64,000 bases of DNA. It comes from Vreelandella massiliensis. Its GTDB lineage: Bacteria; Pseudomonadota; Gammaproteobacteria; Pseudomonadales; Halomonadaceae. Location: the NCBI RefSeq assembly GCF_900155385.1, contig NZ_LT699745.1:197578-261577 (forward strand), written 5' to 3'. The notes under the pieces were generated by a model. It was not told where the DNA came from. It saw nothing but the letters and a program-made list of their open reading frames with translations, and made no database searches. Positions 1-64,000 of this stretch are shown in pieces (positions within the stretch are counted from its first letter, which is position 1; each line of letters opens with the position of its first letter). The translations under genes and the position numbers were made by a program.

Positions 1-1246
1 AGATCATTTGCGCCACGATGTCGAGCTCGCCAAGCGTCACCAGCAGCTCATCGCCGTGCTGTTTATCGATTTGGACGAATTCAAGCCGATCAACGATACG
101 CTCGGCCATGCCGTGGGGGACCGCGTATTGATCAACGTGGCCAAGCGCCTAGAGGCGACCATTCGGCCCTCGGATACCCTGTGCCGCTTTGGTGGTGATG
201 AGTTTGTTCTGCTGCTGCCCGATCTAGCCGATCTCAACCAGGCCGAAGAGATCGCCGAGCGGGTGATCCATGACCTCGAACAGCCCTACCAAATTGACGA
301 CCATGAGCTGCATTTGTCAGCCAGCGTTGGTATCGCTTTAAGCGACGAGCACCTTAACAACCCCAGCGAACTCATCCAGCATGCCGATATGGCGATGTAC
401 AAAGCCAAGAAGCAGGGGCGTAATGCAATACAAACGTTCACCCATGACATTAATGCCAAATTGACGCAACGGCTGATGCTGCGCAACGATCTCCAAGAAG
501 CGATCACACAAGAGCAGTTCAGCCTCCACTACCAGCCGCTTATCAACGCGGACGGCACCATCAAAGGGTTTGAGGCCCTGCTGCGTTGGCAACATCCCGA
601 CAAAGGCTATATTTCGCCGGGGCGTTTTATCCCCCTTGCCGAGCAAACCGGGCAAATTATCCCTCTCGGGCAGTGGGTCATGGAGCGCGCCGCACAGGAT
701 TTACTCGCCCTTTCGCCCTCGCTCCCCAACCACTGCCTTATCTCGATCAATTTGTCGCCGCTGCAGTTTCATCGCGAGGATTTTCTAAAAACGCTCGCCG
801 CGACGTTGGAAACCACCGGCTTGCCGGCCTCACGGCTGGAGCTTGAGCTGACCGAAGGCGTGCTCATGAATGACACCCAAGGGGCAATCGCTACGCTACA
901 CGCCCTGCGCGACATGGGTATTCACGTCGCCATCGACGACTTTGGCACGGGATTCTCAAGCCTTAGCTACCTACGCCACCTGCCGGTCGACACGCTGAAA
1001 ATCGATCGCAGTTTTATCACCCATCTGCCGGAAAACCGCAAAGATACCGCCGTTGTCAGCGGCATTATTGGCCTTGCCCACCACCTTGATCTCACCGTGG
1101 TCGCGGAAGGTATCGAAACCGCAGAACAGCGCCAAGCGCTCGTGGCGTTAGATTGCGATGTGTTTCAAGGCTACTTTCTTGCCCGCCCCATGCCCTTCAC
1201 CGCCGTGGAAAATTGGCTCGCATCACGCAAGCCACAGCCCGCCTGA
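1..1246 (+). CDS. GGDEF-EAL protein (c-di-GMP turnover), 5' end outside window
   Basis: The frame is open from the first bases, so the N-terminus (probably a sensor region) is missing. The visible part starts inside a GGDEF domain. It has an intact RFGGDEF active site and, five residues before it, an RPSD that fits the RxxD inhibitory site. A complete EAL domain follows: GFEALLRW, ELTEGVLM, DDFGTG with the following SSLSYLR, and VVAEGIET near the end. Both catalytic signatures look intact, so the protein could make and degrade cyclic di-GMP; which activity dominates cannot be told. The gene ends about 175 bases before the Aer-like receptor gene on the same strand. The domain assignment is secure; the input signal is unknown. 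Confidence 0.93.
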   Translation, partial: DHLRHDVELAKRHQQLIAVLFIDLDEFKPINDTLGHAVGDRVLINVAKRLEATIRPSDTLCRFGGDEFVLLLPDLADLNQAEEIAERVIHDLEQPYQIDDHELHLSASVGIALSDEHLNNPSELIQHADMAMYKAKKQGRNAIQTFTHDINAKLTQRLMLRNDLQEAITQEQFSLHYQPLINADGTIKGFEALLRWQHPDKGYISPGRFIPLAEQTGQIIPLGQWVMERAAQDLLALSPSLPNHCLISINLSPLQFHREDFLKTLAATLETTGLPASRLELELTEGVLMNDTQGAIATLHALRDMGIHVAIDDFGTGFSSLSYLRHLPVDTLKIDRSFITHLPENRKDTAVVSGIIGLAHHLDLTVVAEGIETAEQRQALVALDCDVFQGYFLARPMPFTAVENWLASRKPQPA

Positions 1247-1421
1247 CGCTAATAACTTCTGCCTATCCCAAGTATTATGTAAATAAATGGTAAAAATATT
1301 TGTTTTTTTCCTTAAGTAGCCATACATTTACGTCTTAAAACCTAGACAATAATAGAACTCCCCTGCAGTAAACTTGTACAACTTAAAATTAGGTAGTCTC
1401 ATTTCACTTAGGGTAAATGTA

Positions 1422-3179
1422 ATGCGCGATAATGGTGCCGTTACTCAGCGGGAGTACGTCCTCAGCGACGGTGACGTCCTGATCTCAAAGACCGATAGCC
1501 AAAGCCACATTCTTTATGCCAACCAGGCGTTTATCGATGTGAGTGGCTTCAGCTACGACGAACTTTACCAGTCGCCCCACAATATCGTCCGCCACCCGGA
1601 TATGCCGGAAGTGGTGTTCAAGGATATGTGGGATGACTTAAAAGCGGGCAAATACTGGTCGGGCTTGGTCAAAAACCGGCGCAAAAACGGCGACCACTAC
1701 TGGGTGCGGGCTAACGTGGTCCCTATCCGCGAAGGTAACAAAGTCACCGGTTTTTGCTCCATTCGTATTAAGCCCAGCAGCCAAGAAGTGGCGCACGCAG
1801 AAGCGGTGTACCGCGATATTCGCGAGCAGGGCGGACGTTATGAAGTCAAACACGGCGTTGCTTACCGCCGTTCGCTGCGCCGCCTTATGCCGATTAACGT
1901 TAACAGCATGCGGGTGAAGTCCGCTTTTTCAGCGCTTGTCGGCTTTGGCCTCTTCGGTGGGCTAGGCCTCGCCGCCGCCATCACCCTTAACCAGCTGGCA
2001 CCGCAGAGCAGCGCGGCCATGGCATTTCTGGGCATAGGCGTGGTGGGTGGCCTCGGCGTAGGCGCCTGGCAGCTTTATAACGGCTTACGCCATCGGCGCT
2101 TTTTCTATAGCACCAACGACTTTGCCCTGCAGTTGGCGGCCGGCAACTTGGAAGCCAGTATTCCGCGTATCGGCAAAAGGGAGATGGATAATACCCTTGG
2201 CACCATGGATTTCACCCGTCGCTCGCTAGAAGCGCTGATCGGCGATCTTAACGAACGCGTTGAACGGGTCGGCCCCGCCGTGGAGAGTATCTCCCAGGGC
2301 AATGACGCCATGGCCTCACGGCTTGAACAACAGGCCTCGGCCGTGCAGCAAACGGCGGCCAGTGCTGAAGAGATCTCCTCCACCGTGGCGCAAAGCGCCG
2401 ATAACGCTACCCAGGCCAGCAACGCCTCCGTGGGTAACGTCAACGAAGTGGACCACACCAGCGACGTGATGGGTAACCTTGCCAATGCCATGGAAGAGAT
2501 CACTCAGCACGCCGATAACATGGCCGGCATCGTCGGCACGATCGACACCATTGCGTTTCAAACCAACATTCTGGCGCTCAACGCCTCGGTCGAAGCGGCG
2601 CGTGCCGGCGAGCACGGGCGCGGCTTTGCCGTGGTGGCCGAAGAAGTGCGCAAGCTCGCCAGCCAATCCGCCGATGCGGCCAAGCAGGTGCAGGGGCTGA
2701 TTGATCAGGCGCGCAAAAGTATTCACGGCGGGCAAGCGCACGCGCATGAAGCCACCGACGCCATGGAAAAAATCCGCTCGGCGAGCCACCGGGTGAACGA
2801 CCTGATGGGCGAAATTACCGCGGCCACCCACGAGCAGAGCGAAGGTATTCGCCAGATCAGCAGCGCCATCAACGATATCGACCATAGCACGCAATCCAGC
2901 GCTGCCAGCATGGGTACCTACAAGGAGGCCACCGCTGAACTTGGCGAGCAGATTCGCGGGCTCTCGCATAGCGCGATGGCCTTTTTAAACGAACGCCAAC
3001 GTAATGCGTATCTCCAAAAGCTGCCGAGCGGCAAAGGTCAGGCCGCACTGCCTCACAGTAGGGAGACGCAAGGTCAGGCGAGAAACGCGTCGAGCCAACA
3101 AAGTCGGGGCCACCGCGAGGCAGCCGCTTCACACCGGCTAGGCCAAGACGCACCCGAAGCGGAGTGGGCTGAATTTTAA
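1422..3179 (+). CDS. aer: Aer-like PAS methyl-accepting chemotaxis/aerotaxis receptor
   Basis: A 585-residue receptor. The PAS domain at about residues 10-120 carries the Aer signature (NIVRHPDMP, then a [20 protein letters not shown]-like stretch), which in E. coli Aer binds FAD. Two hydrophobic segments lie at about 165-185 and 195-215, followed by a HAMP-like region. The MCP signalling hairpin is centred near residue 380 ([20 protein letters not shown]). The protein ends in EWAEF after a flexible linker of about 60 residues, resembling a CheR-docking pentapeptide that E. coli Aer lacks. The ATG at 1422 is chosen because its product aligns with the start of Aer; a TTG 48 bases upstream is also in frame. 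Redox or oxygen taxis is the likely role. Confidence 0.9.
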
Positions 3180-3246
3180 CACCGGGGAAGGCGAGCCCAA
3201 GAGCGTAACCGTCTGAACTAACACTGAACTGCAAGATGAAAAGGAA

Positions 3247-3279
3247 GCATGTCGTGGCGGATACATCGCCACGAAATGC
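3247..3279 (+). other. Strong hairpin between aer and the histidine kinase gene
   Basis: Inverted repeat TCGTGGCG (3252-3259) / CGCCACGA (3267-3274) with a seven-base loop. It is extended by GCAT/ATGC outer arms (3247-3250, 3276-3279) across one G-A mismatch. No T-run follows, so it is not a classical intrinsic terminator. It lies in the 142-base gap between two same-strand genes and could be an mRNA stability or processing element. Function is unknown. Confidence 0.5.
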
Positions 3280-3321
3280 TCGACGAAGTGCCGTATAAAA
3301 ATGGCACCAAGGATTCTAACG

Positions 3322-4554
3322 ATGCCCACTGCCCCTCTCCCCCCGAACGAAGAGCAGCGCCTCGCGGTGCTTCACACGCTTGATATCCTCAATGACGACA
3401 GTGACCCCAATCTTGACCATATCACCGAGTTAGCCCAGGACATTTTCGCCGTTCCCACGGCATTGGTTTCGCTGGTGGATGCGAAGACACAGTGCTTTAA
3501 ATCGCGTCAAGGGTTCACCCCCAAAAGCACGCCGCGTGATATCGCCTTTTGCGGCTTTGTTGTTTCCGACAATGCCCCACTGGTTGTTGAAAACGCATTG
3601 GAAGACGCGCGCTTTGCCGATAATCCGCTGGTAACGGGCGAGCCGCATATCCGCTTTTATGCCGGTGTGCCGATCTACCTGCACAACCGCTCCCTGCCGC
3701 TAGGCACGCTATGCGTGATTGACGATAAGCCCCGCCACTTTGGGCCTGCGGATCAGCGTCGCTTGGCGCTTCTTGCCTCCCAAGTGGAGGCCATTTTGCA
3801 TCAGTACGAGCTCAATCAGTCGCTGCAGCAAGCGCGCGACGAGGCCGTTGCGTATTACCACGCAAAAAGCCGTTTTTTAGCCAAGATGAATCACGAGTTA
3901 CGCACGCCGCTCAACGCCATCATGGGGTTCTCCGACCTTCTGCTTAAAAGCCACCGCCACCCCCTAAGCGACCCGCAGCACCGTCAAGTAAAGAAGATTC
4001 GCCGCAGTGGCGAGCACCTGCTGACACTGGTCAACGACGTCTTGGACCTCTCACGTCTCGAAGTGAATGCCCTACCGGTCAATCCCGAGCCATTGGACGT
4101 GGTGGAGGTGGTCAACGAGATCATGGATTCGTTGAGCGCCGACATGGAAGCACAGGGGCTTGCCTGCTATTTCGCCCCGATGAACCACGCGGGCAGCGAA
4201 GTAATGGCCGACCCCACCCGTCTGCGCCAGGTGCTCTACAACCTTATCTCCAACGCGATTAAGTACAACCGGCCCGGCGGTAGCGTCAAAATCTCGCTGG
4301 CGATTCAAGACCATAAAGCTCGCATCGGCGTGGAGGATAGCGGCCCGGGCATTGCTCCTGAGCAACACTCCCGGCTGTTTGAAGTATTCGACCGCTTGGA
4401 CGCTGACGGCGACGCACCGGGCGGCAGTGGCATCGGCTTGCCGATTGCCAAAGAGCTTGTCAACAAAATGAACGGTGAGATGGGCGTCGAGAGCGAACCC
4501 GACAAGGGTAGCTGCTTCTGGTTTACCCTGCCGCTGGCCGACGCGAGGGCTTAA
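3322..4554 (+). CDS. Soluble GAF-domain sensor histidine kinase
   Basis: A 410-residue kinase with no membrane segment, so it is probably cytoplasmic. A GAF domain fills about residues 20-160. The HisKA H-box follows (FLAKMNHELRTPLNAIMGF, phosphoacceptor His about residue 191). The HATPase domain shows the N box (NLISNAIKYNRP), G1 (EDSGPGIAPE) and G2 (GGSGIGLPIAKELV). There is no receiver domain and no response regulator gene beside it, so it is an orphan kinase here. The ATG at 3322 is preferred because AAGGA lies eight bases upstream; another in-frame ATG at 3301 has no ribosome site. Its 3' end overlaps the convergent FNR-type gene by four bases. The ligand of the GAF domain is unknown. 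Confidence 0.88.
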   Translation: MPTAPLPPNEEQRLAVLHTLDILNDDSDPNLDHITELAQDIFAVPTALVSLVDAKTQCFKSRQGFTPKSTPRDIAFCGFVVSDNAPLVVENALEDARFADNPLVTGEPHIRFYAGVPIYLHNRSLPLGTLCVIDDKPRHFGPADQRRLALLASQVEAILHQYELNQSLQQARDEAVAYYHAKSRFLAKMNHELRTPLNAIMGFSDLLLKSHRHPLSDPQHRQVKKIRRSGEHLLTLVNDVLDLSRLEVNALPVNPEPLDVVEVVNEIMDSLSADMEAQGLACYFAPMNHAGSEVMADPTRLRQVLYNLISNAIKYNRPGGSVKISLAIQDHKARIGVEDSGPGIAPEQHSRLFEVFDRLDADGDAPGGSGIGLPIAKELVNKMNGEMGVESEPDKGSCFWFTLPLADARA

Positions 4555-5273
4555 CGTTTTGCGTCCGCCAACAGCCCCGCAAACGCATGAATCACCACTT
4601 CACGGTTAGCCACGGTGGCAACACGCTCTTTTTTCAAACGGCGAAGATGGCGATTGACGGTTTCCGGGGCAAGGTCAAGGTAGCTTGCGATCTCGATTTG
4701 CGATAACGGCAAGGCAAAACGGTCGGGGACTTTGCCTTGCTGTTTTAGCCTTGTCGAAAGGTCCAACAAAAAACTGGCCACTTTGTTGGCAGCACAACGC
4801 CCGTAGATAAGCTCAAAACGACGCTGGCGCTGGCGCAACTGACGCCCCATTTTCAACAGCAGTGCTTTTTGTACGCTGTGATGGCGCAAACCAAATAGCG
4901 TCAGCTTTCCATAGGGGATACGGCAGATGAAGGCCTTATCCGCGGCCAAAAATGACGAGCCCACGTGGGTATCGCCAATCGCCTCAAGGCCCACCACCTC
5001 ACCGGGCAGATAGATATCCAAAAGCTGATGTGGCTGTTTGGAGTCGGCGTCCGCCACCTGCTTGATAAGCCCAGAACGCGCCATCAACAAGAAACGAAAC
5101 GGTTCTCCTGACTGGACAATCACGCTGTCGTGCTCAAACGGCAATGGCCGCTCGACTAATTGATCAAACGACTCCAGCGCTTGACGCGGCAGTGCCGAAG
5201 GAAAACAAAATGCCCGCTGCCCACAAAAGTGGCAGCTCACATGCGGCATTTGTTGGCTACCTGTGCTGTTCAC
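4551..5273 (-). CDS. anr: FNR/ANR-type oxygen-responsive Crp-family regulator
   Basis: A 240-residue Crp-family protein. N-terminal Cys14, Cys17 and Cys23 (C-x2-C-x5-C) plus Cys117 (FICRIPYG) match the four ligands of the oxygen-labile [4Fe-4S] cluster of FNR. A cyclic-nucleotide-like barrel is followed by a C-terminal HTH with recognition helix APETVNRHLRRL. FNR and ANR have E-T-[IV]-S-R there; here Ser is replaced by Asn (residue about 207), which may alter site preference. The GTG at 5273 is chosen because AAGGA lies about eight bases upstream and the start gives a FNR-like N-terminus; a TTG further upstream and an ATG at 5249 are alternatives. It probably controls genes for low-oxygen growth. 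Confidence 0.88.
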   Translation of the reverse strand: MNSTGSQQMPHVSCHFCGQRAFCFPSALPRQALESFDQLVERPLPFEHDSVIVQSGEPFRFLLMARSGLIKQVADADSKQPHQLLDIYLPGEVVGLEAIGDTHVGSSFLAADKAFICRIPYGKLTLFGLRHHSVQKALLLKMGRQLRQRQRRFELIYGRCAANKVASFLLDLSTRLKQQGKVPDRFALPLSQIEIASYLDLAPETVNRHLRRLKKERVATVANREVVIHAFAGLLADAKR

Positions 5274-5438
5274 GCGGTCGTTTCCTTGAGGATGCAGAGT
5301 ACCAGGGCGCAATTAAGCGATGAGAACCAGTCATTCACCTGAGTCCATGCGTTTTTTTACCACATTCCTCATACCCCTTCACGCTTACCCGCGCCGGTAA
5401 TAATGCGGATCAACCCTTTCGCGCTCTCATGCACATTC

Positions 5439-5457
5439 TATGGAATTATTTTCCATA
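5439..5457. promoter_or_regulatory. Palindromic operator copy 1 (TATGGAA-N5-TTCCATA)
   Basis: A perfect 19-base palindrome with 7-base arms and a 5-base spacer. It lies in the divergent region between the FNR-type gene and the small IWDTP gene. A second copy with the same arms and spacer length lies 23 bases downstream, centre to centre. Such tandem copies are typical of sites for a dimeric regulator. The arms do not match FNR (TTGAT-N4-ATCAA) or CRP sites. The binding protein is not identified. Confidence 0.65.
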
Positions 5458-5461
5458 TTTT

Positions 5462-5480
5462 TATGGAAATACTTTCCATA
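5462..5480. promoter_or_regulatory. Palindromic operator copy 2 (TATGGAA-N5-TTCCATA)
   Basis: The second perfect 19-base palindrome, with arms identical to copy 1 and a different 5-base spacer. Its right half overlaps the candidate -35 element TTTCCA (5473-5478) of the promoter reading toward the small gene at 5567. That placement suits a repressor, or an activator contacting polymerase. The regulator is unknown. Confidence 0.65.
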
Positions 5481-5501
5481 AAATAAAATTCCCGCTATAT
5501 T
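5473..5501 (+). promoter_or_regulatory. Candidate sigma-70 promoter for the IWDTP gene
   Basis: TTTCCA (5473-5478), a 17-base spacer, then TATATT (5496-5501). Transcription would start near 5508, leaving a leader of about 60 bases before the ATG at 5567. The -35 is embedded in operator copy 2. It is a prediction from motif match and spacing only. Confidence 0.5.
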
Positions 5502-5566
5502 ACACCTAAGTCGCATATCAAAAGACACGAAGAGATACACACAAAAGGCATAACAGGAGCCTGACG

Positions 5567-5728
5567 ATGGCATATCAAGAGAGCTTTCCCACCATTTGGG
5601 ATACCCCCAGCAAGCCAAGCACCAAGCCACGTGCAAGCACGCCGAAAAGTGCCACCACCCCGCCCGTGGGTGAAGCACTGAAAGAAGCGATATGGTCCAT
5701 TTGGGATACGCCAAAAGGCGCAGCGTAA
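5567..5728 (+). CDS. Small protein (53 residues) with two IWDTP motifs
   Basis: A short gene starting MAYQESFPTIWDTP and ending IWSIWDTPKGAA. The ribosome site AGGAG lies eight bases before the ATG, and a promoter with tandem palindromes lies upstream, so translation is credible despite the size. The same TIWDTP/SIWDTP element occurs at both ends, joined by a Pro/Ser/Thr/Lys-rich linker. There is no signal peptide, membrane segment or cysteine. The middle part is basic and probably disordered, with a possible short helix (GEALKEAIWSIW) before the second motif. I do not recognise a family. It is divergent from the FNR-type regulator, so regulation tied to oxygen or stress is possible but unproven. 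Confidence 0.65.
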   Translation: MAYQESFPTIWDTPSKPSTKPRASTPKSATTPPVGEALKEAIWSIWDTPKGAA

Positions 5729-5869
5729 AAAAGCCAAAACGGGAGGAGGCAAGAACCCGCGCTTCCACGAAGAGACGCTACTTGGCTGCGGGCTTACGAA
5801 ACCGCTACAACTGCACTTGCGTTTAGAGGATCAGGGAGGGGGTAGAAGCCCGGGGAACGGAAGATCTAG

Positions 5870-6313
5870 CTACATCGGCAGGATGGCGATAATGTGCTCT
5901 TCGAGCCTGCTTTCCGGCACGCTATCTTGCGATACCGCAAAGCTTCGCACGCTAATGCCTTTGCGGTGGACACGCTCTGCATCGTTGCTTAGGAGTGGAT
6001 GCCAGCCGGCTAATTTGCGCCCTTCCGCTACGCGCCGGTACGCACAGCTTTGGGGCAGCCAGGTAAACTCCTTCACTAGGGCCGGCGTCAATTGCGTGCA
6101 GTCGGGCACGCTATCAAAGCGGTTTGCATAATCGCTGCACTGGCAACTGTGGGTATCGAGCAGGCGGCAAGCGACGTTCAATACGGCGAGTTCCTGAGTA
6201 TCTTCATCGTGCAACTTCAGCAGACAGCACTGGCCACAGCCATCGCATAGCGCTTCCCACTCCTCCCGCGTTAGCTCCTCAAGCGGGTAGCGCTCCCAGA
6301 ACCGTTCTCTCAT
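5870..6313 (-). CDS. ycgN: YcgN family (UPF0260) cysteine-cluster protein
   Basis: A 147-residue protein with the family signature CDGCGQCC near residue 30 and further cysteines (CQCSDY, a CRLL cysteine and PQSCAYR) that could bind a metal or cluster. Length and order match the UPF0260/YcgN family. The ATG at 6313 is preferred because GGGGGAG lies a few bases upstream; an upstream in-frame start would add nine residues. It is the last gene of the rnd-ycgL-ycgN set, an arrangement found in many gammaproteobacteria. The biochemical role is not established. Confidence 0.88.
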   Translation of the reverse strand: MRERFWERYPLEELTREEWEALCDGCGQCCLLKLHDEDTQELAVLNVACRLLDTHSCQCSDYANRFDSVPDCTQLTPALVKEFTWLPQSCAYRRVAEGRKLAGWHPLLSNDAERVHRKGISVRSFAVSQDSVPESRLEEHIIAILPM

Positions 6314-6343
6314 GCTCTCCCCCTTGTGCATTAGGCACAACGA

Positions 6344-6649
6344 TTAATAGCGTGCTTCTGTCGGCGCCCGGTAAAGGTCCAGCAGATACGCCTCTTTGGC
6401 GGGCGGCATCTGGAAGTAAAAACCCTGTTCGCGAATGGCCGCCATGATATCGGCTGCTTTCACCCGCCCGAGGGGTTTATCGGGCGTGAGCAGTAGCGTC
6501 ATCACCGGCACCGGCTTACCAAAACGCTCCATCAGCGCCTCGGGAACATCGGCGATACCGTGGCGCTTATCCACGTACAGATACATCTCCTCTTTGCGAG
6601 CGCTTTTCAGCACTTCACAGAGTAAGCGGTCGGGTGTGATGTCGGTCAT
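6344..6649 (-). CDS. ycgL: YcgL domain protein
   Basis: A 101-residue protein with YcgL-family features: CEVLKSARKEEMYLYVD near the start, a GKPVPVMTLLLTP stretch, then GFYFQMPP. The ATG at 6649 overlaps the rnd stop codon (ATGA), and AGGAAGAG precedes it, so translation is probably coupled to rnd. The family has a solved fold but no firm function. Placement directly after RNase D is conserved in related bacteria. Confidence 0.9.
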   Translation of the reverse strand: MTDITPDRLLCEVLKSARKEEMYLYVDKRHGIADVPEALMERFGKPVPVMTLLLTPDKPLGRVKAADIMAAIREQGFYFQMPPAKEAYLLDLYRAPTEARY

Positions 6650-7785
6650 TTTGTCTCTTCCTGCAAAACGTGTTCTTGCAAAACGTGGATAAGCGATGGA
6701 TTCAGGCACTCTCCGCGCCAATCAGACGGCAGCGACAACGGCTCATTGGCCAGGGACTGCATCACTAGCTGCTCAATATCGCGGCGGCGCATCAGCACTT
6801 CCGGTGCCACGCCGAGCTCATCCGCTTGAGCGGTAATCACTTTTTTCAGCGCCTTGAAAAGCGGCTTGAACGGCGGCCGCGCCGGGTCGGGCCAAGCAGC
6901 GGGCAGTGCGTCCGCGGGGCACATGTGCGCCTGCTTGACCAGCGCCAAGAGCGCATCACCCTCTTTTTTTACCAGCGAGGGTTTAACGCCCTCTACGTTA
7001 GCCAGCTCAAAGCGATTTTGCGGCATCGCGTCAGCAATGGCGAACAGGACTTTATCGCTTACCAGCCAGTTGCGGGGTAAATCGCGCCGACGCGCTTCGC
7101 CTTCGCGCCACGTGGTCATCCGCCGGTAGGCATCTATCTGGCGGGGCGTTAAACGCCACAACTGACGCTGGCGGGTAAACCACTGCTCACTGCTATCCTC
7201 TTGCGCCTGCGCCACGACTGCTTGGCACTCCTGCTCCACCCAGTGTAGACGGCCAAGCGCGGCAAGTTTCTCGGCTTGATGCGACCACACCTTAAGCAGG
7301 TAGATCACATCCAGCGCAGCGTAGTGGCACTGCGCTTCACTCAAGGGGCGCTCTAGCCAATCGGACCGGGTCTCCTCTTTGGGCAAGGTTTCGCCAGTCC
7401 AGAATGCCACGAGCTTCTGATACCCCATGCCGGGGTTCTCGGAAAGAAACCCCTGAGCGATTTGCGTATCGATCAACGGCGTGGGTAACACCCCCGCCCA
7501 GCGCTGAAAGACATCCAAATCCTCGCTGCTCGCGTGCAGCAGTTTAGTCGCGTCATTTTCCAATAGCGCTTTAAACGCCGGCGTGCAGTCGGTGACAAGC
7601 GGGTCAATCAGATAGGCCGTTTCATCGCAGGCAAACTGAATCAGCGCGGGCACGGGGAAGAAGGAGCTCTCACGAAAAAATTCGGTATCCAGCGCGATAA
7701 CGTCGGCACCGGCCATCTTTTCACAAGCGGCATCCAGCGCCTGCGGCGTGTCAATCCAGTGATAGGAGGGCGAGGCAATAGACAA
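6646..7785 (-). CDS. rnd: Ribonuclease D
   Basis: A 3'-5' exoribonuclease that trims tRNA precursors and other structured RNAs. The DEDD exonuclease motifs are visible: ALDTEF near residue 30, HASSEDLDVF, and a Tyr/Asp motif (CHYAALDVIYLL). An HRDC domain follows (RQLWRLTPRQIDAYRRM). Start choice: a TTG at 7785 has GGAAG about eight bases upstream and gives a 379-residue product beginning like E. coli RNase D; an in-frame ATG at 7827 would add 14 residues. The 3' end overlaps ycgL by four bases. A triplicated 17-base repeat separates it from recR. Confidence 0.92.
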   Translation of the reverse strand: MSIASPSYHWIDTPQALDAACEKMAGADVIALDTEFFRESSFFPVPALIQFACDETAYLIDPLVTDCTPAFKALLENDATKLLHASSEDLDVFQRWAGVLPTPLIDTQIAQGFLSENPGMGYQKLVAFWTGETLPKEETRSDWLERPLSEAQCHYAALDVIYLLKVWSHQAEKLAALGRLHWVEQECQAVVAQAQEDSSEQWFTRQRQLWRLTPRQIDAYRRMTTWREGEARRRDLPRNWLVSDKVLFAIADAMPQNRFELANVEGVKPSLVKKEGDALLALVKQAHMCPADALPAAWPDPARPPFKPLFKALKKVITAQADELGVAPEVLMRRRDIEQLVMQSLANEPLSLPSDWRGECLNPSLIHVLQEHVLQEETK

Positions 7786-7876
7786 AAGCAATACTTCCAA
7801 GTAAGTGGGTGGCTGGCAGGCACGCATCCGGTGCGCGCGAGCGCTTATTCGCAAGACACGAGACTAAGGTGCTACT

Positions 7877-7927
7877 CGCTCTAAAGTACCAGTCACTCTA
7901 AAGTACCAGTCACTCTAAAGGACTAGT
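7877..7927. repeat. Three 17-bp tandem repeats between recR and rnd
   Basis: Units at 7877-7893, 7894-7910 and 7911-7927 share CTCTAAAGTACCAGT with few changes. The last unit runs over the recR stop codon (7923-7925). This looks like a replication-slippage expansion in the intercistronic gap. No function is apparent. Confidence 0.8.
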
Positions 7928-8528
7928 CGCTGGAAAAAGGCAGCCGGCCGTTAAAGGCGCGGCTTAACGTACCGCCATCGACGTACTCAAGCTCACCGCC
8001 CATGGGAACGCCATAGGCTAGGCGCGAGAAACGTACGCCGTAATCGTTAAGCTGCGTAGCGATATAGTGCGCGGTCGCCTCCCCTTCCACCGTGGGGTTG
8101 GTCGCCAGCACGAGCTCTTTTACTTCACCACGGGCCACCAACGCCTCCAACTGTTCTAAGCCAATCGCCTCTGGCCCGATGCCATCAATGGGCGACAGGT
8201 GGCCATGCAGGACGAAGTAGCGCCCTTGAAAACCACCCGCCTCTTCGATCGCCAGTTGATCGGCGGGAGACTCCACCACACACAGGAGCGTGTCGTCACG
8301 GCGCGGGCTTTCGCAGAGGGCACATAGTTCGGCTTCGGGGAGGGGACGGCAGCGCTGACAATACCCCACCTCTTCGATCGCTTGCGCAATCGTCGCCGCC
8401 AGCCGTTGCCCGCCGTTGCGCTCACGCTCCAGCAGATGCATCGCCATGCGTTGAGCCGTTTTAGGCCCCACGCCGGGAAGCACACGAAACGCTTCCATGA
8501 GCTGTTCAACCAGGGGGGAGAAGCGCAT
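7923..8528 (-). CDS. recR: Recombination mediator protein RecR
   Basis: A 201-residue protein that acts with RecF/RecO in loading RecA at gaps. In order it has: an N-terminal helix-hairpin-helix ([17 protein letters not shown]), a zinc finger (CQRC ... CALC), a Toprim domain ([33 protein letters not shown]) and a C-terminal Walker-B-like region ([11 protein letters not shown]). Full length, ATG start. The start lies three bases after the ybaB stop, so the two are co-transcribed. dnaX-ybaB-recR is a classic conserved set. Confidence 0.97.
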
Positions 8529-8531
8529 CGC

Positions 8532-8858
8532 TTAAAACGGCATTTTGAAACCAGGCGGCAGATCGAGCCCCGAGGTGGCTTCTTCCATCTTCTGCTTGGA
8601 GCTGATTTCAACTTTACGCACCGCGTCATTCACTGCCGCCGCGAGCAAGTCTTCTAAAAGCTCTTTGTCTTCCTCCATGACGCTTGCATCGATATCGACA
8701 TCGATCACGTCGTGGCATCCGTTCATGGTCACTTTCACCATGCCGGCACCCGCTTCGCCCAAGACTTCCGCATTGGCAACTTCTTCTTGGGCGCGCTGCA
8801 TTTTTTCTTGCATCTCTTGGGCCTGCTTCATCAGGTTGCCCATTCCACCTTTCATCAT
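8532..8858 (-). CDS. ebfC: YbaB/EbfC family nucleoid-associated protein
   Basis: A 108-residue small DNA-binding protein ([20 protein letters not shown] start, then [15 protein letters not shown]). Members of the family form tweezer-like dimers that bind DNA with little sequence specificity. The N-terminal helix is Met/Gln-rich, as in the family, and the C-terminus ends [11 protein letters not shown]. It sits between dnaX and recR on the same strand. Confidence 0.95.
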
Positions 8859-8950
8859 GGCAGTGTCTCCATCTGTGACGATCTGAGGTTCAGTGTAAAC
8901 AACAAATTGGAAAATAAGGTTGAGAGAAACCGTCGGGCGCTTGGTGCGCG

Positions 8951-10783
8951 TTAACGAGACGGATGCACCGGTTTAACGCTGGATTCTATCAGCTTTGCCC
9001 CAAACACCTGCTCCAGTTTCTGAATATGCGGGTCACCGCTGAGGGCCTCAACCGCGTGAGCGTGACGCTCCCGGGCTTGCCGCTCTTCGCGCTGATGCGG
9101 TGTCTCCTGCGTGGGATCAAGCTCTTCGACGTGAAATGTCACCTTCCGTTCAATGCCCTGGGCGCTTAATGCCTTGGCGATCCGGGTTTGATGGACCTCG
9201 GCCTGCATCGCGGCCTGGCTGGGCGCCAAGCGTAGCGTCAGCGTGTCGCCGTCATCGCTTTCACACTGGCAGTTGGCCGCCAAGTTGCGTGTTAGCCCGC
9301 CAAGGCCCAACGCATCAAACAGCGCCAACCATTCGGCATGGTTCAAGCGTCCGGGTTCACCTGACTGCGCTGCAGCGGCTGGCTCGGGGGCTTCGCTCTG
9401 CACGCTGAGGGGCGAGGCAGGCGGTGCTTCCGATTCAGGCTCAAATGCTGGCTGAGGCGTTGCGCTTGGCTCAAGCTCGGGCGCTAACGCTGACGCCGGC
9501 TCAGGCAGCGGCTCAGCGTCATCATTGGCCCAGGGCGGCGGCTCGGGTGTGCTCGGTGCTACGCTGGGTGCCGGCGGCTCCGGGTTAGCTGCCGCTGCGG
9601 AATTTGGCACGCCTTGCGGCGAAGGTGTCTCCCGAGAAACCGGCTGCAGCGGCAATGGCGTTTGCGGCGGCTTGGGAACGCCTTGGGGGCGAAACGCCAG
9701 CATCCGCAGTAACGTCATTTCCAACGCGCTGCGCAAATCCGGGGCATGCACCATGTCGCCACGCCCTTGAATGCCGATTTGGTAGTAAAGCTGCACGTCT
9801 TCGGCGGTAAAGCGCGAAGCCAACGCCAGCACTGTATCGCGGTCGCCGTGGCTATTATCCACCGCATCGGGCACCATCTGCGCCACCGCCAAACGGTGCA
9901 AAATCGCGGTGACATCGTCCAGTACGGCGGCAAAATCGGGCCCCTGCTCAGAGAGTTGCGACACCTCACGTAAAAGCCGCGCCACATCGATATCGGCGAG
10001 CGCCTCCACCAGCGCCAGTACGTGGCGATGATCCAGCGTTCCCAGCATGGCCGCTACGTCGCTGTGGCGAACTTCCCCTTGGCCAAAGGCAATGGCCTGA
10101 TCGGTCAGGCTCATGGCGTCGCGCATGGAGCCTTCCGCCGCTTTACCCAATAGCCACAGCGCGCTCTCTTCGTACGCTACGCCCTCCGATGTGAGCACGT
10201 GCTGCAAGTGCTCGACCACGCGCTCTGGCGGCATGTGTTTCAGCGTGAACTGCAAACAGCGCGACAGCACCGTGGGGGGAAGTTTTTGCGGGTCGGTGGT
10301 GGCCAACAGGAACTTGACGTGCGGGGGTGGCTCTTCGAGGGTCTTGAGCAGCGCGTTAAAGCTACTGGTGGAGAGCATGTGTACCTCGTCGATGAGGTAC
10401 ACCTTGTAGCGCCCCTGCGTCGGCGCATACTGTACGTTATCTAACAGTTCGCGGGTGTCTTCGACTTTGGTGCGCGAGGCGGCGTCGACTTCAATCAGGT
10501 CAACAAAACGCCCCTCGTCAATGGCTCGGCAGCTATCGCACTGCCCGCAAGGCGTCGAGGTCACCCCTTCATCGCCACGACCGTTTGCCGTGCAATTCAA
10601 GCATTTGGCAAGTATGCGCGCGAGCGTGGTTTTCCCCACGCCACGCGTACCGGTAAAGAGGTAAGCGTGGTGCAGCCGCCCCTGATCAAGGGCATTGACC
10701 AGCGCGCGCTGCACATGGGTCTGGCCCACAAGCTCGTGAAATGTGCGTGGCCGCCACTTACGGGCCAGAACCTGATAGCTCAT
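8951..10783 (-). CDS. dnaX: DNA polymerase III subunit gamma/tau
   Basis: A 610-residue clamp-loader ATPase. Walker [14 protein letters not shown], zinc-binding cysteines (CLNC, CGQCDSC), Walker B DEVHMLS and the SRC sensor (TVLSRCLQF) lie in the first 220 residues. A long Pro/Ala/Glu-rich linker (about residues 370-480) precedes the tau-specific C-terminal domain. I see no A-AAA-AAG slippery heptamer like the one that makes gamma in E. coli, so this organism may produce gamma differently or only tau. Start ATG at 10783 gives the normal [13 protein letters not shown]-terminus. It heads the dnaX-ybaB-recR set. Confidence 0.97.
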
Positions 10784-10894
10784 GGAGCGAATTTCCTTTG
10801 GCGAGCTGAAGTGCCTATGGCAACGACGTAAAAGCCGCCATTCTAGCGGCTGCGCGTAAGCCCGCCAACCGAAGACGCGAAGGCGTTACGCTAT

Positions 10895-11245
10895 TTACGC
10901 GTTACCGCTGTTTTCGGCGCTGTTCGCCCGCTCACCCGCGGCCTTGACGAGCTTTTCCAGTTCGCCGCTCCCATGCATTTCCATCACGATGTCGCAGCCG
11001 CCAACGAGCTCGCCCTCTACCCACAGCTGCGGGAAGGTCGGCCAGTTAGCCACTTTCGGCAGTTCCGCGCGAATATCGGGATTATCCAGCACGTTGACGA
11101 ACGCAAAGCGCTCACCGCAGCTCATCAGCGCTTGAACGGTTTGCGCGGAAAACCCGCACTGCGGCAGCTGTGGCGTACCTTTCATGTAGATCAAAATCGG
11201 GTTTTCGCTGATCTGCTGCTGAATGTTCTCTACCGTGGTGCTCAT
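10895..11245 (-). CDS. grxD: Monothiol glutaredoxin Grx4
   Basis: A 116-residue monothiol glutaredoxin with the CGFS active site (PQCGFSAQTVQAL) and the family motif FPQLWVEGELVGGCDI. Such proteins bind or deliver [2Fe-2S] clusters, often with BolA partners. The C-terminal tail (AGERANSAENSGNA) is short and probably disordered. It is a single gene, divergent from argF across 173 bases. Confidence 0.95.
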   Translation of the reverse strand: MSTTVENIQQQISENPILIYMKGTPQLPQCGFSAQTVQALMSCGERFAFVNVLDNPDIRAELPKVANWPTFPQLWVEGELVGGCDIVMEMHGSGELEKLVKAAGERANSAENSGNA

Positions 11246-11418
11246 ACCCTCTCCTCGTTTTCTGACGGTTATCTCATTGACAGCCTAATATTTGACTACG
11301 TCCTTAATACTTGACTGCTTTACTGGGCCTTAGCCGTGATGGCCATTCTACCCATGCGGCGCGCGTTGCGCATCCCCCGGTGCCTCGCTAGGATAGAGTT
11401 TTTGAGCGGAGAACGACC

Positions 11419-12336
11419 ATGGCGGCACGCCATTTCCTGACCCTGTTGGACCTAACCCCTGACGAACTGAACTATCTCATTGCGCGCGCCATTACCATCA
11501 AAAGCAACCTAAAAGCGCAAGGGCCCAGCTACACCCCGCTCCCTAACCGCACGCTGGCGATGATTTTTGAAAAATCCTCCACGCGCACCCGGGTATCGTT
11601 TGAAACCGCAATGGCCCACTTTGGTGGCCATGCGCTATTTCTCTCACCGCGCGATACCCAACTCGGCCGCGGCGAGCCGATTGGCGATACCGCTCGCGTA
11701 CTGTCTGAAATGGTTGACGCGGTGATGATTCGCACCTTCTCCCATGCCGGGCTAGAAGCGTTCGCTGCTGCGAGCGACGTGCCCGTTATCAACGCCCTGA
11801 CCGACGATTACCACCCCTGCCAGTTACTTGCCGATGTCATGACTTGGACGGAGCTGCGCGGCAGCGTAAAAGGGCGCACGGCCGTTTGGGTCGGCGATGG
11901 CAACAACATGTGCCAATCGTGGATTAATGCGGCCCGTCAGTTCGATTTCAACCTGCGCATTTGCTGCCCGAAAGGATACGAGCCTAATGCCGAGATCATG
12001 GCCGCCGCCGGCGATCGCGTCACACTGACGCATGATCCACAAGAGGCGGTGAAAGACGTCGACTTAATCACCACCGATGTCTGGGCATCGATGGGGCAGG
12101 AGGAGGAGCAAGCGAAACGCGAGGCCGACTTCGCCGGCCTTCAGGTCACCGAAGCGATGCTCGACCAAGCCAAGGAGGATGTCCTGTTCCTCCACTGCCT
12201 GCCCGCCCACCGCGGCGAAGAGATCAGCGAGACGCTGCTTGACGACCCACGCGCGGTGGTCTGGCAGGAAGCCGGCAACCGCTTGCACGCCCAGAAAGCG
12301 CTGATTGAGTTTTTGCTACTCGGCAAGGTGAGCTAA
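11419..12336 (+). CDS. argF: Ornithine carbamoyltransferase
   Basis: A 305-residue anabolic enzyme making citrulline from ornithine and carbamoyl phosphate for arginine synthesis. Carbamoyl-phosphate site [10 protein letters not shown] at about residue 53; ornithine-site signatures DDYHPCQ and [10 protein letters not shown] with its catalytic Cys near residue 258. Length and motifs fit the anabolic ArgF type. The ATG at 11419 has GGAG shortly upstream. A hairpin terminator follows the stop codon. Confidence 0.96.
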
Positions 12337-12344
12337 CAAAAAAA

Positions 12345-12378
12345 AACCGCCCGATATCGCAAAGGATATCGGGCGGTT
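12345..12378. terminator. Bidirectional hairpin terminator (argF / tRNA-Ala)
   Basis: AACCGCCCGATATC (12345-12358) pairs with GATATCGGGCGGTT (12365-12378) around a 6-base loop. On the minus strand the stem is followed by a run of nine or more T, a strong intrinsic terminator for tRNA-Ala. On the plus strand only TTT follows, so it is weaker for argF. Confidence 0.85.
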
Positions 12379-12386
12379 TGAGAAGA

Positions 12387-12462
12387 TGGTGGAGCCTAGC
12401 GGGATCGAACCGCTGACCTCGACACTGCCAGTGTCGCGCTCTCCCAGCTGAGCTAAGGCCCC
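12387..12462 (-). tRNA. tRNA-Ala (anticodon GGC)
   Basis: A 76-base tRNA with encoded CCA. Acceptor GGGGCCT pairs with AGGCTCC allowing one wobble pair, the D arm contains GCTCAGCTGGGAGAGC, and the T arm contains GGTTCGATCC. The anticodon loop CTGGCAG sits on a CGACA/TGTCG stem, giving anticodon GGC for GCC codons. It has its own promoter (12494-12522) and the terminator at 12345-12378. Confidence 0.95.
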
Positions 12463-12470
12463 TAAAAAGA

Positions 12471-12487
12471 CGCTGCCTTTGGCAGCG
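12471..12487 (-). other. Hairpin plus T-run between tRNA-Ala promoter and tRNA
   Basis: CGCTGCC/GGCAGCG with a 3-base loop. On the minus strand it is followed by TCTTTTTAG directly before the mature tRNA 5' end. Its 5' edge falls at the predicted transcription start. It resembles a small intrinsic terminator placed before a tRNA, or a 5' leader structure removed by RNase P. Confidence 0.5.
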
Positions 12488-12493
12488 GCGAGG

Positions 12494-12522
12494 ATATTAC
12501 GTCGCTACTTGAGCACGGTCAA
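12494..12522 (-). promoter_or_regulatory. Sigma-70 promoter of tRNA-Ala
   Basis: On the minus strand, TTGACC (12522-12517), a 17-base spacer, then TAATAT (12499-12494). The predicted start is near 12487, about 25 bases before the tRNA. Motifs and spacing are good. Confidence 0.7.
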
Positions 12523-12527
12523 GTTTT

Positions 12528-12551
12528 TTAGCACTAACGCCTTAGTGCTAA
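12528..12551. promoter_or_regulatory. Perfect inverted repeat upstream of gacA and the tRNA-Ala promoter
   Basis: TTAGCACTAA (12528-12537) and TTAGTGCTAA (12542-12551) are perfect inverted copies with a 4-base loop. The repeat is immediately upstream of the tRNA-Ala -35 box and about 70 bases before the gacA start. It could be an operator or a leader hairpin; no regulator is recognised. Confidence 0.55.
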
Positions 12552-12619
12552 TTCTCCTTTGCCAAACCCTATGGCACTATTTTAGCGTCTACCGCCGAAG
12601 CCATGTGCAGGAGCCCCCC

Positions 12620-13270
12620 TTGATCAACGTTTTAATCGCCGATGATCATCATCTGGTCAGAACCAGCATTGCTCACCTGCTTAACCAAGAGAGCGACATC
12701 CGCATTGTGGGTGAAGTCAATGATGGCGAAAGCGCGGTCGCCCAATGTCGACGGCTGCGGCCCGACGTGGTGCTAATGGATATTCGTATGCCCGGCATAG
12801 GCGGTTTGGAGGCCACTCGGCGCCTTCACCGCGGCATGGAAGACATTCGCGTGCTGATCTTAACCGCCCACATGGAGGATAACGTCGCGCGGAAAATGCT
12901 AGAGGCCGGCGCAACCGGCTTTTTGAGCAAGGGCGCCGAGCCCGCCGAGATGATCGACGCTATTCGCCAGGTCTTTCATGGCCACCGCTACATTAGCCAG
13001 GAGATCGCCCAGCGCCTTGCTCTGTCCAATGTCACCCACAAAGATAACCCCTTTGCGCCGCTTTCCCATCGCGAACTGCAAATCGCGTTGATGATTGTCA
13101 ACTGCCAGCGCGTCCAGGATATCTCCGACCGACTGCACCTAAGCCCCAAAACGGTCAATACTTACCGCTACCGCCTGTTCGATAAACTCAGGGTGGGGAC
13201 CGACGTGGAGTTAACGCACCTTGCCCTGCGCCACGGGCTGGTGGAGGGCTTTGAAAGCGCCGAAGGGTAA
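12620..13270 (+). CDS. gacA: GacA/UvrY response regulator
   Basis: A 216-residue response regulator: N-terminal receiver with the acidic DD pair (IADDHHLVRTS), the phospho-accepting Asp in VVLMDIRMPG and the conserved Lys in FLSKGA, then a LuxR-type HTH (LSPKTVNTYRYRLFDKLRV). It is the partner of the GacS/BarA kinase and in relatives controls rsm/csr small RNAs. The TTG at 12620 is chosen because AGGAG lies seven bases upstream and the product then begins INVLIADDHHLV, as in GacA. Order gacA-uvrC-pgsA is conserved in gammaproteobacteria and supports orthology. Confidence 0.94.
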   Translation: MINVLIADDHHLVRTSIAHLLNQESDIRIVGEVNDGESAVAQCRRLRPDVVLMDIRMPGIGGLEATRRLHRGMEDIRVLILTAHMEDNVARKMLEAGATGFLSKGAEPAEMIDAIRQVFHGHRYISQEIAQRLALSNVTHKDNPFAPLSHRELQIALMIVNCQRVQDISDRLHLSPKTVNTYRYRLFDKLRVGTDVELTHLALRHGLVEGFESAEG

Positions 13271-13345
13271 TCGCAAAAAGAGCACGCTAAAAACCTGTTA
13301 AACTGCTGACCTAGCACAGACCCCGTCAGCAGAAATGGGCGATAG

Positions 13346-15160
13346 ATGAGCTTTAATCCCAAGCAGTTCTTAACCACGGTAAGCGCCTCTCCGGGCGTAT
13401 ACCGCATGCTCGATGAGAGTGGCAACACGCTTTACGTCGGCAAGGCGAAGCGCCTCAATGCTCGCCTGGCAAGCTACTTTCGTGGCAACTTGAACGCCAA
13501 AACCCAGGCCATGGTCAGCCGCATTGCGGATATTCAACTGACCGTGACCCGCAGTGAAACCGAAGCGCTGCTGCTTGAACAGACACTGATCAAAGAGCTT
13601 CGCCCTCCTTATAACATCCTGCTGCGTGACGATAAGTCTTACCCCTTTATTTTTGTTAGCGACCGCCACCCCTATCCAGCCCTGGAGTACAAACGCGTCC
13701 GCCAGCGGCGCAACGACGGCCGCTACCTAGGACCGTACCCTAGCAGCGGCGCCGTACGGGAAAGCCTGGCGCTTATGCAGAAAATTTTTCGTATCCGCAA
13801 CTGCGAAGACAGTGTGTTTGCTCACCGCTCGCGCCCCTGCCTGCAGTATCAAATCGAGCGCTGCAGCGCTCCCTGCGTGGCGTATATTTCTGAGCCGGAG
13901 TACCGGCGCGACGTCGAGCACGCCGTGATGTGCCTAGAAGGGAAAAGCGAGCACGTTACCCAAGCGCTAACCGACGCCATGGAAGCCGCAAGCCAAGCCC
14001 TCGATTTTGAGGAGGCGGCGCGCCTTCGCGACCAGATTCAGCAGCTGCGCCAGCTACAGCAGCGTCAATTCGTGGATAACGAGCGCGGCGAAGCCGACAT
14101 TTTTGCCCTCGCCCAACGTCCCGGCGGCTTGTCGGTCTCCATCCTGAGCGTTCGCGACGGCCGCATGCTCGGCGCGCGCCACCACACCCCCAAGAATGAC
14201 TTGGATTTTGCCCCCTCGACCCTGCTGACCGAGGTGGTTAGCCAATACTACCTAGGCCAGCCCCACGAAGTACCGGCGGAGGTGATTACGAGTATCGCGC
14301 TCGACGATAGCGAGCTGCTTGCCGATGCGCTTTCCCAGCAGGCGGGCAAGCGCGTTCGCGTGACCCACCAGGTGCGCGGCCACCGCGCCCAGTGGCAACA
14401 GCTGGCCATCACCAATGCCGAGCAACAATTAGCCTCTAAGCTTGCCAGCCATCAGCAGATGAGCGCACGCTTCGAGGCACTACAACAAGCGCTTGGGTTG
14501 GCGCAAATGCCCGAGCGCCTAGAGTGTTTTGATATCAGCCATAGCCATGGCGAGGCCACCGTGGCGTCTTGCGTGGTGTTTGATCAGAACGGTCCGCGCA
14601 AAAGTGACTATCGCCACTTTAAAATTGAGGGCGTCGCTGCCGGTGACGACTATGCGGCGATGGAGCAAGCGCTCACCCGTCGCTTGAAGCGGGTTAAAAG
14701 CGGTGAAACCACGCCACCGGACATACTCATCGTCGACGGCGGCAAAGGGCAGCTGAATATGGCGCGCGACGTGCTTGAGCGCTTAGGGCTTGAAACGATC
14801 ACGCTGCTGGGGGTGGCCAAAGGCACCACGCGCAAAGCAGGGCTGGAAACGCTGTTTCTCTCCACGCCGGAGCAGCCGCTAGCGCTTGATTCAACGTCGC
14901 CCGCCCTGCACTTAATTCAGCATATTCGCGATGAGTCGCACCGCTTTGCCATCGCCGGTCACCGCGCTCAGCGGGACAAAGCGCGGCGCACCTCGACTCT
15001 TCAAGAGATTGAAGGCATTGGCCCCAAGCGGCGACGTGAGTTATTGCGCTTTTTTGGCGGCTTACAGGGCGTGCAAAAAGCCAGTCGGTCGGAGCTCGCC
15101 CGCGTACCAGGCATAAGTGAAGCCTTGGCTAACACGATTTATCAGGCGCTTCACGGATAA
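13346..15160 (+). CDS. uvrC: Excinuclease ABC subunit C
   Basis: A 604-residue nucleotide-excision repair nuclease. The GIY-YIG domain is at the start (PGVYRMLDESGNTLYVGKAK), a UVR motif near residue 210 (ALDFEEAARLRDQI), the RNase H-like second nuclease domain after about 380 (ECFDISHSHGE, DILIVDGGKGQLN), and C-terminal helix-hairpin-helix repeats (EIEGIGPKRRRELL). Full length. It follows gacA and precedes pgsA as in related genomes. Confidence 0.97.
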   Translation: MSFNPKQFLTTVSASPGVYRMLDESGNTLYVGKAKRLNARLASYFRGNLNAKTQAMVSRIADIQLTVTRSETEALLLEQTLIKELRPPYNILLRDDKSYPFIFVSDRHPYPALEYKRVRQRRNDGRYLGPYPSSGAVRESLALMQKIFRIRNCEDSVFAHRSRPCLQYQIERCSAPCVAYISEPEYRRDVEHAVMCLEGKSEHVTQALTDAMEAASQALDFEEAARLRDQIQQLRQLQQRQFVDNERGEADIFALAQRPGGLSVSILSVRDGRMLGARHHTPKNDLDFAPSTLLTEVVSQYYLGQPHEVPAEVITSIALDDSELLADALSQQAGKRVRVTHQVRGHRAQWQQLAITNAEQQLASKLASHQQMSARFEALQQALGLAQMPERLECFDISHSHGEATVASCVVFDQNGPRKSDYRHFKIEGVAAGDDYAAMEQALTRRLKRVKSGETTPPDILIVDGGKGQLNMARDVLERLGLETITLLGVAKGTTRKAGLETLFLSTPEQPLALDSTSPALHLIQHIRDESHRFAIAGHRAQRDKARRTSTLQEIEGIGPKRRRELLRFFGGLQGVQKASRSELARVPGISEALANTIYQALHG

Positions 15161-15253
15161 AGTGGCACCGAGCATGGATGCTGTCGCTTAAGGCGGATAG
15201 AATAGCGCCACAATCGCCCTTCTTTTTGTCTTCGGCAAGGATCGCAGCCTGCG

Positions 15254-15802
15254 ATGAATATACCCAATATCCTCACGCTTATCAGAGTCGCCTTTATTCC
15301 GCTTTTGGTGGTGCTGTTTTACCTGCCTTTTAGCTGGAGTATGCCGCTTGCCGCCGGTCTCTTTGCTCTCGCCTCGATAACCGATTGGCTTGACGGCTAC
15401 CTCGCGCGGCGCTGGAATCAGTCAACCCCGTTTGGCGCTTTTCTCGACCCGGTGGCCGACAAGCTGATGGTAGCTATCGCGCTGGCCTTGCTTATCGAGC
15501 GCTTTGACACCTGGCTACTCACGCTACCGGCGCTGGTTATCATCGGCCGCGAGATCGTGATTTCCGCGCTGCGGGAGTGGATGGCTGAAATGGGCAAGCG
15601 CGGTTCAGTCGCGGTATCCTGGATTGGCAAACTCAAAACCACGCTACAAATGGTGGCCATTTTAATCTTGATCACTTTCCCTCCGGGACACTCGCTCTCG
15701 ATATTGGGCATCACCACCCTCTTTGTCGCTGCCGCGCTCACGCTTTGGTCGATGATTCAATACCTTAAAGCCGCTTGGCCGCATTTGAGCCGTTCCATGT
15801 AG
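15254..15802 (+). CDS. pgsA: CDP-diacylglycerol-glycerol-3-phosphate 3-phosphatidyltransferase
   Basis: A 182-residue inner-membrane enzyme making phosphatidylglycerol phosphate. The CDP-alcohol phosphotransferase signature is intact: DWLDGYLAR followed by [14 protein letters not shown]. It has about five or six hydrophobic segments. The start [12 protein letters not shown] is typical. It is the third gene of the gacA-uvrC-pgsA set, upstream of the tRNA cluster. Confidence 0.96.
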
Positions 15803-15829
15803 GGTCGTTATAGCGACGAGATTAAGTCA

Positions 15830-15857
15830 TTGACAAGGCAGGCGTAACGCGTATAAT
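15830..15857 (+). promoter_or_regulatory. Sigma-70 promoter of the tRNA-Gly/Cys/Leu cluster
   Basis: A consensus TTGACA (15830-15835), 16-base spacer and consensus TATAAT (15852-15857), ending 15 bases before tRNA-Gly. This is a near-ideal strong promoter, as expected for stable RNA. Confidence 0.85.
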
Positions 15858-15872
15858 TCGCTCCCAAGTCAA

Positions 15873-15947
15873 GCGGGAATAGCTCAGTGGTAGAGCATCG
15901 CCTTGCCAAGGCGAGGGTCGGGAGTTCGAATCTCCTTTCCCGCTCCA
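15873..15947 (+). tRNA. tRNA-Gly (anticodon GCC)
   Basis: A 75-base tRNA with encoded CCA. Acceptor GCGGGAA pairs with TTCCCGC, and the T arm contains GAGTTCGAATC. The anticodon loop TTGCCAA on TCGCC/GGCGA gives GCC. It is first in a three-tRNA cluster with conserved order behind pgsA. Confidence 0.96.
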
Positions 15948-15957
15948 ATGACCTTGA

Positions 15958-16031
15958 GGCTGGATGGCAGAGTGGTTATGCAGCGGACTGCAACTCCGTG
16001 TACGCCGGTTCGATTCCGACTCCAGCCTCCA
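15958..16031 (+). tRNA. tRNA-Cys (anticodon GCA)
   Basis: A 74-base tRNA with encoded CCA. Acceptor GGCTGGA pairs with TCCAGCC. The anticodon stem-loop around GGACTGCAACTCC reads GCA. The D arm contains GAGTGGTTATGC, as in bacterial tRNA-Cys. It is second in the cluster. Confidence 0.95.
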
Positions 16032-16062
16032 TTTTTTCGTGCATCGACCCTCTCGCTGCACC

Positions 16063-16149
16063 GCCCGGATGGCGAAATTGGTAGACGCAAGAGACTTAAA
16101 ATCTCTCGGGGGCAACCCCGTGCCGGTTCAAGTCCGGCTCCGGGCACCA
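16063..16149 (+). tRNA. tRNA-Leu (anticodon TAA)
   Basis: An 87-base class II tRNA with a long variable arm and encoded CCA. Acceptor GCCCGGA pairs with TCCGGGC. The anticodon loop CTTAAAA on AGAGA/TCTCT gives TAA (UAA). It is third in the cluster, matching the glyW-cysT-leuZ order of enterobacteria. Confidence 0.96.
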
Positions 16150-16286
16150 TGAATACACCCCTCCTGTAGCGCACCCTCTTGTATTACTGCCTCTCGCCAC
16201 CCTTTTGCCTGCGCTGCCTCTTGGGTTTGTTTGCATTGAGACTATGATGTAAACGACCATTCATCGGGCGCAATAGGAGCGGCTAC

Positions 16287-17870
16287 ATGAGCGCGTCTCA
16301 ATCCGACGTTTTAATTATCGGCGGCGGCGTCGCCGGCCTCACCTTGGCGCTGACGCTAGCAGAGCGTTTTCATATTGTGCTCGTTCGTCCCGCTCAAGAT
16401 GACCAGGGCGCCAGCCGTTGGGCGCAAGGGGGCATCGCCGCAGTACTCTCGCCTGACGACAACCTTGAAGCCCATGTTCAAGACACGCTGATCGCCGGCG
16501 ACGGGCTGTGCGATGAACGCGCCGTGCGCTTCACGGTAGAGAACGGCCCAGCGGCGATTGAGTGGCTCATTGAGTGCGGTGTGCCGTTTACCCCCGATAC
16601 GACGCCGGATGCCCGCTATGCCTACCATTTAACCCGCGAAGGCGGGCATAACGCGCGGCGCATTATCCACGCCGATGACGCCACGGGAAAAGCCGTTGTT
16701 GAGACACTTAGCCGCCTGGCATCGGCGCACCGCAATATCACCCAGCGTGACGATATTTCCGTTATTGATCTATTAGCCGATGACCATGGTGCTTGCTGTG
16801 GCGCCCTTGCCATCGACGCTAGCGGCAAGTCCCACTCTCTTTTGGCAAACCACACCGTACTGGCGACCGGCGGCGCCAGTGGTCTCTATCAGCACACCAC
16901 CACCCCCTCTCCAAGCAGCGGCGAAGGCATGACGATGGCCGCTTCACTGGGCGCGACGCTGATGAACCTGGAGTTCCAACAGTTTCATCCGACTTGCCTC
17001 TACGACCCCGATGGCCCGGCATTTCTTATCAGTGAAGCGGTAAGAGGCGAAGGTGGGCACCTGCTAAATGAGGCGGGCGAGCGCTTTATGCCCGCTTTAG
17101 ACAGTCGCGCGGAGCTTGCGCCTAGGGATATTGTCGCACGCGCGATTGACGCGCAAATCCAGCAAGGCTCGCTCGGTCACGTTTGGTTGGATATTCGTCA
17201 TTTAGGTGCCGACGCGATCCGCCATCACTTCCCGACGATTCTCGCGCATTGCGCCTCACGCGGCATGGATATTACTCGCGAGCCCATTCCGGTTGTTCCC
17301 GCGGCACACTATAGCTGCGGCGGCGTCGCCACCGACTTAAGCGGCGCCACCAGCGTGTCTAACCTCTATGCCATTGGAGAAATCGCCTGTACCGGGCTGC
17401 ATGGCGCCAACCGAATGGCCAGCAACTCACTGCTGGAGTGCTTGGTGTTTGCCCGTAGTTGTGCCAAGGCCTTATTAACCGCCTCTTCTGGCACCACATC
17501 GGCACCGTCTAGCCCGGCCATCTCCCATATCGAAGCGGACTTTCCTCTCGATCGCACCGCCTTAAACCAGCTACGCACGACGCTGCGCGCCACCATGAGC
17601 CAACATGTCGCGATTGTGAGACACATCGAGGGATTAGCGGCCGCATCGCATCAGTTGGCCACGCTTGCGTCGCGATTAGTCAGCTTAGATCCCGATATAA
17701 CGCATCCTGAAAGCCGCCGCTTGTGGCATAGCCTGAGACTTGCACGTTTGACGGTCCTGGCCGCGCAACAGCGCCATGAGTCGCGCGGGCTGCACTACTC
17801 TCCCGACTGGCCTTACCACGCCGAAACGCCGCGCCCTTCTCGCTTATCGCTCAGGGATATAGAGCAGTAA
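16287..17870 (+). CDS. nadB: L-aspartate oxidase
   Basis: A 527-residue FAD enzyme that oxidises aspartate to iminoaspartate, the first step of de novo NAD synthesis. The FAD-binding GGGVAGLTLALTLAE lies at the N-terminus. RWAQGGIAAV, HPTCLY, the HTREGGHNARR-like TREGGHNARR stretch and AAHYSCGGV with GLHGANRMASNSLLE are family hallmarks. RBS TAGGAG precedes the ATG. The 3' end overlaps the convergent ygfX-like gene by 27 bases. No rpoE/algU gene is adjacent, unlike many relatives. Confidence 0.96.
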   Translation: MSASQSDVLIIGGGVAGLTLALTLAERFHIVLVRPAQDDQGASRWAQGGIAAVLSPDDNLEAHVQDTLIAGDGLCDERAVRFTVENGPAAIEWLIECGVPFTPDTTPDARYAYHLTREGGHNARRIIHADDATGKAVVETLSRLASAHRNITQRDDISVIDLLADDHGACCGALAIDASGKSHSLLANHTVLATGGASGLYQHTTTPSPSSGEGMTMAASLGATLMNLEFQQFHPTCLYDPDGPAFLISEAVRGEGGHLLNEAGERFMPALDSRAELAPRDIVARAIDAQIQQGSLGHVWLDIRHLGADAIRHHFPTILAHCASRGMDITREPIPVVPAAHYSCGGVATDLSGATSVSNLYAIGEIACTGLHGANRMASNSLLECLVFARSCAKALLTASSGTTSAPSSPAISHIEADFPLDRTALNQLRTTLRATMSQHVAIVRHIEGLAAASHQLATLASRLVSLDPDITHPESRRLWHSLRLARLTVLAAQQRHESRGLHYSPDWPYHAETPRPSRLSLRDIEQ

Positions 17871-18245
17871 CCGCCTAAGCTTTCGCTGGGCGTCATACGG
17901 CGCGCTATCCGGCCACAGCCATAAACGCTCGCCGCCCACATTGAGACGCATAAGGCGTGGCCCCAGATAGTCGCAACGTAACATTTGCGTGTGGCCCACA
18001 TCGCCACTGTCATATACCCAGTGGCTCTGTATAACGCCGGCACGCTCCTCGACCCATAGCGTGCGGGACGCCGGCGGATGCCAGCGCCACCCACAGAACA
18101 CTATCGCTAAAAGCCCTAGGCTTAACGCCGCAGCAAGCTCCAATTGCCAGGCTGCTAACGCAATGCCACCCGCGCATAGCGCCGTGTCACAGGCACGCTT
18201 CCCGTTAGAGGGTCCGATAGGCAGAATTATCGGTTGACTCGGCAT
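17844..18245 (-). CDS. YgfX-like small membrane protein
   Basis: A 133-residue protein with two adjacent hydrophobic stretches in its first 55 residues, followed by a soluble part (ERAGVIQSHWVYDSG ... RCDYLGPRLMRLNV). It overlaps the end of sdhE by about 40 bases, the position of YgfX in E. coli and of its counterpart in Pseudomonas. The family link rests on topology, size and neighbourhood more than on sequence motifs. E. coli YgfX has been proposed as a toxin affecting cell division proteins with SdhE as partner; that role is debated. The ATG at 18245 is one of two close starts. Confidence 0.7.
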   Translation of the reverse strand: MPSQPIILPIGPSNGKRACDTALCAGGIALAAWQLELAAALSLGLLAIVFCGWRWHPPASRTLWVEERAGVIQSHWVYDSGDVGHTQMLRCDYLGPRLMRLNVGGERLWLWPDSAPYDAQRKLRRLLLYIPER

Positions 18246-18468
18246 GCTCGACAATCATCTTCACAATGCGCCTAAGCGTTGCGTTACTCGGCCATTCGCG
18301 GCGCATCAACCAGGCAAACAGGTCCTGGTCCTCTTCTTCTATTAACTGCTGAAAGGCGAGCTGATCCTCCGCGCTTAGGCTATCGTAACGCTGCTGGAGA
18401 AAAGGAATCAGCAGCAGGTCCAGCTCCCACATACCACGGCGGGAGTGCCAATAAAGCCGTTTCCTCAT
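18205..18468 (-). CDS. sdhE: Succinate dehydrogenase assembly factor SdhE
   Basis: An 87-residue flavinylation factor for SdhA and FrdA. The essential RGxxE motif is present (HSRRGMWELDLLL), followed by YDSLSAEDQLAFQQLI and DQDLFAWLMRR. The ATG at 18468 gives the usual length; a GTG at 18510 would add 14 residues, and its nearest ribosome-site-like sequence is too far away. It is co-transcribed with the overlapping ygfX-like gene. Confidence 0.9.
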   Translation of the reverse strand: MRKRLYWHSRRGMWELDLLLIPFLQQRYDSLSAEDQLAFQQLIEEEDQDLFAWLMRREWPSNATLRRIVKMIVEHAESTDNSAYRTL

Positions 18469-18611
18469 GATCGCTTCGTGTGATGTGTCGTCGCTCAACT
18501 TAAGCCCCACTGCGTGAATGAAATGTCACCTCAGTATACCTGAGCATGAAAGTCGCGCCAGCGGCGCCCCTCACCTATGCTATAAGAGCGAAACCGCTTT
18601 TCGCTAGTACC

Positions 18612-18666
18612 TTGTTTTATCGGCATTGTTTTATCTGGGCTGTTTATTTTACCCGAATTGTTTTAT
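18612..18666. repeat. AT-rich near-repeats (TTGTTTTAT) upstream of ihfB
   Basis: TTGTTTTAT occurs at 18612-18620, 18626-18634 and 18658-18666, with a degenerate copy (TGTTTATTTTA) near 18641. Spacing is about 14-16 bases. The block lies 80-135 bases before the ihfB start within a 279-base gap. It may be a curved promoter or protein-binding region. No consensus IHF site was recognised in it. Confidence 0.45.
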
Positions 18667-18747
18667 ACCGCCCTGCACAGTATGCTGAGCCACACAACGA
18701 GATTGCGAAACGCGCCACGGCCTATCACGTTCGCATGGAGCTAACCG

Positions 18748-19044
18748 ATGACTAAGTCTGAACTAATCGAACAAATTGCAATGCGTCAGCCGGAGCTATC
18801 GGCCAAAGAAGTGGAAACCGCCGTTCGTCTCATACTCGACGATATCACCGACACCCTTGCTGGTGGGGGGCGCGTCGAGATTCGCGGCTTTGGTAGTTTT
18901 TCGCTGCATTTTCGCGAGCCGCGCACGGGGCGTAACCCCAAAACCGGCGAAGCAGTAGAGCTAGACGGCAAGTACGTTCCGCACTTTAAACCCGGCAAAG
19001 AGCTGCGCGAGCAGGTCGATGCCAGCCGTGCGTTAGGCTATTAA
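18748..19044 (+). CDS. ihfB: Integration host factor subunit beta
   Basis: A 98-residue HU-family subunit of the DNA-bending IHF heterodimer. Family features: [11 protein letters not shown] start, [28 protein letters not shown] region with the DNA-intercalating Pro in NPKTG, and a [13 protein letters not shown] tail. RBS GGAG is seven bases before the ATG. lapA and lapB follow, as in relatives, but the usual upstream rpsA is absent here; sdhE occupies that side. Confidence 0.95.
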
Positions 19045-19132
19045 TGCGTGCGCTTTGACCTTCTGCGTGGTGACGCGCAGCCAAGAGTCATACACAATAG
19101 AGACCGCAAACGTCACAGACTAGGAAACTCAC

Positions 19133-19438
19133 ATGCGTTGGATCAAAGGGCTGATTTTAGCCATCATTTTGCTTGTGGTGCTGTTGGTGGGCATCCTTTT
19201 CGCCGTTAACAACCAGCAAACCATCGGCTTAAACCTGATCTGGGTTGAACTTCCCCCGGTATCGCTCTCCGTTTGGCTGCTCGCAAGCTTAGCTGTCGGT
19301 GTCATTGTCGGCATGCTGGCAATGCTGGGCGTTTATACCCGTCTCAAAGCGGGGCTGGTACGCGAAAAACGCCACAACAAGCAACAGCAAAAAGAGCTCG
19401 ACCGGCTGCGCACCCAGGAGCTTAAGGAACTGGCGTAA
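19133..19438 (+). CDS. lapA: LapA domain inner-membrane protein
   Basis: A 101-residue protein with two transmembrane helices (about 4-24 and 43-65) separated by the family motif NNQQTIGLNLIWVELPPVSL. A basic, Gln-rich cytoplasmic coiled-coil tail follows. In E. coli LapA works with LapB in controlling LpxC turnover and lipopolysaccharide assembly. The stop codon directly abuts the lapB start. Confidence 0.93.
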   Translation: MRWIKGLILAIILLVVLLVGILFAVNNQQTIGLNLIWVELPPVSLSVWLLASLAVGVIVGMLAMLGVYTRLKAGLVREKRHNKQQQKELDRLRTQELKELA

Positions 19439-20638
19439 ATGATGGATGCCGTGCTGCTAAGCGTTCTGTTGGCAGCCGTTGCCATTGGCTTTGGGTTGGG
19501 CTACCGCCAAGCACGAAAGCGCGACAAGCCAACGCGGCAGGCACTCTCACCCACGCTCTCGCGTGACTACTTCGTCGGGTTGAACTACCTGCTCAATGAG
19601 CAGCCCGACGAAGCGATTCACACCTTTATTCGTGCGCTGGAAGTCAACAGCGATAATGTTGATACCCATATCGCGCTAGGCAAACTCTTCCGTACCCGCG
19701 GCGAAGCGGACAAGGCCGTGAGCATTCACCAGAATTTACTCGCTCGCCCGGCGCTGACGGCACCGCAAAACGAGCAGGTTCAACTCGAACTCGCTCGGGA
19801 TTTTATCGCCCTGGGGGTGCATGATCGCGCTCAGCGTCTGCTGGAATCCGTTATTGGTCACACCCAGCAGGATGATCACCGCATCACGGCCAAACGCTTA
19901 CTGATCGATCTGCTTGAGCGTGAAAAAGCGTGGCAGCAAGCCCTTGACCTCGCCCTCCCTATGCTCAAACAGCAGCCTCAGCTGCGCCGCCCAGCGGCGC
20001 ACTGGCTGTGCGAAATGGCCGAAGACGAGATACGTCAGGCCAGCCGTGCCCTTGCCAAACGCCATTTGAAAAAAGCCCTACAATTAGACGAGCAGTGCGT
20101 ACGCGCCAATTTGCGTCTTGCTGAACTCGAAATGGATAACGGTCACTATCGCCATGCGATCGCGCGCCTTAAATCCATCCCACACCAAGCACGGGCGCAT
20201 ATTCCCACCATGCTTCCTACGCTAAAGCGCGCCTACTGGCGCGCCGATGATATGCCGGGATTTGAGGCGTATTTGCTCGACCTGCTTGAAACAGCGCCGC
20301 TGACTAGCGTCATCGTCAGCCTAAGCGAGGTGATCCACCAACGCGATGGGGTTGAGCGTGCCATCGAGGTAACCGGGAGGTACTTGCATCAATCGCCCAG
20401 CCTAGGCGGGCTGGATCATCTTATTGATCTGTATATAGAGAGTCAGCAGTTAAGCGGTCGCGAAAACCCCGATAGTCGCTTACTCCTTCTCAAGCACCAT
20501 ACCCAAGCACTATTAAGAAACCGACCGCGTCACCGCTGTCAGCGCTGCGGCTTTAGTGCCGACAGCCTACATTGGCTGTGCCCCAGTTGCCGCCACTGGG
20601 GCACGGTCGAGCCCATTACCGGCGTTGAGGGAGAGTAA
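19439..20638 (+). CDS. lapB: Lipopolysaccharide assembly protein LapB
   Basis: A 399-residue TPR protein anchored by an N-terminal membrane helix. Successive TPR units run from about residue 40 to 350 (for example YLLNEQPDEAIHTFIRALEV). A C-terminal rubredoxin-like zinc knuckle closes the protein (CQRCGF and CPSC). In E. coli it recruits FtsH to degrade LpxC. ATG at 19439 or 19442; AAGGA lies upstream within lapA. Translation is coupled to lapA. Confidence 0.95.
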   Translation: MMDAVLLSVLLAAVAIGFGLGYRQARKRDKPTRQALSPTLSRDYFVGLNYLLNEQPDEAIHTFIRALEVNSDNVDTHIALGKLFRTRGEADKAVSIHQNLLARPALTAPQNEQVQLELARDFIALGVHDRAQRLLESVIGHTQQDDHRITAKRLLIDLLEREKAWQQALDLALPMLKQQPQLRRPAAHWLCEMAEDEIRQASRALAKRHLKKALQLDEQCVRANLRLAELEMDNGHYRHAIARLKSIPHQARAHIPTMLPTLKRAYWRADDMPGFEAYLLDLLETAPLTSVIVSLSEVIHQRDGVERAIEVTGRYLHQSPSLGGLDHLIDLYIESQQLSGRENPDSRLLLLKHHTQALLRNRPRHRCQRCGFSADSLHWLCPSCRHWGTVEPITGVEGE

Positions 20639-20650
20639 CAGCTCGCACGC

Positions 20651-21367
20651 CTAGTGCTCGGCGAGTTCCGCCTCAATAGCCGTCAAGGCTTCCATCGGGT
20701 CTGGCGCCTCGGTGACCGGGCGCCCAATCACAAGGTGCGTACTTCCCGCCTCCATCGCCGCTCGGGGTGACATAATCCGCGCTTGATCGTTTGCGGCGGC
20801 AAAGCTTGGCCGAATCCCCGGGGTTACTTTCAAAAACCCTTTACCGCAACAGGCGCTCAGCGCTTTGGCTTCCTGCGCGGAGCACACCACCCCCTCCATG
20901 CCGCTGTCCTGCGCTAAGCGCGCCAAACGCTCGACGTGCTGCGCCGGCGAGGTCGTAATACCCAGCTCGTTGAGATCCTCGGCTCCCATACTGGTCAGCA
21001 CGGTGACCGCGATCAAATGCGTTTGAAGCCCATTGGCGTGCAGGCGATCAGCGGCGGCTTGCATCATTTTTCGTCCGCCGCCGGCATGGACGTTGACCAT
21101 CCAAACCCCCTGCTCGGCGGCCGCCTGTACGGCGCCGGCTACTGTATTGGGAATATCATGAAACTTAAGATCGAGAAATACCTCGAAGCCGCGACCGTGC
21201 AGCGCCTCGAGTACTGCCGGTCCGCTGCGGGTAAATAGCTCTTTTCCCACTTTCACTCGGCAGCGGGCGGGGTCGAGCTGGTCGGCCATGCAGAGCGCCG
21301 CATCAAGAGAGGGGTAATCCAGCGCGATAATGAGGGGAGACTGAGTAAGAGGAGATTGAGGGGTCAC
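20651..21367 (-). CDS. pyrF: Orotidine 5'-phosphate decarboxylase
   Basis: A 238-residue enzyme forming UMP, the last step of de novo pyrimidine synthesis. The catalytic DxKxxD motif is [12 protein letters not shown]; the phosphate-binding region is [15 protein letters not shown] near the C-terminus, with the substrate-binding TPGIRP before it. It has a GTG start at 21367. In E. coli pyrF follows lapAB in the same direction; here it is on the opposite strand and converges with lapB. Confidence 0.95.
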
Positions 21368-21555
21368 ACGACGGCTCCATTGCCTGTTACGGTTTCGATC
21401 CAGTATATCAGCCCTACAAAAGCTGTAAGCCCTGCACTACAAACAAATAGTCATTGGCTTACACGGATTGGCGTCAATCGCTTACAGCAAACCCACCCGC
21501 CCCAACTAAATTTAAAGAGCCACATGAATGACAACTTGCCATTAAGGGGATTTTT

Positions 21556-21828
21556 ATGCGCATTAAGGGATTATTAACGGCACTGCTATTGAGCGTAAGC
21601 CTGGGGCTTTCAAGCGGGGTATTGGCTCAGCAAGTCGCACCTATCAACGTGAATACCGCCGACGCGGAACTCCTCGCCGAGCTTCCCGGCATTGGCCCCA
21701 GCCGGGCCAGCGCAATTATTGAAGAGCGCGATAGCAACGGCGAATTCGCAAGCGCCGAAGATCTCGCGCGCGTCAGCGGCATTGGCCCAGCAACCATTGA
21801 TCGGATGCGTGATCAGCTGGCGTTTTAA
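21556..21828 (+). CDS. ComEA-like helix-hairpin-helix protein
   Basis: A 90-residue exported protein with a clear signal peptide (cleavage likely after VLAQ or LAQQ, about residue 25) and tandem helix-hairpin-helix motifs: INVNTADAELLAELPGIGPSRA, then LARVSGIGPATIDRM. Such proteins bind DNA in the periplasm; homologs take part in DNA uptake in naturally competent bacteria. No other competence gene is nearby, so a role in transformation is only possible. Confidence 0.88.
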   Translation: MRIKGLLTALLLSVSLGLSSGVLAQQVAPINVNTADAELLAELPGIGPSRASAIIEERDSNGEFASAEDLARVSGIGPATIDRMRDQLAF

Positions 21829-21859
21829 CGCTTGAGATCTGCCCCGATTATTACCGACC

Positions 21860-23344
21860 CTAGATGATCCACTGCTGCATAAACGTCGGCACCGGCATAT
21901 CGCCCAAGGTGTCGGCGTTTTCGCATTGGGCCAAAATCGTCTCGCAGCGTGGCTTAGGAAATCGCGTGGCGAGATTGTGGGCGAACTTATCCACCAGTAG
22001 CGGCAGCCCCTCTTCGCGCCGGCGGCGGTGCCCTACCGGGTACTCGACTTCGACTTTATCGGTCGCGCTGCCGTCGGTGAAAAATACCTGAACCGCGTTG
22101 GCAATCGAGCGCTTATCCGGGTCGTAGTACGCCTCGGAATAACCCGAATCCTCGACGACCTGCATCTTCTCGCGAAGTTGATCGATCTCCGGGTGGGCGG
22201 CGTGGAAGCTATCCTCGTAGTGCTCCGCGGTCAACGCACCAAAGATAAGCGGTACCGCCGTCATGTACTGCAGGCAGTGGTCACGGTCGGCGGGATTTGC
22301 CAGCGGCCCAGTTTTGGAAATAATCCGAATGGCCGAATCGTGCGTGGTCAGCTCGACTCGCTCAATATCGTCAATACGGTCTTTCACGTGAGGATGAAGC
22401 GTTATCGCCGCCTCGCATGCGGTCTGGGCATGAAATTCCGCAGGAAAAGAAATTTTAAACAGAATGTTTTCCATCACATAGCAGCCAAAGTCGCGCTGAA
22501 ACCGAAAGCGCCGTTCACTTTCCGGTTTCGTCGCCAAATCTTTATTGCGATGGCTAAACAGGACGTCATAAAAACCCCACTGAGGTGCGGTAAGCGCGCC
22601 GGGAATCCCCATTTCGCCGCGCATGGCGATATCCGCCAAGCGTACCGCCCGCGATGTCGCATCTCCTGCCGCCCAGCTCTTACGCGAACCGGCGTTGGGC
22701 GCATGGCGGTAGGTGCGCAGGCTCTGCCCGTCAACAAAGGCGTGAGAGAGCGCTGAGAGCATTTGCTCGCGGTTGGCGCCCATCATTTTCGCCGCCACCG
22801 CGGTTGAGGCCACCTTGACCAGTACCACGTGATCGAGCCCCACGCGGTTAAAGCTATTCTCTAGTGCCAGCACGCCTTGAATTTCGTGCGCCATGATCAT
22901 TGCATGCAGCACATCGTTCATGGTCAGCGGTGCCTCCCCGCTGGCCATGCGCTTCTGGGAAAGGTGATCGGCGACGGCTAAAATCGCCCCCAGGTTATCG
23001 GAGGGGTGCCCCCACTCCGCGGCAAGCCAGGTGTCGTTATAATCTAGCCAGCGCACGATGGCGCCGATATCCCAGGCGGCTTTCACCGGGTCTAGCCGAT
23101 ACGGCGTACCGGGCACATGCGCACCAAAGGGTACCGTTGTTCCCTCCACCAGCGGCCCCAGGTGCTTGGTGCATTCGGGAAAACGCAGTGCCAGCAGCCC
23201 GCACCCTAACGTATCCATCAAGCAGTAACGGGCGGTATCCAGCGCCTCAGGCGAGGGTGTATCAAAGTTGAGGACGTAATCGGCAATTTTTTGCAGCTCG
23301 ACGTCGTACTCAGGACGTTCATTCACCTCGGACGTAGCGGTCAT
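21860..23344 (-). CDS. prpD: 2-methylcitrate dehydratase PrpD
   Basis: A 494-residue MmgE/PrpD-family enzyme dehydrating 2-methylcitrate to 2-methyl-cis-aconitate. Family features include [38 protein letters not shown], and the [18 protein letters not shown] active-site region. The ATG at 23344 has AAGGAG eight bases upstream. It is the last gene of the prp cluster. The operon also carries acnD/prpF, a second route for the same dehydration, as in Pseudomonas aeruginosa. Confidence 0.95.
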
Positions 23345-23470
23345 TGCACGGCTCCTTGTCGTTTGATGAAAAGTCATTAGGTTGAATCGGCTTCGCGCTC
23401 TCGTTTTCAGTATGGTGCGCTAAGGCCTGGCACGCCAATAACCGCCCGCTTTCAAAGCGATTAAACTCGA

Positions 23471-24649
23471 TTAAAAACTATCGCCCGGCACCCGCACGAA
23501 GCCTTCCATCAGGACGCGAGCACTGCGGCTCATCACCGCCTGATCAATGTTCCAGCGGCCGTCAATCAAGCTTGCTTCAGCGCCGACCTGCAAGCTGCCG
23601 GAGGGGTGGCCAAAGGTCACGGCATGGCGCTTGCCACCGCCCGCGGCGAGATTCACCAGCGTGCCTTCGATCGCGGCGGCGGCGCCAATGGCAACGGCAG
23701 CGGTGCCCATCATGGCGTGGTGCAGCTTGCCCATGGAGAGCGCGCGTACCAGCAGATCCACCTCCTCGGCATTGACCTCTTTACCGCTAGAGGCGACGTA
23801 GCTTTTGGGTTTCGCCACGAACGCCACCTTGGGCGTATGCTGACGGTTGGCCGCTTCCGAGATATCGCTAATCAGCCCCATCTTGAGCGCACCGTAGGCG
23901 CGGATGGTTTCAAAGCGGGTCAGTGCATCGGGATTACCGTTGATCGCTTCTTGAAGCTCGGCGCCGGTGTAGCCAATGTCTTCGGCGTTGACGAACACCG
24001 TAGGAATCCCGGCGTTGATCATGGTCGCTTTGAGCGTCCCTACCCCCGGTACTTCCAAATCATCGACCAGGTTACCGGTGGGGAAGATCGCGCCCTCGCC
24101 ATCCGCCGGATCCATAAATGCTACCGGTACTTCCGCCGCCGGGAAGGTTACCCCATCAAGCTCGAAATCCCCGGTTTCCTGAACTTCGCCGTTGGTGATG
24201 GGCACTTTGGCCACGATGGTCTTTTGAATATTGACCTGCCAGATACGCACTTCCACGACGCCATTTTGCGGGATGCGCGCCGGGTCGACCAAGCCGTTGC
24301 TCACCGCGAATGGCCCCACCGCCGCCGAGAGGTTGCCGCAGTTGCCGCTCCAGTCGACAAAGGGCTTGTCGATGGAGACCTGGCCAAACAGATAATCCAC
24401 GTCATGCTCGGGTGATTCGCTCTTGGAAAGAATCACGGTTTTGCTCGTGCTTGAGGTGGCCCCGCCCATGCCATCGATCTGCTTTTGGTATGGATCGGGG
24501 CTGCCGATCACTCGTAGCAGCAGTTTATCCCGTGCCTCGCCCGGCTTTTGTGCGGTCTCAGGGAGGTCATCAAGCTTGAAAAAAACGCCTTTACTGGTCC
24601 CGCCGCGCATATAGGTCGCGGGAATTTTAATCTGGGGAACAGATGACAT
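23471..24649 (-). CDS. prpF: 2-methylaconitate cis-trans isomerase PrpF
   Basis: A 392-residue isomerase that acts with AcnD. AcnD produces the trans isomer of 2-methylaconitate and PrpF converts it for hydration. N-terminal PATYMRGGTSKGVFFKLDDLP and SGNCGNLSAAVGPFAV are family signatures. The ATG at 24649 has TTGGAG seven bases upstream; upstream in-frame codons would add 27 atypical residues. A hairpin occupies the gap to acnD. Confidence 0.95.
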   Translation of the reverse strand: MSSVPQIKIPATYMRGGTSKGVFFKLDDLPETAQKPGEARDKLLLRVIGSPDPYQKQIDGMGGATSSTSKTVILSKSESPEHDVDYLFGQVSIDKPFVDWSGNCGNLSAAVGPFAVSNGLVDPARIPQNGVVEVRIWQVNIQKTIVAKVPITNGEVQETGDFELDGVTFPAAEVPVAFMDPADGEGAIFPTGNLVDDLEVPGVGTLKATMINAGIPTVFVNAEDIGYTGAELQEAINGNPDALTRFETIRAYGALKMGLISDISEAANRQHTPKVAFVAKPKSYVASSGKEVNAEEVDLLVRALSMGKLHHAMMGTAAVAIGAAAAIEGTLVNLAAGGGKRHAVTFGHPSGSLQVGAEASLIDGRWNIDQAVMSRSARVLMEGFVRVPGDSF

Positions 24650-24693
24650 AGCCAAACTCCAAGGTGTTATAAAAAAAGGGATTAGATAACAAA

Positions 24694-24718
24694 CACCCGG
24701 CACACGAGGCGCCGGGTG
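24694..24718 (-). other. Intercistronic hairpin between acnD and prpF
   Basis: CACCCGGC (24694-24701) pairs with GCCGGGTG (24711-24718) around a 9-base loop. On the transcribed strand only a mixed T-rich tail (TTTGTTATC) follows, so termination would be partial at best. It may tune relative expression or protect the upstream mRNA. Confidence 0.6.
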
Positions 24719-24747
24719 AGAGTGATCCACGCTACACAGGTACCGCG

Positions 24748-27366
24748 TTAGGCAGGCGTTGCTTCGCTGGACTCCAAGAAGTCCTGGGCAAAACGCTGCA
24801 AAACGCCACCGGCGGTGTAGATGGTGACCTCCTCGGCGGTATCCAGACGGCAGATCACCGGCACACGCTCGACATCGCCGTTTTTCCGCTGAATCACCAG
24901 CGTGAGTTCCGCCCGCGGCGACAGCGCTCCTTCCACATCGAACACCTCGGTACCGTCCAGGTTCAGCGTGTGGCGCGTGGTACCCGGCTGGAACTGCAGC
25001 GGCATCACGCCCATGCCGATCAAGTTGGTGCGGTGGATGCGCTCAAAGCCTTCAGCGACGATCGCTTCCACACCGGCGAGTGCCACGCCCTTGGCCGCCC
25101 AGTCCCGCGACGAGCCCTGGCCGTAGTCGGCGCCGGCGATGATAATCAGCGGCTGCTTGCGCTCCATGTAGGTCTCGATCGCCTCCCACATGCGCGTGAC
25201 CTTGCCTTCCGGTTCAACGCGCGCCAGCGACCCCTGCTTCACTTCACCGTTCTCGTCGCGCACCATTTCGTTGAACAGCTTCGGGTTGGCGAGCGTGGCG
25301 CGTTGGGCGGTAAGGTGATCGCCGCGGTGGGTGGCGTAGGAGTTAAAGTCCTCCTCCGGCAGGCCCATCTTGTGCAGATACTCGCCCGCCGCGCTATCCA
25401 TCAGAATCGCATTGGATGGCGACAGGTGATCGGTGGTGATGTTATCAGGCAGAATCGCCAGCGGGCGCATGCCTTTCAAGTGGCGCTCGCCCGACATTTT
25501 GCCTTCCCAGTACGGCGGACGGCGAATGTAGGTGCTCTGCGCGCGCCAGTCATACAGCGGGTTGGTTTGTGCCGCGGCGCTCTTGTCCAGATCGAACATC
25601 GGAATGTAGGTCTGACGGAACTGCTCCGGCTTGACGGCGGTTTTGACGATCGCATCGATCTCTTCATCCGCCGGCCAGATATCTTTCAGCGTCACGGGGT
25701 TGCCGTCGGGGTCGTAACCCAGGATATCCTTCTCGATATCAAAGCGGATGGTACCGGCGATAGCGTAAGCCACCACGAGCGGCGGGGAGGCCAAAAACGC
25801 CTGCTTGGCGTAGGGGTGAATGCGCCCGTCAAAGTTACGGTTGCCCGAGAGCACGGCCGTGGAGTAGAGATCGCGGTCGATGATCTCCTGCTGGATCTTC
25901 GGATCCAGCGCCCCGGACATGCCGTTGCAGGTGGTGCACGCATAGGCCACCACGCCAAAGCCGAGGTCTTCGAGCTCGTTCATCAGGCCGGCGTCTTCAA
26001 GGTACATCTTGACGGTTTTCGACCCCGGCGCCAGCGACGACTTCACCCACGGCTTGCGCGTCAGGCCCAATTTGTTGGCGTTGCGCGCGATCAGCCCCGC
26101 CGCCACCATGTTGCGTGGGTTGGAGGTGTTGGTGCAGCTGGTGATCGCGGCGATGATCACCGCGCCATCGGGCATCAGGCCCTTGGCTTCCTCCTCGCGC
26201 GCCTTGTCCAGCCCCACGGCGATACCTTGATTGGCAAGCTCGCTGGTGGGTAGCTTGGCGTGCGGTTTAGAGGGGCCGGCCAGAGTGCGCGATACGCTGG
26301 AGAGATCAAACTCCAGTACGCGCTCATACTCGGCGGTTTTAAGATCATCCGCCCAAAGGCCGGTGTGCTTGGCGTACTTCTCGACCAGATCAACCTGCTC
26401 GTCATCGCGACCGGTGAGCTTCAGGTAATCGATGGTTTGATCATCGATGTAGAACATCGCCGCGGTAGCACCATACTCCGGGGTCATGTTAGAGATGGTG
26501 GCGCGATCGCCCACGGTCAGGCTGTCGGCGCCTTCACCGAAGAACTCCAGGTAGGCGCCAACCACTTTGGCATCGCGCAAAAATTCGGTAATCGCCAGCA
26601 CCATATCGGTGCCGGTCACGCCCGGCTGTAGCTTGCCGGTCAGCTTGACGCCGACGATATCGGGCAGGCGCATCATCGAGGCACGGCCGAGCATCACGCT
26701 CTCGGCTTCAAGCCCCCCGACACCGACCGAGATAACGCCCAGCGCATCCACCATCGGGGTGTGGCTATCGGTACCCACACAGGTATCGGGGAACGCCACG
26801 CCGTTTTGCTTCTGCACCACCGGCGACATCTTCTCCAGATTGATCTGGTGCATGATGCCGTTGCCGGGCGGAATCACGTCGACGTTCTCGAACGCGGTCT
26901 TGGTCCAGTTGATGAAGTGGAAGCGGTCATCGTTACGGCGGTCTTCGACCTGGCGGTTCTTCTCGAAGGCGTCCTTTTCGAAGCCAGCGTGCTCAACCGC
27001 CAGCGAGTGGTCGACGATTAGCTGGGTGGGCACCACCGGGTTGACCTTAGCCGGGTCACCGCCCTTCTCGGCGATGGCGTCGCGCAGACCCGCCAGGTCA
27101 ACCAGCGCGGTCTGGCCCAGAATGTCGTGGCACACCACGCGCGCTGGGTACCAGGGAAAGTCCAAGTCACGCTTGCGCTCGATCAGCTGCTTGAGCGAAT
27201 CGGTAAGCATCTCCGGGTCGCAGCGGCGCACCAGCTGTTCGGCCAGAATACGCGAGGTATAGGGAAGCGTGGCATAGGCACCCGCCTTGATATCGTCGAC
27301 GGCCTCACGCGCGTCGAAGTAATCCAGATCGGTGCCGGGAAGAGGTTTGCGGTATTCGGTGTTCAT
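24748..27366 (-). CDS. acnD: Fe/S-dependent 2-methylisocitrate dehydratase AcnD
   Basis: An 872-residue aconitase-family enzyme acting on 2-methylcitrate. Cluster cysteines are visible in AITSCTNTSNP and in YACTTCNGMSG. DSHTPMVDALG and the C-terminal swivelling domain (GADYGQGSSRDWAAKG) are intact. Position between prpC and prpF and the length favour AcnD over AcnA. ATG at 27366; its ribosome site is weak. The AcnD/PrpF pair replaces or backs up PrpD. Confidence 0.95.
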   Translation of the reverse strand: MNTEYRKPLPGTDLDYFDAREAVDDIKAGAYATLPYTSRILAEQLVRRCDPEMLTDSLKQLIERKRDLDFPWYPARVVCHDILGQTALVDLAGLRDAIAEKGGDPAKVNPVVPTQLIVDHSLAVEHAGFEKDAFEKNRQVEDRRNDDRFHFINWTKTAFENVDVIPPGNGIMHQINLEKMSPVVQKQNGVAFPDTCVGTDSHTPMVDALGVISVGVGGLEAESVMLGRASMMRLPDIVGVKLTGKLQPGVTGTDMVLAITEFLRDAKVVGAYLEFFGEGADSLTVGDRATISNMTPEYGATAAMFYIDDQTIDYLKLTGRDDEQVDLVEKYAKHTGLWADDLKTAEYERVLEFDLSSVSRTLAGPSKPHAKLPTSELANQGIAVGLDKAREEEAKGLMPDGAVIIAAITSCTNTSNPRNMVAAGLIARNANKLGLTRKPWVKSSLAPGSKTVKMYLEDAGLMNELEDLGFGVVAYACTTCNGMSGALDPKIQQEIIDRDLYSTAVLSGNRNFDGRIHPYAKQAFLASPPLVVAYAIAGTIRFDIEKDILGYDPDGNPVTLKDIWPADEEIDAIVKTAVKPEQFRQTYIPMFDLDKSAAAQTNPLYDWRAQSTYIRRPPYWEGKMSGERHLKGMRPLAILPDNITTDHLSPSNAILMDSAAGEYLHKMGLPEEDFNSYATHRGDHLTAQRATLANPKLFNEMVRDENGEVKQGSLARVEPEGKVTRMWEAIETYMERKQPLIIIAGADYGQGSSRDWAAKGVALAGVEAIVAEGFERIHRTNLIGMGVMPLQFQPGTTRHTLNLDGTEVFDVEGALSPRAELTLVIQRKNGDVERVPVICRLDTAEEVTIYTAGGVLQRFAQDFLESSEATPA

Positions 27367-27404
27367 TGCGGAAAACTCACGGCGAGAGGATACGTTAGGG
27401 GTGG

Positions 27405-27433
27405 CCTCCCGGCATTTGTTGGCCGCCGGGAGG
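27405..27433 (-). other. Intercistronic hairpin between prpC and acnD
   Basis: CCTCCCGGC (27405-27413) pairs with GCCGGGAGG (27425-27433), nine GC-rich pairs around an 11-base loop. No T-run follows on the transcribed strand. It lies in a 92-base gap inside the operon and is probably an mRNA stabiliser or processing site. Confidence 0.6.
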
Positions 27434-27458
27434 AGGAGCAAGCAGCGACTTTTCTGGA

Positions 27459-28586
27459 TTAGTCGCGCTGCTCGATCGGCACCCATTCGCTCTTTTCAGG
27501 GCCGGTATAGTCGGCGCTCGGGCGAATAATGCGATTGTTGGCACGCTGCTCGAAGACATGCGCGGCCCAGCCGGTCACGCGCGAGCAGACAAAGATCGGC
27601 GTGAACAGCTTGGTCGGAATGCCCATGAAGTGATAGGCGCTGGCATGGAAGAAGTCGGCGTTACAGAACAGCTTCTTTTCGCGCCACATAACGTCTTCGC
27701 AACGCACGGACACCGGGTAGAGCACGGTATCGCCCACATCTTCGGCAAGCTTTTTGGACCACTGCTTGATGATCTCGTTGCGCGGGTCGGAGGTGCGATA
27801 GATCGCGTGGCCAAAGCCCATGATCTTCTCTTTACGCTCAAGCATGCCCATCATTTCGCGCTCGGCTTCTTCGGGCGACTGCCAGTCTTCGATCATCTCC
27901 ATCGCCGCTTCGTTGGCACCACCGTGCAGCGGACCGCGCAGTGAACCAATCGCACCGGTCACGCAGGAGTGCATATCAGAGAGCGTGGAGGCACATACGC
28001 GCGCGGTGAACGTCGAGGCGTTGAACTCGTGCTCGGCGTAGAGAATCAGCGACACGTTCATCACATCAGCGTGCAACTTGCTCGGCGCCTCGCCACGTAG
28101 CAGGTGCAGGAAGTGCGCGCCTACCGACTCGTCATCGGTTTCCGTCTCAATGCGCACGCCCTCATGCGAGAAGCGGTACCAGTAGCAGATGATGGACGGC
28201 AGCACCGCGACGAGGCGATCGCTCGCGTCCTGCTGTTCATCAAAGCTCTGCTCGGTTTCCAGGTTGCCCAGCATGGACGCGCCGGTGCGCATGACATCCA
28301 TCGGGTGGGCGTCTTTCGGAATCTGCTCAAGCACGGCCTTGAGCGCATCCGGAAGGCCGCGCAGGCTCTTGAGCTTGGTGATATAGGCGTCTAGCTCGGC
28401 CTGATTGGGCAGCTTGCCCTTGAGCAGCAGATAAGCGACTTCCTCAAACTTGGCCTTTTCCGCCAACTCTTTGATGTCAAAGCCGCGGTAGGTCAAACCT
28501 GAGCCGGTCTTGCCCACGGTGCATAGAGCCGTTTCTCCCGCGCTCTGACCGCGTAGACCTGCACCACTGTTTTTCTTCTCTGCCAT
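27459..28586 (-). CDS. prpC: 2-methylcitrate synthase
   Basis: A 375-residue short-type citrate synthase joining propionyl-CoA and oxaloacetate. Catalytic His and Asp motifs: GPLHGGANEAAMEM, MGFGHAIYRTSDPRN, and FFHASAYHFMGIP. The N-terminal LRGQSAGETALCTVG and context identify it as PrpC rather than GltA. The ATG at 28586 has AAGGAG nine bases upstream. Confidence 0.95.
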   Translation of the reverse strand: MAEKKNSGAGLRGQSAGETALCTVGKTGSGLTYRGFDIKELAEKAKFEEVAYLLLKGKLPNQAELDAYITKLKSLRGLPDALKAVLEQIPKDAHPMDVMRTGASMLGNLETEQSFDEQQDASDRLVAVLPSIICYWYRFSHEGVRIETETDDESVGAHFLHLLRGEAPSKLHADVMNVSLILYAEHEFNASTFTARVCASTLSDMHSCVTGAIGSLRGPLHGGANEAAMEMIEDWQSPEEAEREMMGMLERKEKIMGFGHAIYRTSDPRNEIIKQWSKKLAEDVGDTVLYPVSVRCEDVMWREKKLFCNADFFHASAYHFMGIPTKLFTPIFVCSRVTGWAAHVFEQRANNRIIRPSADYTGPEKSEWVPIEQRD

Positions 28587-28647
28587 GTTACGTACTCCTT
28601 CAAACGGTGATCTCATCATCGCGCCAGCAGACGCGATATACGTTGTT

Positions 28648-28674
28648 ATTAGCGTCGTGGCGATTAGCGTCGTG
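28648..28674. repeat. 15-bp period duplication in the prpB-prpC gap
   Basis: ATTAGCGTCGTG occurs at 28648-28659 and again at 28663-28674, a 15-base period. It is a small slippage-type duplication in a 105-base intercistronic gap; no function is apparent. Confidence 0.6.
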
Positions 28675-28691
28675 TCAGTGACCGACGAGGA

Positions 28692-29597
28692 TTAGTTGCC
28701 GCCCTTTTCAGCGAACAGTGCATCCAGTTTCTGCTCAAAGTCGTGGTAGTTCAAAAAGTCGTAGAGCTCTTCACGGGTTTGCATGATATCGATCACGTCT
28801 TTCTGGTGACCGTTATCCAGAACGCTCTGGTAGACCTTGAGCGCGGCGGCGTTCATGGCGCGAAACGCCGAGAGCGGATAGAGCACCATGCGGCAGCCGA
28901 CTTCTCCCAACTCTTGCTGAGTGAACAGCGGCGTGGCGCCAAACTCGGTGATATTGGCCAGAATTGGCGCATCGACGCGCTCGCAAAACGCTTTATAGTC
29001 TTCAAGGGTATGCACGGCTTCGGCGAAGATCGCGTCGGCACCCGCTTCGATGCACGCCTGTGAGCGCTCGATAGCGGCATCCAGGCCATCCTTCTGGAAC
29101 GCATCGGTGCGCGCGATCAGATAGAAATCGGGGTCAATGCGTGCGTCAGCGGCGGCCTTGATGCGATCGACCATCTCCTGCTTGGACACAATCTCTTTAT
29201 TGGGGCGATGGCCACAGCGCTTCTGTGCCACCTGATCCTCCAGGTGAACCGCTGCCACCCCTGCGCGCTGCATCTCTTTCACCGTACGCGCGATGTTGAA
29301 AGCGCCGCCCCACCCGGTATCGATATCGACCAGCAGCGGGACATCCGTTGCGCCGCAGATGCGATGGGCGTCTTCAACCACGTCGTTCATGGTGGTCATG
29401 CCCAGATCCGGTAGGCCGAAAGAGGCGTTGGCCACGCCGCCACCGGAGAGATAAATCGCCTGGTGGCCCACGCGCTCCGCCATCATGGCGGTGTAAGCGT
29501 TGATGGTACCCAGAATCGGTAGCGGACGATTAGCTTCTAGCGCCGCGCGAAAGCGCGCACCCGGTGTTTTTGCTGGATTGCCTTGTAAGGTTGACAT
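28692..29597 (-). CDS. prpB: 2-methylisocitrate lyase
   Basis: A 301-residue PEP mutase/isocitrate lyase-family enzyme cleaving 2-methylisocitrate into pyruvate and succinate. The catalytic KRCGH motif is present ([14 protein letters not shown]), as are the metal-site DIDTGWG and the N-terminal [12 protein letters not shown]. The ATG at 29597 has AGGAG eight bases upstream. It is the first enzyme gene after the regulator. Confidence 0.96.
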
Positions 29598-29679
29598 GCG
29601 GTGTCTCCTGTTCTGTTTTTTTGCGTTTTTTGTAAAGCGTGACGCTGGTATGGGATTCGTTACTCTTTGGCCCGCAGCG

Positions 29680-30471
29680 CTAGGCCGACGTTGGCGCTTG
29701 CGCTGACGCCTCACTTAACGTTGCCGCATAGCGGTTGGCGACGTTGGCGCGGGATGCGCTAACGTGGCGGCGCATCAATAGTTCGGCAAGCTCGGCATCG
29801 CCGGCTTCAATGGCATCAACGATGCGGTGGTGCTCCACAAAAGCCCGCTGCGGACGCGAACCGCTAGCGCTGAACTGGGTGCGATAAAGTCGCACCAAGT
29901 AGTAAAGGTCATCGCAAAGCAGGTTCATCAACATCTTGTTGTGGCTACCCAGCACAATCCGGTAGTGAAAATCGAGATCCCCCTCGCGCTGGTAGTAGGC
30001 CTCGCCGCGCTTTAAATCGTCTTGGCTTTCATGCACCGCCAACACGCTGCGCAGCCCCGTTATCTCGTCGGCGGTCATGTTCTCGGCCGCCAAGCGCGCC
30101 GCCATGCTCTCTAACGCTTCACGTACGTCGAATAGCTCTAAGAGCTCTTTCATGGAAAGCTGTACCACACGTGCACCCACGTGAGGCACGCGCTCAATCA
30201 GCCGGTGCGCCTCCAAGCGGCGCATCGCTTCGCGCAGCGGCCCGCGGGAAATGCCGTAGGTTTTGGAAAGGCCCGGTTCGGTGATTTTGCTGCCCGGGGC
30301 GATTTCACCGCGCACAATAGCGTCCTGTAGCTGGTGAAATACGCGCTCGGCGAGGGTACGCACTTCCGGGGAGCCCTCCTCATCAGCACGCTCTGGGGGC
30401 TGCTTTGCGCCCGACGACGTAGCGTGTTCGCGCGGGGTGTGTGGGACAGAAGGCGTGGTCAGTAATGTCAT
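29680..30471 (-). CDS. GntR-family (FCD) regulator of the prp operon
   Basis: A 263-residue regulator. The N-terminal winged HTH is clear ([19 protein letters not shown] ... [21 protein letters not shown]), and the C-terminal helical FCD ligand domain has likely metal-site residues in the [12 protein letters not shown] and DLDFHYRIV stretches. The order GntR-prpB-prpC-acnD-prpF-prpD is the same as in P. aeruginosa, so it probably senses a methylcitrate-cycle intermediate. The ATG at 30471 has no clear Shine-Dalgarno; a perfect palindrome (30477-30488) occupies that position, suggesting tight self-control. The N-terminal 35 residues are low-complexity. Confidence 0.9.
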
Positions 30472-30476
30472 ATCAA

Positions 30477-30488
30477 ATTGTCGACAAT
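30477..30488. promoter_or_regulatory. Palindromic operator ATTGTCGACAAT before the GntR gene
   Basis: A perfect 12-base palindrome five bases before the regulator ATG. Short TTGT-N-ACAA-type palindromes are common sites for FCD-type GntR regulators. A related imperfect sequence (ATGTCAACAAT) lies at 30595-30605. Binding here would block both promoter clearance and ribosome access. Confidence 0.6.
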
Positions 30489-30731
30489 CAGGAGTTGAGG
30501 GAACTTTAGCTCTCTGGCTATACCGCGTCAACTAGGTGATATCGCCGATTTTATCCACCTTTCGTTGTACTCACTGCTTTTACAGCGCACCCTGATGTCA
30601 ACAATCTTGCATTATTTGAACACTTTTCACCCTAAGCGCCTTGCGTGAAAACCGCGTCGGCTCGCTGGCTGGTGCATCGCCTTGTCGCCCTCTAAAATGT
30701 GCCGCTCTTTACTCACCAGGTTGATGTTTGC

Positions 30732-32084
30732 ATGGCCACGGCGTTATCGATCTCTGCTTTTCCCTACCCCTCCGATCCGTTAGCGCTTTTTGCGCTACTT
30801 CGGCATCGGCCTGGCGCCGTGCTGCTCGATAGCGGACGGCCAGTGGCAACGGGGCGCTACGACATTATCAGCAGTGACCCCCTCGCGACGCTGAGCGTGG
30901 ATGAACAAGGCCATTCAAGGATTGAGAGCTCAACCCTCACGCCGCCCGAAGGGCTGGGCGATGCGTTTGCCTATCAAGCCTGGCTACTGCAGCAGCTCGA
31001 CATAGAGCCCCCGGAAAGTGAGCTACCTTTTACCGGCGGCTTGATAGGTTATTGGAGCTATGACCTAGGCCGCGAGACCCAGGCGGTGGCAAGCACGCGC
31101 CCGGCGCCAACGCAGCTTCCACAGGCGCGCCTTGGCCTTTACGACTGGGCCATTACGCTGGATCACGTGATGCAAAAGGCGTGGCTGATCGCCAGCCACG
31201 CGCGACGCCGCGAGGTGACCACCTGGCTAGACCAAAGCGCCGAACTGTCACCGCCGTTTGCCCTCACCTCCCCTTTTCAGGCCGAGCTAACCCACGCCGA
31301 CTACCTAGCACGTTTTGCGCGCGTTCAGCGCTATATCCGCGCCGGCGATTGCTACCAGATCAACCTCGCCCAGCGCTTTTCCGCGTCGTTTACCGGCGAC
31401 CCTTGGGCCGCGTATCTGCGCCTGCGCCGCGCCACCCCGACGCCCTTTTCGGGCTTCATGGCCTGGGGAGAGAAAGCCGTCCTGTCACTCTCGCCCGAGC
31501 GCTTTATCCAGTCGCGCGGTGGCCACGTCGAAACTCGCCCTATAAAAGGCACCCGCGCGCGCGGGAACTCGCCAGAAAAGGACCAAGCATTGGCACAGGC
31601 GTTATTGGCCAGCGAAAAAGATCGCGCCGAGAACGTGATGATCGTGGATCTGCTGCGCAACGATTTGGGCCGTGTGTGCCAACCCGGCAGTATTCGTGTA
31701 CCGCAACTGTGTACGCTTGAAAGCTACCCCAACGTGCATCACTTGGTCAGCGTGGTACAGGGCAAGCTTGCCAAGGGGTATTCCCCCCTCGCCCTGCTCA
31801 AAGCGGCTTTCCCAGGCGGCTCCATCACCGGTGCGCCCAAAATTCGCGCCATGCAGATTATCGACGAGTTAGAGCCCTGCCAGCGCAGTGTTTATTGCGG
31901 TAGCCTCGGCTACGTCGATGTGCGGGGCAGCATGGATACCTCGATTGCTATTCGCACCGTAATCGCCGACGCGGGCAAGCTTCACCTTTGGGGCGGCGGC
32001 GGCCTCGTGGCCGATTCCGAGGGGAAGGCGGAGTACACCGAGACACTGGATAAAATACGCCACTTAATCTCCTCTTTGAAATAA
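30732..32084 (+). CDS. pabB: Aminodeoxychorismate synthase component I
   Basis: A 450-residue chorismate-utilising enzyme for folate synthesis. PIKGTRARGNSPEKD carries the Lys that marks PabB (TrpE has PIAGT). Other family motifs are LSPERFI, VDLLRNDLG and the C-terminal FPGGSITGAPKIRAMQII. The ATG at 30732 is chosen over an upstream in-frame start 33 bases earlier; the ribosome site is weak. It is a single gene divergent from the prp regulator across about 260 bases with no other gene. Confidence 0.93.
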   Translation: MATALSISAFPYPSDPLALFALLRHRPGAVLLDSGRPVATGRYDIISSDPLATLSVDEQGHSRIESSTLTPPEGLGDAFAYQAWLLQQLDIEPPESELPFTGGLIGYWSYDLGRETQAVASTRPAPTQLPQARLGLYDWAITLDHVMQKAWLIASHARRREVTTWLDQSAELSPPFALTSPFQAELTHADYLARFARVQRYIRAGDCYQINLAQRFSASFTGDPWAAYLRLRRATPTPFSGFMAWGEKAVLSLSPERFIQSRGGHVETRPIKGTRARGNSPEKDQALAQALLASEKDRAENVMIVDLLRNDLGRVCQPGSIRVPQLCTLESYPNVHHLVSVVQGKLAKGYSPLALLKAAFPGGSITGAPKIRAMQIIDELEPCQRSVYCGSLGYVDVRGSMDTSIAIRTVIADAGKLHLWGGGGLVADSEGKAEYTETLDKIRHLISSLK

Positions 32085-32215
32085 AAAACAAAAAATCTAC
32101 ATCAAAAAGAAATATAAAACCCAAACAAAACGGTATTGGGGTGAGATCAGTGGCATTTGGTAGCCTGGTGGCATAACCCCTTTATGCCCTTTTTGCATGA
32201 TATCAAGGAGGCAAA

Positions 32216-32854
32216 ATGCCCACCTCATCCCCCACGGCTTTCGACCTAGACGACATCAACCAAACGCTGGGCCAGCGACCACAAGCGTTGGTTGAGTGGG
32301 CCATGCAGCAGGGTGAGCGGCCTATCTGCACCACCAACTTTCGCCCTTTTGAAGCCGTGATCCTTCACATGGTGACGCAGGTAAAGCCTGATATCCCCAT
32401 TGTCTGGATGGATAGCGGTTACAACACCGAGGCAACCTACCGCTTTGCCGACGACGTTATTAAAACGCTCAACCTCAATATCATCACCTACCTGCCGCTG
32501 CGTACCCGCGCTCACCGAGAAGCGTTGGAAGGCCCCTTTCCTGGCATCGACGATCCGCGTCACGCTGCCTTTACCCAAGAGGTCAAGATCGAGCCGTTTG
32601 AACGCGCGCTAGGTGAAATGCAGCCGGATGTGTGGTTTACCGCGTTACGCGCCGAAGACACCGCCGAACGCGCCAAGATGCAGTCTATCAGCCAAACCGA
32701 CAGCGGCTTATTAAAGGTGGCCCCGGTACTGCACTGGCGAGCGAAAGAGATGTACGACTACCTGCAAGCGCACGGATTGCCCAACAACTTTGATTACTTC
32801 GACCCCACCAAGGTGGAAGAGAAGCGCGAGTGCGGGCTGCATTTGCAGCACTAA
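32216..32854 (+). CDS. cysH: Phosphoadenylylsulfate reductase (CysH)
   Basis: A 212-residue thioredoxin-dependent reductase of activated sulfate. The C-terminal catalytic motif ECGLHLQ is present. The paired cysteines (CC-x-C-x2-C type) that bind the [4Fe-4S] cluster of APS reductases are absent; only two cysteines occur in the protein. That predicts PAPS as the substrate, as in E. coli. Nucleotide-binding region VWMDSGYNTEATYRFAD. RBS AAGGAG precedes the ATG. cysB and trxA lie next to it, fitting the pathway. A 131-base AT-rich leader lies upstream. Confidence 0.9.
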   Translation: MPTSSPTAFDLDDINQTLGQRPQALVEWAMQQGERPICTTNFRPFEAVILHMVTQVKPDIPIVWMDSGYNTEATYRFADDVIKTLNLNIITYLPLRTRAHREALEGPFPGIDDPRHAAFTQEVKIEPFERALGEMQPDVWFTALRAEDTAERAKMQSISQTDSGLLKVAPVLHWRAKEMYDYLQAHGLPNNFDYFDPTKVEEKRECGLHLQH

Positions 32855-32877
32855 ACTCTCCAAAGGGCCATACAACG

Positions 32878-32912
32878 CCACGCGCCCCCTGCCAGAGACA
32901 GAGGGCGCGTGG
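32878..32912. terminator. Hairpin between convergent cysH and cysB
   Basis: CCACGCGCCCCCTG (32878-32891) pairs with CAGAGGGCGCGTGG (32899-32912), with one internal mismatch and a 7-base loop. It is stable and placed between two convergent genes, but no T-run follows on either strand. It probably acts as a shared 3' end element. Confidence 0.55.
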
Positions 32913-32936
32913 GGGAAGAAAAGCATTAATAAAGCG

Positions 32937-34007
<1,071 letters not shown>

Positions 34008-34152
34008 TTATAGTATAAACAACTGTACCGCGCATGGCTTCATCCGGAGGTAGATTTTCCCGGCATATTTGCCAGCCTTCGTTATCGTCGCTAACATTGA
34101 TCGGCTTGGCGCGGTGCAAGAGCGCTTTCACTAAGCAAAACAGGAGAAGCCC

Positions 34153-34473
34153 ATGTCCCATGTTGATGTCACCAACGCCAATTTTGAGCAAGAAGTGTTA
34201 AACGCCGAACAGCCCGTGCTACTGAAATTCTGGGCCCCTTGGTGCGGCCCCTGCAAAGTCATGGCACCGGTCGTCGATGAAGTCTCCGATGAACGCGGTG
34301 ATAACCTGAAAGTCGTTAGCATCAACGTCGACGATGCCCCTGAAATTGCCGCTGAACAAGGCGTTCGCGGTGTACCCACCGTGATGCTTTTTAAGTCAGG
34401 CACGAAAGTCGCTTCACTGGTAGGCGCACAATCCAAGTCTCAGCTGACACAGTTCATCGACCAGAACGCCTAA
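34153..34473 (+). CDS. trxA: Thioredoxin 1
   Basis: A 106-residue thioredoxin with the classical WCGPC active site (KFWAPWCGPCKVMAP) and the cis-Pro region GVRGVPTVMLFKSG. It can supply electrons to CysH nearby and to ribonucleotide reductase. RBS AGGAG precedes the ATG. A good intrinsic terminator follows. Confidence 0.97.
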   Translation: MSHVDVTNANFEQEVLNAEQPVLLKFWAPWCGPCKVMAPVVDEVSDERGDNLKVVSINVDDAPEIAAEQGVRGVPTVMLFKSGTKVASLVGAQSKSQLTQFIDQNA

Positions 34474-34512
34474 TCTCCCCTGCAAGCCCTTACGAGTGAG
34501 CTGATCGACACC

Positions 34513-34539
34513 GACCGCCGCCCTGCCGGCGGTCTTTTT
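34513..34539 (+). terminator. Intrinsic terminator of trxA
   Basis: GACCGCCG (34513-34520) pairs with CGGCGGTC (34527-34534) around a 6-base loop and is followed by TTTTT. A textbook rho-independent terminator 40 bases after the trxA stop. Confidence 0.88.
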
Positions 34540-34558
34540 ATGCGTTATGGGTTGTTCG

Positions 34559-35689
34559 TCAGCGCTCACGTTTAAGCGGCGGTTTATCGGCATCGCGCAG
34601 GTGTTCGTGTTTCTCCTCGCTGATACGCGCCCCTGGGCCAAGAAGGTGGGCCATCCAGCGGGTTTGCGGGTGGCTATCCAAAGCAATTTTCAGCGTCATG
34701 GTTAACAGCACGGACAGCAGCATTCCCGCGGCACCAAACACCCAGCCCCAGACCACGAGCGAGACAAACGCCACAAGGGTGGAAAGCCCGAGTGCCCGCC
34801 CCATCAATCGCGGCTCAACCAAGTTCCCCAGCACAAAGTTGATACCCAGATACGCCAGCGCAAGCACAAACGCCTGCCAAATGCCGCCATCCTGAGAGAC
34901 CAGCAGCAAAAGTACCGGCGGCACCGCCGCGATCGCCGAGCCAATATTGGGAATAAAGTTAAGGGCGAAGGCCAACACCGCCCAGAGCAGAGGAAACTCA
35001 ACGCCGACCATGAGACAAGAGAGCCACACCAATACAGCCGTTGCCAAACTGATGATGGTCTTCACCGCCAGGTAACGCTTGAAGGTACGACTGAATTCCG
35101 CAAAACGCTTTAGACTTGGCGCCGGGTTCTCCAGCGCAAGAGAGACCTTGTCGCGAAAATTGAGCGTCTCAAACATCATAAACACCACCAGCAGCGAAAC
35201 CACGATACTCTGCATAAACAGATTACCAATCTCACTCAGCACGGCGGGTACCCAGGTCGAGCCGCTTTGCATATCAAACAGCGAGTTAAGCTGCTCGGGG
35301 TCGATGGCAAGCCCCATGTCCGACAGCCGATTCAGTACGCTCCAGTAGGCTTCGTAAAGGCGGGTTTCAATGTCGGGTAGAGAGCTGACAAAGGTACTAA
35401 AACTATTGACCACCAAAAGCCCCAAAAGAGAGACGAGGCCGAGTAACACCAGCAGGGTTAAAAATACCGAGAGGCGCATGGGTACCCCCCAACGATGGAG
35501 CCACTGCACCGGAGAGGTGCATACCACCGCGATAAAAAACGCCAATAACATCGGCACCAACAAGCTCGAACCGGCTTTCATTCCCGCGATAATCACTACC
35601 AACGCCGCCAGTGAAAGCGTGGCATTGAGCGGCATGCTCTGGTTACTCCCCTGACCCAGGCCTGGGCCCTCCTCGTTCTGTTTCGGCAT
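34559..35689 (-). CDS. AI-2E family transporter (PerM/YdiK-like permease)
   Basis: A 376-residue membrane protein with about seven or eight hydrophobic segments and family features such as the LNFIPNIGSAIAAVPPVLLLL region and NLVEPRLMGRALGLS. The family includes AI-2 exporters, Na+/H+ antiporters and proteins of unknown substrate, so substrate is not assigned. The C-terminal tail is hydrophilic and basic/acidic mixed. The ATG at 35689 follows an AAGG-containing stretch; a GTG at 35716 is an alternative. Confidence 0.88.
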   Translation of the reverse strand: MPKQNEEGPGLGQGSNQSMPLNATLSLAALVVIIAGMKAGSSLLVPMLLAFFIAVVCTSPVQWLHRWGVPMRLSVFLTLLVLLGLVSLLGLLVVNSFSTFVSSLPDIETRLYEAYWSVLNRLSDMGLAIDPEQLNSLFDMQSGSTWVPAVLSEIGNLFMQSIVVSLLVVFMMFETLNFRDKVSLALENPAPSLKRFAEFSRTFKRYLAVKTIISLATAVLVWLSCLMVGVEFPLLWAVLAFALNFIPNIGSAIAAVPPVLLLLVSQDGGIWQAFVLALAYLGINFVLGNLVEPRLMGRALGLSTLVAFVSLVVWGWVFGAAGMLLSVLLTMTLKIALDSHPQTRWMAHLLGPGARISEEKHEHLRDADKPPLKRER

Positions 35690-35838
35690 AACCCCTACCC
35701 TTAGATGCTTATCCACTTATCATGGGGCCAACAACGGCTTAGCACAAACACGGCTGTTTCTCGACGAACTTTCCCTGCGCAACATGCTCACAATAGTCGC
35801 TCGGCATAAGTTCTCCCAACTCTCAAGGAAAACCCACC

Positions 35839-36627
35839 ATGACCATGTCCGCTACGCTCACACGACGCTTACTACTCCTTGTGCTCGGCGTTAGCCTTGC
35901 TGCCGTCTTTGCCCTTCCTGCCAAGGCGAACGAGGCCATAACGCAAGAAACGCCGCGCCTGCATGTCTCCGCGGAGGCCTACGTGGAAGTTGCACCCGAT
36001 AAAGCGACCATAAGCGCCCGACTCTGGGAAGACACCCCTGCGATTAGCCAGCGAGAGAAAGACTCCTTTGAGGCGCTCAGCGACGCGCGATCACAACTCG
36101 AAGAGCGTGCTCGAAAGCTGATTCTTACCCTAGAAGAACACGGCGTTGCCCGCGACGCCATTACCGCCGGCTCGCTCCACATCACGCCGCAGCAGGTACA
36201 CAACGCCAATTCCGACAGCGAGCGCGAAACGCTTAAACGCACCCGCGTTGAGCGTCCGGTGACCGTTGAACTAAAAGAGATTGAACGGGTGAGCGCGATT
36301 CTCGATGCACTGGTTGCCGCGGGAGTTAACCGCCTCGATGGCGTTGCATTCGGCCTTAAAGACCGCGACGCCGAGACCGATCGCGCCTTGGTGAAAGCGC
36401 TGGAAAAAGCGCGCCACAAGGCCAACCTTATGGCCACAACCCTCGACGTTGAACTCGCTGGGGTGATGCGCATTGAAGAGACGCGCTCGCCCGTGTTCCA
36501 ACCGCAGATGATGGCCGTGCGCGCTGAAGGCAGCGACGCCTCAGCGGGGGCAACGCAGAGCGAATACCGCCCCGGCACCCTCCGCATCGATGCCGGGGTT
36601 AACGTCGTATGGTCGCTTAAAGAGTGA
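35839..36627 (+). CDS. SIMPL (DUF541) periplasmic protein, YggE-like
   Basis: A 262-residue exported protein with a signal peptide (cleavage likely after PAKA, near residue 30). The SIMPL domain follows: RLHVSAEAYVEVAPDKATISARLWE, ALVAAGVNRLDGVAFGLKD, and ALEKARHKANLMATTL. E. coli YggE is linked to oxidative stress resistance. Start ATG 35839, or 35845 two codons later. The 3' end is three bases from the convergent serS. Confidence 0.88.
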   Translation: MTMSATLTRRLLLLVLGVSLAAVFALPAKANEAITQETPRLHVSAEAYVEVAPDKATISARLWEDTPAISQREKDSFEALSDARSQLEERARKLILTLEEHGVARDAITAGSLHITPQQVHNANSDSERETLKRTRVERPVTVELKEIERVSAILDALVAAGVNRLDGVAFGLKDRDAETDRALVKALEKARHKANLMATTLDVELAGVMRIEETRSPVFQPQMMAVRAEGSDASAGATQSEYRPGTLRIDAGVNVVWSLKE

Positions 36628-36630
36628 GCC

Positions 36631-37932
<1,302 letters not shown>

Positions 37933-38086
37933 TCAGAAAGTCAACGCCCAGGAAGGTACGTCAAGAATGGCGCCTATTGTAGGCAAAAGCGCTGCGAGGG
38001 ACCATGGGGTTTCTACAGTGCTCAATGTTGTCAGCAGGGTATTGTGCTAACATTTGTACATACAGCGATGTCGGCAGGAGCTTACC

Positions 38087-38371
38087 ATGGACACCAGAAT
38101 ACAGTTTCGCGTTGATGAAGAAACCAAGCGCTTAGGCCAACAAATGGCTGAAAGCCAAGGACGAACCCTTAGTGATGCCTGTCGTGAATTCACCGAACAG
38201 TTGGCTGAGCAGCAGCGTCAATTGCTATCTCATGATGCATGGCTTATCCAGCAAGTACATTTAGCTTTTGAGAAGCTCGAAAAAGGCAGCGCCTCCTTTT
38301 TAGATCACGCTACTGCCCAAAAAAAAATGGCTGAGCGCAAAGCAAACATTCGTCTTCAGCACCCAAAATGA
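38087..38371 (+). CDS. Ribbon-helix-helix antitoxin (RelB/DinJ-like)
   Basis: A 94-residue protein starting MDTRIQFRVDEETKRLGQQM, the beta strand and helix of a ribbon-helix-helix DNA-binding fold (SLSDACREFTEQL-like second helix reads TLSDACREFTEQL). The C-terminal part is helical and charged, suited to binding the toxin. It overlaps the toxin gene by four bases (ATGA). CAGGAG precedes the ATG. Base composition is clearly more AT-rich than its neighbours, a sign of transfer. It probably represses its own promoter with the toxin. Confidence 0.85.
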   Translation: MDTRIQFRVDEETKRLGQQMAESQGRTLSDACREFTEQLAEQQRQLLSHDAWLIQQVHLAFEKLEKGSASFLDHATAQKKMAERKANIRLQHPK

Positions 38372-38646
38372 TTTTATGGGAAGAAGCTGCTCTTGATGAT
38401 CGGGAAAAGATCTTTGCGTTTCTTTACCGCCACAATCCTGTGGTAGCAGAAAAGACCGATGCCTTAATTGAAGCCAAGGCTGAAAATCTCCTTGATCAGC
38501 CATTGATGGGCGTGCAAAGAGATGGCATTCCAGGCAGGTTGCTCATTATCACTGAAATTTCAATGATAATGTCCTATTCACTCGAAGGTTCAACCATCCG
38601 CGTAATGCGTGTGCTTCATCAGAGACAAAGATTTCCAAGCAACTGA
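38368..38646 (+). CDS. RelE/ParE superfamily toxin
   Basis: A 92-residue protein of ParE/RelE fold: N-terminal WEEAALDDREKIFAFLYRHNP helices, then the GIPGRLLIITEISMIMSY strands and IRVMRVLHQRQRFPS end. The RVMRVLHQRQ terminus matches the conserved last strand of the family. RelE members cut mRNA on ribosomes while ParE members poison gyrase; the sequence does not decide which applies. It is translationally coupled to the antitoxin and shares its AT-rich composition. Confidence 0.85.
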   Translation: MILWEEAALDDREKIFAFLYRHNPVVAEKTDALIEAKAENLLDQPLMGVQRDGIPGRLLIITEISMIMSYSLEGSTIRVMRVLHQRQRFPSN

Positions 38647-38699
38647 TACCAGTATCTCCTGCAAACAAAACAGCCATCTTCTAGCCGAGCACTATCACC

Positions 38700-39290
38700 A
38701 TGCCTTCTGCGTTTGAAGACACTCTCGCTGCCATTGACGCGCTGCACGCTCAAGACCCACGCTCAACCACGCTTGAGGATGGGTCTTCCCTACCTCAAGA
38801 GCTCGCTTACGCCCAGCGTATGAGTGCCTGGTTGAATAAAGTACACGATGCGCCCGACGACGTGCTGACATTGGCGGTACGCGCGCAGCATCTGCAGCGC
38901 TGGCAAGTTCCCCGGACGGACTACCCAGAGGGGCGCGTTGGGTATTTGACCTGGCGCAAAGACCAAGGCAAACGGGCGGGTGAAACCACCGCGACGCTGA
39001 TGCGCAAGGCCGGTTACCGCGAAGCCGACGCCGACCGTGTCGCTACGGTTATTGCCAAGAAAGGGCTGGGACGGGATCCCGATGTGCAAGCACTGGAAGA
39101 TTGCGCCTGCCTGGTATTTCTTGAGAACTATTTTGCCGATTTTTCACGCAAGGTCGCGCACGATCACATGGTGCGTATTGTGCAAAAAACCTGGCGTAAA
39201 ATGTCGCCGCGCGCCCATGAACTGGCCTTGGCGCTCCCCATGTCGGCAGCGTCCGCCGCTCTGGTGAAAGAAGCCTTGAACGGGGCATAA
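38700..39290 (+). CDS. DUF4202 domain protein
   Basis: A 196-residue helical protein. Family features include LAVRAQHLQRWQVPR, YPEGRVGYLTWRKDQGK and VIAKKGLGRDPDVQALEDCACLVFLENYF. The His and Arg-rich AQHLQRW and the later Asp/Glu motif resemble an HD-like metal site, but function has not been established for the family. It starts 53 bases after the toxin gene and precedes the YdiJ-type gene. Confidence 0.85.
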   Translation: MPSAFEDTLAAIDALHAQDPRSTTLEDGSSLPQELAYAQRMSAWLNKVHDAPDDVLTLAVRAQHLQRWQVPRTDYPEGRVGYLTWRKDQGKRAGETTATLMRKAGYREADADRVATVIAKKGLGRDPDVQALEDCACLVFLENYFADFSRKVAHDHMVRIVQKTWRKMSPRAHELALALPMSAASAALVKEALNGA

Positions 39291-39379
39291 TGCCGCTCCC
39301 GAGATGCAGCCAGAGAGTCGCTGCGGTAAAGTAGCGATCTTCCTTTATTGCGCCCCTGGCATTGACGGCTTGTTCACCT

Positions 39380-42300
39380 ATGATTGCATCCTTGGATACC
39401 CGTACCGTCGCGCTCAACCGCTTGAGCAAAGAGTATGTCCGTTTTCTCAAAGCGCTCAAGACACGCGGTTTTGAGGGTGAAATCGCCCCCGATTACGCCA
39501 ATCGCACGGTCATGGCGACCGATAATTCGATCTACCAGCGTTTTCCCCAAGCGGCGATCTACCCCAAGCATGCCGAAGATTTAGAGCGTCTGGCAAAACT
39601 GGCCGCGCAAACGTCTTATCGCGATATTGTGTTAACCCCGCGCGGGGGCGGCACGGGGACCAACGGGCAGTCGCTCACCGATGGCATCGTGGTGGATGTG
39701 TCGCGTCATATGAACCGCATTTTGGACATTGACGTGGAAAACCGCCGCGTGCGCGTTCAGGCCGGCGTAGTGAAAGATCAGCTCAATGCCGCGCTGAAGC
39801 CCTACGGGCTTTTCTTTGCCCCAGACTTATCCACGTCTAACCGCGCCACCATCGGCGGCATGATTTCGACCGACGCCAGTGGCCAGGGTAGCTGCGAGTA
39901 CGGCAAAACGCGCGATCACGTGCTGGAACTCGATACCGTGCTGCTGGGTGGCGAGCATCTGCACAGCCGCCCGCTTAGCGCGCAGGATGAGCACGCGGCG
40001 CGTCAACAAGAGGGTATTAGGGGCCGCGTCCACGCGACCGCCGCCGATATTATTGACGAGCAGCGCGCGCTGATTGAGGCGACATTTCCGCCCCTGAACC
40101 GCTGCCTGACCGGCTACGATCTGGCCCACCTGCGCGACGCGAGCGGCGAGCTTAACCTGAATAGCCTACTGTGCGGCTCTGAAGGGTCACTGGGGTTTCT
40201 CAACGAAGCCACCCTCAACGTGCTACCGATCCCCAAACACTCGACGCTGGTGAATGTACGCTACCCCAGCTTTATGGAGGCGCTGCGTGATGCCAAAGCC
40301 TTGATGGCAAGCTCGGCCAACCCCACGTCGATTGAAACCATCGATGACACCGTGTTGTTGCTGGCGATGGATGATTTCGTCTGGGACAGCGTGGCCGAGT
40401 TCTTCCCCGAAAGCGCGGCACCTATTCGCGGCATCAACCTGATCGAGTTTAACGACGACGACCCTGAGCGGCTGGCAAGCCGCGTCCAGGCGTTTACCCG
40501 CCATCTTGAGCAAGATACCACGGTTGAGCGGTTCGGGTTTACCCTTGCTGAGGGGCGCGCTCAGATCCAAAAAGTCTACGCCATGCGCAAGCGCTCGGTG
40601 GGCCTTCTTGGTAATGTACAGGGTGAGAAACGCCCCATAGCGTTTGTTGAGGATACCGCCGTGCCTCCCGAGCACCTGGCGGATTTTATCGGTGAGTTTC
40701 GCGCGGCACTCGATGCCCGCGATCTCTCCTACGGTATGTTTGGCCACGTGGATGCCGGCGTATTGCACGTGCGTCCTGCCATTGATATGAAAGACCCCGA
40801 GCAAGCAGCGCTTATTCGCGAGGTGTCCGATGAGGTCGTGGCGCTGACGCAAAAATACGGCGGGCTGTTTTGGGGGGAGCACGGCAAGGGCGTGCGCTCC
40901 GAATACGGCCCTAAATTTTTTGGCAAGCTCTACCCCAGCCTGCAGCGCGTCAAGGCGGCATTTGACCCCTACAACCAGCTCAACCCGGGTAAAATCGCCT
41001 CGCCGCTCTCACCGCCCCCACAAGATCACGCAGCGGACGGGCTGATCGCCAAAGAGAGCGACCCCGCCCTGCTCACCATTGATGGCGTCACCACGCGCGG
41101 CGAGCTGGATCGCACTATCGATGAGCGCGCCTGGCAGGAGTACGACGCCGCGGTCTACTGCAATGGCAACGGCGCCTGCTATAACTATGATGTCGACGAC
41201 CCCATGTGCCCCTCCTGGAAGGCGACACGCGACCGTGTCCACTCACCCAAGGGCCGCGCTAGCCTCGTCCGCGAGTGGCTGCGCCTACAGCAAGAGGCGG
41301 GTATCGATGTGGTGGAGGAGTCGCGCAAAAAGAAAGCGGAAGGGTACATCGGCTTTGTCAAAAGCTTCCCGCGTCGCGCGATCAACACCCTTAGCAAACG
41401 TCAGCGGCACGACTATTCTCACCAGGTGTATGACGCCATGGCCGGGTGTCTTGCGTGCAAATCCTGCGCCGGTCAATGTCCGGTCAAGGTCAACGTACCG
41501 CAGTTTCGCTCGCAGTTTTTGGAGGTGTATCACGGCCGCTACCTGCGTCCGCTTCGAGACTATTTGGTGGGCGGTACCGAGTGGATGCTGCCGGCCATGA
41601 GCCGGATTGCGCCGCTGTATAACGCGCTCCTCGGCCAGCGCTTTGTTGACCGTTTAATGGTGAAAGGAGTGGGTCTCAGCGACTCTCCCTTGCTCTCCCG
41701 CGCCAGCGTCAAAAAACAGCTGCGCGCTTGGGGTGTGGCGGAGGCGACGCCGACGGCGCTTTCGCTACTGACCGAACAGCAGCGCGCGCAAAGCGTGATT
41801 CTGGTGCAAGATGCCTTCACCACCCATTTTGAGGCGCAGGTAGTCATCGACATCGTCGAGTTACTTTCGCGCCTTGGCCTTCGCGTCTTTGTCATGCCCT
41901 TCTCAGCGAATGGCAAGCCGCTACACGTGCAGGGCTTCTTGGGTGCCTTTGAGCGCACCGCTGTTAAACAAGCCAAACGGCTACGCACCCTTGCGCGCTT
42001 TGATGTGCCGCTGGTGGGTATCGACCCGGCGATGACGCTGACCTATCGCCAAGAGTATGTAAAATCGCTTGGGGCTGATGCCGTGCCCAAGGTGCTGATG
42101 CTGCAGGAGTGGCTGGCCACTCGCCTTCATACCTTAGCCCCGAGTCAGCCGATACACTCGGACCCGGGCTTTAAGTTACTCTCACACTGCACCGAAAAGA
42201 CGAATGCTCCTGGCAGCCCCAAGGCGTGGCAGCAAGTCTTTGCGGCGTTTGGGCTAGAGTTAGAGCTTGTGGCCACCGGCTGCTGCGGCATGTCAGGCAC

Positions 42301-42508
42301 GTATGGCCACGAGACACGCAATGTCGACACCTCAAAAGCCATCTACGCCCAGTCGTGGCAGCCGCAGGTAGAAGCGAGTCATAACGATGGGAAGTTAATC
42401 GCTACCGGCTACTCTTGCCGTAGCCAGGTTAAACGCTTCTCCGAGCAAACCTTGCCGCATCCGCTGCAAGCACTCCTGCAAACGCTAAAAGCAAGCAGTG
42501 GTAGCTAA
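39380..42508 (+). CDS. ydiJ: YdiJ-type FAD/Fe-S D-2-hydroxyacid dehydrogenase
   Basis: A 1042-residue fusion. The N-terminal FAD-binding (PCMH) domain has TPRGGGTGTNGQSLTDGIVVD; a FAD-linked oxidase C-terminal domain follows (SYGMFGHVDAGVLHVRP, GGLFWGEHGKGVRSEYGPKF). A ferredoxin-like region near residue 690 carries CLACKSCAGQCPVKV, and a C-terminal CCG domain contains GCCGMSGTYGHE. The sequence closely follows E. coli YdiJ, reported as a D-2-hydroxyglutarate dehydrogenase. The ATG at 39380 is chosen; a TTG 18 bases upstream is in frame. Substrate here is inferred from the family. Confidence 0.9.
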   Translation: MIASLDTRTVALNRLSKEYVRFLKALKTRGFEGEIAPDYANRTVMATDNSIYQRFPQAAIYPKHAEDLERLAKLAAQTSYRDIVLTPRGGGTGTNGQSLTDGIVVDVSRHMNRILDIDVENRRVRVQAGVVKDQLNAALKPYGLFFAPDLSTSNRATIGGMISTDASGQGSCEYGKTRDHVLELDTVLLGGEHLHSRPLSAQDEHAARQQEGIRGRVHATAADIIDEQRALIEATFPPLNRCLTGYDLAHLRDASGELNLNSLLCGSEGSLGFLNEATLNVLPIPKHSTLVNVRYPSFMEALRDAKALMASSANPTSIETIDDTVLLLAMDDFVWDSVAEFFPESAAPIRGINLIEFNDDDPERLASRVQAFTRHLEQDTTVERFGFTLAEGRAQIQKVYAMRKRSVGLLGNVQGEKRPIAFVEDTAVPPEHLADFIGEFRAALDARDLSYGMFGHVDAGVLHVRPAIDMKDPEQAALIREVSDEVVALTQKYGGLFWGEHGKGVRSEYGPKFFGKLYPSLQRVKAAFDPYNQLNPGKIASPLSPPPQDHAADGLIAKESDPALLTIDGVTTRGELDRTIDERAWQEYDAAVYCNGNGACYNYDVDDPMCPSWKATRDRVHSPKGRASLVREWLRLQQEAGIDVVEESRKKKAEGYIGFVKSFPRRAINTLSKRQRHDYSHQVYDAMAGCLACKSCAGQCPVKVNVPQFRSQFLEVYHGRYLRPLRDYLVGGTEWMLPAMSRIAPLYNALLGQRFVDRLMVKGVGLSDSPLLSRASVKKQLRAWGVAEATPTALSLLTEQQRAQSVILVQDAFTTHFEAQVVIDIVELLSRLGLRVFVMPFSANGKPLHVQGFLGAFERTAVKQAKRLRTLARFDVPLVGIDPAMTLTYRQEYVKSLGADAVPKVLMLQEWLATRLHTLAPSQPIHSDPGFKLLSHCTEKTNAPGSPKAWQQVFAAFGLELELVATGCCGMSGTYGHETRNVDTSKAIYAQSWQPQVEASHNDGKLIATGYSCRSQVKRFSEQTLPHPLQALLQTLKASSGS

Positions 42509-42541
42509 AGCAGGATAAGCCCACAGACCTGAGAGGCCGCT

Positions 42542-42748
42542 ATGTCGAAGACGCTGATCGTGGTGGGATTGATCATCGTTGCCATCGGGCTTTTTTGGCC
42601 GTGGCTATCGAAATTACCGCTGGGGCAGCTCCCCGGTGACATTGTGATTCGCCGCGAGAATGCGGCTTTTTACTTCCCTATCACCACCATGATTCTCGCC
42701 AGCGTGGTGATATCGGGACTGCTCTGGCTAATCGATCGCCTGGGGTGA
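42542..42748 (+). CDS. DUF2905 small membrane protein
   Basis: A 68-residue protein with two transmembrane helices flanking the family motif LGQLPGDIVIRRENAAFYFPI. Function is unknown. It follows the YdiJ-type gene by 33 bases, probably in the same transcript. A weak hairpin with a T-run (42770-42806) lies downstream. Confidence 0.88.
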   Translation: MSKTLIVVGLIIVAIGLFWPWLSKLPLGQLPGDIVIRRENAAFYFPITTMILASVVISGLLWLIDRLG

Positions 42749-42769
42749 GCGCCAAAAGCAGCCCCTGTC

Positions 42770-42806
42770 GCTAACAAGGCTCGTTATTAGCGGTTCACTT
42801 TTTTTG
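42770..42806 (+). terminator. Possible weak terminator after the DUF2905 gene
   Basis: CGCTAA near 42770 can pair with TTAGCG near 42787-42792 around a loop of about 12 bases, with TTTTTTT starting about seven bases further on. Short stem and displaced T-run make it weak. The T-run overlaps the end of the convergent gene. Confidence 0.35.
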
Positions 42807-43022
42807 TTTGAGCCGGCGGTGACGCGCCGTGGCATAAAGCACCACGGAAAGCACGCCAATCAACATCATGATCCAACCAACGCTCTCCGCAATGGGTGCC
42901 GCGCCACGGGGAACGCCGATGAGAATAATACCACCCAAGACAAAGTTGTAAGCCGCCATGATCAAAAGCACTATCAGGCTCTTACGCGGCTCCTCTTTTA
43001 CCACCGTTTTGGGATCTTCCAT
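42795..43022 (-). CDS. Small membrane protein, unknown
   Basis: A 75-residue protein with a charged N-terminus (MEDPKTVVKEEPRKS), two hydrophobic helices (about 16-36 and 45-63) and a basic tail (ARHRRLKQKK). The ATG at 43022 has a strong GGGAGG six bases upstream; an ATG 24 bases upstream is in frame but less well placed. No family is recognised. It lies alone between DUF2905 and trpC. Confidence 0.7.
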   Translation of the reverse strand: MEDPKTVVKEEPRKSLIVLLIMAAYNFVLGGIILIGVPRGAAPIAESVGWIMMLIGVLSVVLYATARHRRLKQKK

Positions 43023-43203
43023 CGATACCTCCCTTGCAGTTTCCATGTGGTCGCCTCAAGAGACGTGGTGACTCTTTGGCTAACGTCAAGTCAACCTTCA
43101 GCCCACGCTCCTTTGACGAGGCCATGCGCGTAAAACATCATAGCCTAATGTCCAGTGTAGAAGTAAATCGCGATGTGACCAGAGCCTTGGTCGCTTTGCC
43201 ACA

Positions 43204-44007
43204 TCAGAAAAACAGTCTTTTCAACGCATTGCCGGGATCTTCTTCGCGCATAAAGACTTCACCGACCAAAAAGCCGTTAATGTTGTGATCACGCATTAGC
43301 TCGATATCATCGCGCGTATGGATACCCGACTCGGTAATCACCGTGACATCGTCGGGAATCCGCGGCAGCAAATCCAGCGTGGTATTCAAGCTGGTATCGA
43401 AGGTGTGCAAATTACGGTTGTTGATCCCCACTAATTTCAAGTCCAACGCCAGCGCGCGCTCAAGCTCATCGGCGTCGTGGACCTCAACAAGCACATCCAT
43501 GCCCAGCGCATTCGCCTGCTGATGCAGCTCTTTGAGCTGAGTATCACTCAAGGCCGCCACAATCAGCAAAATGCAGTCGGCGCCAATGGCGCGCGCCTCG
43601 GTGACTTGATAGCCGTGGGTAATGAAGTCTTTACGGATCACCGGCAGATCGCAGGCATCGCGCGCCGCAATCAGGTAATCCTCATGGCCTTGGAAAAAAT
43701 CCGCATCGGTAAGTACCGAGAGACACGCAGCGCCCCCTTCGGCATAGCTTTTGGCAATCTTTGCCGGGTCAAACGCCTCGCGAATGACGCCTTTTGACGG
43801 CGAGGCTTTTTTTACCTCGGCAATCACCGCCGCATCGCCCTTAGCGATGCGCGCGTTCAAGGCCCGAATAAAGCCACGTGGGGCGCTCTGTTTTTCCGCG
43901 AGTGCCCTCAAATCGTCTTCGGAAACCGCCAGGCGGCGCTCGGCGACCTCTTCGTCTTTGCGCGACAGGATACGGGTTAAAATCGTGGGCGTGGCCTGTT
44001 GTGTCAT
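43204..44007 (-). CDS. trpC: Indole-3-glycerol phosphate synthase
   Basis: A 267-residue TIM-barrel enzyme of tryptophan synthesis. Catalytic Lys/Glu motifs: [45 protein letters not shown] and [12 protein letters not shown]. It is not fused to TrpF. The gap to trpD consists mostly of 15-base tandem repeats. Confidence 0.96.
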
Positions 44008-44050
44008 GGGAATCTCTTTTTGCTTGAGTCACGCTGAGAGTGAACGCTTG

Positions 44051-44170
44051 GTGTTTGCAAAGTCGGTGTTTGCAAAGTCGGTGTTTGAAAACCGGTTTTT
44101 TGTAAACCGGTTTTTTGTAAACCGGGTTTTTATAAATAGAGTGTTTACAAGCTCACTGTTTGAAAACGCT
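44051..44170. repeat. Eight 15-bp tandem repeats between trpD and trpC
   Basis: Eight consecutive 15-base units beginning at 44051. Units 1 and 2 are identical (GTGTTTGCAAAGTCG), units 4 and 5 are identical (TTTTTTGTAAACCGG), and the others are diverged copies. The last two units enter the trpD 3' end, whose stop is at 44153-44155. Because 15 is a multiple of 3, each unit would read as a pentapeptide on either strand, but no start or ribosome site supports a gene. It is a slippage-type array in an operon gap. Confidence 0.85.
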
Positions 44171-45172
44171 GGTGAAGTGCGCAAGCTCTTTGAGCTTTTC
44201 CAGCGGCAGTTTGGAGGCTTGGGCATCTTGCGCCACCATGACCCCCTCTTTCAGCGTATCGGCCACCCCCGCGCAGTAAAGCGCAGCGCCCGCATTGAGC
44301 GCGACCATATCCGCCGCTGGCCCTTCTCCGCTGAGCGCCGCCTTGACCAAGCGCAGGCTATCCTCGGCGCTAGCGGCTTTTAGCGAGACGAGGCTTTGAC
44401 GCTCAATACCCAGCTCTTCCGGCGTGATGGTGTACTCGCGAATGGCGCCATCTTTAAGCTCTGCCACCTGCGTGGGTGCGGCCAGCGAAATTTCATCCAG
44501 GCCATCCTCGGCGTGTACCACCATGACATGCCGACTCCCAAGATGCTGCATGACCTCTGCCATTAACGGCACCAGCTCAGGAGCGTAAACGCCCAGCACT
44601 TGGTTTGGTGCGCCCGCTGGGTTGGTGAGCGGGCCGAGAATGTTAAACAGGGTACGCACCCCCATCTCACGCCGGGGGCCAATCGCGTGGCGCATCGCTG
44701 GGTGGTGGTTGGGCGCAAACATAAAGCCCACACCCACGCGCTCGATGCAGCGCGCGACTTGCTCGGGTTTTAAGTCGAGATAAATACCGGCGATATCAAA
44801 AAGATCAGCGCTGCCAGAGGAGGACGACACGCTGCGGTTGCCGTGCTTGGCGACATGCGCGCCGGCGGCGGCGGCGACGAAACTGGCGGCGGTGGAGACA
44901 TTAAACAGGTTGGCCCCGTCGCCACCCGTGCCCACGATATCCACCACGTTGTCGGCGTTAAGTTCAACGCGATTCATCAGCTCACGCATCACCTTGGCCG
45001 CCGCGCTGATTTCCACGGCACTTTCCCCCTTCATGGCCAACCCCACTAGCAGGCCGCCAATCTGGGCATCGCTCGCCTCACCGGTCATGATCTGACGCAT
45101 CAGCGCGTGCATCTGGTCAAAAGAGAGGTCTTCGCGGCACATGACCGCATGAATAGCGTCTCGCATCTGCAT
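44153..45172 (-). CDS. trpD: Anthranilate phosphoribosyltransferase
   Basis: A 339-residue enzyme transferring phosphoribosyl to anthranilate. Signatures: VDIVGTGGDGANLFNVSTA, KHGNRSVSSSSGSADL and the RHHPAM-like NHHPAMRHAIGPRREMG. Start ATG 45172 or 45166. Its last codons run into the 15-base repeat array, so the C-terminal residues may vary between strains. Confidence 0.96.
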   Translation of the reverse strand: MQMRDAIHAVMCREDLSFDQMHALMRQIMTGEASDAQIGGLLVGLAMKGESAVEISAAAKVMRELMNRVELNADNVVDIVGTGGDGANLFNVSTAASFVAAAAGAHVAKHGNRSVSSSSGSADLFDIAGIYLDLKPEQVARCIERVGVGFMFAPNHHPAMRHAIGPRREMGVRTLFNILGPLTNPAGAPNQVLGVYAPELVPLMAEVMQHLGSRHVMVVHAEDGLDEISLAAPTQVAELKDGAIREYTITPEELGIERQSLVSLKAASAEDSLRLVKAALSGEGPAADMVALNAGAALYCAGVADTLKEGVMVAQDAQASKLPLEKLKELAHFTSVFKQ

Positions 45173-45204
45173 GAAAACGTGCGCCTCTTAGTTAAGAATG
45201 GCCG

Positions 45205-45795
45205 TTAAGCGCGCTCAAGGAAGTTAGCCAGTAACGCATGGCCTTGGCGGGTCAAAATGGATTCAGGATGGAACTGAACCCCTTCAATATCGAGTTCGCG
45301 GTGGCGAAGCCCCATAATAAGCCCAGGGGTAATATCATCGTCACTCGTCCAGGCGGTGACTTCCAAACACGCGGGCAGGCTCTCTTTCTCCACCACAAGC
45401 GAGTGGTAGCGCGTAACTTCTAAGGGGTTTTCAAGCCCGGCAAAAACACCCTGGCCGGTGTGCTCAATCACGGACGTTTTGCCGTGCATGACCTGCGGCG
45501 CACGCACCACCTTGCCGCCGTAAACCTGACCAATGGCTTGATGCCCGAGGCAAACGCCCAGAATGGGCAACTTGCCAGCGAAGTGACGAATCACCTCCAT
45601 GGAAAGCCCCGCCTCACTTGGGGTGCAAGGCCCAGGAGAAATGACCAAATGGGTTGGCGCCAGTGCTTCCAGTTCGGCAATGCTAATTTCATCATTGCGA
45701 TGCGTTAGCACCTCGGCACCCAGCTCACCGAGATACTGGACGATGTTGAATGTGAAGCTGTCGTAATTATCCAGCATGACTACTTTTTTCGACAT
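45205..45795 (-). CDS. trpG: Anthranilate synthase component II (glutaminase)
   Basis: A 196-residue class I glutamine amidotransferase. Catalytic Cys in [15 protein letters not shown] and the His-Glu pair in FHPESILT are intact. It may also serve PabB, as in species with one shared glutaminase; no pabA is in the window. trpE is about 1.1 kb away, separated by a toxin-antitoxin islet. Confidence 0.95.
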
Positions 45796-45949
45796 AAGCC
45801 TTTGAAACTCCTGAAACCGGCTATCAAAAGGCTCATTCGTTACCCAGCCTGTTACCCAGGTTGATCATCGCGCCTTTTGCTAATGCTGATCATTGTAACG
45901 CTAGGCGCTGGCTGGTGCTACGCTAACGCCTTTACAGGAGATAACGCCA

Positions 45950-46042
45950 CTGGCTGAATTTTGCAGGCAGTGCGCCCTGGAGATCTTGGGCGAAAAACAA
46001 GCAGAACATGCTACCGTTGAGGACGCAGAAGGCGAAACGTAG
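45950..46042 (+). pseudogene. Possible remnant of a small cysteine-containing gene
   Basis: A 30-residue frame opening at CTG with AGGAG nine bases upstream. It reads LAEFCRQCALEILGE, then an acidic tail, with a CxxC pair like a short zinc-ribbon. The absence of ATG/GTG/TTG and the very short length suggest a decayed or degenerate gene. It could also be chance. It is the only readable element in the 274-base gap between trpG and doc. Confidence 0.25.
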
Positions 46043-46069
46043 TGAAAGTCTGAAGGGGCCGGGTCGGGA

Positions 46070-46498
46070 TTAGTGATTTAAGCGCGATGAGTCGTATTCT
46101 CGCACCCAGTAGGCGAGTAGGTTTGCTATATCCTCTTCATTATAGGCATGCATGGCCGCGCCTTCCCAGAGCTGCACAATGTCCTGTTCTGGCATTGTTA
46201 ACTCGTACCCGTTCAGCAATAAAAAACGGTAAACAGCATCCGCCGCAGTGCGCTTATTCGCATTCATAAAGGGATGGTTCTGTACGATACCCAATACGCT
46301 CGCCAAAGTGGCCAAATCTTCAGTTTGATTGTAGTACCGATGCATGCAAGGCTTTTGCAGGGCGCTTTCTAATCCACCCTGATCACGGATACCAAAAGGC
46401 TCACCCGGGGTGAGCCTTAGCATTTCTTGATTTATCTGTATTAGCTCTGGAACAACTAGGTAGCGGATGCCATCACTCTCTGAACCACAGTCGCTCAT
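46070..46498 (-). CDS. doc: Doc-family (Fic fold) toxin
   Basis: A 142-residue Doc-type protein with the active-site motif NHPFMNANKRTAADAVYRFL, matching HxFx-x-[AG]NKR of P1 Doc, which phosphorylates EF-Tu. In P1 Doc the residue before Ala is Asp; here it is Asn, which may affect metal binding. N-terminal YLVVPELIQINQEML and GGLESAL are typical. It follows the small antitoxin gene by five bases. It lies between trpE and trpG. Confidence 0.85.
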   Translation of the reverse strand: MSDCGSESDGIRYLVVPELIQINQEMLRLTPGEPFGIRDQGGLESALQKPCMHRYYNQTEDLATLASVLGIVQNHPFMNANKRTAADAVYRFLLLNGYELTMPEQDIVQLWEGAAMHAYNEEDIANLLAYWVREYDSSRLNH

Positions 46499-46503
46499 GC
46501 CGC

Positions 46504-46671
46504 CTATACCTTGGCAAGCTCGCGGTAAGCATTCTCGTACCGCTCCAGCGACATTTTCCCGGCTTTTTCGAACTGAGCCTGCTTATCCCCAAGGCACGGA
46601 CGCGCTTTCACTTGCTCACCCTCCTTACGTGCAGGAATGATAAGACGCCCCTGTTTAAGCAGTGCTGACAT
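46504..46671 (-). CDS. Small antitoxin partner of Doc
   Basis: A 55-residue protein starting MSALLKQGRLIIPARKEG, with GGAGGT six bases upstream of the ATG. Its stop is five bases before the doc start, so the two form an operon. The C-terminal half (FEKAGKMSLERYENAYRELAK) is a charged helix of the kind that occupies a Fic/Doc active site cleft. It does not resemble Phd clearly, so family is unassigned. Role inferred from position, size and charge. Confidence 0.7.
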   Translation of the reverse strand: MSALLKQGRLIIPARKEGEQVKARPCLGDKQAQFEKAGKMSLERYENAYRELAKV

Positions 46672-46693
46672 GGTGACCTCCAAAATTCTCTTT

Positions 46694-46738
46694 CATCTGA
46701 AAAAAGCCCCTAACGAGTTCGCCAGGGGTATTCAGATG
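46694..46738 (-). terminator. Terminator-like hairpin between trpE and the Doc antitoxin
   Basis: Inner stem CCCCT/AGGGG (46724-46728 and 46707-46711) followed on the minus strand by CTTTTTT. An outer stem pairs CATCTGAA (46694-46701) with TTCAGATG (46731-46738) and encloses the T-run. It ends 22 bases before the antitoxin ATG, so it can act as a trpE terminator and as a leader attenuator for the toxin-antitoxin operon. Confidence 0.7.
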
Positions 46739-46880
46739 ACACATTAAACGTACGCCTCAGATAAAAATTATTCAACTCATTAATGGCGGGGATTACTACC
46801 GAGCCGCAACCTAACGCTCCTGGGTCAATCACTAAAGGCATAGCCATGATACTGCAACGCGGGCGCAGCGTGCAGGGGCG

Positions 46881-48368
46881 TTAAAGATTATCCAGCCCGC
46901 GTTCGGCCATCGCCACGGCACGGAACAGCGCACGCCCTTTGTTTAGCGTTTCCTGCCACTCCATTTCTGGCACCGAGTCCGCCACGATCCCGGCGCCTGC
47001 TTGAACGTGTACTTGACCATCTTTGATTACCGCGGTGCGAATGGCGATGGCGGTATCCATATTGCCGTGCCAAGAGAGGTATCCCACCGCGCCCGAGTAG
47101 ATGCCCCGCTTGACCGGCTCGACCTCATCGATGATCTCCAGCGCGCGAATTTTCGACGCCCCGGACACCGTGCCCGCCGGGAAGGTCGCGCGAAGGGCGT
47201 CCATGGCCGTGAGCCCGGGTTTCAGCTTACCGGTGACATTGGAGACGATATGCATCACGTGCGAGTAGCGCTCCACCACCATCTGATCGGTGACCTCGAC
47301 GCTGCCCACTTCGCTGATACGGCCGACATCGTTGCGGCCCAAGTCGATCAGCATCAGATGCTCGGCGCGCTCTTTGGGGTCGGCCAAGAGCTCTGCTTCC
47401 AGCGCCTTGTCTTCCTCTTCGGTTTTCCCCCGTTTGCGCGTACCCGCAATCGGCCGCACCGTGACCTCGCTCCCTTCGGTGCGGGTGAGGATTTCCGGTG
47501 ACGAACCAACGACCTGATGATCATCGAGGTTGAGGTAGAACATATACGGCGAAGGGTTAAGGCTTCTCAGCGCGCGGTAAAGATCCAGCGGCGCGGCCTG
47601 ATACGGCGTCGTCATGCGCTGAGAGGGCACGCACTGCATAATGTCACCCGCGAGTACGTACTCTTTTATTTTCTCCACCGCCGCTTTAAAGCCCTCCTGG
47701 GTAAAGCCGGAGTCAAAATCACTCTCCTCGACCGCACTGCGCCCCGTGCCACCGCCTTGTGGACGCGAGTAGGCATCGCGCAGGCGGCTTTCCAGATGCT
47801 CAAGATGGCGCTCGGCCTGCGCCAGCGCATCCGGCACGTCCGGGTCGGCGTGGGTCAAAAGCGTCAAGCGTCCCGACAGGTTATCGAACACCACCAGATC
47901 GTTGCACACCATCAGCAGGATATCCGGCACGCCGATAGGATCGGGCTTCTCCACGCCGCGCAGGCGGGGCTCGATATAGCGGATGGTGTCATAGCCAAAA
48001 TAGCCAACCAAACCGCCATCAAAACGCGGCTGATCATCCAGTTTGGGCACCTTAAAACGCGCCTGGAACTGCTCAATCCAAGTTAAAGGATCGTCCACCT
48101 CGGTCACGCCCTGACTCTGATCATCCTTGATATGGTGAACGTTAAACCCACGCACTTCGATGCGCTCGTGACACGGCAGCCCGATAATCGAGTAGCGACC
48201 CCATTTCTCCCCTCCCTGCACGGATTCCAGCAGAAACGTCCAAGGCGTGTTGGCGAGCTTAAGGTAGGTGGAAAGCGGGGTGTCCAGATCCGCCAGTACG
48301 TCGCGGGAAACAGGAATGCGGTTGTAGCCCGCCTCGGCGAGCTCGGCAAAATAGTCCGGGGTCATCAT
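46881..48368 (-). CDS. trpE: Anthranilate synthase component I
   Basis: A 495-residue chorismate-dependent enzyme. The LLES feedback motif ([16 protein letters not shown]) predicts inhibition by tryptophan. Catalytic motifs: [30 protein letters not shown], and [18 protein letters not shown]. Starts ATG 48368 or 48365, overlapping the gph stop (TGATG), so translation is coupled. rpe-gph-trpE is the conserved order in Pseudomonas and relatives. Confidence 0.96.
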
Positions 48369-49054
48369 CAGGCTTTCCCTGTCGTTGAACAAAGCAGATC
48401 GCTTAGGGTATCGAGTAGCATATCGGGATGGCTATCACCTATCGGCTCGCCGTGGTTATAGCCGTAGGGCAAAGCGAACGTCGTGAAGCCCGCTGCCTTA
48501 CCGGCCTCTATATCGTGGCGCGAGTCCCCCACCATGGCGCACGCCCTCGCCGGAACGCCAAAACGCTTGGCGGCGTGCAAAAGCGGCAGCGGGTCGGGCT
48601 TTTTACGTGCCAGTGAATCGCCCCCTAGGCACAGGTCAAAATACGCCGCGAGCCCAAAGTGCTCAAGAATGGGAGCGATAAAGCACTTGGGCTTGTTGGT
48701 GACCAGCACCAGTATCAAACCGGCCTCTTTGAGGGTGGAGAGCACCTCGGAGGCACCGGGGTAAAGCCGCGTTAGCCGGTTAGGCGCCTCGGCGTAGTGG
48801 GCTAAAAAACCTTGATAGCTGCGCGCCTGCACCTCTTTGGAGGGCGCCTCATTCAGCGCCCAGGTAAGGGCTCGCTGCATCAGTATGGGGGCACCGTTGC
48901 CCACCCAGTCGCGAACGTGCGCCTCTTCAGGCGGCGTTAAGTCTTGGTCTTTCAGTGCTTTTTGTACCGCCACGGTAAGATCCGGCACGGAATCGATCAG
49001 CGTGCCGTCCAGGTCGAACGCGACCAACCGCTTATCCTTGAGCCATGAATGCAC
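48368..49054 (-). CDS. gph: Phosphoglycolate phosphatase
   Basis: A 228-residue HAD hydrolase. Motif [17 protein letters not shown], motif [10 protein letters not shown], motif [20 protein letters not shown] and [15 protein letters not shown] are intact. It removes 2-phosphoglycolate formed after DNA repair. It starts 19 bases after rpe ends and overlaps trpE. Confidence 0.93.
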
Positions 49055-49073
49055 CGCGCTCCCCTCCCTTTTG

Positions 49074-49775
49074 CTAGCGCGCGGCGCTTTCGAGTTTGGC
49101 GCGCATTTCTTGGATCACCGTATCGTAACCGTTGGGGTCACCGGATTTGAAGGCGTTAAAAATCGCCGACCCCGCCACAAACGTATCCGCCCCGGCGGCG
49201 GCGACCTCGGCAATATTGTCCACTTTGACACCGCCATCCACTTCCAGGCGAATATCGCGCCCGGACGCATCGATTTTGGCCCGCGCCTCGCGCAGTTTGT
49301 CCAGTGTCCCGGGAATAAACGCCTGGCCACCAAACCCGGGGTTAACGCTCATCAATAGCACCATATCGACTTTATCCATCACATAGTCAAGATACGACAG
49401 CGGCGTGGCGGGATTGAACACCAGCCCCGCCTGGCATCCGCCGTCGCGGATAAGCTGCAGCGAGCGGTCGATATGTTCGGACGCTTCAGGGTGGAAGGTG
49501 ATCATGCTCGCCCCGGCATCGATGAAATCGCCAATCAGCTGATCCACCGGCTTGACCATCAAATGCACGTCGATAGGCGCGCTCACGCCATGATCGCGCA
49601 GCGCCTGACACACCATCGGCCCAATCGTCAGATTGGGCACGTAGTGGTTATCCATGACATCGAAGTGAACCCAGTCCGCTCCCGAAGCGAGAACGTTATC
49701 CACTTCCTCCCCTAGGCGGGCGAAGTTCGCGGAGAGAATCGAAGGCGCTATCACAAAATCGCGGGAGGTCGTCAT
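49074..49775 (-). CDS. rpe: Ribulose-phosphate 3-epimerase
   Basis: A 233-residue TIM-barrel enzyme of the pentose phosphate pathway. Signatures: [58 protein letters not shown] and [12 protein letters not shown]. Full length, first gene of the rpe-gph-trpE set. Confidence 0.96.
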
Positions 49776-49894
49776 GAGGGAAACCTTGTCTAGCCAAAAA
49801 AACGCATGATACCAGAGCCAAGCCCCTCGGTTCTGCGTTTGCTATCGCATCGCGCCTATATACCCCACGGCGTAACACCCAACGCCGTACACAT

Positions 49895-49913
49895 ATATTC
49901 TTAAATAGAATAT
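49895..49913. promoter_or_regulatory. Palindrome ATATTCT-N5-AGAATAT upstream of the sulfate transporter
   Basis: A perfect 19-base dyad about 95 bases before the substrate-binding protein start. It resembles the AT-rich ATTC/GAAT dyads of CysB and Cbl sites. With cysB in the same window, sulfur-starvation control is plausible. Binding is not shown. Confidence 0.5.
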
Positions 49914-50006
49914 AAATCACGATTGTAATTCCACAAATGCAGGTTTACCCTTTCCTATTATTAGCCTGAGCACGTCAGGCCCACACGCTATCAAAGGAGC
50001 CTCATC

Positions 50007-51077
50007 ATGCTATTCCTCAGCAAACCGCTATCTACCAAACAGCTCCCCACCCGCAAAAAACGTTTATGGGGTAAAAACCTTGGTCGCAGCGTCTTCGCGC
50101 TGGCGATTGCCGCTAGCGCCTCCACGACCGCCGTGGCACAGGAAGCGCCGCGCGAGCTATTGAACTCGTCTTACGATATCGCCCGCGAGCTTTTCGCGGC
50201 GATCAACCCAGAGTTTGAAGCCTGGTGGCAAGAAGAGCATGGCGAAGCGGTTGAGGTAAGCCAGTCCCATGGCGGTTCATCCGCCCAGGCGCGCGCCATT
50301 TTGCAGGGTTTGCGCGCGGACGTGGTGACGTTTAACCAAGTGACCGACGTGCAAGTGCTCGCCGATGCCGGCCTAGTCGCGAAAGATTGGCAAGACGCCT
50401 TCGATAACAATGCCTCGCCTTACTACTCCACCACCGCTTTTTTGGTGCGCGACGGCAACCCCAAAGAGATCGACAGCTGGGAAGACCTCGCCCGTGACGA
50501 TGTCGAGATCGTTTTCCCCAACCCCAAAACCTCGGGTAACGGGCGCTATACCTACCTTGCCGCCTGGGGTTTTGCCGAGCAGCAGTTCGACGGGGACGAG
50601 GAGCAGATTCATGACTTTATGCGCACCTTCCTGAGCAATGTCGTGGTCTTCGATACCGGCGGCCGTGGCGCCACCACCAGCTTCATCGAGCGCGGCATGG
50701 GCGATGTCTTGATCAGCTTCGAATCCGAGGTCAACAACATTCGTGGCGAGTACGGCAGCGACGACTACGAAGTCGTGGTGCCGCCGGTGAGCATCCTAGC
50801 CGAATTCCCGGTGGCCGTGGTCGAGGAAAACGCCGAGCGCAACGGCAACGAGAAGCTGGCGCGTAGCTACCTGGAATACCTCTACACCGAAGAGATGCAG
50901 CGTCTGCTCGCCGGCTTTAACTACCGTGTGCACGACGAGGACGTGGTGGCCGAGTTTGCCGATCAATTCCCCGAGACCAAGCTTTTAGAAGTCGAAAATG
51001 TCTTTGGCAGCTGGGATAACGCCATGGAAACGCACTTCGGCAGCGGCGGCCTTCTCGACCAGCTCCAGCGCCGTTGA
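50007..51077 (+). CDS. Sulfate/thiosulfate ABC transporter substrate-binding protein
   Basis: A 356-residue periplasmic protein with a long, basic signal peptide (cleavage near TAVAQ, about residue 46). Sulfate-binding signatures: LLNSSYDIARELF, SQSHGGSSAQARAI, VTFNQVTDVQVLAD, and FPNPKTSGNGRYTYLAAWG. Sbp and CysP are close paralogs and cannot be told apart here. AAAGGAG precedes the ATG. It is the first gene of a four-gene transporter operon. Confidence 0.93.
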   Translation: MLFLSKPLSTKQLPTRKKRLWGKNLGRSVFALAIAASASTTAVAQEAPRELLNSSYDIARELFAAINPEFEAWWQEEHGEAVEVSQSHGGSSAQARAILQGLRADVVTFNQVTDVQVLADAGLVAKDWQDAFDNNASPYYSTTAFLVRDGNPKEIDSWEDLARDDVEIVFPNPKTSGNGRYTYLAAWGFAEQQFDGDEEQIHDFMRTFLSNVVVFDTGGRGATTSFIERGMGDVLISFESEVNNIRGEYGSDDYEVVVPPVSILAEFPVAVVEENAERNGNEKLARSYLEYLYTEEMQRLLAGFNYRVHDEDVVAEFADQFPETKLLEVENVFGSWDNAMETHFGSGGLLDQLQRR

Positions 51078-51085
51078 GGTCACCC

Positions 51086-51943
51086 ATGAGCGCCACCCTT
51101 AGCCTTCGAATTAACCGCTCGAAACGGGTACTGCCGGGCTTCGGCCTCTCCATGGGCATCAGCGTGCTGTTTATTTCGCTGGTTTTGCTGCTGCCCATGA
51201 CGGGCCTGTTTGGCCAGTTGGCCGAGCTAAGCCTCGCGGAATACTGGGCGATTGTGACCGAAGGCCGCGTCGTAGCGAGCTACATGGTCACTATCGGGGC
51301 AGCGGCGGTCGCCGCGATAGTGAACGCAATCTTCGGCCTGCTGCTGGCCTGGGTCCTGGTGCGTTACGACTTCCCGGGTAAGCGCCTTTTAGATGCGTTA
51401 ATGGACTTGCCCTTTGCGCTGCCCACGGCGGTTGCCGGTATCACGCTCGCCACGCTCTACGCCAGTAATGGCTGGATGGGGCGTCTGCTGGAGCCACTCG
51501 GATTTCAGGTGGCTTACACCTGGGTTGGCATTGCGCTGGCCATGGCGTTCACCAGTATTCCTTTTGTGGTGCGCACGGTGCAGCCCGTGTTGGAGGATAT
51601 GCCCACCGAGGTGGACGAAGCCGCGATGTCGCTGGGCGCACGCGATGGCGCCGCGTTCCGTCGCGTGATTCTTCCCCACCTGTGGCCCGCCATTGTCACC
51701 GGCACCGGGCTTGCGTTCGTGCGCTCGCTGGGCGAGTTCGGCGCGATCATTTTCATCGCCGGCAATACACCCTACGAGACCGAAATCACCGCCCTGATGA
51801 TCTTCGTCAAACTCCAGGAGTATGACTACGCAGGCGCCTCGGCGATCGCGTCGGTCGTGCTCTTTGTATCGCTTGCGCTTCTGCTTGCTATTAACGTTTG
51901 GCAAGGCCGCTTTATTCGTCGCCTACACGGAGGAAAGGGTTAA
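51086..51943 (+). CDS. cysT: Sulfate ABC transporter permease CysT
   Basis: A 285-residue inner-membrane permease with about six helices. The binding-protein-dependent transport EAA-type loop reads EVDEAAMSLGARDGAAFRRVILP. MDLPFALPTAVAGITLATLY is typical of CysT/CysU. The ATG at 51086 has GAGGT six bases upstream. Its stop overlaps the cysW start by one base. Confidence 0.94.
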   Translation: MSATLSLRINRSKRVLPGFGLSMGISVLFISLVLLLPMTGLFGQLAELSLAEYWAIVTEGRVVASYMVTIGAAAVAAIVNAIFGLLLAWVLVRYDFPGKRLLDALMDLPFALPTAVAGITLATLYASNGWMGRLLEPLGFQVAYTWVGIALAMAFTSIPFVVRTVQPVLEDMPTEVDEAAMSLGARDGAAFRRVILPHLWPAIVTGTGLAFVRSLGEFGAIIFIAGNTPYETEITALMIFVKLQEYDYAGASAIASVVLFVSLALLLAINVWQGRFIRRLHGGKG

Positions 51944-52770
51944 TGCGTCGCATCGGTGATGCCCCAGCGGTGCGCCGCGCGCTGATTGGCGCGGCGGTAC
52001 TGCTATCGGCGCTGTTTCTGCTACTGCCGCTGGTAGCGATTTTCGCCCAGGCGTTTTCCCAGGGCGTCAGTGTATTCTGGGCCAACGTCAGCGACCCTTA
52101 TACGCTGCACGCCATTGGCCTGACACTCGCCGTGGCGCTGATGACCATTCCGATCTGCCTGGTGTTTGGCGTCGCGCTGGCGTGGCTGGTGACACGCTTT
52201 AGCTTCCCCGGCCGGCGCGTTTTGCAAACGCTGATCGATATCCCCTTTGCCGTCTCGCCGGTGGTGGCGGGTCTTATTTACCTCTTGCTCTACGGGCGCA
52301 ACGGCTGGATGGGCACCTGGCTGGATAGCTACGATATTCAGCTCATGTTCGCCTGGCCCGGCATCTTGATGGTGACGGTGTTTGTCACCTGCCCGTTTGT
52401 TGCCCGCGAACTGATTCCCTTGATGCAGGCGCAAGGGTCACGCGAAGAGGAAGCAGCGGTCACCCTCGGCGCCCGTGGCTGGACCACCTTTCGGCGCGTC
52501 ACGCTGCCTAACATTCGCTGGGCGCTGCTGTACGGCGTGATTCTGACCAATGCCCGGGCCGTGGGTGAATTTGGTGCGGTATCGGTGGTTTCCGGCGCGA
52601 TTCGCGGCCAAACCAACACCTTGCCGCTGCACTTAGAGCAGCTTTACCAGGATTACAACACCGTTGGCGCCTTCACCAGCGCCGCCCTATTGGCCCTCAT
52701 TGCCCTACTGACACTGGCCGCCAAAGCTGGCCTTGAGTGGCGCGCATCGCGCCGGGAGGCACTTGCATGA
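51943..52770 (+). CDS. cysW: Sulfate ABC transporter permease CysW
   Basis: A 275-residue second permease with about six helices. The EAA loop reads [23 protein letters not shown], preceded by [25 protein letters not shown] lies upstream of the ATG. Its stop overlaps the cysA start (ATGA). Confidence 0.94.
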
Positions 52771-53861
52771 GCATTCGCTTACACAATATTGGCAAACACT
52801 TCGGCGCCACCCGAGCGCTGGAACCGATCAACCTGGATATCCACGAAGGCGAACTGGTTGGCCTTTTGGGCCCTTCAGGCTCGGGCAAAACCACCCTGCT
52901 GCGGATTATCGCCGGGCTGGAAGATGCCGACCGCGCGCGCGAGTCCAGCAAGATTCTGTTTGGCGAGCGCGATGTGACCCATGTCCACGTGCGCGACCGC
53001 CGTATCGGGTTCGTATTTCAGCACTATGCCCTGTTTCGTCACATGACGGTATTCGATAACGTCGCCTTTGGCCTCACGGTGATGCCACGCAAGCAGCGCC
53101 CTAGCAGCGGAGAAATCCGTTCGCGGGTATTCCGTCTGCTGGAAATGGTTAAACTGGAGCACCTAGCGAACCGCTATCCGGCCCAGCTTTCCGGCGGTCA
53201 ACAGCAGCGGGTGTCGCTTGCGCGCGCATTGGCAGTAAAGCCCGATGTGTTACTGCTGGACGAACCGTTTGGGGCGTTGGATGCCAAGGTGCGTCAGGAG
53301 CTGCGCCGCTGGTTGCGTCACTTGCACGATGAGCTTAACTTCACCAGCGTGTTTGTCACCCACGACCAGGAAGAAGCGCTTGAGCTCTCCGACCGGGTGG
53401 TGGTGATGAGCAACGGCCGCATCGAGCAGGTCGATTCGCCGGAAGCGCTCTACCGCGCACCGAAAAATCGCTTTGTGTTTGAATTTCTGGGTGATGTAAA
53501 CCACCTGGAAGGCCGCGTGCGCGATGGTGTCCTCACCTGCGGCGACGCGCGTTTGAACGTTGACCTGCCCGATGGCCACGAGGAGCTGTTGCTGCGCCCA
53601 CACGAGGTGCGCCTGGCAGAGTCGCCTTCCGCCGAGAGCCACCTACCGGTCACCATTACCGCCATTTCACCGGTGGGTGCCGAAGTACGGGTGGAACTCG
53701 AAGCGGACTGGCTGGCAAAGCCGTGGCTTGCCACCGTGCGCCACGCCGATTTCGAGCGCTTATCCCTACGCCGCGGGCTACGTCTCTACGCTCACCCACG
53801 CCAGTGGCACCGCTTCGAGGATGAGACCTCCGCCCATGAAGCCGCTGCACGCGCAGCGTGA
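52767..53861 (+). CDS. cysA: Sulfate/thiosulfate import ATPase CysA
   Basis: A 364-residue ATPase energising sulfate uptake. Walker [20 protein letters not shown] signature [19 protein letters not shown], Walker [12 protein letters not shown] and the H-loop [15 protein letters not shown] are intact. A C-terminal regulatory domain (about residues 240-350) contains [20 protein letters not shown] precedes the ATG. Confidence 0.96.
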
Positions 53862-53951
53862 TGGTTGATACGCAATGACAGTATAATGACGCCGAAGGCC
53901 TACTTCCCTTTAACGTCGCGCGACTCGAAAGCGTTGCAAACGGAGATCACC

Positions 53952-54572
53952 ATGCATCGGCGTCACTTCATCACACACAGTATCGTCACACGTGGCATCC
54001 AACTCTTGTGCGCACTCCTGGCGAGCCTCTGGCTTGCCGGCTGCGCTAGCCCCCACTACCTTACGCTCTCCCCCACCCGCAGTGTCGATGTGCCCCAAAC
54101 CGGGCAAGGGCAAAGCGTGACGGTCATTGCCCAAGACGGCCGTGAATCGGATGTGATTGGTCGACGCAGCCATACGGGCATGTCCACCGCCACGATCACC
54201 GTTAGCAGTCACGAGCTAATACCGCGCTTACAGCAAGAAGCCGAACGCGCCGTGCGCGATATGGGCTTCTCGCCCACGACCGAAGAAGCCGAGGGTCGTC
54301 CCTTGTTGATTCTGGAGTTGGCACGCCTTGACTATCTGCATGGGGACAGCAGCCAGCCAGTGCTGGATGAAGCCCGGCTTGAAGGCGTTTTTCGCGCTAT
54401 CGCCCAGCACAAAGGCACGACCTATACCGGCACCTACACCTCGCGGCGCACCCAGAGCTTCGCGGTTAAACCCGGCGAAGCCGCCAATACGCGCATGCTG
54501 AATGATTTATTAAGCGACGGGCTGAATCGTGCGTTCAGCGATCGCGACCTTGCCAAGCTGCTGGCACGATAG
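53952..54572 (+). CDS. YajG-like lipoprotein
   Basis: A 206-residue lipoprotein. The signal sequence ends in the lipobox LAGC (ASLWLAGCASPHYL), so it is lipidated at the Cys near residue 26. The mature part resembles the YajG family (SPTRSVDVPQTGQGQSVTVIAQDGR, HELIPRLQQEAERAV). YajG-type proteins have no firm function. The ATG at 53952 has GGAG six bases upstream; earlier in-frame starts would put 22-29 residues before the signal sequence. Confidence 0.8.
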   Translation: MHRRHFITHSIVTRGIQLLCALLASLWLAGCASPHYLTLSPTRSVDVPQTGQGQSVTVIAQDGRESDVIGRRSHTGMSTATITVSSHELIPRLQQEAERAVRDMGFSPTTEEAEGRPLLILELARLDYLHGDSSQPVLDEARLEGVFRAIAQHKGTTYTGTYTSRRTQSFAVKPGEAANTRMLNDLLSDGLNRAFSDRDLAKLLAR

Positions 54573-54590
54573 GATCTATATCAGCAGAGC

Positions 54591-55223
54591 CTATTCACGC
54601 GGCCCACGTCGCTCTAGCGCCCAGACACTCTCCGTGAAGCCACGCGCGTCGGGCGCTCCCTCTTCCCACTTTTCCAAGCGGAAATTCGGCCTAAACAGCT
54701 CATCAATCTCGGCGTGACTAACATGGTAGGGCGGGCCGGACTCCCCGGCATCATGGTGAAGGCTGATCAGTAGCCCTTTGGCACCGGGGGGCACCAGCTG
54801 CGCAAGATGAAACGCGTAGCGACGCCGAGTGGCCGGTGGCAGCGCAATCAGCGAGGCGCGGTCGTAAAACGCCTCCACTTCATCTACCTGCTGGATGTGC
54901 AGGTGAAAAAAATCGCCCTGCCATAGCTCAACGCTGCCTTGCCGGGCAATATCAAAACCGGCTTGCCGATAGCGCGACACTTCTCCGCGACGCTCAGCGA
55001 GAAACTGCTCGATCGCCTCGGGCGCAAGCTCCACGCCCAACACCGGGTGACCTTGCTCGGCGAGCCAGCGCATATCAAGGCTTTTGCCACACAGCGGCAC
55101 CAGCACCTTGGCGCGGCTGGGTATTTCAAGCGCTTTCCAGTGGCGCACCAGCGCGGGATGGGTTTGGGCCAAATGAAAGCCAATGCGCCCTTCACGCCAG
55201 CGCTTTAGCCACTGCTCGCGCAT
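54591..55223 (-). CDS. tpm: Thiopurine S-methyltransferase family protein
   Basis: A 210-residue class I methyltransferase. SAM-binding motif VLVPLCGKSLDMRWLAEQG with GVELAPEAIEQF is characteristic of bacterial TPMT. DRASLIALPPATRRRYAFHL is the post-II region. Such enzymes methylate selenite or tellurite in some bacteria. It is co-oriented with the SH3 gene 11 bases upstream. Confidence 0.92.
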   Translation of the reverse strand: MREQWLKRWREGRIGFHLAQTHPALVRHWKALEIPSRAKVLVPLCGKSLDMRWLAEQGHPVLGVELAPEAIEQFLAERRGEVSRYRQAGFDIARQGSVELWQGDFFHLHIQQVDEVEAFYDRASLIALPPATRRRYAFHLAQLVPPGAKGLLISLHHDAGESGPPYHVSHAEIDELFRPNFRLEKWEEGAPDARGFTESVWALERRGPRE

Positions 55224-55234
55224 TCAGACTCTCC

Positions 55235-55873
55235 TTACTGAAACCAACGGTCGCGTTTTTTACGTCGACGCGGCAAGTGCGGCACAATCAAACCCACCAC
55301 CAGCCCGGCACCAGCGACCCCACCGCCGTACATAAAGTAGCGCAGCAGCAGATCTTCCTCTTGGGTATCAAGGCGCGCCTTGAGCGAGCGGACTTCTTGA
55401 CGCAGCTCATCGGATTCCTGAACTAGGGCCGCATTGCGGGCCTCTAGCTCATCAATTCGCGCTTCGCGCACCTCAAGGGTTTCTCTCATTGAGACGACGC
55501 GCTGCTCCCACTCCTCGTTGATACCCGCAAGCTCTGCCGTCAGCGCCGCTACCTGCGCCTCCAACTCAGGCAATCGCTCACTTGCGCTCGGGGAGTCTTG
55601 AAGCTCGTTGCTTAACACCCATACGGTATCGCCGTCTCCATCGCGCACGCGGGTGTAATCGCCGCTGGTTTCGAGCACCTCAACCTGCTCCCCGGCGGTC
55701 AGCGTACCTACAATGCGATAGCCATCGGTCGGGCCACTACGCACGTAGGTGCTCAGCTCATCGGACACCCAGGCGGTACTCCCCGATTGAGCGACGGTGG
55801 TAGCGCTTACGACGCTAAGCCCGATACCAAGCGCCATGGCAGCGGCGCGCAAACGATAGGTTGTCACTCGCAT
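55235..55873 (-). CDS. SH3-domain periplasmic protein (YgiM/TIGR04211-like)
   Basis: A 212-residue protein. A signal peptide (to about residue 28, TTVAQ) is followed by a bacterial SH3 domain (YVRSGPTDGYRIVGTLTAGEQV, about 35-95), then a coiled coil of about 80 residues (ELEAQVAALTAELAGI). One C-terminal transmembrane helix (YGGGVAGAGLVVGLIVPHL) and a basic tail (RRRKKRDRW) end it. The layout matches E. coli YgiM. It is probably an envelope-anchored peptidoglycan-associated protein. Confidence 0.87.
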   Translation of the reverse strand: MRVTTYRLRAAAMALGIGLSVVSATTVAQSGSTAWVSDELSTYVRSGPTDGYRIVGTLTAGEQVEVLETSGDYTRVRDGDGDTVWVLSNELQDSPSASERLPELEAQVAALTAELAGINEEWEQRVVSMRETLEVREARIDELEARNAALVQESDELRQEVRSLKARLDTQEEDLLLRYFMYGGGVAGAGLVVGLIVPHLPRRRKKRDRWFQ

Positions 55874-55934
55874 AAACAGTGCCTTAAACGTTATGGACCT
55901 TTATACAAAGCGCTGCGCCGCCTCTGGCGCCGCC

Positions 55935-56261
55935 TCACTCGTTTCGTGGTGGCATGGGGAAGGGGCGCGGAAACTCTGCCACACGAGCATCACTTTTAAC
56001 CGCTTTAAGTTGACCTTCTCGCTCAACTTCGTCAATGCGCACGATGGCATTCAGCGGCAAATAGCTGCGAGTAACGCCTTCAAACGTGCGCTCAAGCTTC
56101 TCGGTGGCCGGGTCAATCACCATGCGACCGGCATCGGCGAAGACAAACTCTTCCACTTCAATAAACCCCCATAGTTCGCTTTGAAAAATTTCGCGAACAT
56201 AGAGTTCCCACACTTCACCTTGTTGGTGTACGACGACGCGGTAAATCGGCTTGGCCGCCAT
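55935..56261 (-). CDS. DUF1820 family protein
   Basis: A 108-residue soluble protein with family features: YRVVVHQQGEVWELYVREIF, GFIEVEEFVF, and SYLPLNAIVRIDEVEREG. Function is unknown, but it is widespread in gammaproteobacteria. It lies upstream of the SH3 gene on the same strand with a 61-base gap. Confidence 0.87.
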   Translation of the reverse strand: MAAKPIYRVVVHQQGEVWELYVREIFQSELWGFIEVEEFVFADAGRMVIDPATEKLERTFEGVTRSYLPLNAIVRIDEVEREGQLKAVKSDARVAEFPRPFPMPPRNE

Positions 56262-56457
56262 CTTGGCCCAGTCCTCTATTGACCATGATCAGGCCTGCTA
56301 GCCTACCATAGCTCGGCTTGTGGCGCCCAAAAGCGTTACGTGCGAACCTGGGGCATTACGCCTTATGACGGTGCAAAGCATCCGCGACTTGTTAAAACAT
56401 CAAGAAGAACGAGACTTCTATGTATAATTCCCCCACTGGCTGGGATAAGGAGTCACC

Positions 56458-58512
56458 GTGACGTCGGAAAACGATACGTCTCCCCAGAGGGACGATAAAC
56501 GTAATTTGCTAGTCGATAAGCTGGACGATGCGATTCACCAGCTCGCGCAAGAGCCCGCATTTTCCAAAGCAGCAAAATTGCCCCAAATGATGGAGTCTGC
56601 CCGGCAGGTCCTGCTTGAGCCAGGCGGGTGTGAGGCCATAGAAGCGCGCGCCGCTGAGCTGGAAGAAGCCGGCGTGTTTAGTGGTTCCGACTGGGAAACG
56701 CCGCAGTACCTTGTGCCATCCCTCACCACGTATGCGCTGAAAAGTCCCGACGCCAACATGGTAGTGATCGAAGCATTGAGCGAGCTACGCCTTCTGGCCG
56801 TGGCCAAAGGCAATTACGCCCACGACAGCGTTTCTGCCGAGCACGCTCACCACTACCTGACCCAGGTCATGGCGATCAACCTCTGGCTGCTGTTTTCCGC
56901 CCCCACAGAAGCCGAGCGTGAAACCCAGGGTAAGCTCGCCAATATCTCACGCCAACTGTTCCAGCATTTGGCCGAGCGTATCGGTTACGAACACATTGTC
57001 GATCAGCTTATTGATGAAATCTGGCGCATCCTGAAACAGCGCCCCATTCAGGTGGATGCCATCAAGTTGATGATCACCCAGATCGCCTTGTGTCAGACCA
57101 ACCCGGAGATCGACCTTGGCGCCAGCGGCCAAGGGGCGGCGCGCCTGGTGAGCTCGCTCTACGGCCCCACACAAGCGTGCCAGGAGGACCCTGGGGTCGG
57201 CATTTATCGCGACCGCCTCGAGCGTATGGATAATGCGGCGCTGCAAGCCGAAGCGACCGGTTTTGCCCGCGCCATGCACGACACCGGCTTGGTCTCGCCC
57301 TACCACCCGGTGCTACTGCGCCACTTGCTGGAATCGGGCGATCATCTTGTCTCCGAGGCGCTGGGCCTCTCCTCCACCGGGCGCGACTGCTTGCTTTGCT
57401 ACCGCGAACTGGTGCATGCGCTGATTCGCGGTGGCGTTTATCCTTCCACCCCGCAAGCGGTATACGGCCTTGCCTTGATGCTAGAGCGAGGCATTCTCTA
57501 CCAGCCGCCCGTGGCACCGGCCATGTGGCGCCAGCTAGGGTTAAAGCTCTCCGAATGGTCACAAGCGCGGCTCAATATTGCCTTCGGCGAAACCGCCTCC
57601 CCACGCGCGCGACTCCTCGAAGGCGTGATGTGCATGCTCGGCCAGCCTTTGGGCGTGGGCCAAGGGAATAACCCCACCTGCCAATCCGCCCGCGCGCTTT
57701 CGATGTGGGCCTACAACGACCCCGACTATCTGTTGCAAATGGTCGCTTGGGCAGCACGGGACGACGAGATCATCATGCACTTTGAGGGCCAGCCTATCTC
57801 TTCGATGGCTAGCCTAACGGGCGTCGCCACTGAGCTGCCGATAGACCTTGACCCGGTGTCGCTGATTGTGGTGCCGCACCTCGATCGCATCTATGCCGAA
57901 ATGGGGCGTCGCTGCATCTTCCGCGATGGCGATCCACACCGCTGGGTGAACCCCGAGTTTCACGGCTGGTGGTCGGGCCGGGGCTTTCGTATCAACGTCG
58001 ACGTGGGTACCGGCCAGCTCACCGGCGTAGACGAATTTTTACGCCATTTCTACGCGAGCTACCACCCTTACTACAATGGCAATCAACCGCTCATACACCC
58101 GCAGCCTGCGGGCATTGCGGTCACCGACAGCGCCGCGCGCTTTATCGGCTGGCACGCCATTACCATTTTACGCGCCTCGCTCGACCCTGAAGGCCAGATG
58201 CGTATCTACTTCTACAACCCCAATAACGACAGTGGCCAAGACTGGGGTGACGATGTTGTGGTGAGCACAGCCGGTCATGGTGAACGCTTCGGCGAGGCCT
58301 CGCTACTTTTTGAGCAGTTTGCCTCACGGCTCTATATTTACCACTTCGACCCACTGGAGAGCGGTGAGTTAGCCACCATTAGCGAGGACGAGCTTGAACG
58401 CGTGAAAGGGTATTTGTACCGCAGCTGGGGCAGCGATCGCATCCCCCCCGCCGAGCGACAAGCCGACGAAGGCCCCGTTTCGCCTCCCCCTTCGGACGGA
58501 TCCACAGAATAA
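56458..58512 (+). CDS. Unknown 684-residue protein with a papain-like Cys/His/Asn arrangement
   Basis: A large soluble protein with no signal peptide or membrane helix. The N-terminal 400 residues are predicted mainly helical. The last 280 residues contain NNPTCQSARALSMWAY with Cys408, RFIGWHAITIL with His566 and IYFYNPNNDSGQDWG with Asn587. A Cys in an amphipathic helix, a His in a strand and an Asn about 20 residues later is the layout of papain-like peptidases and transglutaminases, but I do not recognise the family. GTG start with GGAG shortly upstream; a TATAAT lies at 56423-56428. The stop is three bases from tlyA, so the two are probably co-transcribed. Confidence 0.75.
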   Translation: MTSENDTSPQRDDKRNLLVDKLDDAIHQLAQEPAFSKAAKLPQMMESARQVLLEPGGCEAIEARAAELEEAGVFSGSDWETPQYLVPSLTTYALKSPDANMVVIEALSELRLLAVAKGNYAHDSVSAEHAHHYLTQVMAINLWLLFSAPTEAERETQGKLANISRQLFQHLAERIGYEHIVDQLIDEIWRILKQRPIQVDAIKLMITQIALCQTNPEIDLGASGQGAARLVSSLYGPTQACQEDPGVGIYRDRLERMDNAALQAEATGFARAMHDTGLVSPYHPVLLRHLLESGDHLVSEALGLSSTGRDCLLCYRELVHALIRGGVYPSTPQAVYGLALMLERGILYQPPVAPAMWRQLGLKLSEWSQARLNIAFGETASPRARLLEGVMCMLGQPLGVGQGNNPTCQSARALSMWAYNDPDYLLQMVAWAARDDEIIMHFEGQPISSMASLTGVATELPIDLDPVSLIVVPHLDRIYAEMGRRCIFRDGDPHRWVNPEFHGWWSGRGFRINVDVGTGQLTGVDEFLRHFYASYHPYYNGNQPLIHPQPAGIAVTDSAARFIGWHAITILRASLDPEGQMRIYFYNPNNDSGQDWGDDVVVSTAGHGERFGEASLLFEQFASRLYIYHFDPLESGELATISEDELERVKGYLYRSWGSDRIPPAERQADEGPVSPPPSDGSTE

Positions 58513-58515
58513 GCC

Positions 58516-59271
58516 ATGCCACGCCTCGACCAACTGCTGGTAAGCCAAGGGCTGGCCACGTCTCGCACACGCGCCCAGCGGCTCATCCGCCATGGACGCG
58601 TCTCGCGTCTGGATACCCACGCCATACTGACCAAAGCTAGCGAAAAACTGCCGGATGACACGCCACTACAGGTGGAAGACGACCCGGAGGAGCGCTACGT
58701 CTCACGGGCGGGGCTCAAGCTTGAAGCCGTACTCAGTGCGCTGAATAAGCGTTTCGATGGTCAGGTGGTGCTCGATGTCGGGCAGTCCACCGGCGGCTTT
58801 AGTGACTGCGCCCTGCGCGTTGGCGCGCGACACGTGATCGGTATCGAAGTCGGCCATGGGCAGCTGGCGCCTTCACTGCGCGACGATCCTCGCGTCACCT
58901 GTTTGGAGGGCATCAACGCCCGCGCCATGCGCGACCATCCAGCACTTGCGGACACGCTAAAAACGCATCCCCTCAACATAGCGGTGATGGATGTCTCTTT
59001 TATTTCGCAAACCTTAATCCTGCCGGAAATCGCCGCGCTGCTGTCGGCGGGTGGCGAGCTGATTTCCCTGGTGAAGCCGCAGTTCGAGCTTGACCCTGCG
59101 GCGCTGGATAAGCGTGGCGTGGTGCGCGACCCTCGCCGCTACCGCGAGGTGGAAGAGAAACTTCGCGCGGCCTGTGCTGCGTGCGGTTTTGCCATCGCCC
59201 ACTGGCAGGAGAGCCCGATCACCGGCGGCGATGGTAATCGGGAATTTTTGCTCCATGCCATTAAAGACTAG
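58516..59271 (+). CDS. tlyA: TlyA-family rRNA 2'-O-methyltransferase
   Basis: A 251-residue protein. An N-terminal S4 RNA-binding domain (MPRLDQLLVSQGLATSRTRAQ, about 1-60) is followed by an FtsJ-type methyltransferase (VLDVGQSTGGFSDCALRVGA). The KPQFELDP motif and NREFLLHAIKD lie near the end. The family methylates rRNA in several bacteria; older annotations say haemolysin. The 3' end overlaps the convergent mscK by four bases. Confidence 0.9.
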   Translation: MPRLDQLLVSQGLATSRTRAQRLIRHGRVSRLDTHAILTKASEKLPDDTPLQVEDDPEERYVSRAGLKLEAVLSALNKRFDGQVVLDVGQSTGGFSDCALRVGARHVIGIEVGHGQLAPSLRDDPRVTCLEGINARAMRDHPALADTLKTHPLNIAVMDVSFISQTLILPEIAALLSAGGELISLVKPQFELDPAALDKRGVVRDPRRYREVEEKLRAACAACGFAIAHWQESPITGGDGNREFLLHAIKD

Positions 59272-62200
59272 CCACTTGGCTCACCACCAAGCGTAACGGA
59301 CTGCACGCGCACAGGGGCTGTTTCGTCGCCGTGCAGCCATACGTCCATTTGTTCAAAAGCGACCCGTATACCCGCCTCACGAAACAACTCGTCGACACGG
59401 CAGTTCACTTCATCGGCGGCGTATAGGCGATCAAGCAGGTCATTAACAAAAATGCGCAGCTCGAAGTTGAGGCTATGAGGCCCGTAGCTGAGACAGAAGA
59501 CTTGCGGCTCCGGGTCGCTTAAAACACGGGAGTTTTCTGCAGCCGCCTGGTGCAGCAACTCATGGACTTTAGGTAAATCCGAGCCGTGAGAGACGCCGTA
59601 TGTGAGCACTACTCGGGTCACGTTGTCCGATAGCGACCAGTTGATCAACTGGTCGGTGACGAAGGTTTTATTGGGGATAATGATTTCCTTACGGTCGAAA
59701 TCGGTCACCGTGGTGGCACGAATGCGAATCCGGCTCACCGTGCCATGCAGGTTCCCCAATGTAATCGTGTCCCCGATGCGAATTGGGCGTTCGAACAGAA
59801 TAATCAAACCGGAAATGAAATTGGCGAAAATCTCTTGCAGCCCAAAGCCTAAGCCAACGCTAAGCGCGGCCACCAGCCACTGCAGCTTGTTCCACGAAAC
59901 GCCAAGCGTGGCGAGCGCCATCACCACACCGGTACCCACAATCGTGTAAGAGAGTAGCGAGCTGATGGCATAGGCACTGCCCTGCTTTAGCGCCAGACGC
60001 GAGAGCACCATGACTTCTAAAAGCCCCGGCAGGTTACGCGCCATGATAAAGGTAATCCCGACAATCAATAGCGCCGTAAACAGATCCGACATGGAGAGTA
60101 CATTTTCCACCAGCTCCCCTTCCGCCGCCTCTAGTAGGGTAACCTGATCCAGATATCTCAACACCCCCAACAAATCAGCCCAAACGACGTACAAAAGTGC
60201 GGAGAATGCCAGCAGCAGGATTAGCCGCGAAAGACGCAGCGATTGTGTGTTGATCTGCTCCATATCCAGCGGCGGCTCCTCCACGACTTCTAGCCCGCCC
60301 TCGGCCCCCTCTTGAACTTGCGCACTGCGTCGGGCTAAAGCACGACGGTAAGCCAGACGCCGAGCAGCTACGGCCAAACTGCGCACTGCCGTGGCTTCTA
60401 CGACCACCCACAAACCCAAAATGTAGAGCGACACCACATAGCGCTCAATCAGCTTAAGCGCCGTATATTCATAGCCCCACGCGACAATACCCAATAGCAC
60501 AAGCGGGATTACCGCCATCGACATCCCCAGCACAAGGCGCAACAGATTCACCCCGAAAAAAGGCACATGGGCCAACACCAGCTTTGCCAACAACAAGCTC
60601 ATGGCCAAAAGCCCCAGCATAAAGAGCGCAAACGCCGTTGGACGCATCGCTAACGGGGTTTGTATGGCCTCGGTCATCGCCGCGATCGAGACCACCGGAA
60701 TCAGGGCGATCCCCAGCCCAGTGAGTAAACGCCTTACACGGGCGTTATAAGCCGCGGGCCAATTGAAATGGCGCTCAGCTACGCCATCTGTCATCAATAA
60801 ACGCCGCCCCAACGCAATCACTCCCCACAGCAGCGCGAGCTGTATCAATGCCGGGGCCTGCAAACCAAGACCCAATCCAGCCAGCAAACACCCTCCCGGC
60901 AGCGCCAAGAGCACGTTTAAGCACACGGCTTTGGGCGTATGTAGTTGGGTATCGCTTTTCAGCCGACCAATTTGCGCATGCAGCACCGCCAAGCGTTTTT
61001 TAATCCGCCGCCGCAGGGCCACCAGTACAGCCGCTAACAGCAGCAGTGGCCCACCGCTTACCCCCTTCCAAGCCTCACCCTTCCAAGCCTCAATGGAAAA
61101 GCGCGACGCCACGACTGAACGCCACTCCCCTTCGGACCATTCACTCTGCAGATAGTCGGGTAAGCTACGTAACCAATTCATATCAAGCGGTCGGCTATTG
61201 GCTACCCAGAACAGCTGCTCATCAATGGTTTCGCGCAGCTCGCGCGTGGTGTAAACAAGTTGCTGATGGTTGAGTTGAAGCTCAATGGCCGCACTCAACA
61301 GCGTGCCATAGGCCTGCTCAAGTGGCTCAACCAGTTCCCGCCGCGACTGATAGAGGCGTGTCAGGGAGTCCACCAAACCTGGCGTGACCTCAACGCCAGC
61401 CTCTTGCAGGCGTTGCGAGGCAAGCCGCTCGCCTTGGCGCAACTGATCCCGCTGGCGAATCAGGTCGAACTGCTTTAAGCGCAAATCAGCAATCTCATCT
61501 TGCAGTTCGCGCCGCGTGGTAACGTCCGGCAGTGCCTGGCGCTGCTCGCGAAGAATCCTCGACAACAGCTGACTGCCCCGAATCGCGTCGATTTGCTCGT
61601 TTAGCGTGCGTTGAAGCTGGCGGATATTATCGAGTTGCCGCTGGGTCTCCATATTTTCCCGCACTATGCTGCTGGCTCGATCAGTTGCCTGTAATAGCTC
61701 TAAGCTCAGCGTTTGGTTGACCTGCTGCGCACGGGCAACCACCGGATGCCCCCCCGCAATCAGTGGGTCATCTCTTGCGGCATCGGCAATCGCTTGCTCG
61801 GACAAAAGTCGCCGTTTACGCTCGATCTCCCCTTGCAGCCGCTCAAGGTATATTTCTTGGTGGGCAATCTGCAGGGCAATGAGCTCCTGCCGCTCTTGAG
61901 CTATCTCGCGAAGAAGACTGTTCGAACTTAATTCGCGCTGATGAAAGCTGATTTCGCGCTCTGCCACCGCGCGTTCTAACCGAATCTGGATCAGCTCTGG
62001 ATCTTGCGACTCGGAAAGCTGGCGATCAGCCAAGCGGGATGCGTGAGCGTCATGCTCCCGGCGCAAACGCTCCACGCGCTGTAGCGCAGAAACGATCGCT
62101 TGCTGTGCCCGCTCCGGTAATGCTTGCGCGGCCAATAATTGTGCATTTATTTCCGCCAGTTGGTTTTGTTGCTGCTGCAGCGCGGTGACCGCTTGGGCCT

Positions 62201-62591
62201 GTTCCGCTTCAAGCACATCAAGCGGCTTTTCACTTAACTGCGCCATCGAGGGTTGCCCCGGGTCTTGCGCCATCTGTTTGATCGCACTTTCCAAGCGTCG
62301 CAGCTCACCGGGAGCACTCGCGATACGCTGCTCCAACGTTTCAAGGCGCGCTTTGAAGGTGGCTAAACGATCATAGGCTTGCAGCGATGCTTCAAGCGCG
62401 GCCTTATGGCGTGTTTGCTCAGCGCTTAGCTCGCTATCGCTTTGCGTTAACGGCTCTAAACGCTCGCGCAGCACCTCCTTGGAAGGCACGCCGTCCAAAG
62501 TGACCGCCCACGTCGCGTTGGACAAAAAGCTCAGACTTAGATAAAGCACACACAAAAAAACAGGACGCCGCCAGCCAAAAACTTTGCCCAC
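59268..62591 (-). CDS. mscK: MscK-type mechanosensitive channel
   Basis: An 1107-residue channel. A signal peptide (about 1-29) is followed by a periplasmic coiled-coil domain of roughly 450 residues. A set of transmembrane helices leads into a C-terminal MscS domain with pore helix SVGLGFGLQEIFANFISGLII and the beta domain GDTITLGNLHGTVSRI. Such channels release solutes on hypo-osmotic shock, which suits a halophile. Full length compared with MscK/KefA (about 1100 residues). Confidence 0.95.
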   Translation of the reverse strand: MGKVFGWRRPVFLCVLYLSLSFLSNATWAVTLDGVPSKEVLRERLEPLTQSDSELSAEQTRHKAALEASLQAYDRLATFKARLETLEQRIASAPGELRRLESAIKQMAQDPGQPSMAQLSEKPLDVLEAEQAQAVTALQQQQNQLAEINAQLLAAQALPERAQQAIVSALQRVERLRREHDAHASRLADRQLSESQDPELIQIRLERAVAEREISFHQRELSSNSLLREIAQERQELIALQIAHQEIYLERLQGEIERKRRLLSEQAIADAARDDPLIAGGHPVVARAQQVNQTLSLELLQATDRASSIVRENMETQRQLDNIRQLQRTLNEQIDAIRGSQLLSRILREQRQALPDVTTRRELQDEIADLRLKQFDLIRQRDQLRQGERLASQRLQEAGVEVTPGLVDSLTRLYQSRRELVEPLEQAYGTLLSAAIELQLNHQQLVYTTRELRETIDEQLFWVANSRPLDMNWLRSLPDYLQSEWSEGEWRSVVASRFSIEAWKGEAWKGVSGGPLLLLAAVLVALRRRIKKRLAVLHAQIGRLKSDTQLHTPKAVCLNVLLALPGGCLLAGLGLGLQAPALIQLALLWGVIALGRRLLMTDGVAERHFNWPAAYNARVRRLLTGLGIALIPVVSIAAMTEAIQTPLAMRPTAFALFMLGLLAMSLLLAKLVLAHVPFFGVNLLRLVLGMSMAVIPLVLLGIVAWGYEYTALKLIERYVVSLYILGLWVVVEATAVRSLAVAARRLAYRRALARRSAQVQEGAEGGLEVVEEPPLDMEQINTQSLRLSRLILLLAFSALLYVVWADLLGVLRYLDQVTLLEAAEGELVENVLSMSDLFTALLIVGITFIMARNLPGLLEVMVLSRLALKQGSAYAISSLLSYTIVGTGVVMALATLGVSWNKLQWLVAALSVGLGFGLQEIFANFISGLIILFERPIRIGDTITLGNLHGTVSRIRIRATTVTDFDRKEIIIPNKTFVTDQLINWSLSDNVTRVVLTYGVSHGSDLPKVHELLHQAAAENSRVLSDPEPQVFCLSYGPHSLNFELRIFVNDLLDRLYAADEVNCRVDELFREAGIRVAFEQMDVWLHGDETAPVRVQSVTLGGEPSG

Positions 62592-62744
62592 CCCCTCCCC
62601 CCTTTATGAAGGCGCTTATAAGCAGCGCTCGAGCGTATTGTCAGCGCTTACTTTCGTCAGCGCAATCGAGATGAGTTGACATCACAGGGCAGCGTGATAG
62701 AAACAACCTTGGCATTTGCCATCCCCTCAATACGAGTCATTAAC

Positions 62745-63809
62745 ATGGTTACCCGTTTTCGATGGTTAGCGACGCTTATTGCCATGACGCTGGTTGTGGC
62801 GTTTGAAGTCAGTGCACAAGAAACCGAGCGTGAGGCCCAGGCCATTAAAGCGCGTATACAAGCGCTCAATAGCGAGCTAAACGCGCTGCAAGCCGAGCTT
62901 GATGCCTTGGAAAACCCAGCGGAGGATGGCGCTCAGCAGACATTTTTTAAGTACGCCGATACAACCCAAGCGGCAACCAGGGAGCAGGCGGTCGCCATCG
63001 AGGATATCAACGAGCGGCGTGATTTAGAGCAAGCCTCCAACCGTAACCCCTTTTCGATTACCACGCATCGCACCAACTATTTGCTTCCCCTTAGCTACAA
63101 CACCAACCCGAACCGCGACAGCTTTCGCGCTATCGAGCCCGACACGGCGCCAAGCCCGACGGAGTTAAAGTTCCAGTTCAGCACCAAAGTAGACATTGCA
63201 AGCGGACTTTTTCTTGGCCACGGGGATCTTTACTTTGGTTACACACAGCGCAGTTGGTGGCAAGCCTTTAACACAGAGGCATCGTCCCCCTTTCGTGAAA
63301 CCAATTACGAGCCAGAGCTTTTCATCGACTTTGATAACGCCTGGAGCGTATTCGGCTGGGTGAACGCGCGAAACCGCCTTGCCTTGAACCATCAGTCCAA
63401 CGGTCGCTCTGACCCGCTGTCCCGCAGCTGGAATCGAATCTATCTCGAAAGCATTTTTCAGCGCGGCGATTGGGCGTTTATGCTCTCTCCTTACTGGCGC
63501 ATTCCCGAAGCGGCAAGCGAGGATGATAACCCCAACATTCACCACTACATGGGGTATGGCGATATTAGCCTTGCGAAACGGCTTAATCACAATCACGAAA
63601 TTATCGCGCAGTGGCGTGGTAACCCCAGCAAGGGCCATCACGGCGCCCAAATTGATTACAGCTGGCCCACGTTTAATAACCTGCGGGCACACGTGCAGTA
63701 CTATTACGGCTACGGCGAGAGCTTGATTGATTACGACCACCGGGTACATCGGTTAAGCGTTGGCTTTAGCTTAAATCCGCTGTTTACCCCCAGCGGCTTA
63801 AATCGCTAG
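62745..63809 (+). CDS. pldA: Outer-membrane phospholipase A1 (OMPLA)
   Basis: A 354-residue outer-membrane enzyme. A signal peptide (to about VSAQ, residue 25) precedes a Gln/Ala-rich coiled coil (about 30-65), an unusual extension compared with E. coli PldA. The beta-barrel phospholipase has the catalytic NHQSNGRSDPLSRSWNRIY motif with His, Ser and Asn. It hydrolyses misplaced phospholipids in the outer leaflet. The ATG at 62745 is chosen; an in-frame ATG at 62676 would spoil the signal peptide. It is divergent from mscK. Confidence 0.92.
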   Translation: MVTRFRWLATLIAMTLVVAFEVSAQETEREAQAIKARIQALNSELNALQAELDALENPAEDGAQQTFFKYADTTQAATREQAVAIEDINERRDLEQASNRNPFSITTHRTNYLLPLSYNTNPNRDSFRAIEPDTAPSPTELKFQFSTKVDIASGLFLGHGDLYFGYTQRSWWQAFNTEASSPFRETNYEPELFIDFDNAWSVFGWVNARNRLALNHQSNGRSDPLSRSWNRIYLESIFQRGDWAFMLSPYWRIPEAASEDDNPNIHHYMGYGDISLAKRLNHNHEIIAQWRGNPSKGHHGAQIDYSWPTFNNLRAHVQYYYGYGESLIDYDHRVHRLSVGFSLNPLFTPSGLNR

Positions 63810-63889
63810 TGTCCGTCTTGTCTCATTCACTGTGACTGCTATGCTTAAAGTGACATTCACGTAAATACCGACCGTCAAAGGAAGACCTC

Positions 63890-64000
63890 ATGGCAAAACG
63901 TCCGTCTAACTACTCTGCTCAGTCTGAACAGCTTAAAGAGGATCTGCGCCAGCTTAGCGACACCGTTGAAGAACTGGTCAACGCTACGGCCCAAGACGCA
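63890..64000 (+). CDS. ElaB/YqjD/DUF883-like protein, 3' end outside window
   Basis: Only the first 37 codons are visible: MAKRPSNYSAQSEQLKEDLR, then QLSDTVEELVNATAQDA. AAGGAAG precedes the ATG. The charged helical start with LKEDLRQL and VEELV resembles the DUF883/ElaB family of inner-membrane ribosome-associated proteins, which end in a membrane helix. The C-terminus cannot be checked. Confidence 0.65.
   Translation, partial: MAKRPSNYSAQSEQLKEDLRQLSDTVEELVNATAQDA

Follow-up and report, generated by a model that had tools for sequence, protein, structure and literature searches.

What does the protein encoded at positions 56458-58512 (plus strand) of this DNA do, and does it work alone or with a partner? 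We analysed a stretch of 64,000 nucleotides from Vreelandella massiliensis (the window), in which an initial annotation had noticed a 684-residue protein with the triad layout of a papain-like enzyme. Provided that the fold is right, it had placed this protein in the cytoplasm and in an undescribed family, and it had described a long helical region ahead of its candidate catalytic cysteine. We call the gene and its product PLP. The reading frame of 684 residues holds: it is open throughout, begins with GTG, and has a ribosome-binding site, AAGGAG (56447-56452, plus strand), that can be read directly 5 bases ahead of the start. Homologues and the predicted structure described below further support the gene. 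In a simple hydropathy scan, the maximum over 19 residues was 1.19 and no signal-like or transmembrane stretch was detected, which fits a cytoplasmic location.

PLP could not be named from family libraries. It had no significant match in Pfam, NCBIfam, PHROGs, PADLOC or the PDB sequences, which fits the claim of an undescribed family. The window's PLP matched no Pfam family at an E of 1 or better; the rows of a 27-member PLP alignment reached 0.03 at best against Pfam, with hits scattered over families and no peptidase family at an E of 10, and the profile of the same 27 members gave a best E of 1.2 against the PDB. Neither the peptidase C1 model (PF00112) nor the Transglut_core model of Pfam was matched. 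The third catalytic residue of transglutaminases is an aspartate, and neither of the two candidate columns in PLP (Asn587 and Asn590, see below) has an aspartate in any row. A transglutaminase identity was rejected on these two points, the absent Pfam match and the third residue.

The C-terminal half of PLP is predicted to have a papain-like fold (clan CA), to which it would be remotely related. The full-length AlphaFold2 model (pLDDT 84, pTM 0.80) consists of about 390 residues of helices, so that the helical region described ahead of Cys408 is seen in the model, followed by a papain-like C-terminal half. By DSSP of the model, the N-terminal all-helical region, which resembled no known family in the comparisons made, spans about residues 8-395 (56479-57642, plus strand). 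The predicted catalytic domain spans about residues 396-664 (57643-58449, plus strand), as delimited by a model of residues 366-664, by its fold matches and by hhalign comparison with peptidase C1. This shorter region, modelled alone with 52 sequences, had a pLDDT of 89.8; in both models the pLDDT falls below 60 just ahead of Cys408. Foldseek ranked calpain cores best for residues 366-664 (E 1.4e-3, probability 0.98). In a structural comparison of the same model, calpains reached a Z of up to 8.9 (rmsd 4.5 over 208 residues), where rows less than 1 Z apart are to be read as tied. Calpains also came first for the full-length model (Z 8.5), above unrelated helical chains (Z of 6.6 or less). The initial annotation had named fold prediction and comparison as a check, and 49 of the 50 matches listed for residues 366-664 (Foldseek's own candidates) are papain-like by their titles or, for part of them, by what we take these proteins to be; the fiftieth, 8ssk, could not be placed from its title. 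The listed matches include calpains, a C39 transporter domain, staphopains, phytochelatin synthase, cathepsin B, bleomycin hydrolase and others. The helical half matched PUF-like and karyopherin chains with a Z below 7 over 83-85 residues, a score that is uninformative for helices.

The predicted fold puts the proposed catalytic residues on or next to the structural elements expected of a papain-like enzyme. A helix of residues 408-420 begins at Cys408, His566 lies inside a strand of residues 562-575, and Asn587 stands just past a strand of residues 581-586. If the structural alignments of the full-length model are assumed to start without gaps, Cys408 falls on residue 24 of 1cv8, residue 34 of Der p 1, residue 25 of dionain and residue 29 of cathepsin B 1ito, all of which we take to be the catalytic cysteines. 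It falls one residue off the catalytic cysteine in cathepsin S (2g6d) and bleomycin hydrolase (7v5t) and, with the model of residues 366-664, in cathepsin B 1gmy.

Profile comparison points to a similar correspondence. When a C-terminal PLP profile was compared by hhalign with an alignment of 11 peptidase C1 proteins, the score was 34.6 and the P value 4e-4, with an hhalign probability of 33% (only 26-33% overall). In the local alignment, His566-Ala567 falls on the His-Ala of C1, and Trp596-Gly597 on the second Trp-Gly of the C1 motif NSWGxxWG; the global alignment also places Gln402 and Cys408 on the Gln and Cys of C1. The C1 asparagine aligns with Asn590, not with Asn587. With match columns only, the score was 32.8, and none of 200 column shuffles scored above 23.9. 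In the first comparison, which kept gappy columns, a reversed query scored 13.6 and the helical half 14.0. Its shuffle control, however, gave 4 of 200 scores near 133 compared with the 34.6 observed, and we take these for an artefact of that control.

Thus four predicted catalytic residues can be assigned with their codons, all on the plus strand: Gln402 (57661-57663), six residues ahead of Cys408, as the oxyanion-hole residue; Cys408 (57679-57681) as the nucleophile; His566 (58153-58155) as the general base; and Asn587 (58216-58218) as the likeliest third member of the triad. The codons of Cys408, His566 and Asn587 lie where the initial annotation had put them. All four residues were invariant in 114 of 114 rows, down to 41% identity; the same holds for 149 of 149 C-terminal rows and for all 52 rows of a set kept below 90% identity, so that the conservation of the proposed triad in homologues is borne out. 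The set of 114 rows is the window plus 113 of 114 loci, leaving out L034, which had no matching open reading frame, and including L001, which is the window's own; the set of 149 excludes matches that contain a stop or fall short of 270 residues, and some genes are repeated in both sets. Asn590 (58225-58227, plus strand) is an alternative third residue, since hhalign aligns it with the Asn of the C1 NSWG motif, and it is an asparagine in 49 of the 52 rows below 90% identity and in 142 of the 149 C-terminal rows. We prefer Asn587, although the choice is not settled, because it is invariant in all 52 rows in which Asn590 varies three times and because it comes right after its strand. Across a 27-row alignment, the mean frequency of the top residue was 0.81 in the catalytic half and 0.70 in the helical half.

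Invariance also bears on whether the domain is catalytic at all. A survey of papain-like proteins (PMC10318531, 2023) reports 21 new families and describes inactive papain-like families, so a catalytically dead fold that serves as a binding protein has precedents. The constancy of Gln402, Cys408, His566 and Asn587 in all rows examined argues against this for PLP, and we regard it as very improbable.

PLP belongs to halophilic and marine bacteria, namely Vreelandella and some of its relatives. It was matched in 36 of 37 genomes of the same genus (G014 has only a 63-residue remnant, and G015 has the gene in two pieces). Of 369 genomes sampled from the class, 13 have it, spread over 9 of 271 genera; a profile search of 398 genomes sampled across the phylum found it in 11, among them one genome outside the class (G435). 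A scan of named genomes returned at least 586 stretches that encode a PLP relative. Among the best 80 loci, which were kept, 73 carry Halomonadaceae genus names; the other seven are from Marinobacter, Marinimicrobium, an Alcanivorax and a Haliea bin, and three Ectothiorhodospiraceae bins. We considered a phage or plasmid origin but dropped it, because no PLP relative was found in phage records, because the one stretch of viral contigs that fitted a pattern encoded no PLP relative, and because the single match among plasmid records was on a 1.8-Mb Halomonas replicon that is not annotated at the matching position.

The genomes also point to a partner. In 72 of the best 80 loci, PLP is directly preceded on the same strand by a full-length gene (about 407 codons), which we call AG; the gap is 28-69 bp in 63 of these 72. 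The eight other loci comprise five with only an AG remnant (L035, L046, L047, L048 and L053), one in which the contig ends within AG (L112), one in which part of an AG lies at the far end of the fetched region (L093) and one with none (L079). These counts were made by tblastn; a longest-ORF picker misses intact AG or PLP in some loci. Other gene orders occur, with AG after PLP (L136, L137), convergent (L138, L140) or divergent (L141, L149), and in 8 of 20 fetched regions PLP has no AG within the stretch. AG matches the Pfam family ATP-grasp_4 with an E of 4e-6 and 26.9 bits, compared with a cut-off of 27. At an E of 0.01, an AG profile matched only two PDB entries by hmmsearch (E 1e-3), both of them ATP-grasp L-amino-acid ligases: 4wd3, which we take to be RizA, and 3vot (BL00235). 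As judged from these sequence matches, AG would be an ATP-grasp ligase that probably makes peptide bonds.

AG and PLP occur in identical sets of genomes: 13 of 369 in the class draw, 11 of 398 in the phylum draw and 38 of 58 close genomes. The three draws share a few genomes, and AG was counted as present at an E below 1e-200. Weak AG matches (E 8e-20 or poorer) were found in a further 21 of the 369 and 5 of the 398 genomes, as expected of other ATP-grasp enzymes. The close genomes without the full pair include G023, which has neither gene, and G039, which has only a weak AG match. The chance of the co-occurrence in the class would be about 3e-24 if genomes were independent, a figure that is overstated because the genomes are related. 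Within the genomes searched, the AG-PLP partnership is strict. These results suggest that PLP and AG probably work as a pair on one substrate. In G014 (C78:31946-32328), remnants of AG and PLP lie side by side, and both genes have been lost.

The window itself has no AG beside PLP. Between PLP and the divergent gene upstream of it there are 196 bases, and within them tblastn located the last 16 codons of an AG gene (56377-56424) and their stop TAA, together at 56377-56427 on the plus strand. This scar reads SIRDLLKHQEERDFYV and then stops; 11 of its 16 residues are identical to the AG C-terminus (E 0.001 in 1.4 kb), and it stands in the place and on the strand of the intact AG of relatives (72 of 80). 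At the same place L035, L046, L048 and L053 have longer AG remnants, and L047 has a poor one. As read from this scar, the window has lost its adjacent AG copy. Its genome retains a single AG, about 123 kb away (L133:8217-9686, minus strand; G000:C2, about 379219-380685). This distant AG adjoins an aminotransferase gene with the NCBIfam name omega-aminotransferase AptA.

The retained AG belongs with a different PLP. By phylogeny, its closest grouping is with the AG of G055 and G578 that adjoins a different PLP clade (support 1.000), whereas the PLP of the window falls among those Vreelandella PLPs that are preceded by AG in the usual way (support 0.993). The pair in this genome is therefore mixed, since a PLP of clade A is accompanied only by an AG of clade B. 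This mixed pairing suggests that the two AG clades are interchangeable. The distribution of AG types in the 38 close genomes was compared by hand, with types set by identity to the AG of the window's genome. There, 25 genomes have an AG of the window's type (at least 88% identity) and 32 have the other type (about 74-82%). In each of the six genomes without the other type (G000, G001, G012, G013, G024 and G036), a scar or remnant adjoins PLP and the window's type is retained, and the 13 without the window's type keep the other. The pattern in which one AG is always kept is only suggestive, because the one-sided Fisher probability of the AG-type pattern alone is about 0.06.

Based on these results, we propose a model in which PLP is a catalytically competent cytoplasmic papain-like enzyme that trims or removes what a cytoplasmic AG adds. 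We hold this model tentatively; it is the reading we prefer, at somewhat less than even odds. AG would use ATP to activate a carboxylate and join it to an amine, thus extending a peptide or tagging a protein. PLP would bind the AG product through its helical N-terminal half, and Cys408 would attack the new amide or isopeptide bond, with His566 as the base, Asn587 or possibly Asn590 orienting it, and Gln402 contributing the oxyanion hole. The resulting thioester on Cys408 would be released to water, so that PLP trims or removes the addition made by AG. In this scheme we infer that PLP is active, that it acts on the AG product and that it hydrolyses rather than transfers. We favour trimming because PLP copies outnumber AG copies in some genomes (five full PLPs and two AGs in G055; two PLPs and one AG each in G227 and G335), because PLP is less conserved than AG (mean column identity of 68% for PLP and 86% for AG, in different sequence sets), and because a large substrate would fit the helical half. 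The five PLPs of G055 (L141-L145) share 52-74% identity and stand in different neighbourhoods.

A rival that we consider nearly as likely as trimming, because the nearest solved relatives of AG are L-amino-acid ligases, is that AG makes a short peptide and PLP is a transpeptidase. The product would be a peptide metabolite of the cytoplasm, perhaps one with a role in stress or redox balance, and we give this about one chance in three. L-amino-acid ligases make free dipeptides, which is as compatible with a small metabolite as with a tag. These ligases are the sole PDB matches of AG at an E of 0.01, and the phytochelatin synthase Alr0975 is among the listed structural matches of PLP (Z 6.6-6.7). 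Where AG is directly upstream, a precursor gene would not fit between it and PLP, and in the 34 loci compared (ORFs of at least 90 aa, of which the picker misses some) no third gene was repeatedly found next to AG-PLP. Two AGs occur with one PLP in 16 of the 38 close genomes, which counts against trimming and is consistent with a biosynthetic pair. However, calpain cores, the C39 domain and staphopains outrank phytochelatin synthase, and a small substrate would need neither a large helical half nor the extra PLPs of G055. If the product is instead a tag, AG may mark proteins with an amino acid or short peptide that PLP deconjugases remove, in a reversible cycle somewhat like that of the deubiquitinases. 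Where PLPs have diversified, each helical half would then be its own reader of particular targets, and the cycle would be an undescribed one in marine and halophilic Pseudomonadota. We consider this more elaborate form unlikely, although not negligibly so.

The order of the two reactions could also be reversed, with PLP as an upstream peptidase whose products feed AG in supply or salvage. The listed matches include bleomycin hydrolase and a dipeptidyl aminopeptidase (Pd_dinase), and such a route fits the co-occurrence equally well, but free amino acids or dipeptides should not need a dedicated, always-paired protease. We therefore think this improbable. More improbable again is that PLP is an independent cytoplasmic peptidase whose link to AG, or to the neighbouring tlyA gene, reflects chance or shared ancestry. 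The window's loss of its adjacent AG, the 8 of 20 fetched regions in which AG is missing from the stretch and the common adjacency of tlyA in Halomonadaceae are consistent with independence. Against it stand the identical genome sets of AG and PLP in three draws, their linkage in four gene orders, and the finding that where the adjacent AG is lost another AG copy is present. For a gene of the genus Vreelandella that has no name in the family libraries searched, a chemistry and a nucleophile can now be predicted and a partner named, and AG and PLP point to a pathway of peptide or protein modification in Halomonas and its relatives.

How does this pair compare with known systems? With the papain, calpain and staphopain group (C1, C2, C47 and C39), PLP shares the predicted fold, the Gln-Cys-His set and a cysteine at the start of a helix. 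It differs in having no significant Pfam match, in the register of its asparagine in the alignment with C1, in its paired AG, in a helical N-terminal half of about 390 residues, and in the absence of a signal-like stretch. AG resembles the L-amino-acid ligases 4wd3 and 3vot well over about 120 residues only, and differs in its fixed pairing with PLP. In Pseudomonas, RimK and RimB form a pair that modifies ribosomes. The logic of an ATP-grasp ligase and a protease is shared with that pair, which is a precedent for the trimming model, but RimB is reported to be retropepsin-like (PMC11957791), not papain-like. The Anbu/alpha-E operons combine a transglutaminase, an ATP-grasp protein and a helical protein in one unit (PMC5666114), but the helical half of PLP has no profile relation to alpha-E. 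Alpha-E (PF04168) was rejected as the source of this half, with an hhalign E of 0.45 over 29 columns and no Pfam match. Phytochelatin synthase, the transpeptidase precedent, matches PLP structurally, but it is not the best match, has no such helical half and has a different partner. We recognised no paper on the PLP/AG pair among the open-access full-text literature, and because of this we rate PLP, within that literature, as a papain-like family not described before and its pairing with AG as a new module of two genes.

The gene downstream of PLP is tlyA (58516-59271, plus strand), identified by a match to NCBIfam TIGR00478 above the cut-off. It begins three bases after PLP, as the initial annotation had seen in noting that PLP abuts tlyA. 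Among the best 80 loci, tlyA lies within 400 bp downstream of PLP in 42 and overlaps PLP by 7 bases in one more; it is farther off in 24 and outside the fetched stretch in 13, some of which are short. All seven loci named outside Halomonadaceae are among these 13. We considered tlyA as a functional partner and rejected it: it is within 400 bp in only 42 of 80 loci, and an incidental linkage within Halomonadaceae seems likelier. Thus the position of tlyA next to PLP, as judged from gene order, is probably incidental. An MscK gene (NCBIfam match above the cut-off; 59268-62591 of the window, minus strand) is also near PLP in Halomonadaceae, and in two Ectothiorhodospiraceae bins (L112 and L113) an ORF of about 275 aa from the MscK BLAST cluster follows PLP; this shared location may be chance. 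Upstream, the window carries a sulfate-type ABC transporter cluster at 50007-53861, in which the ATP-binding gene matches TIGR00968 above the cut-off and the other genes are presumably the remaining members of the transporter.
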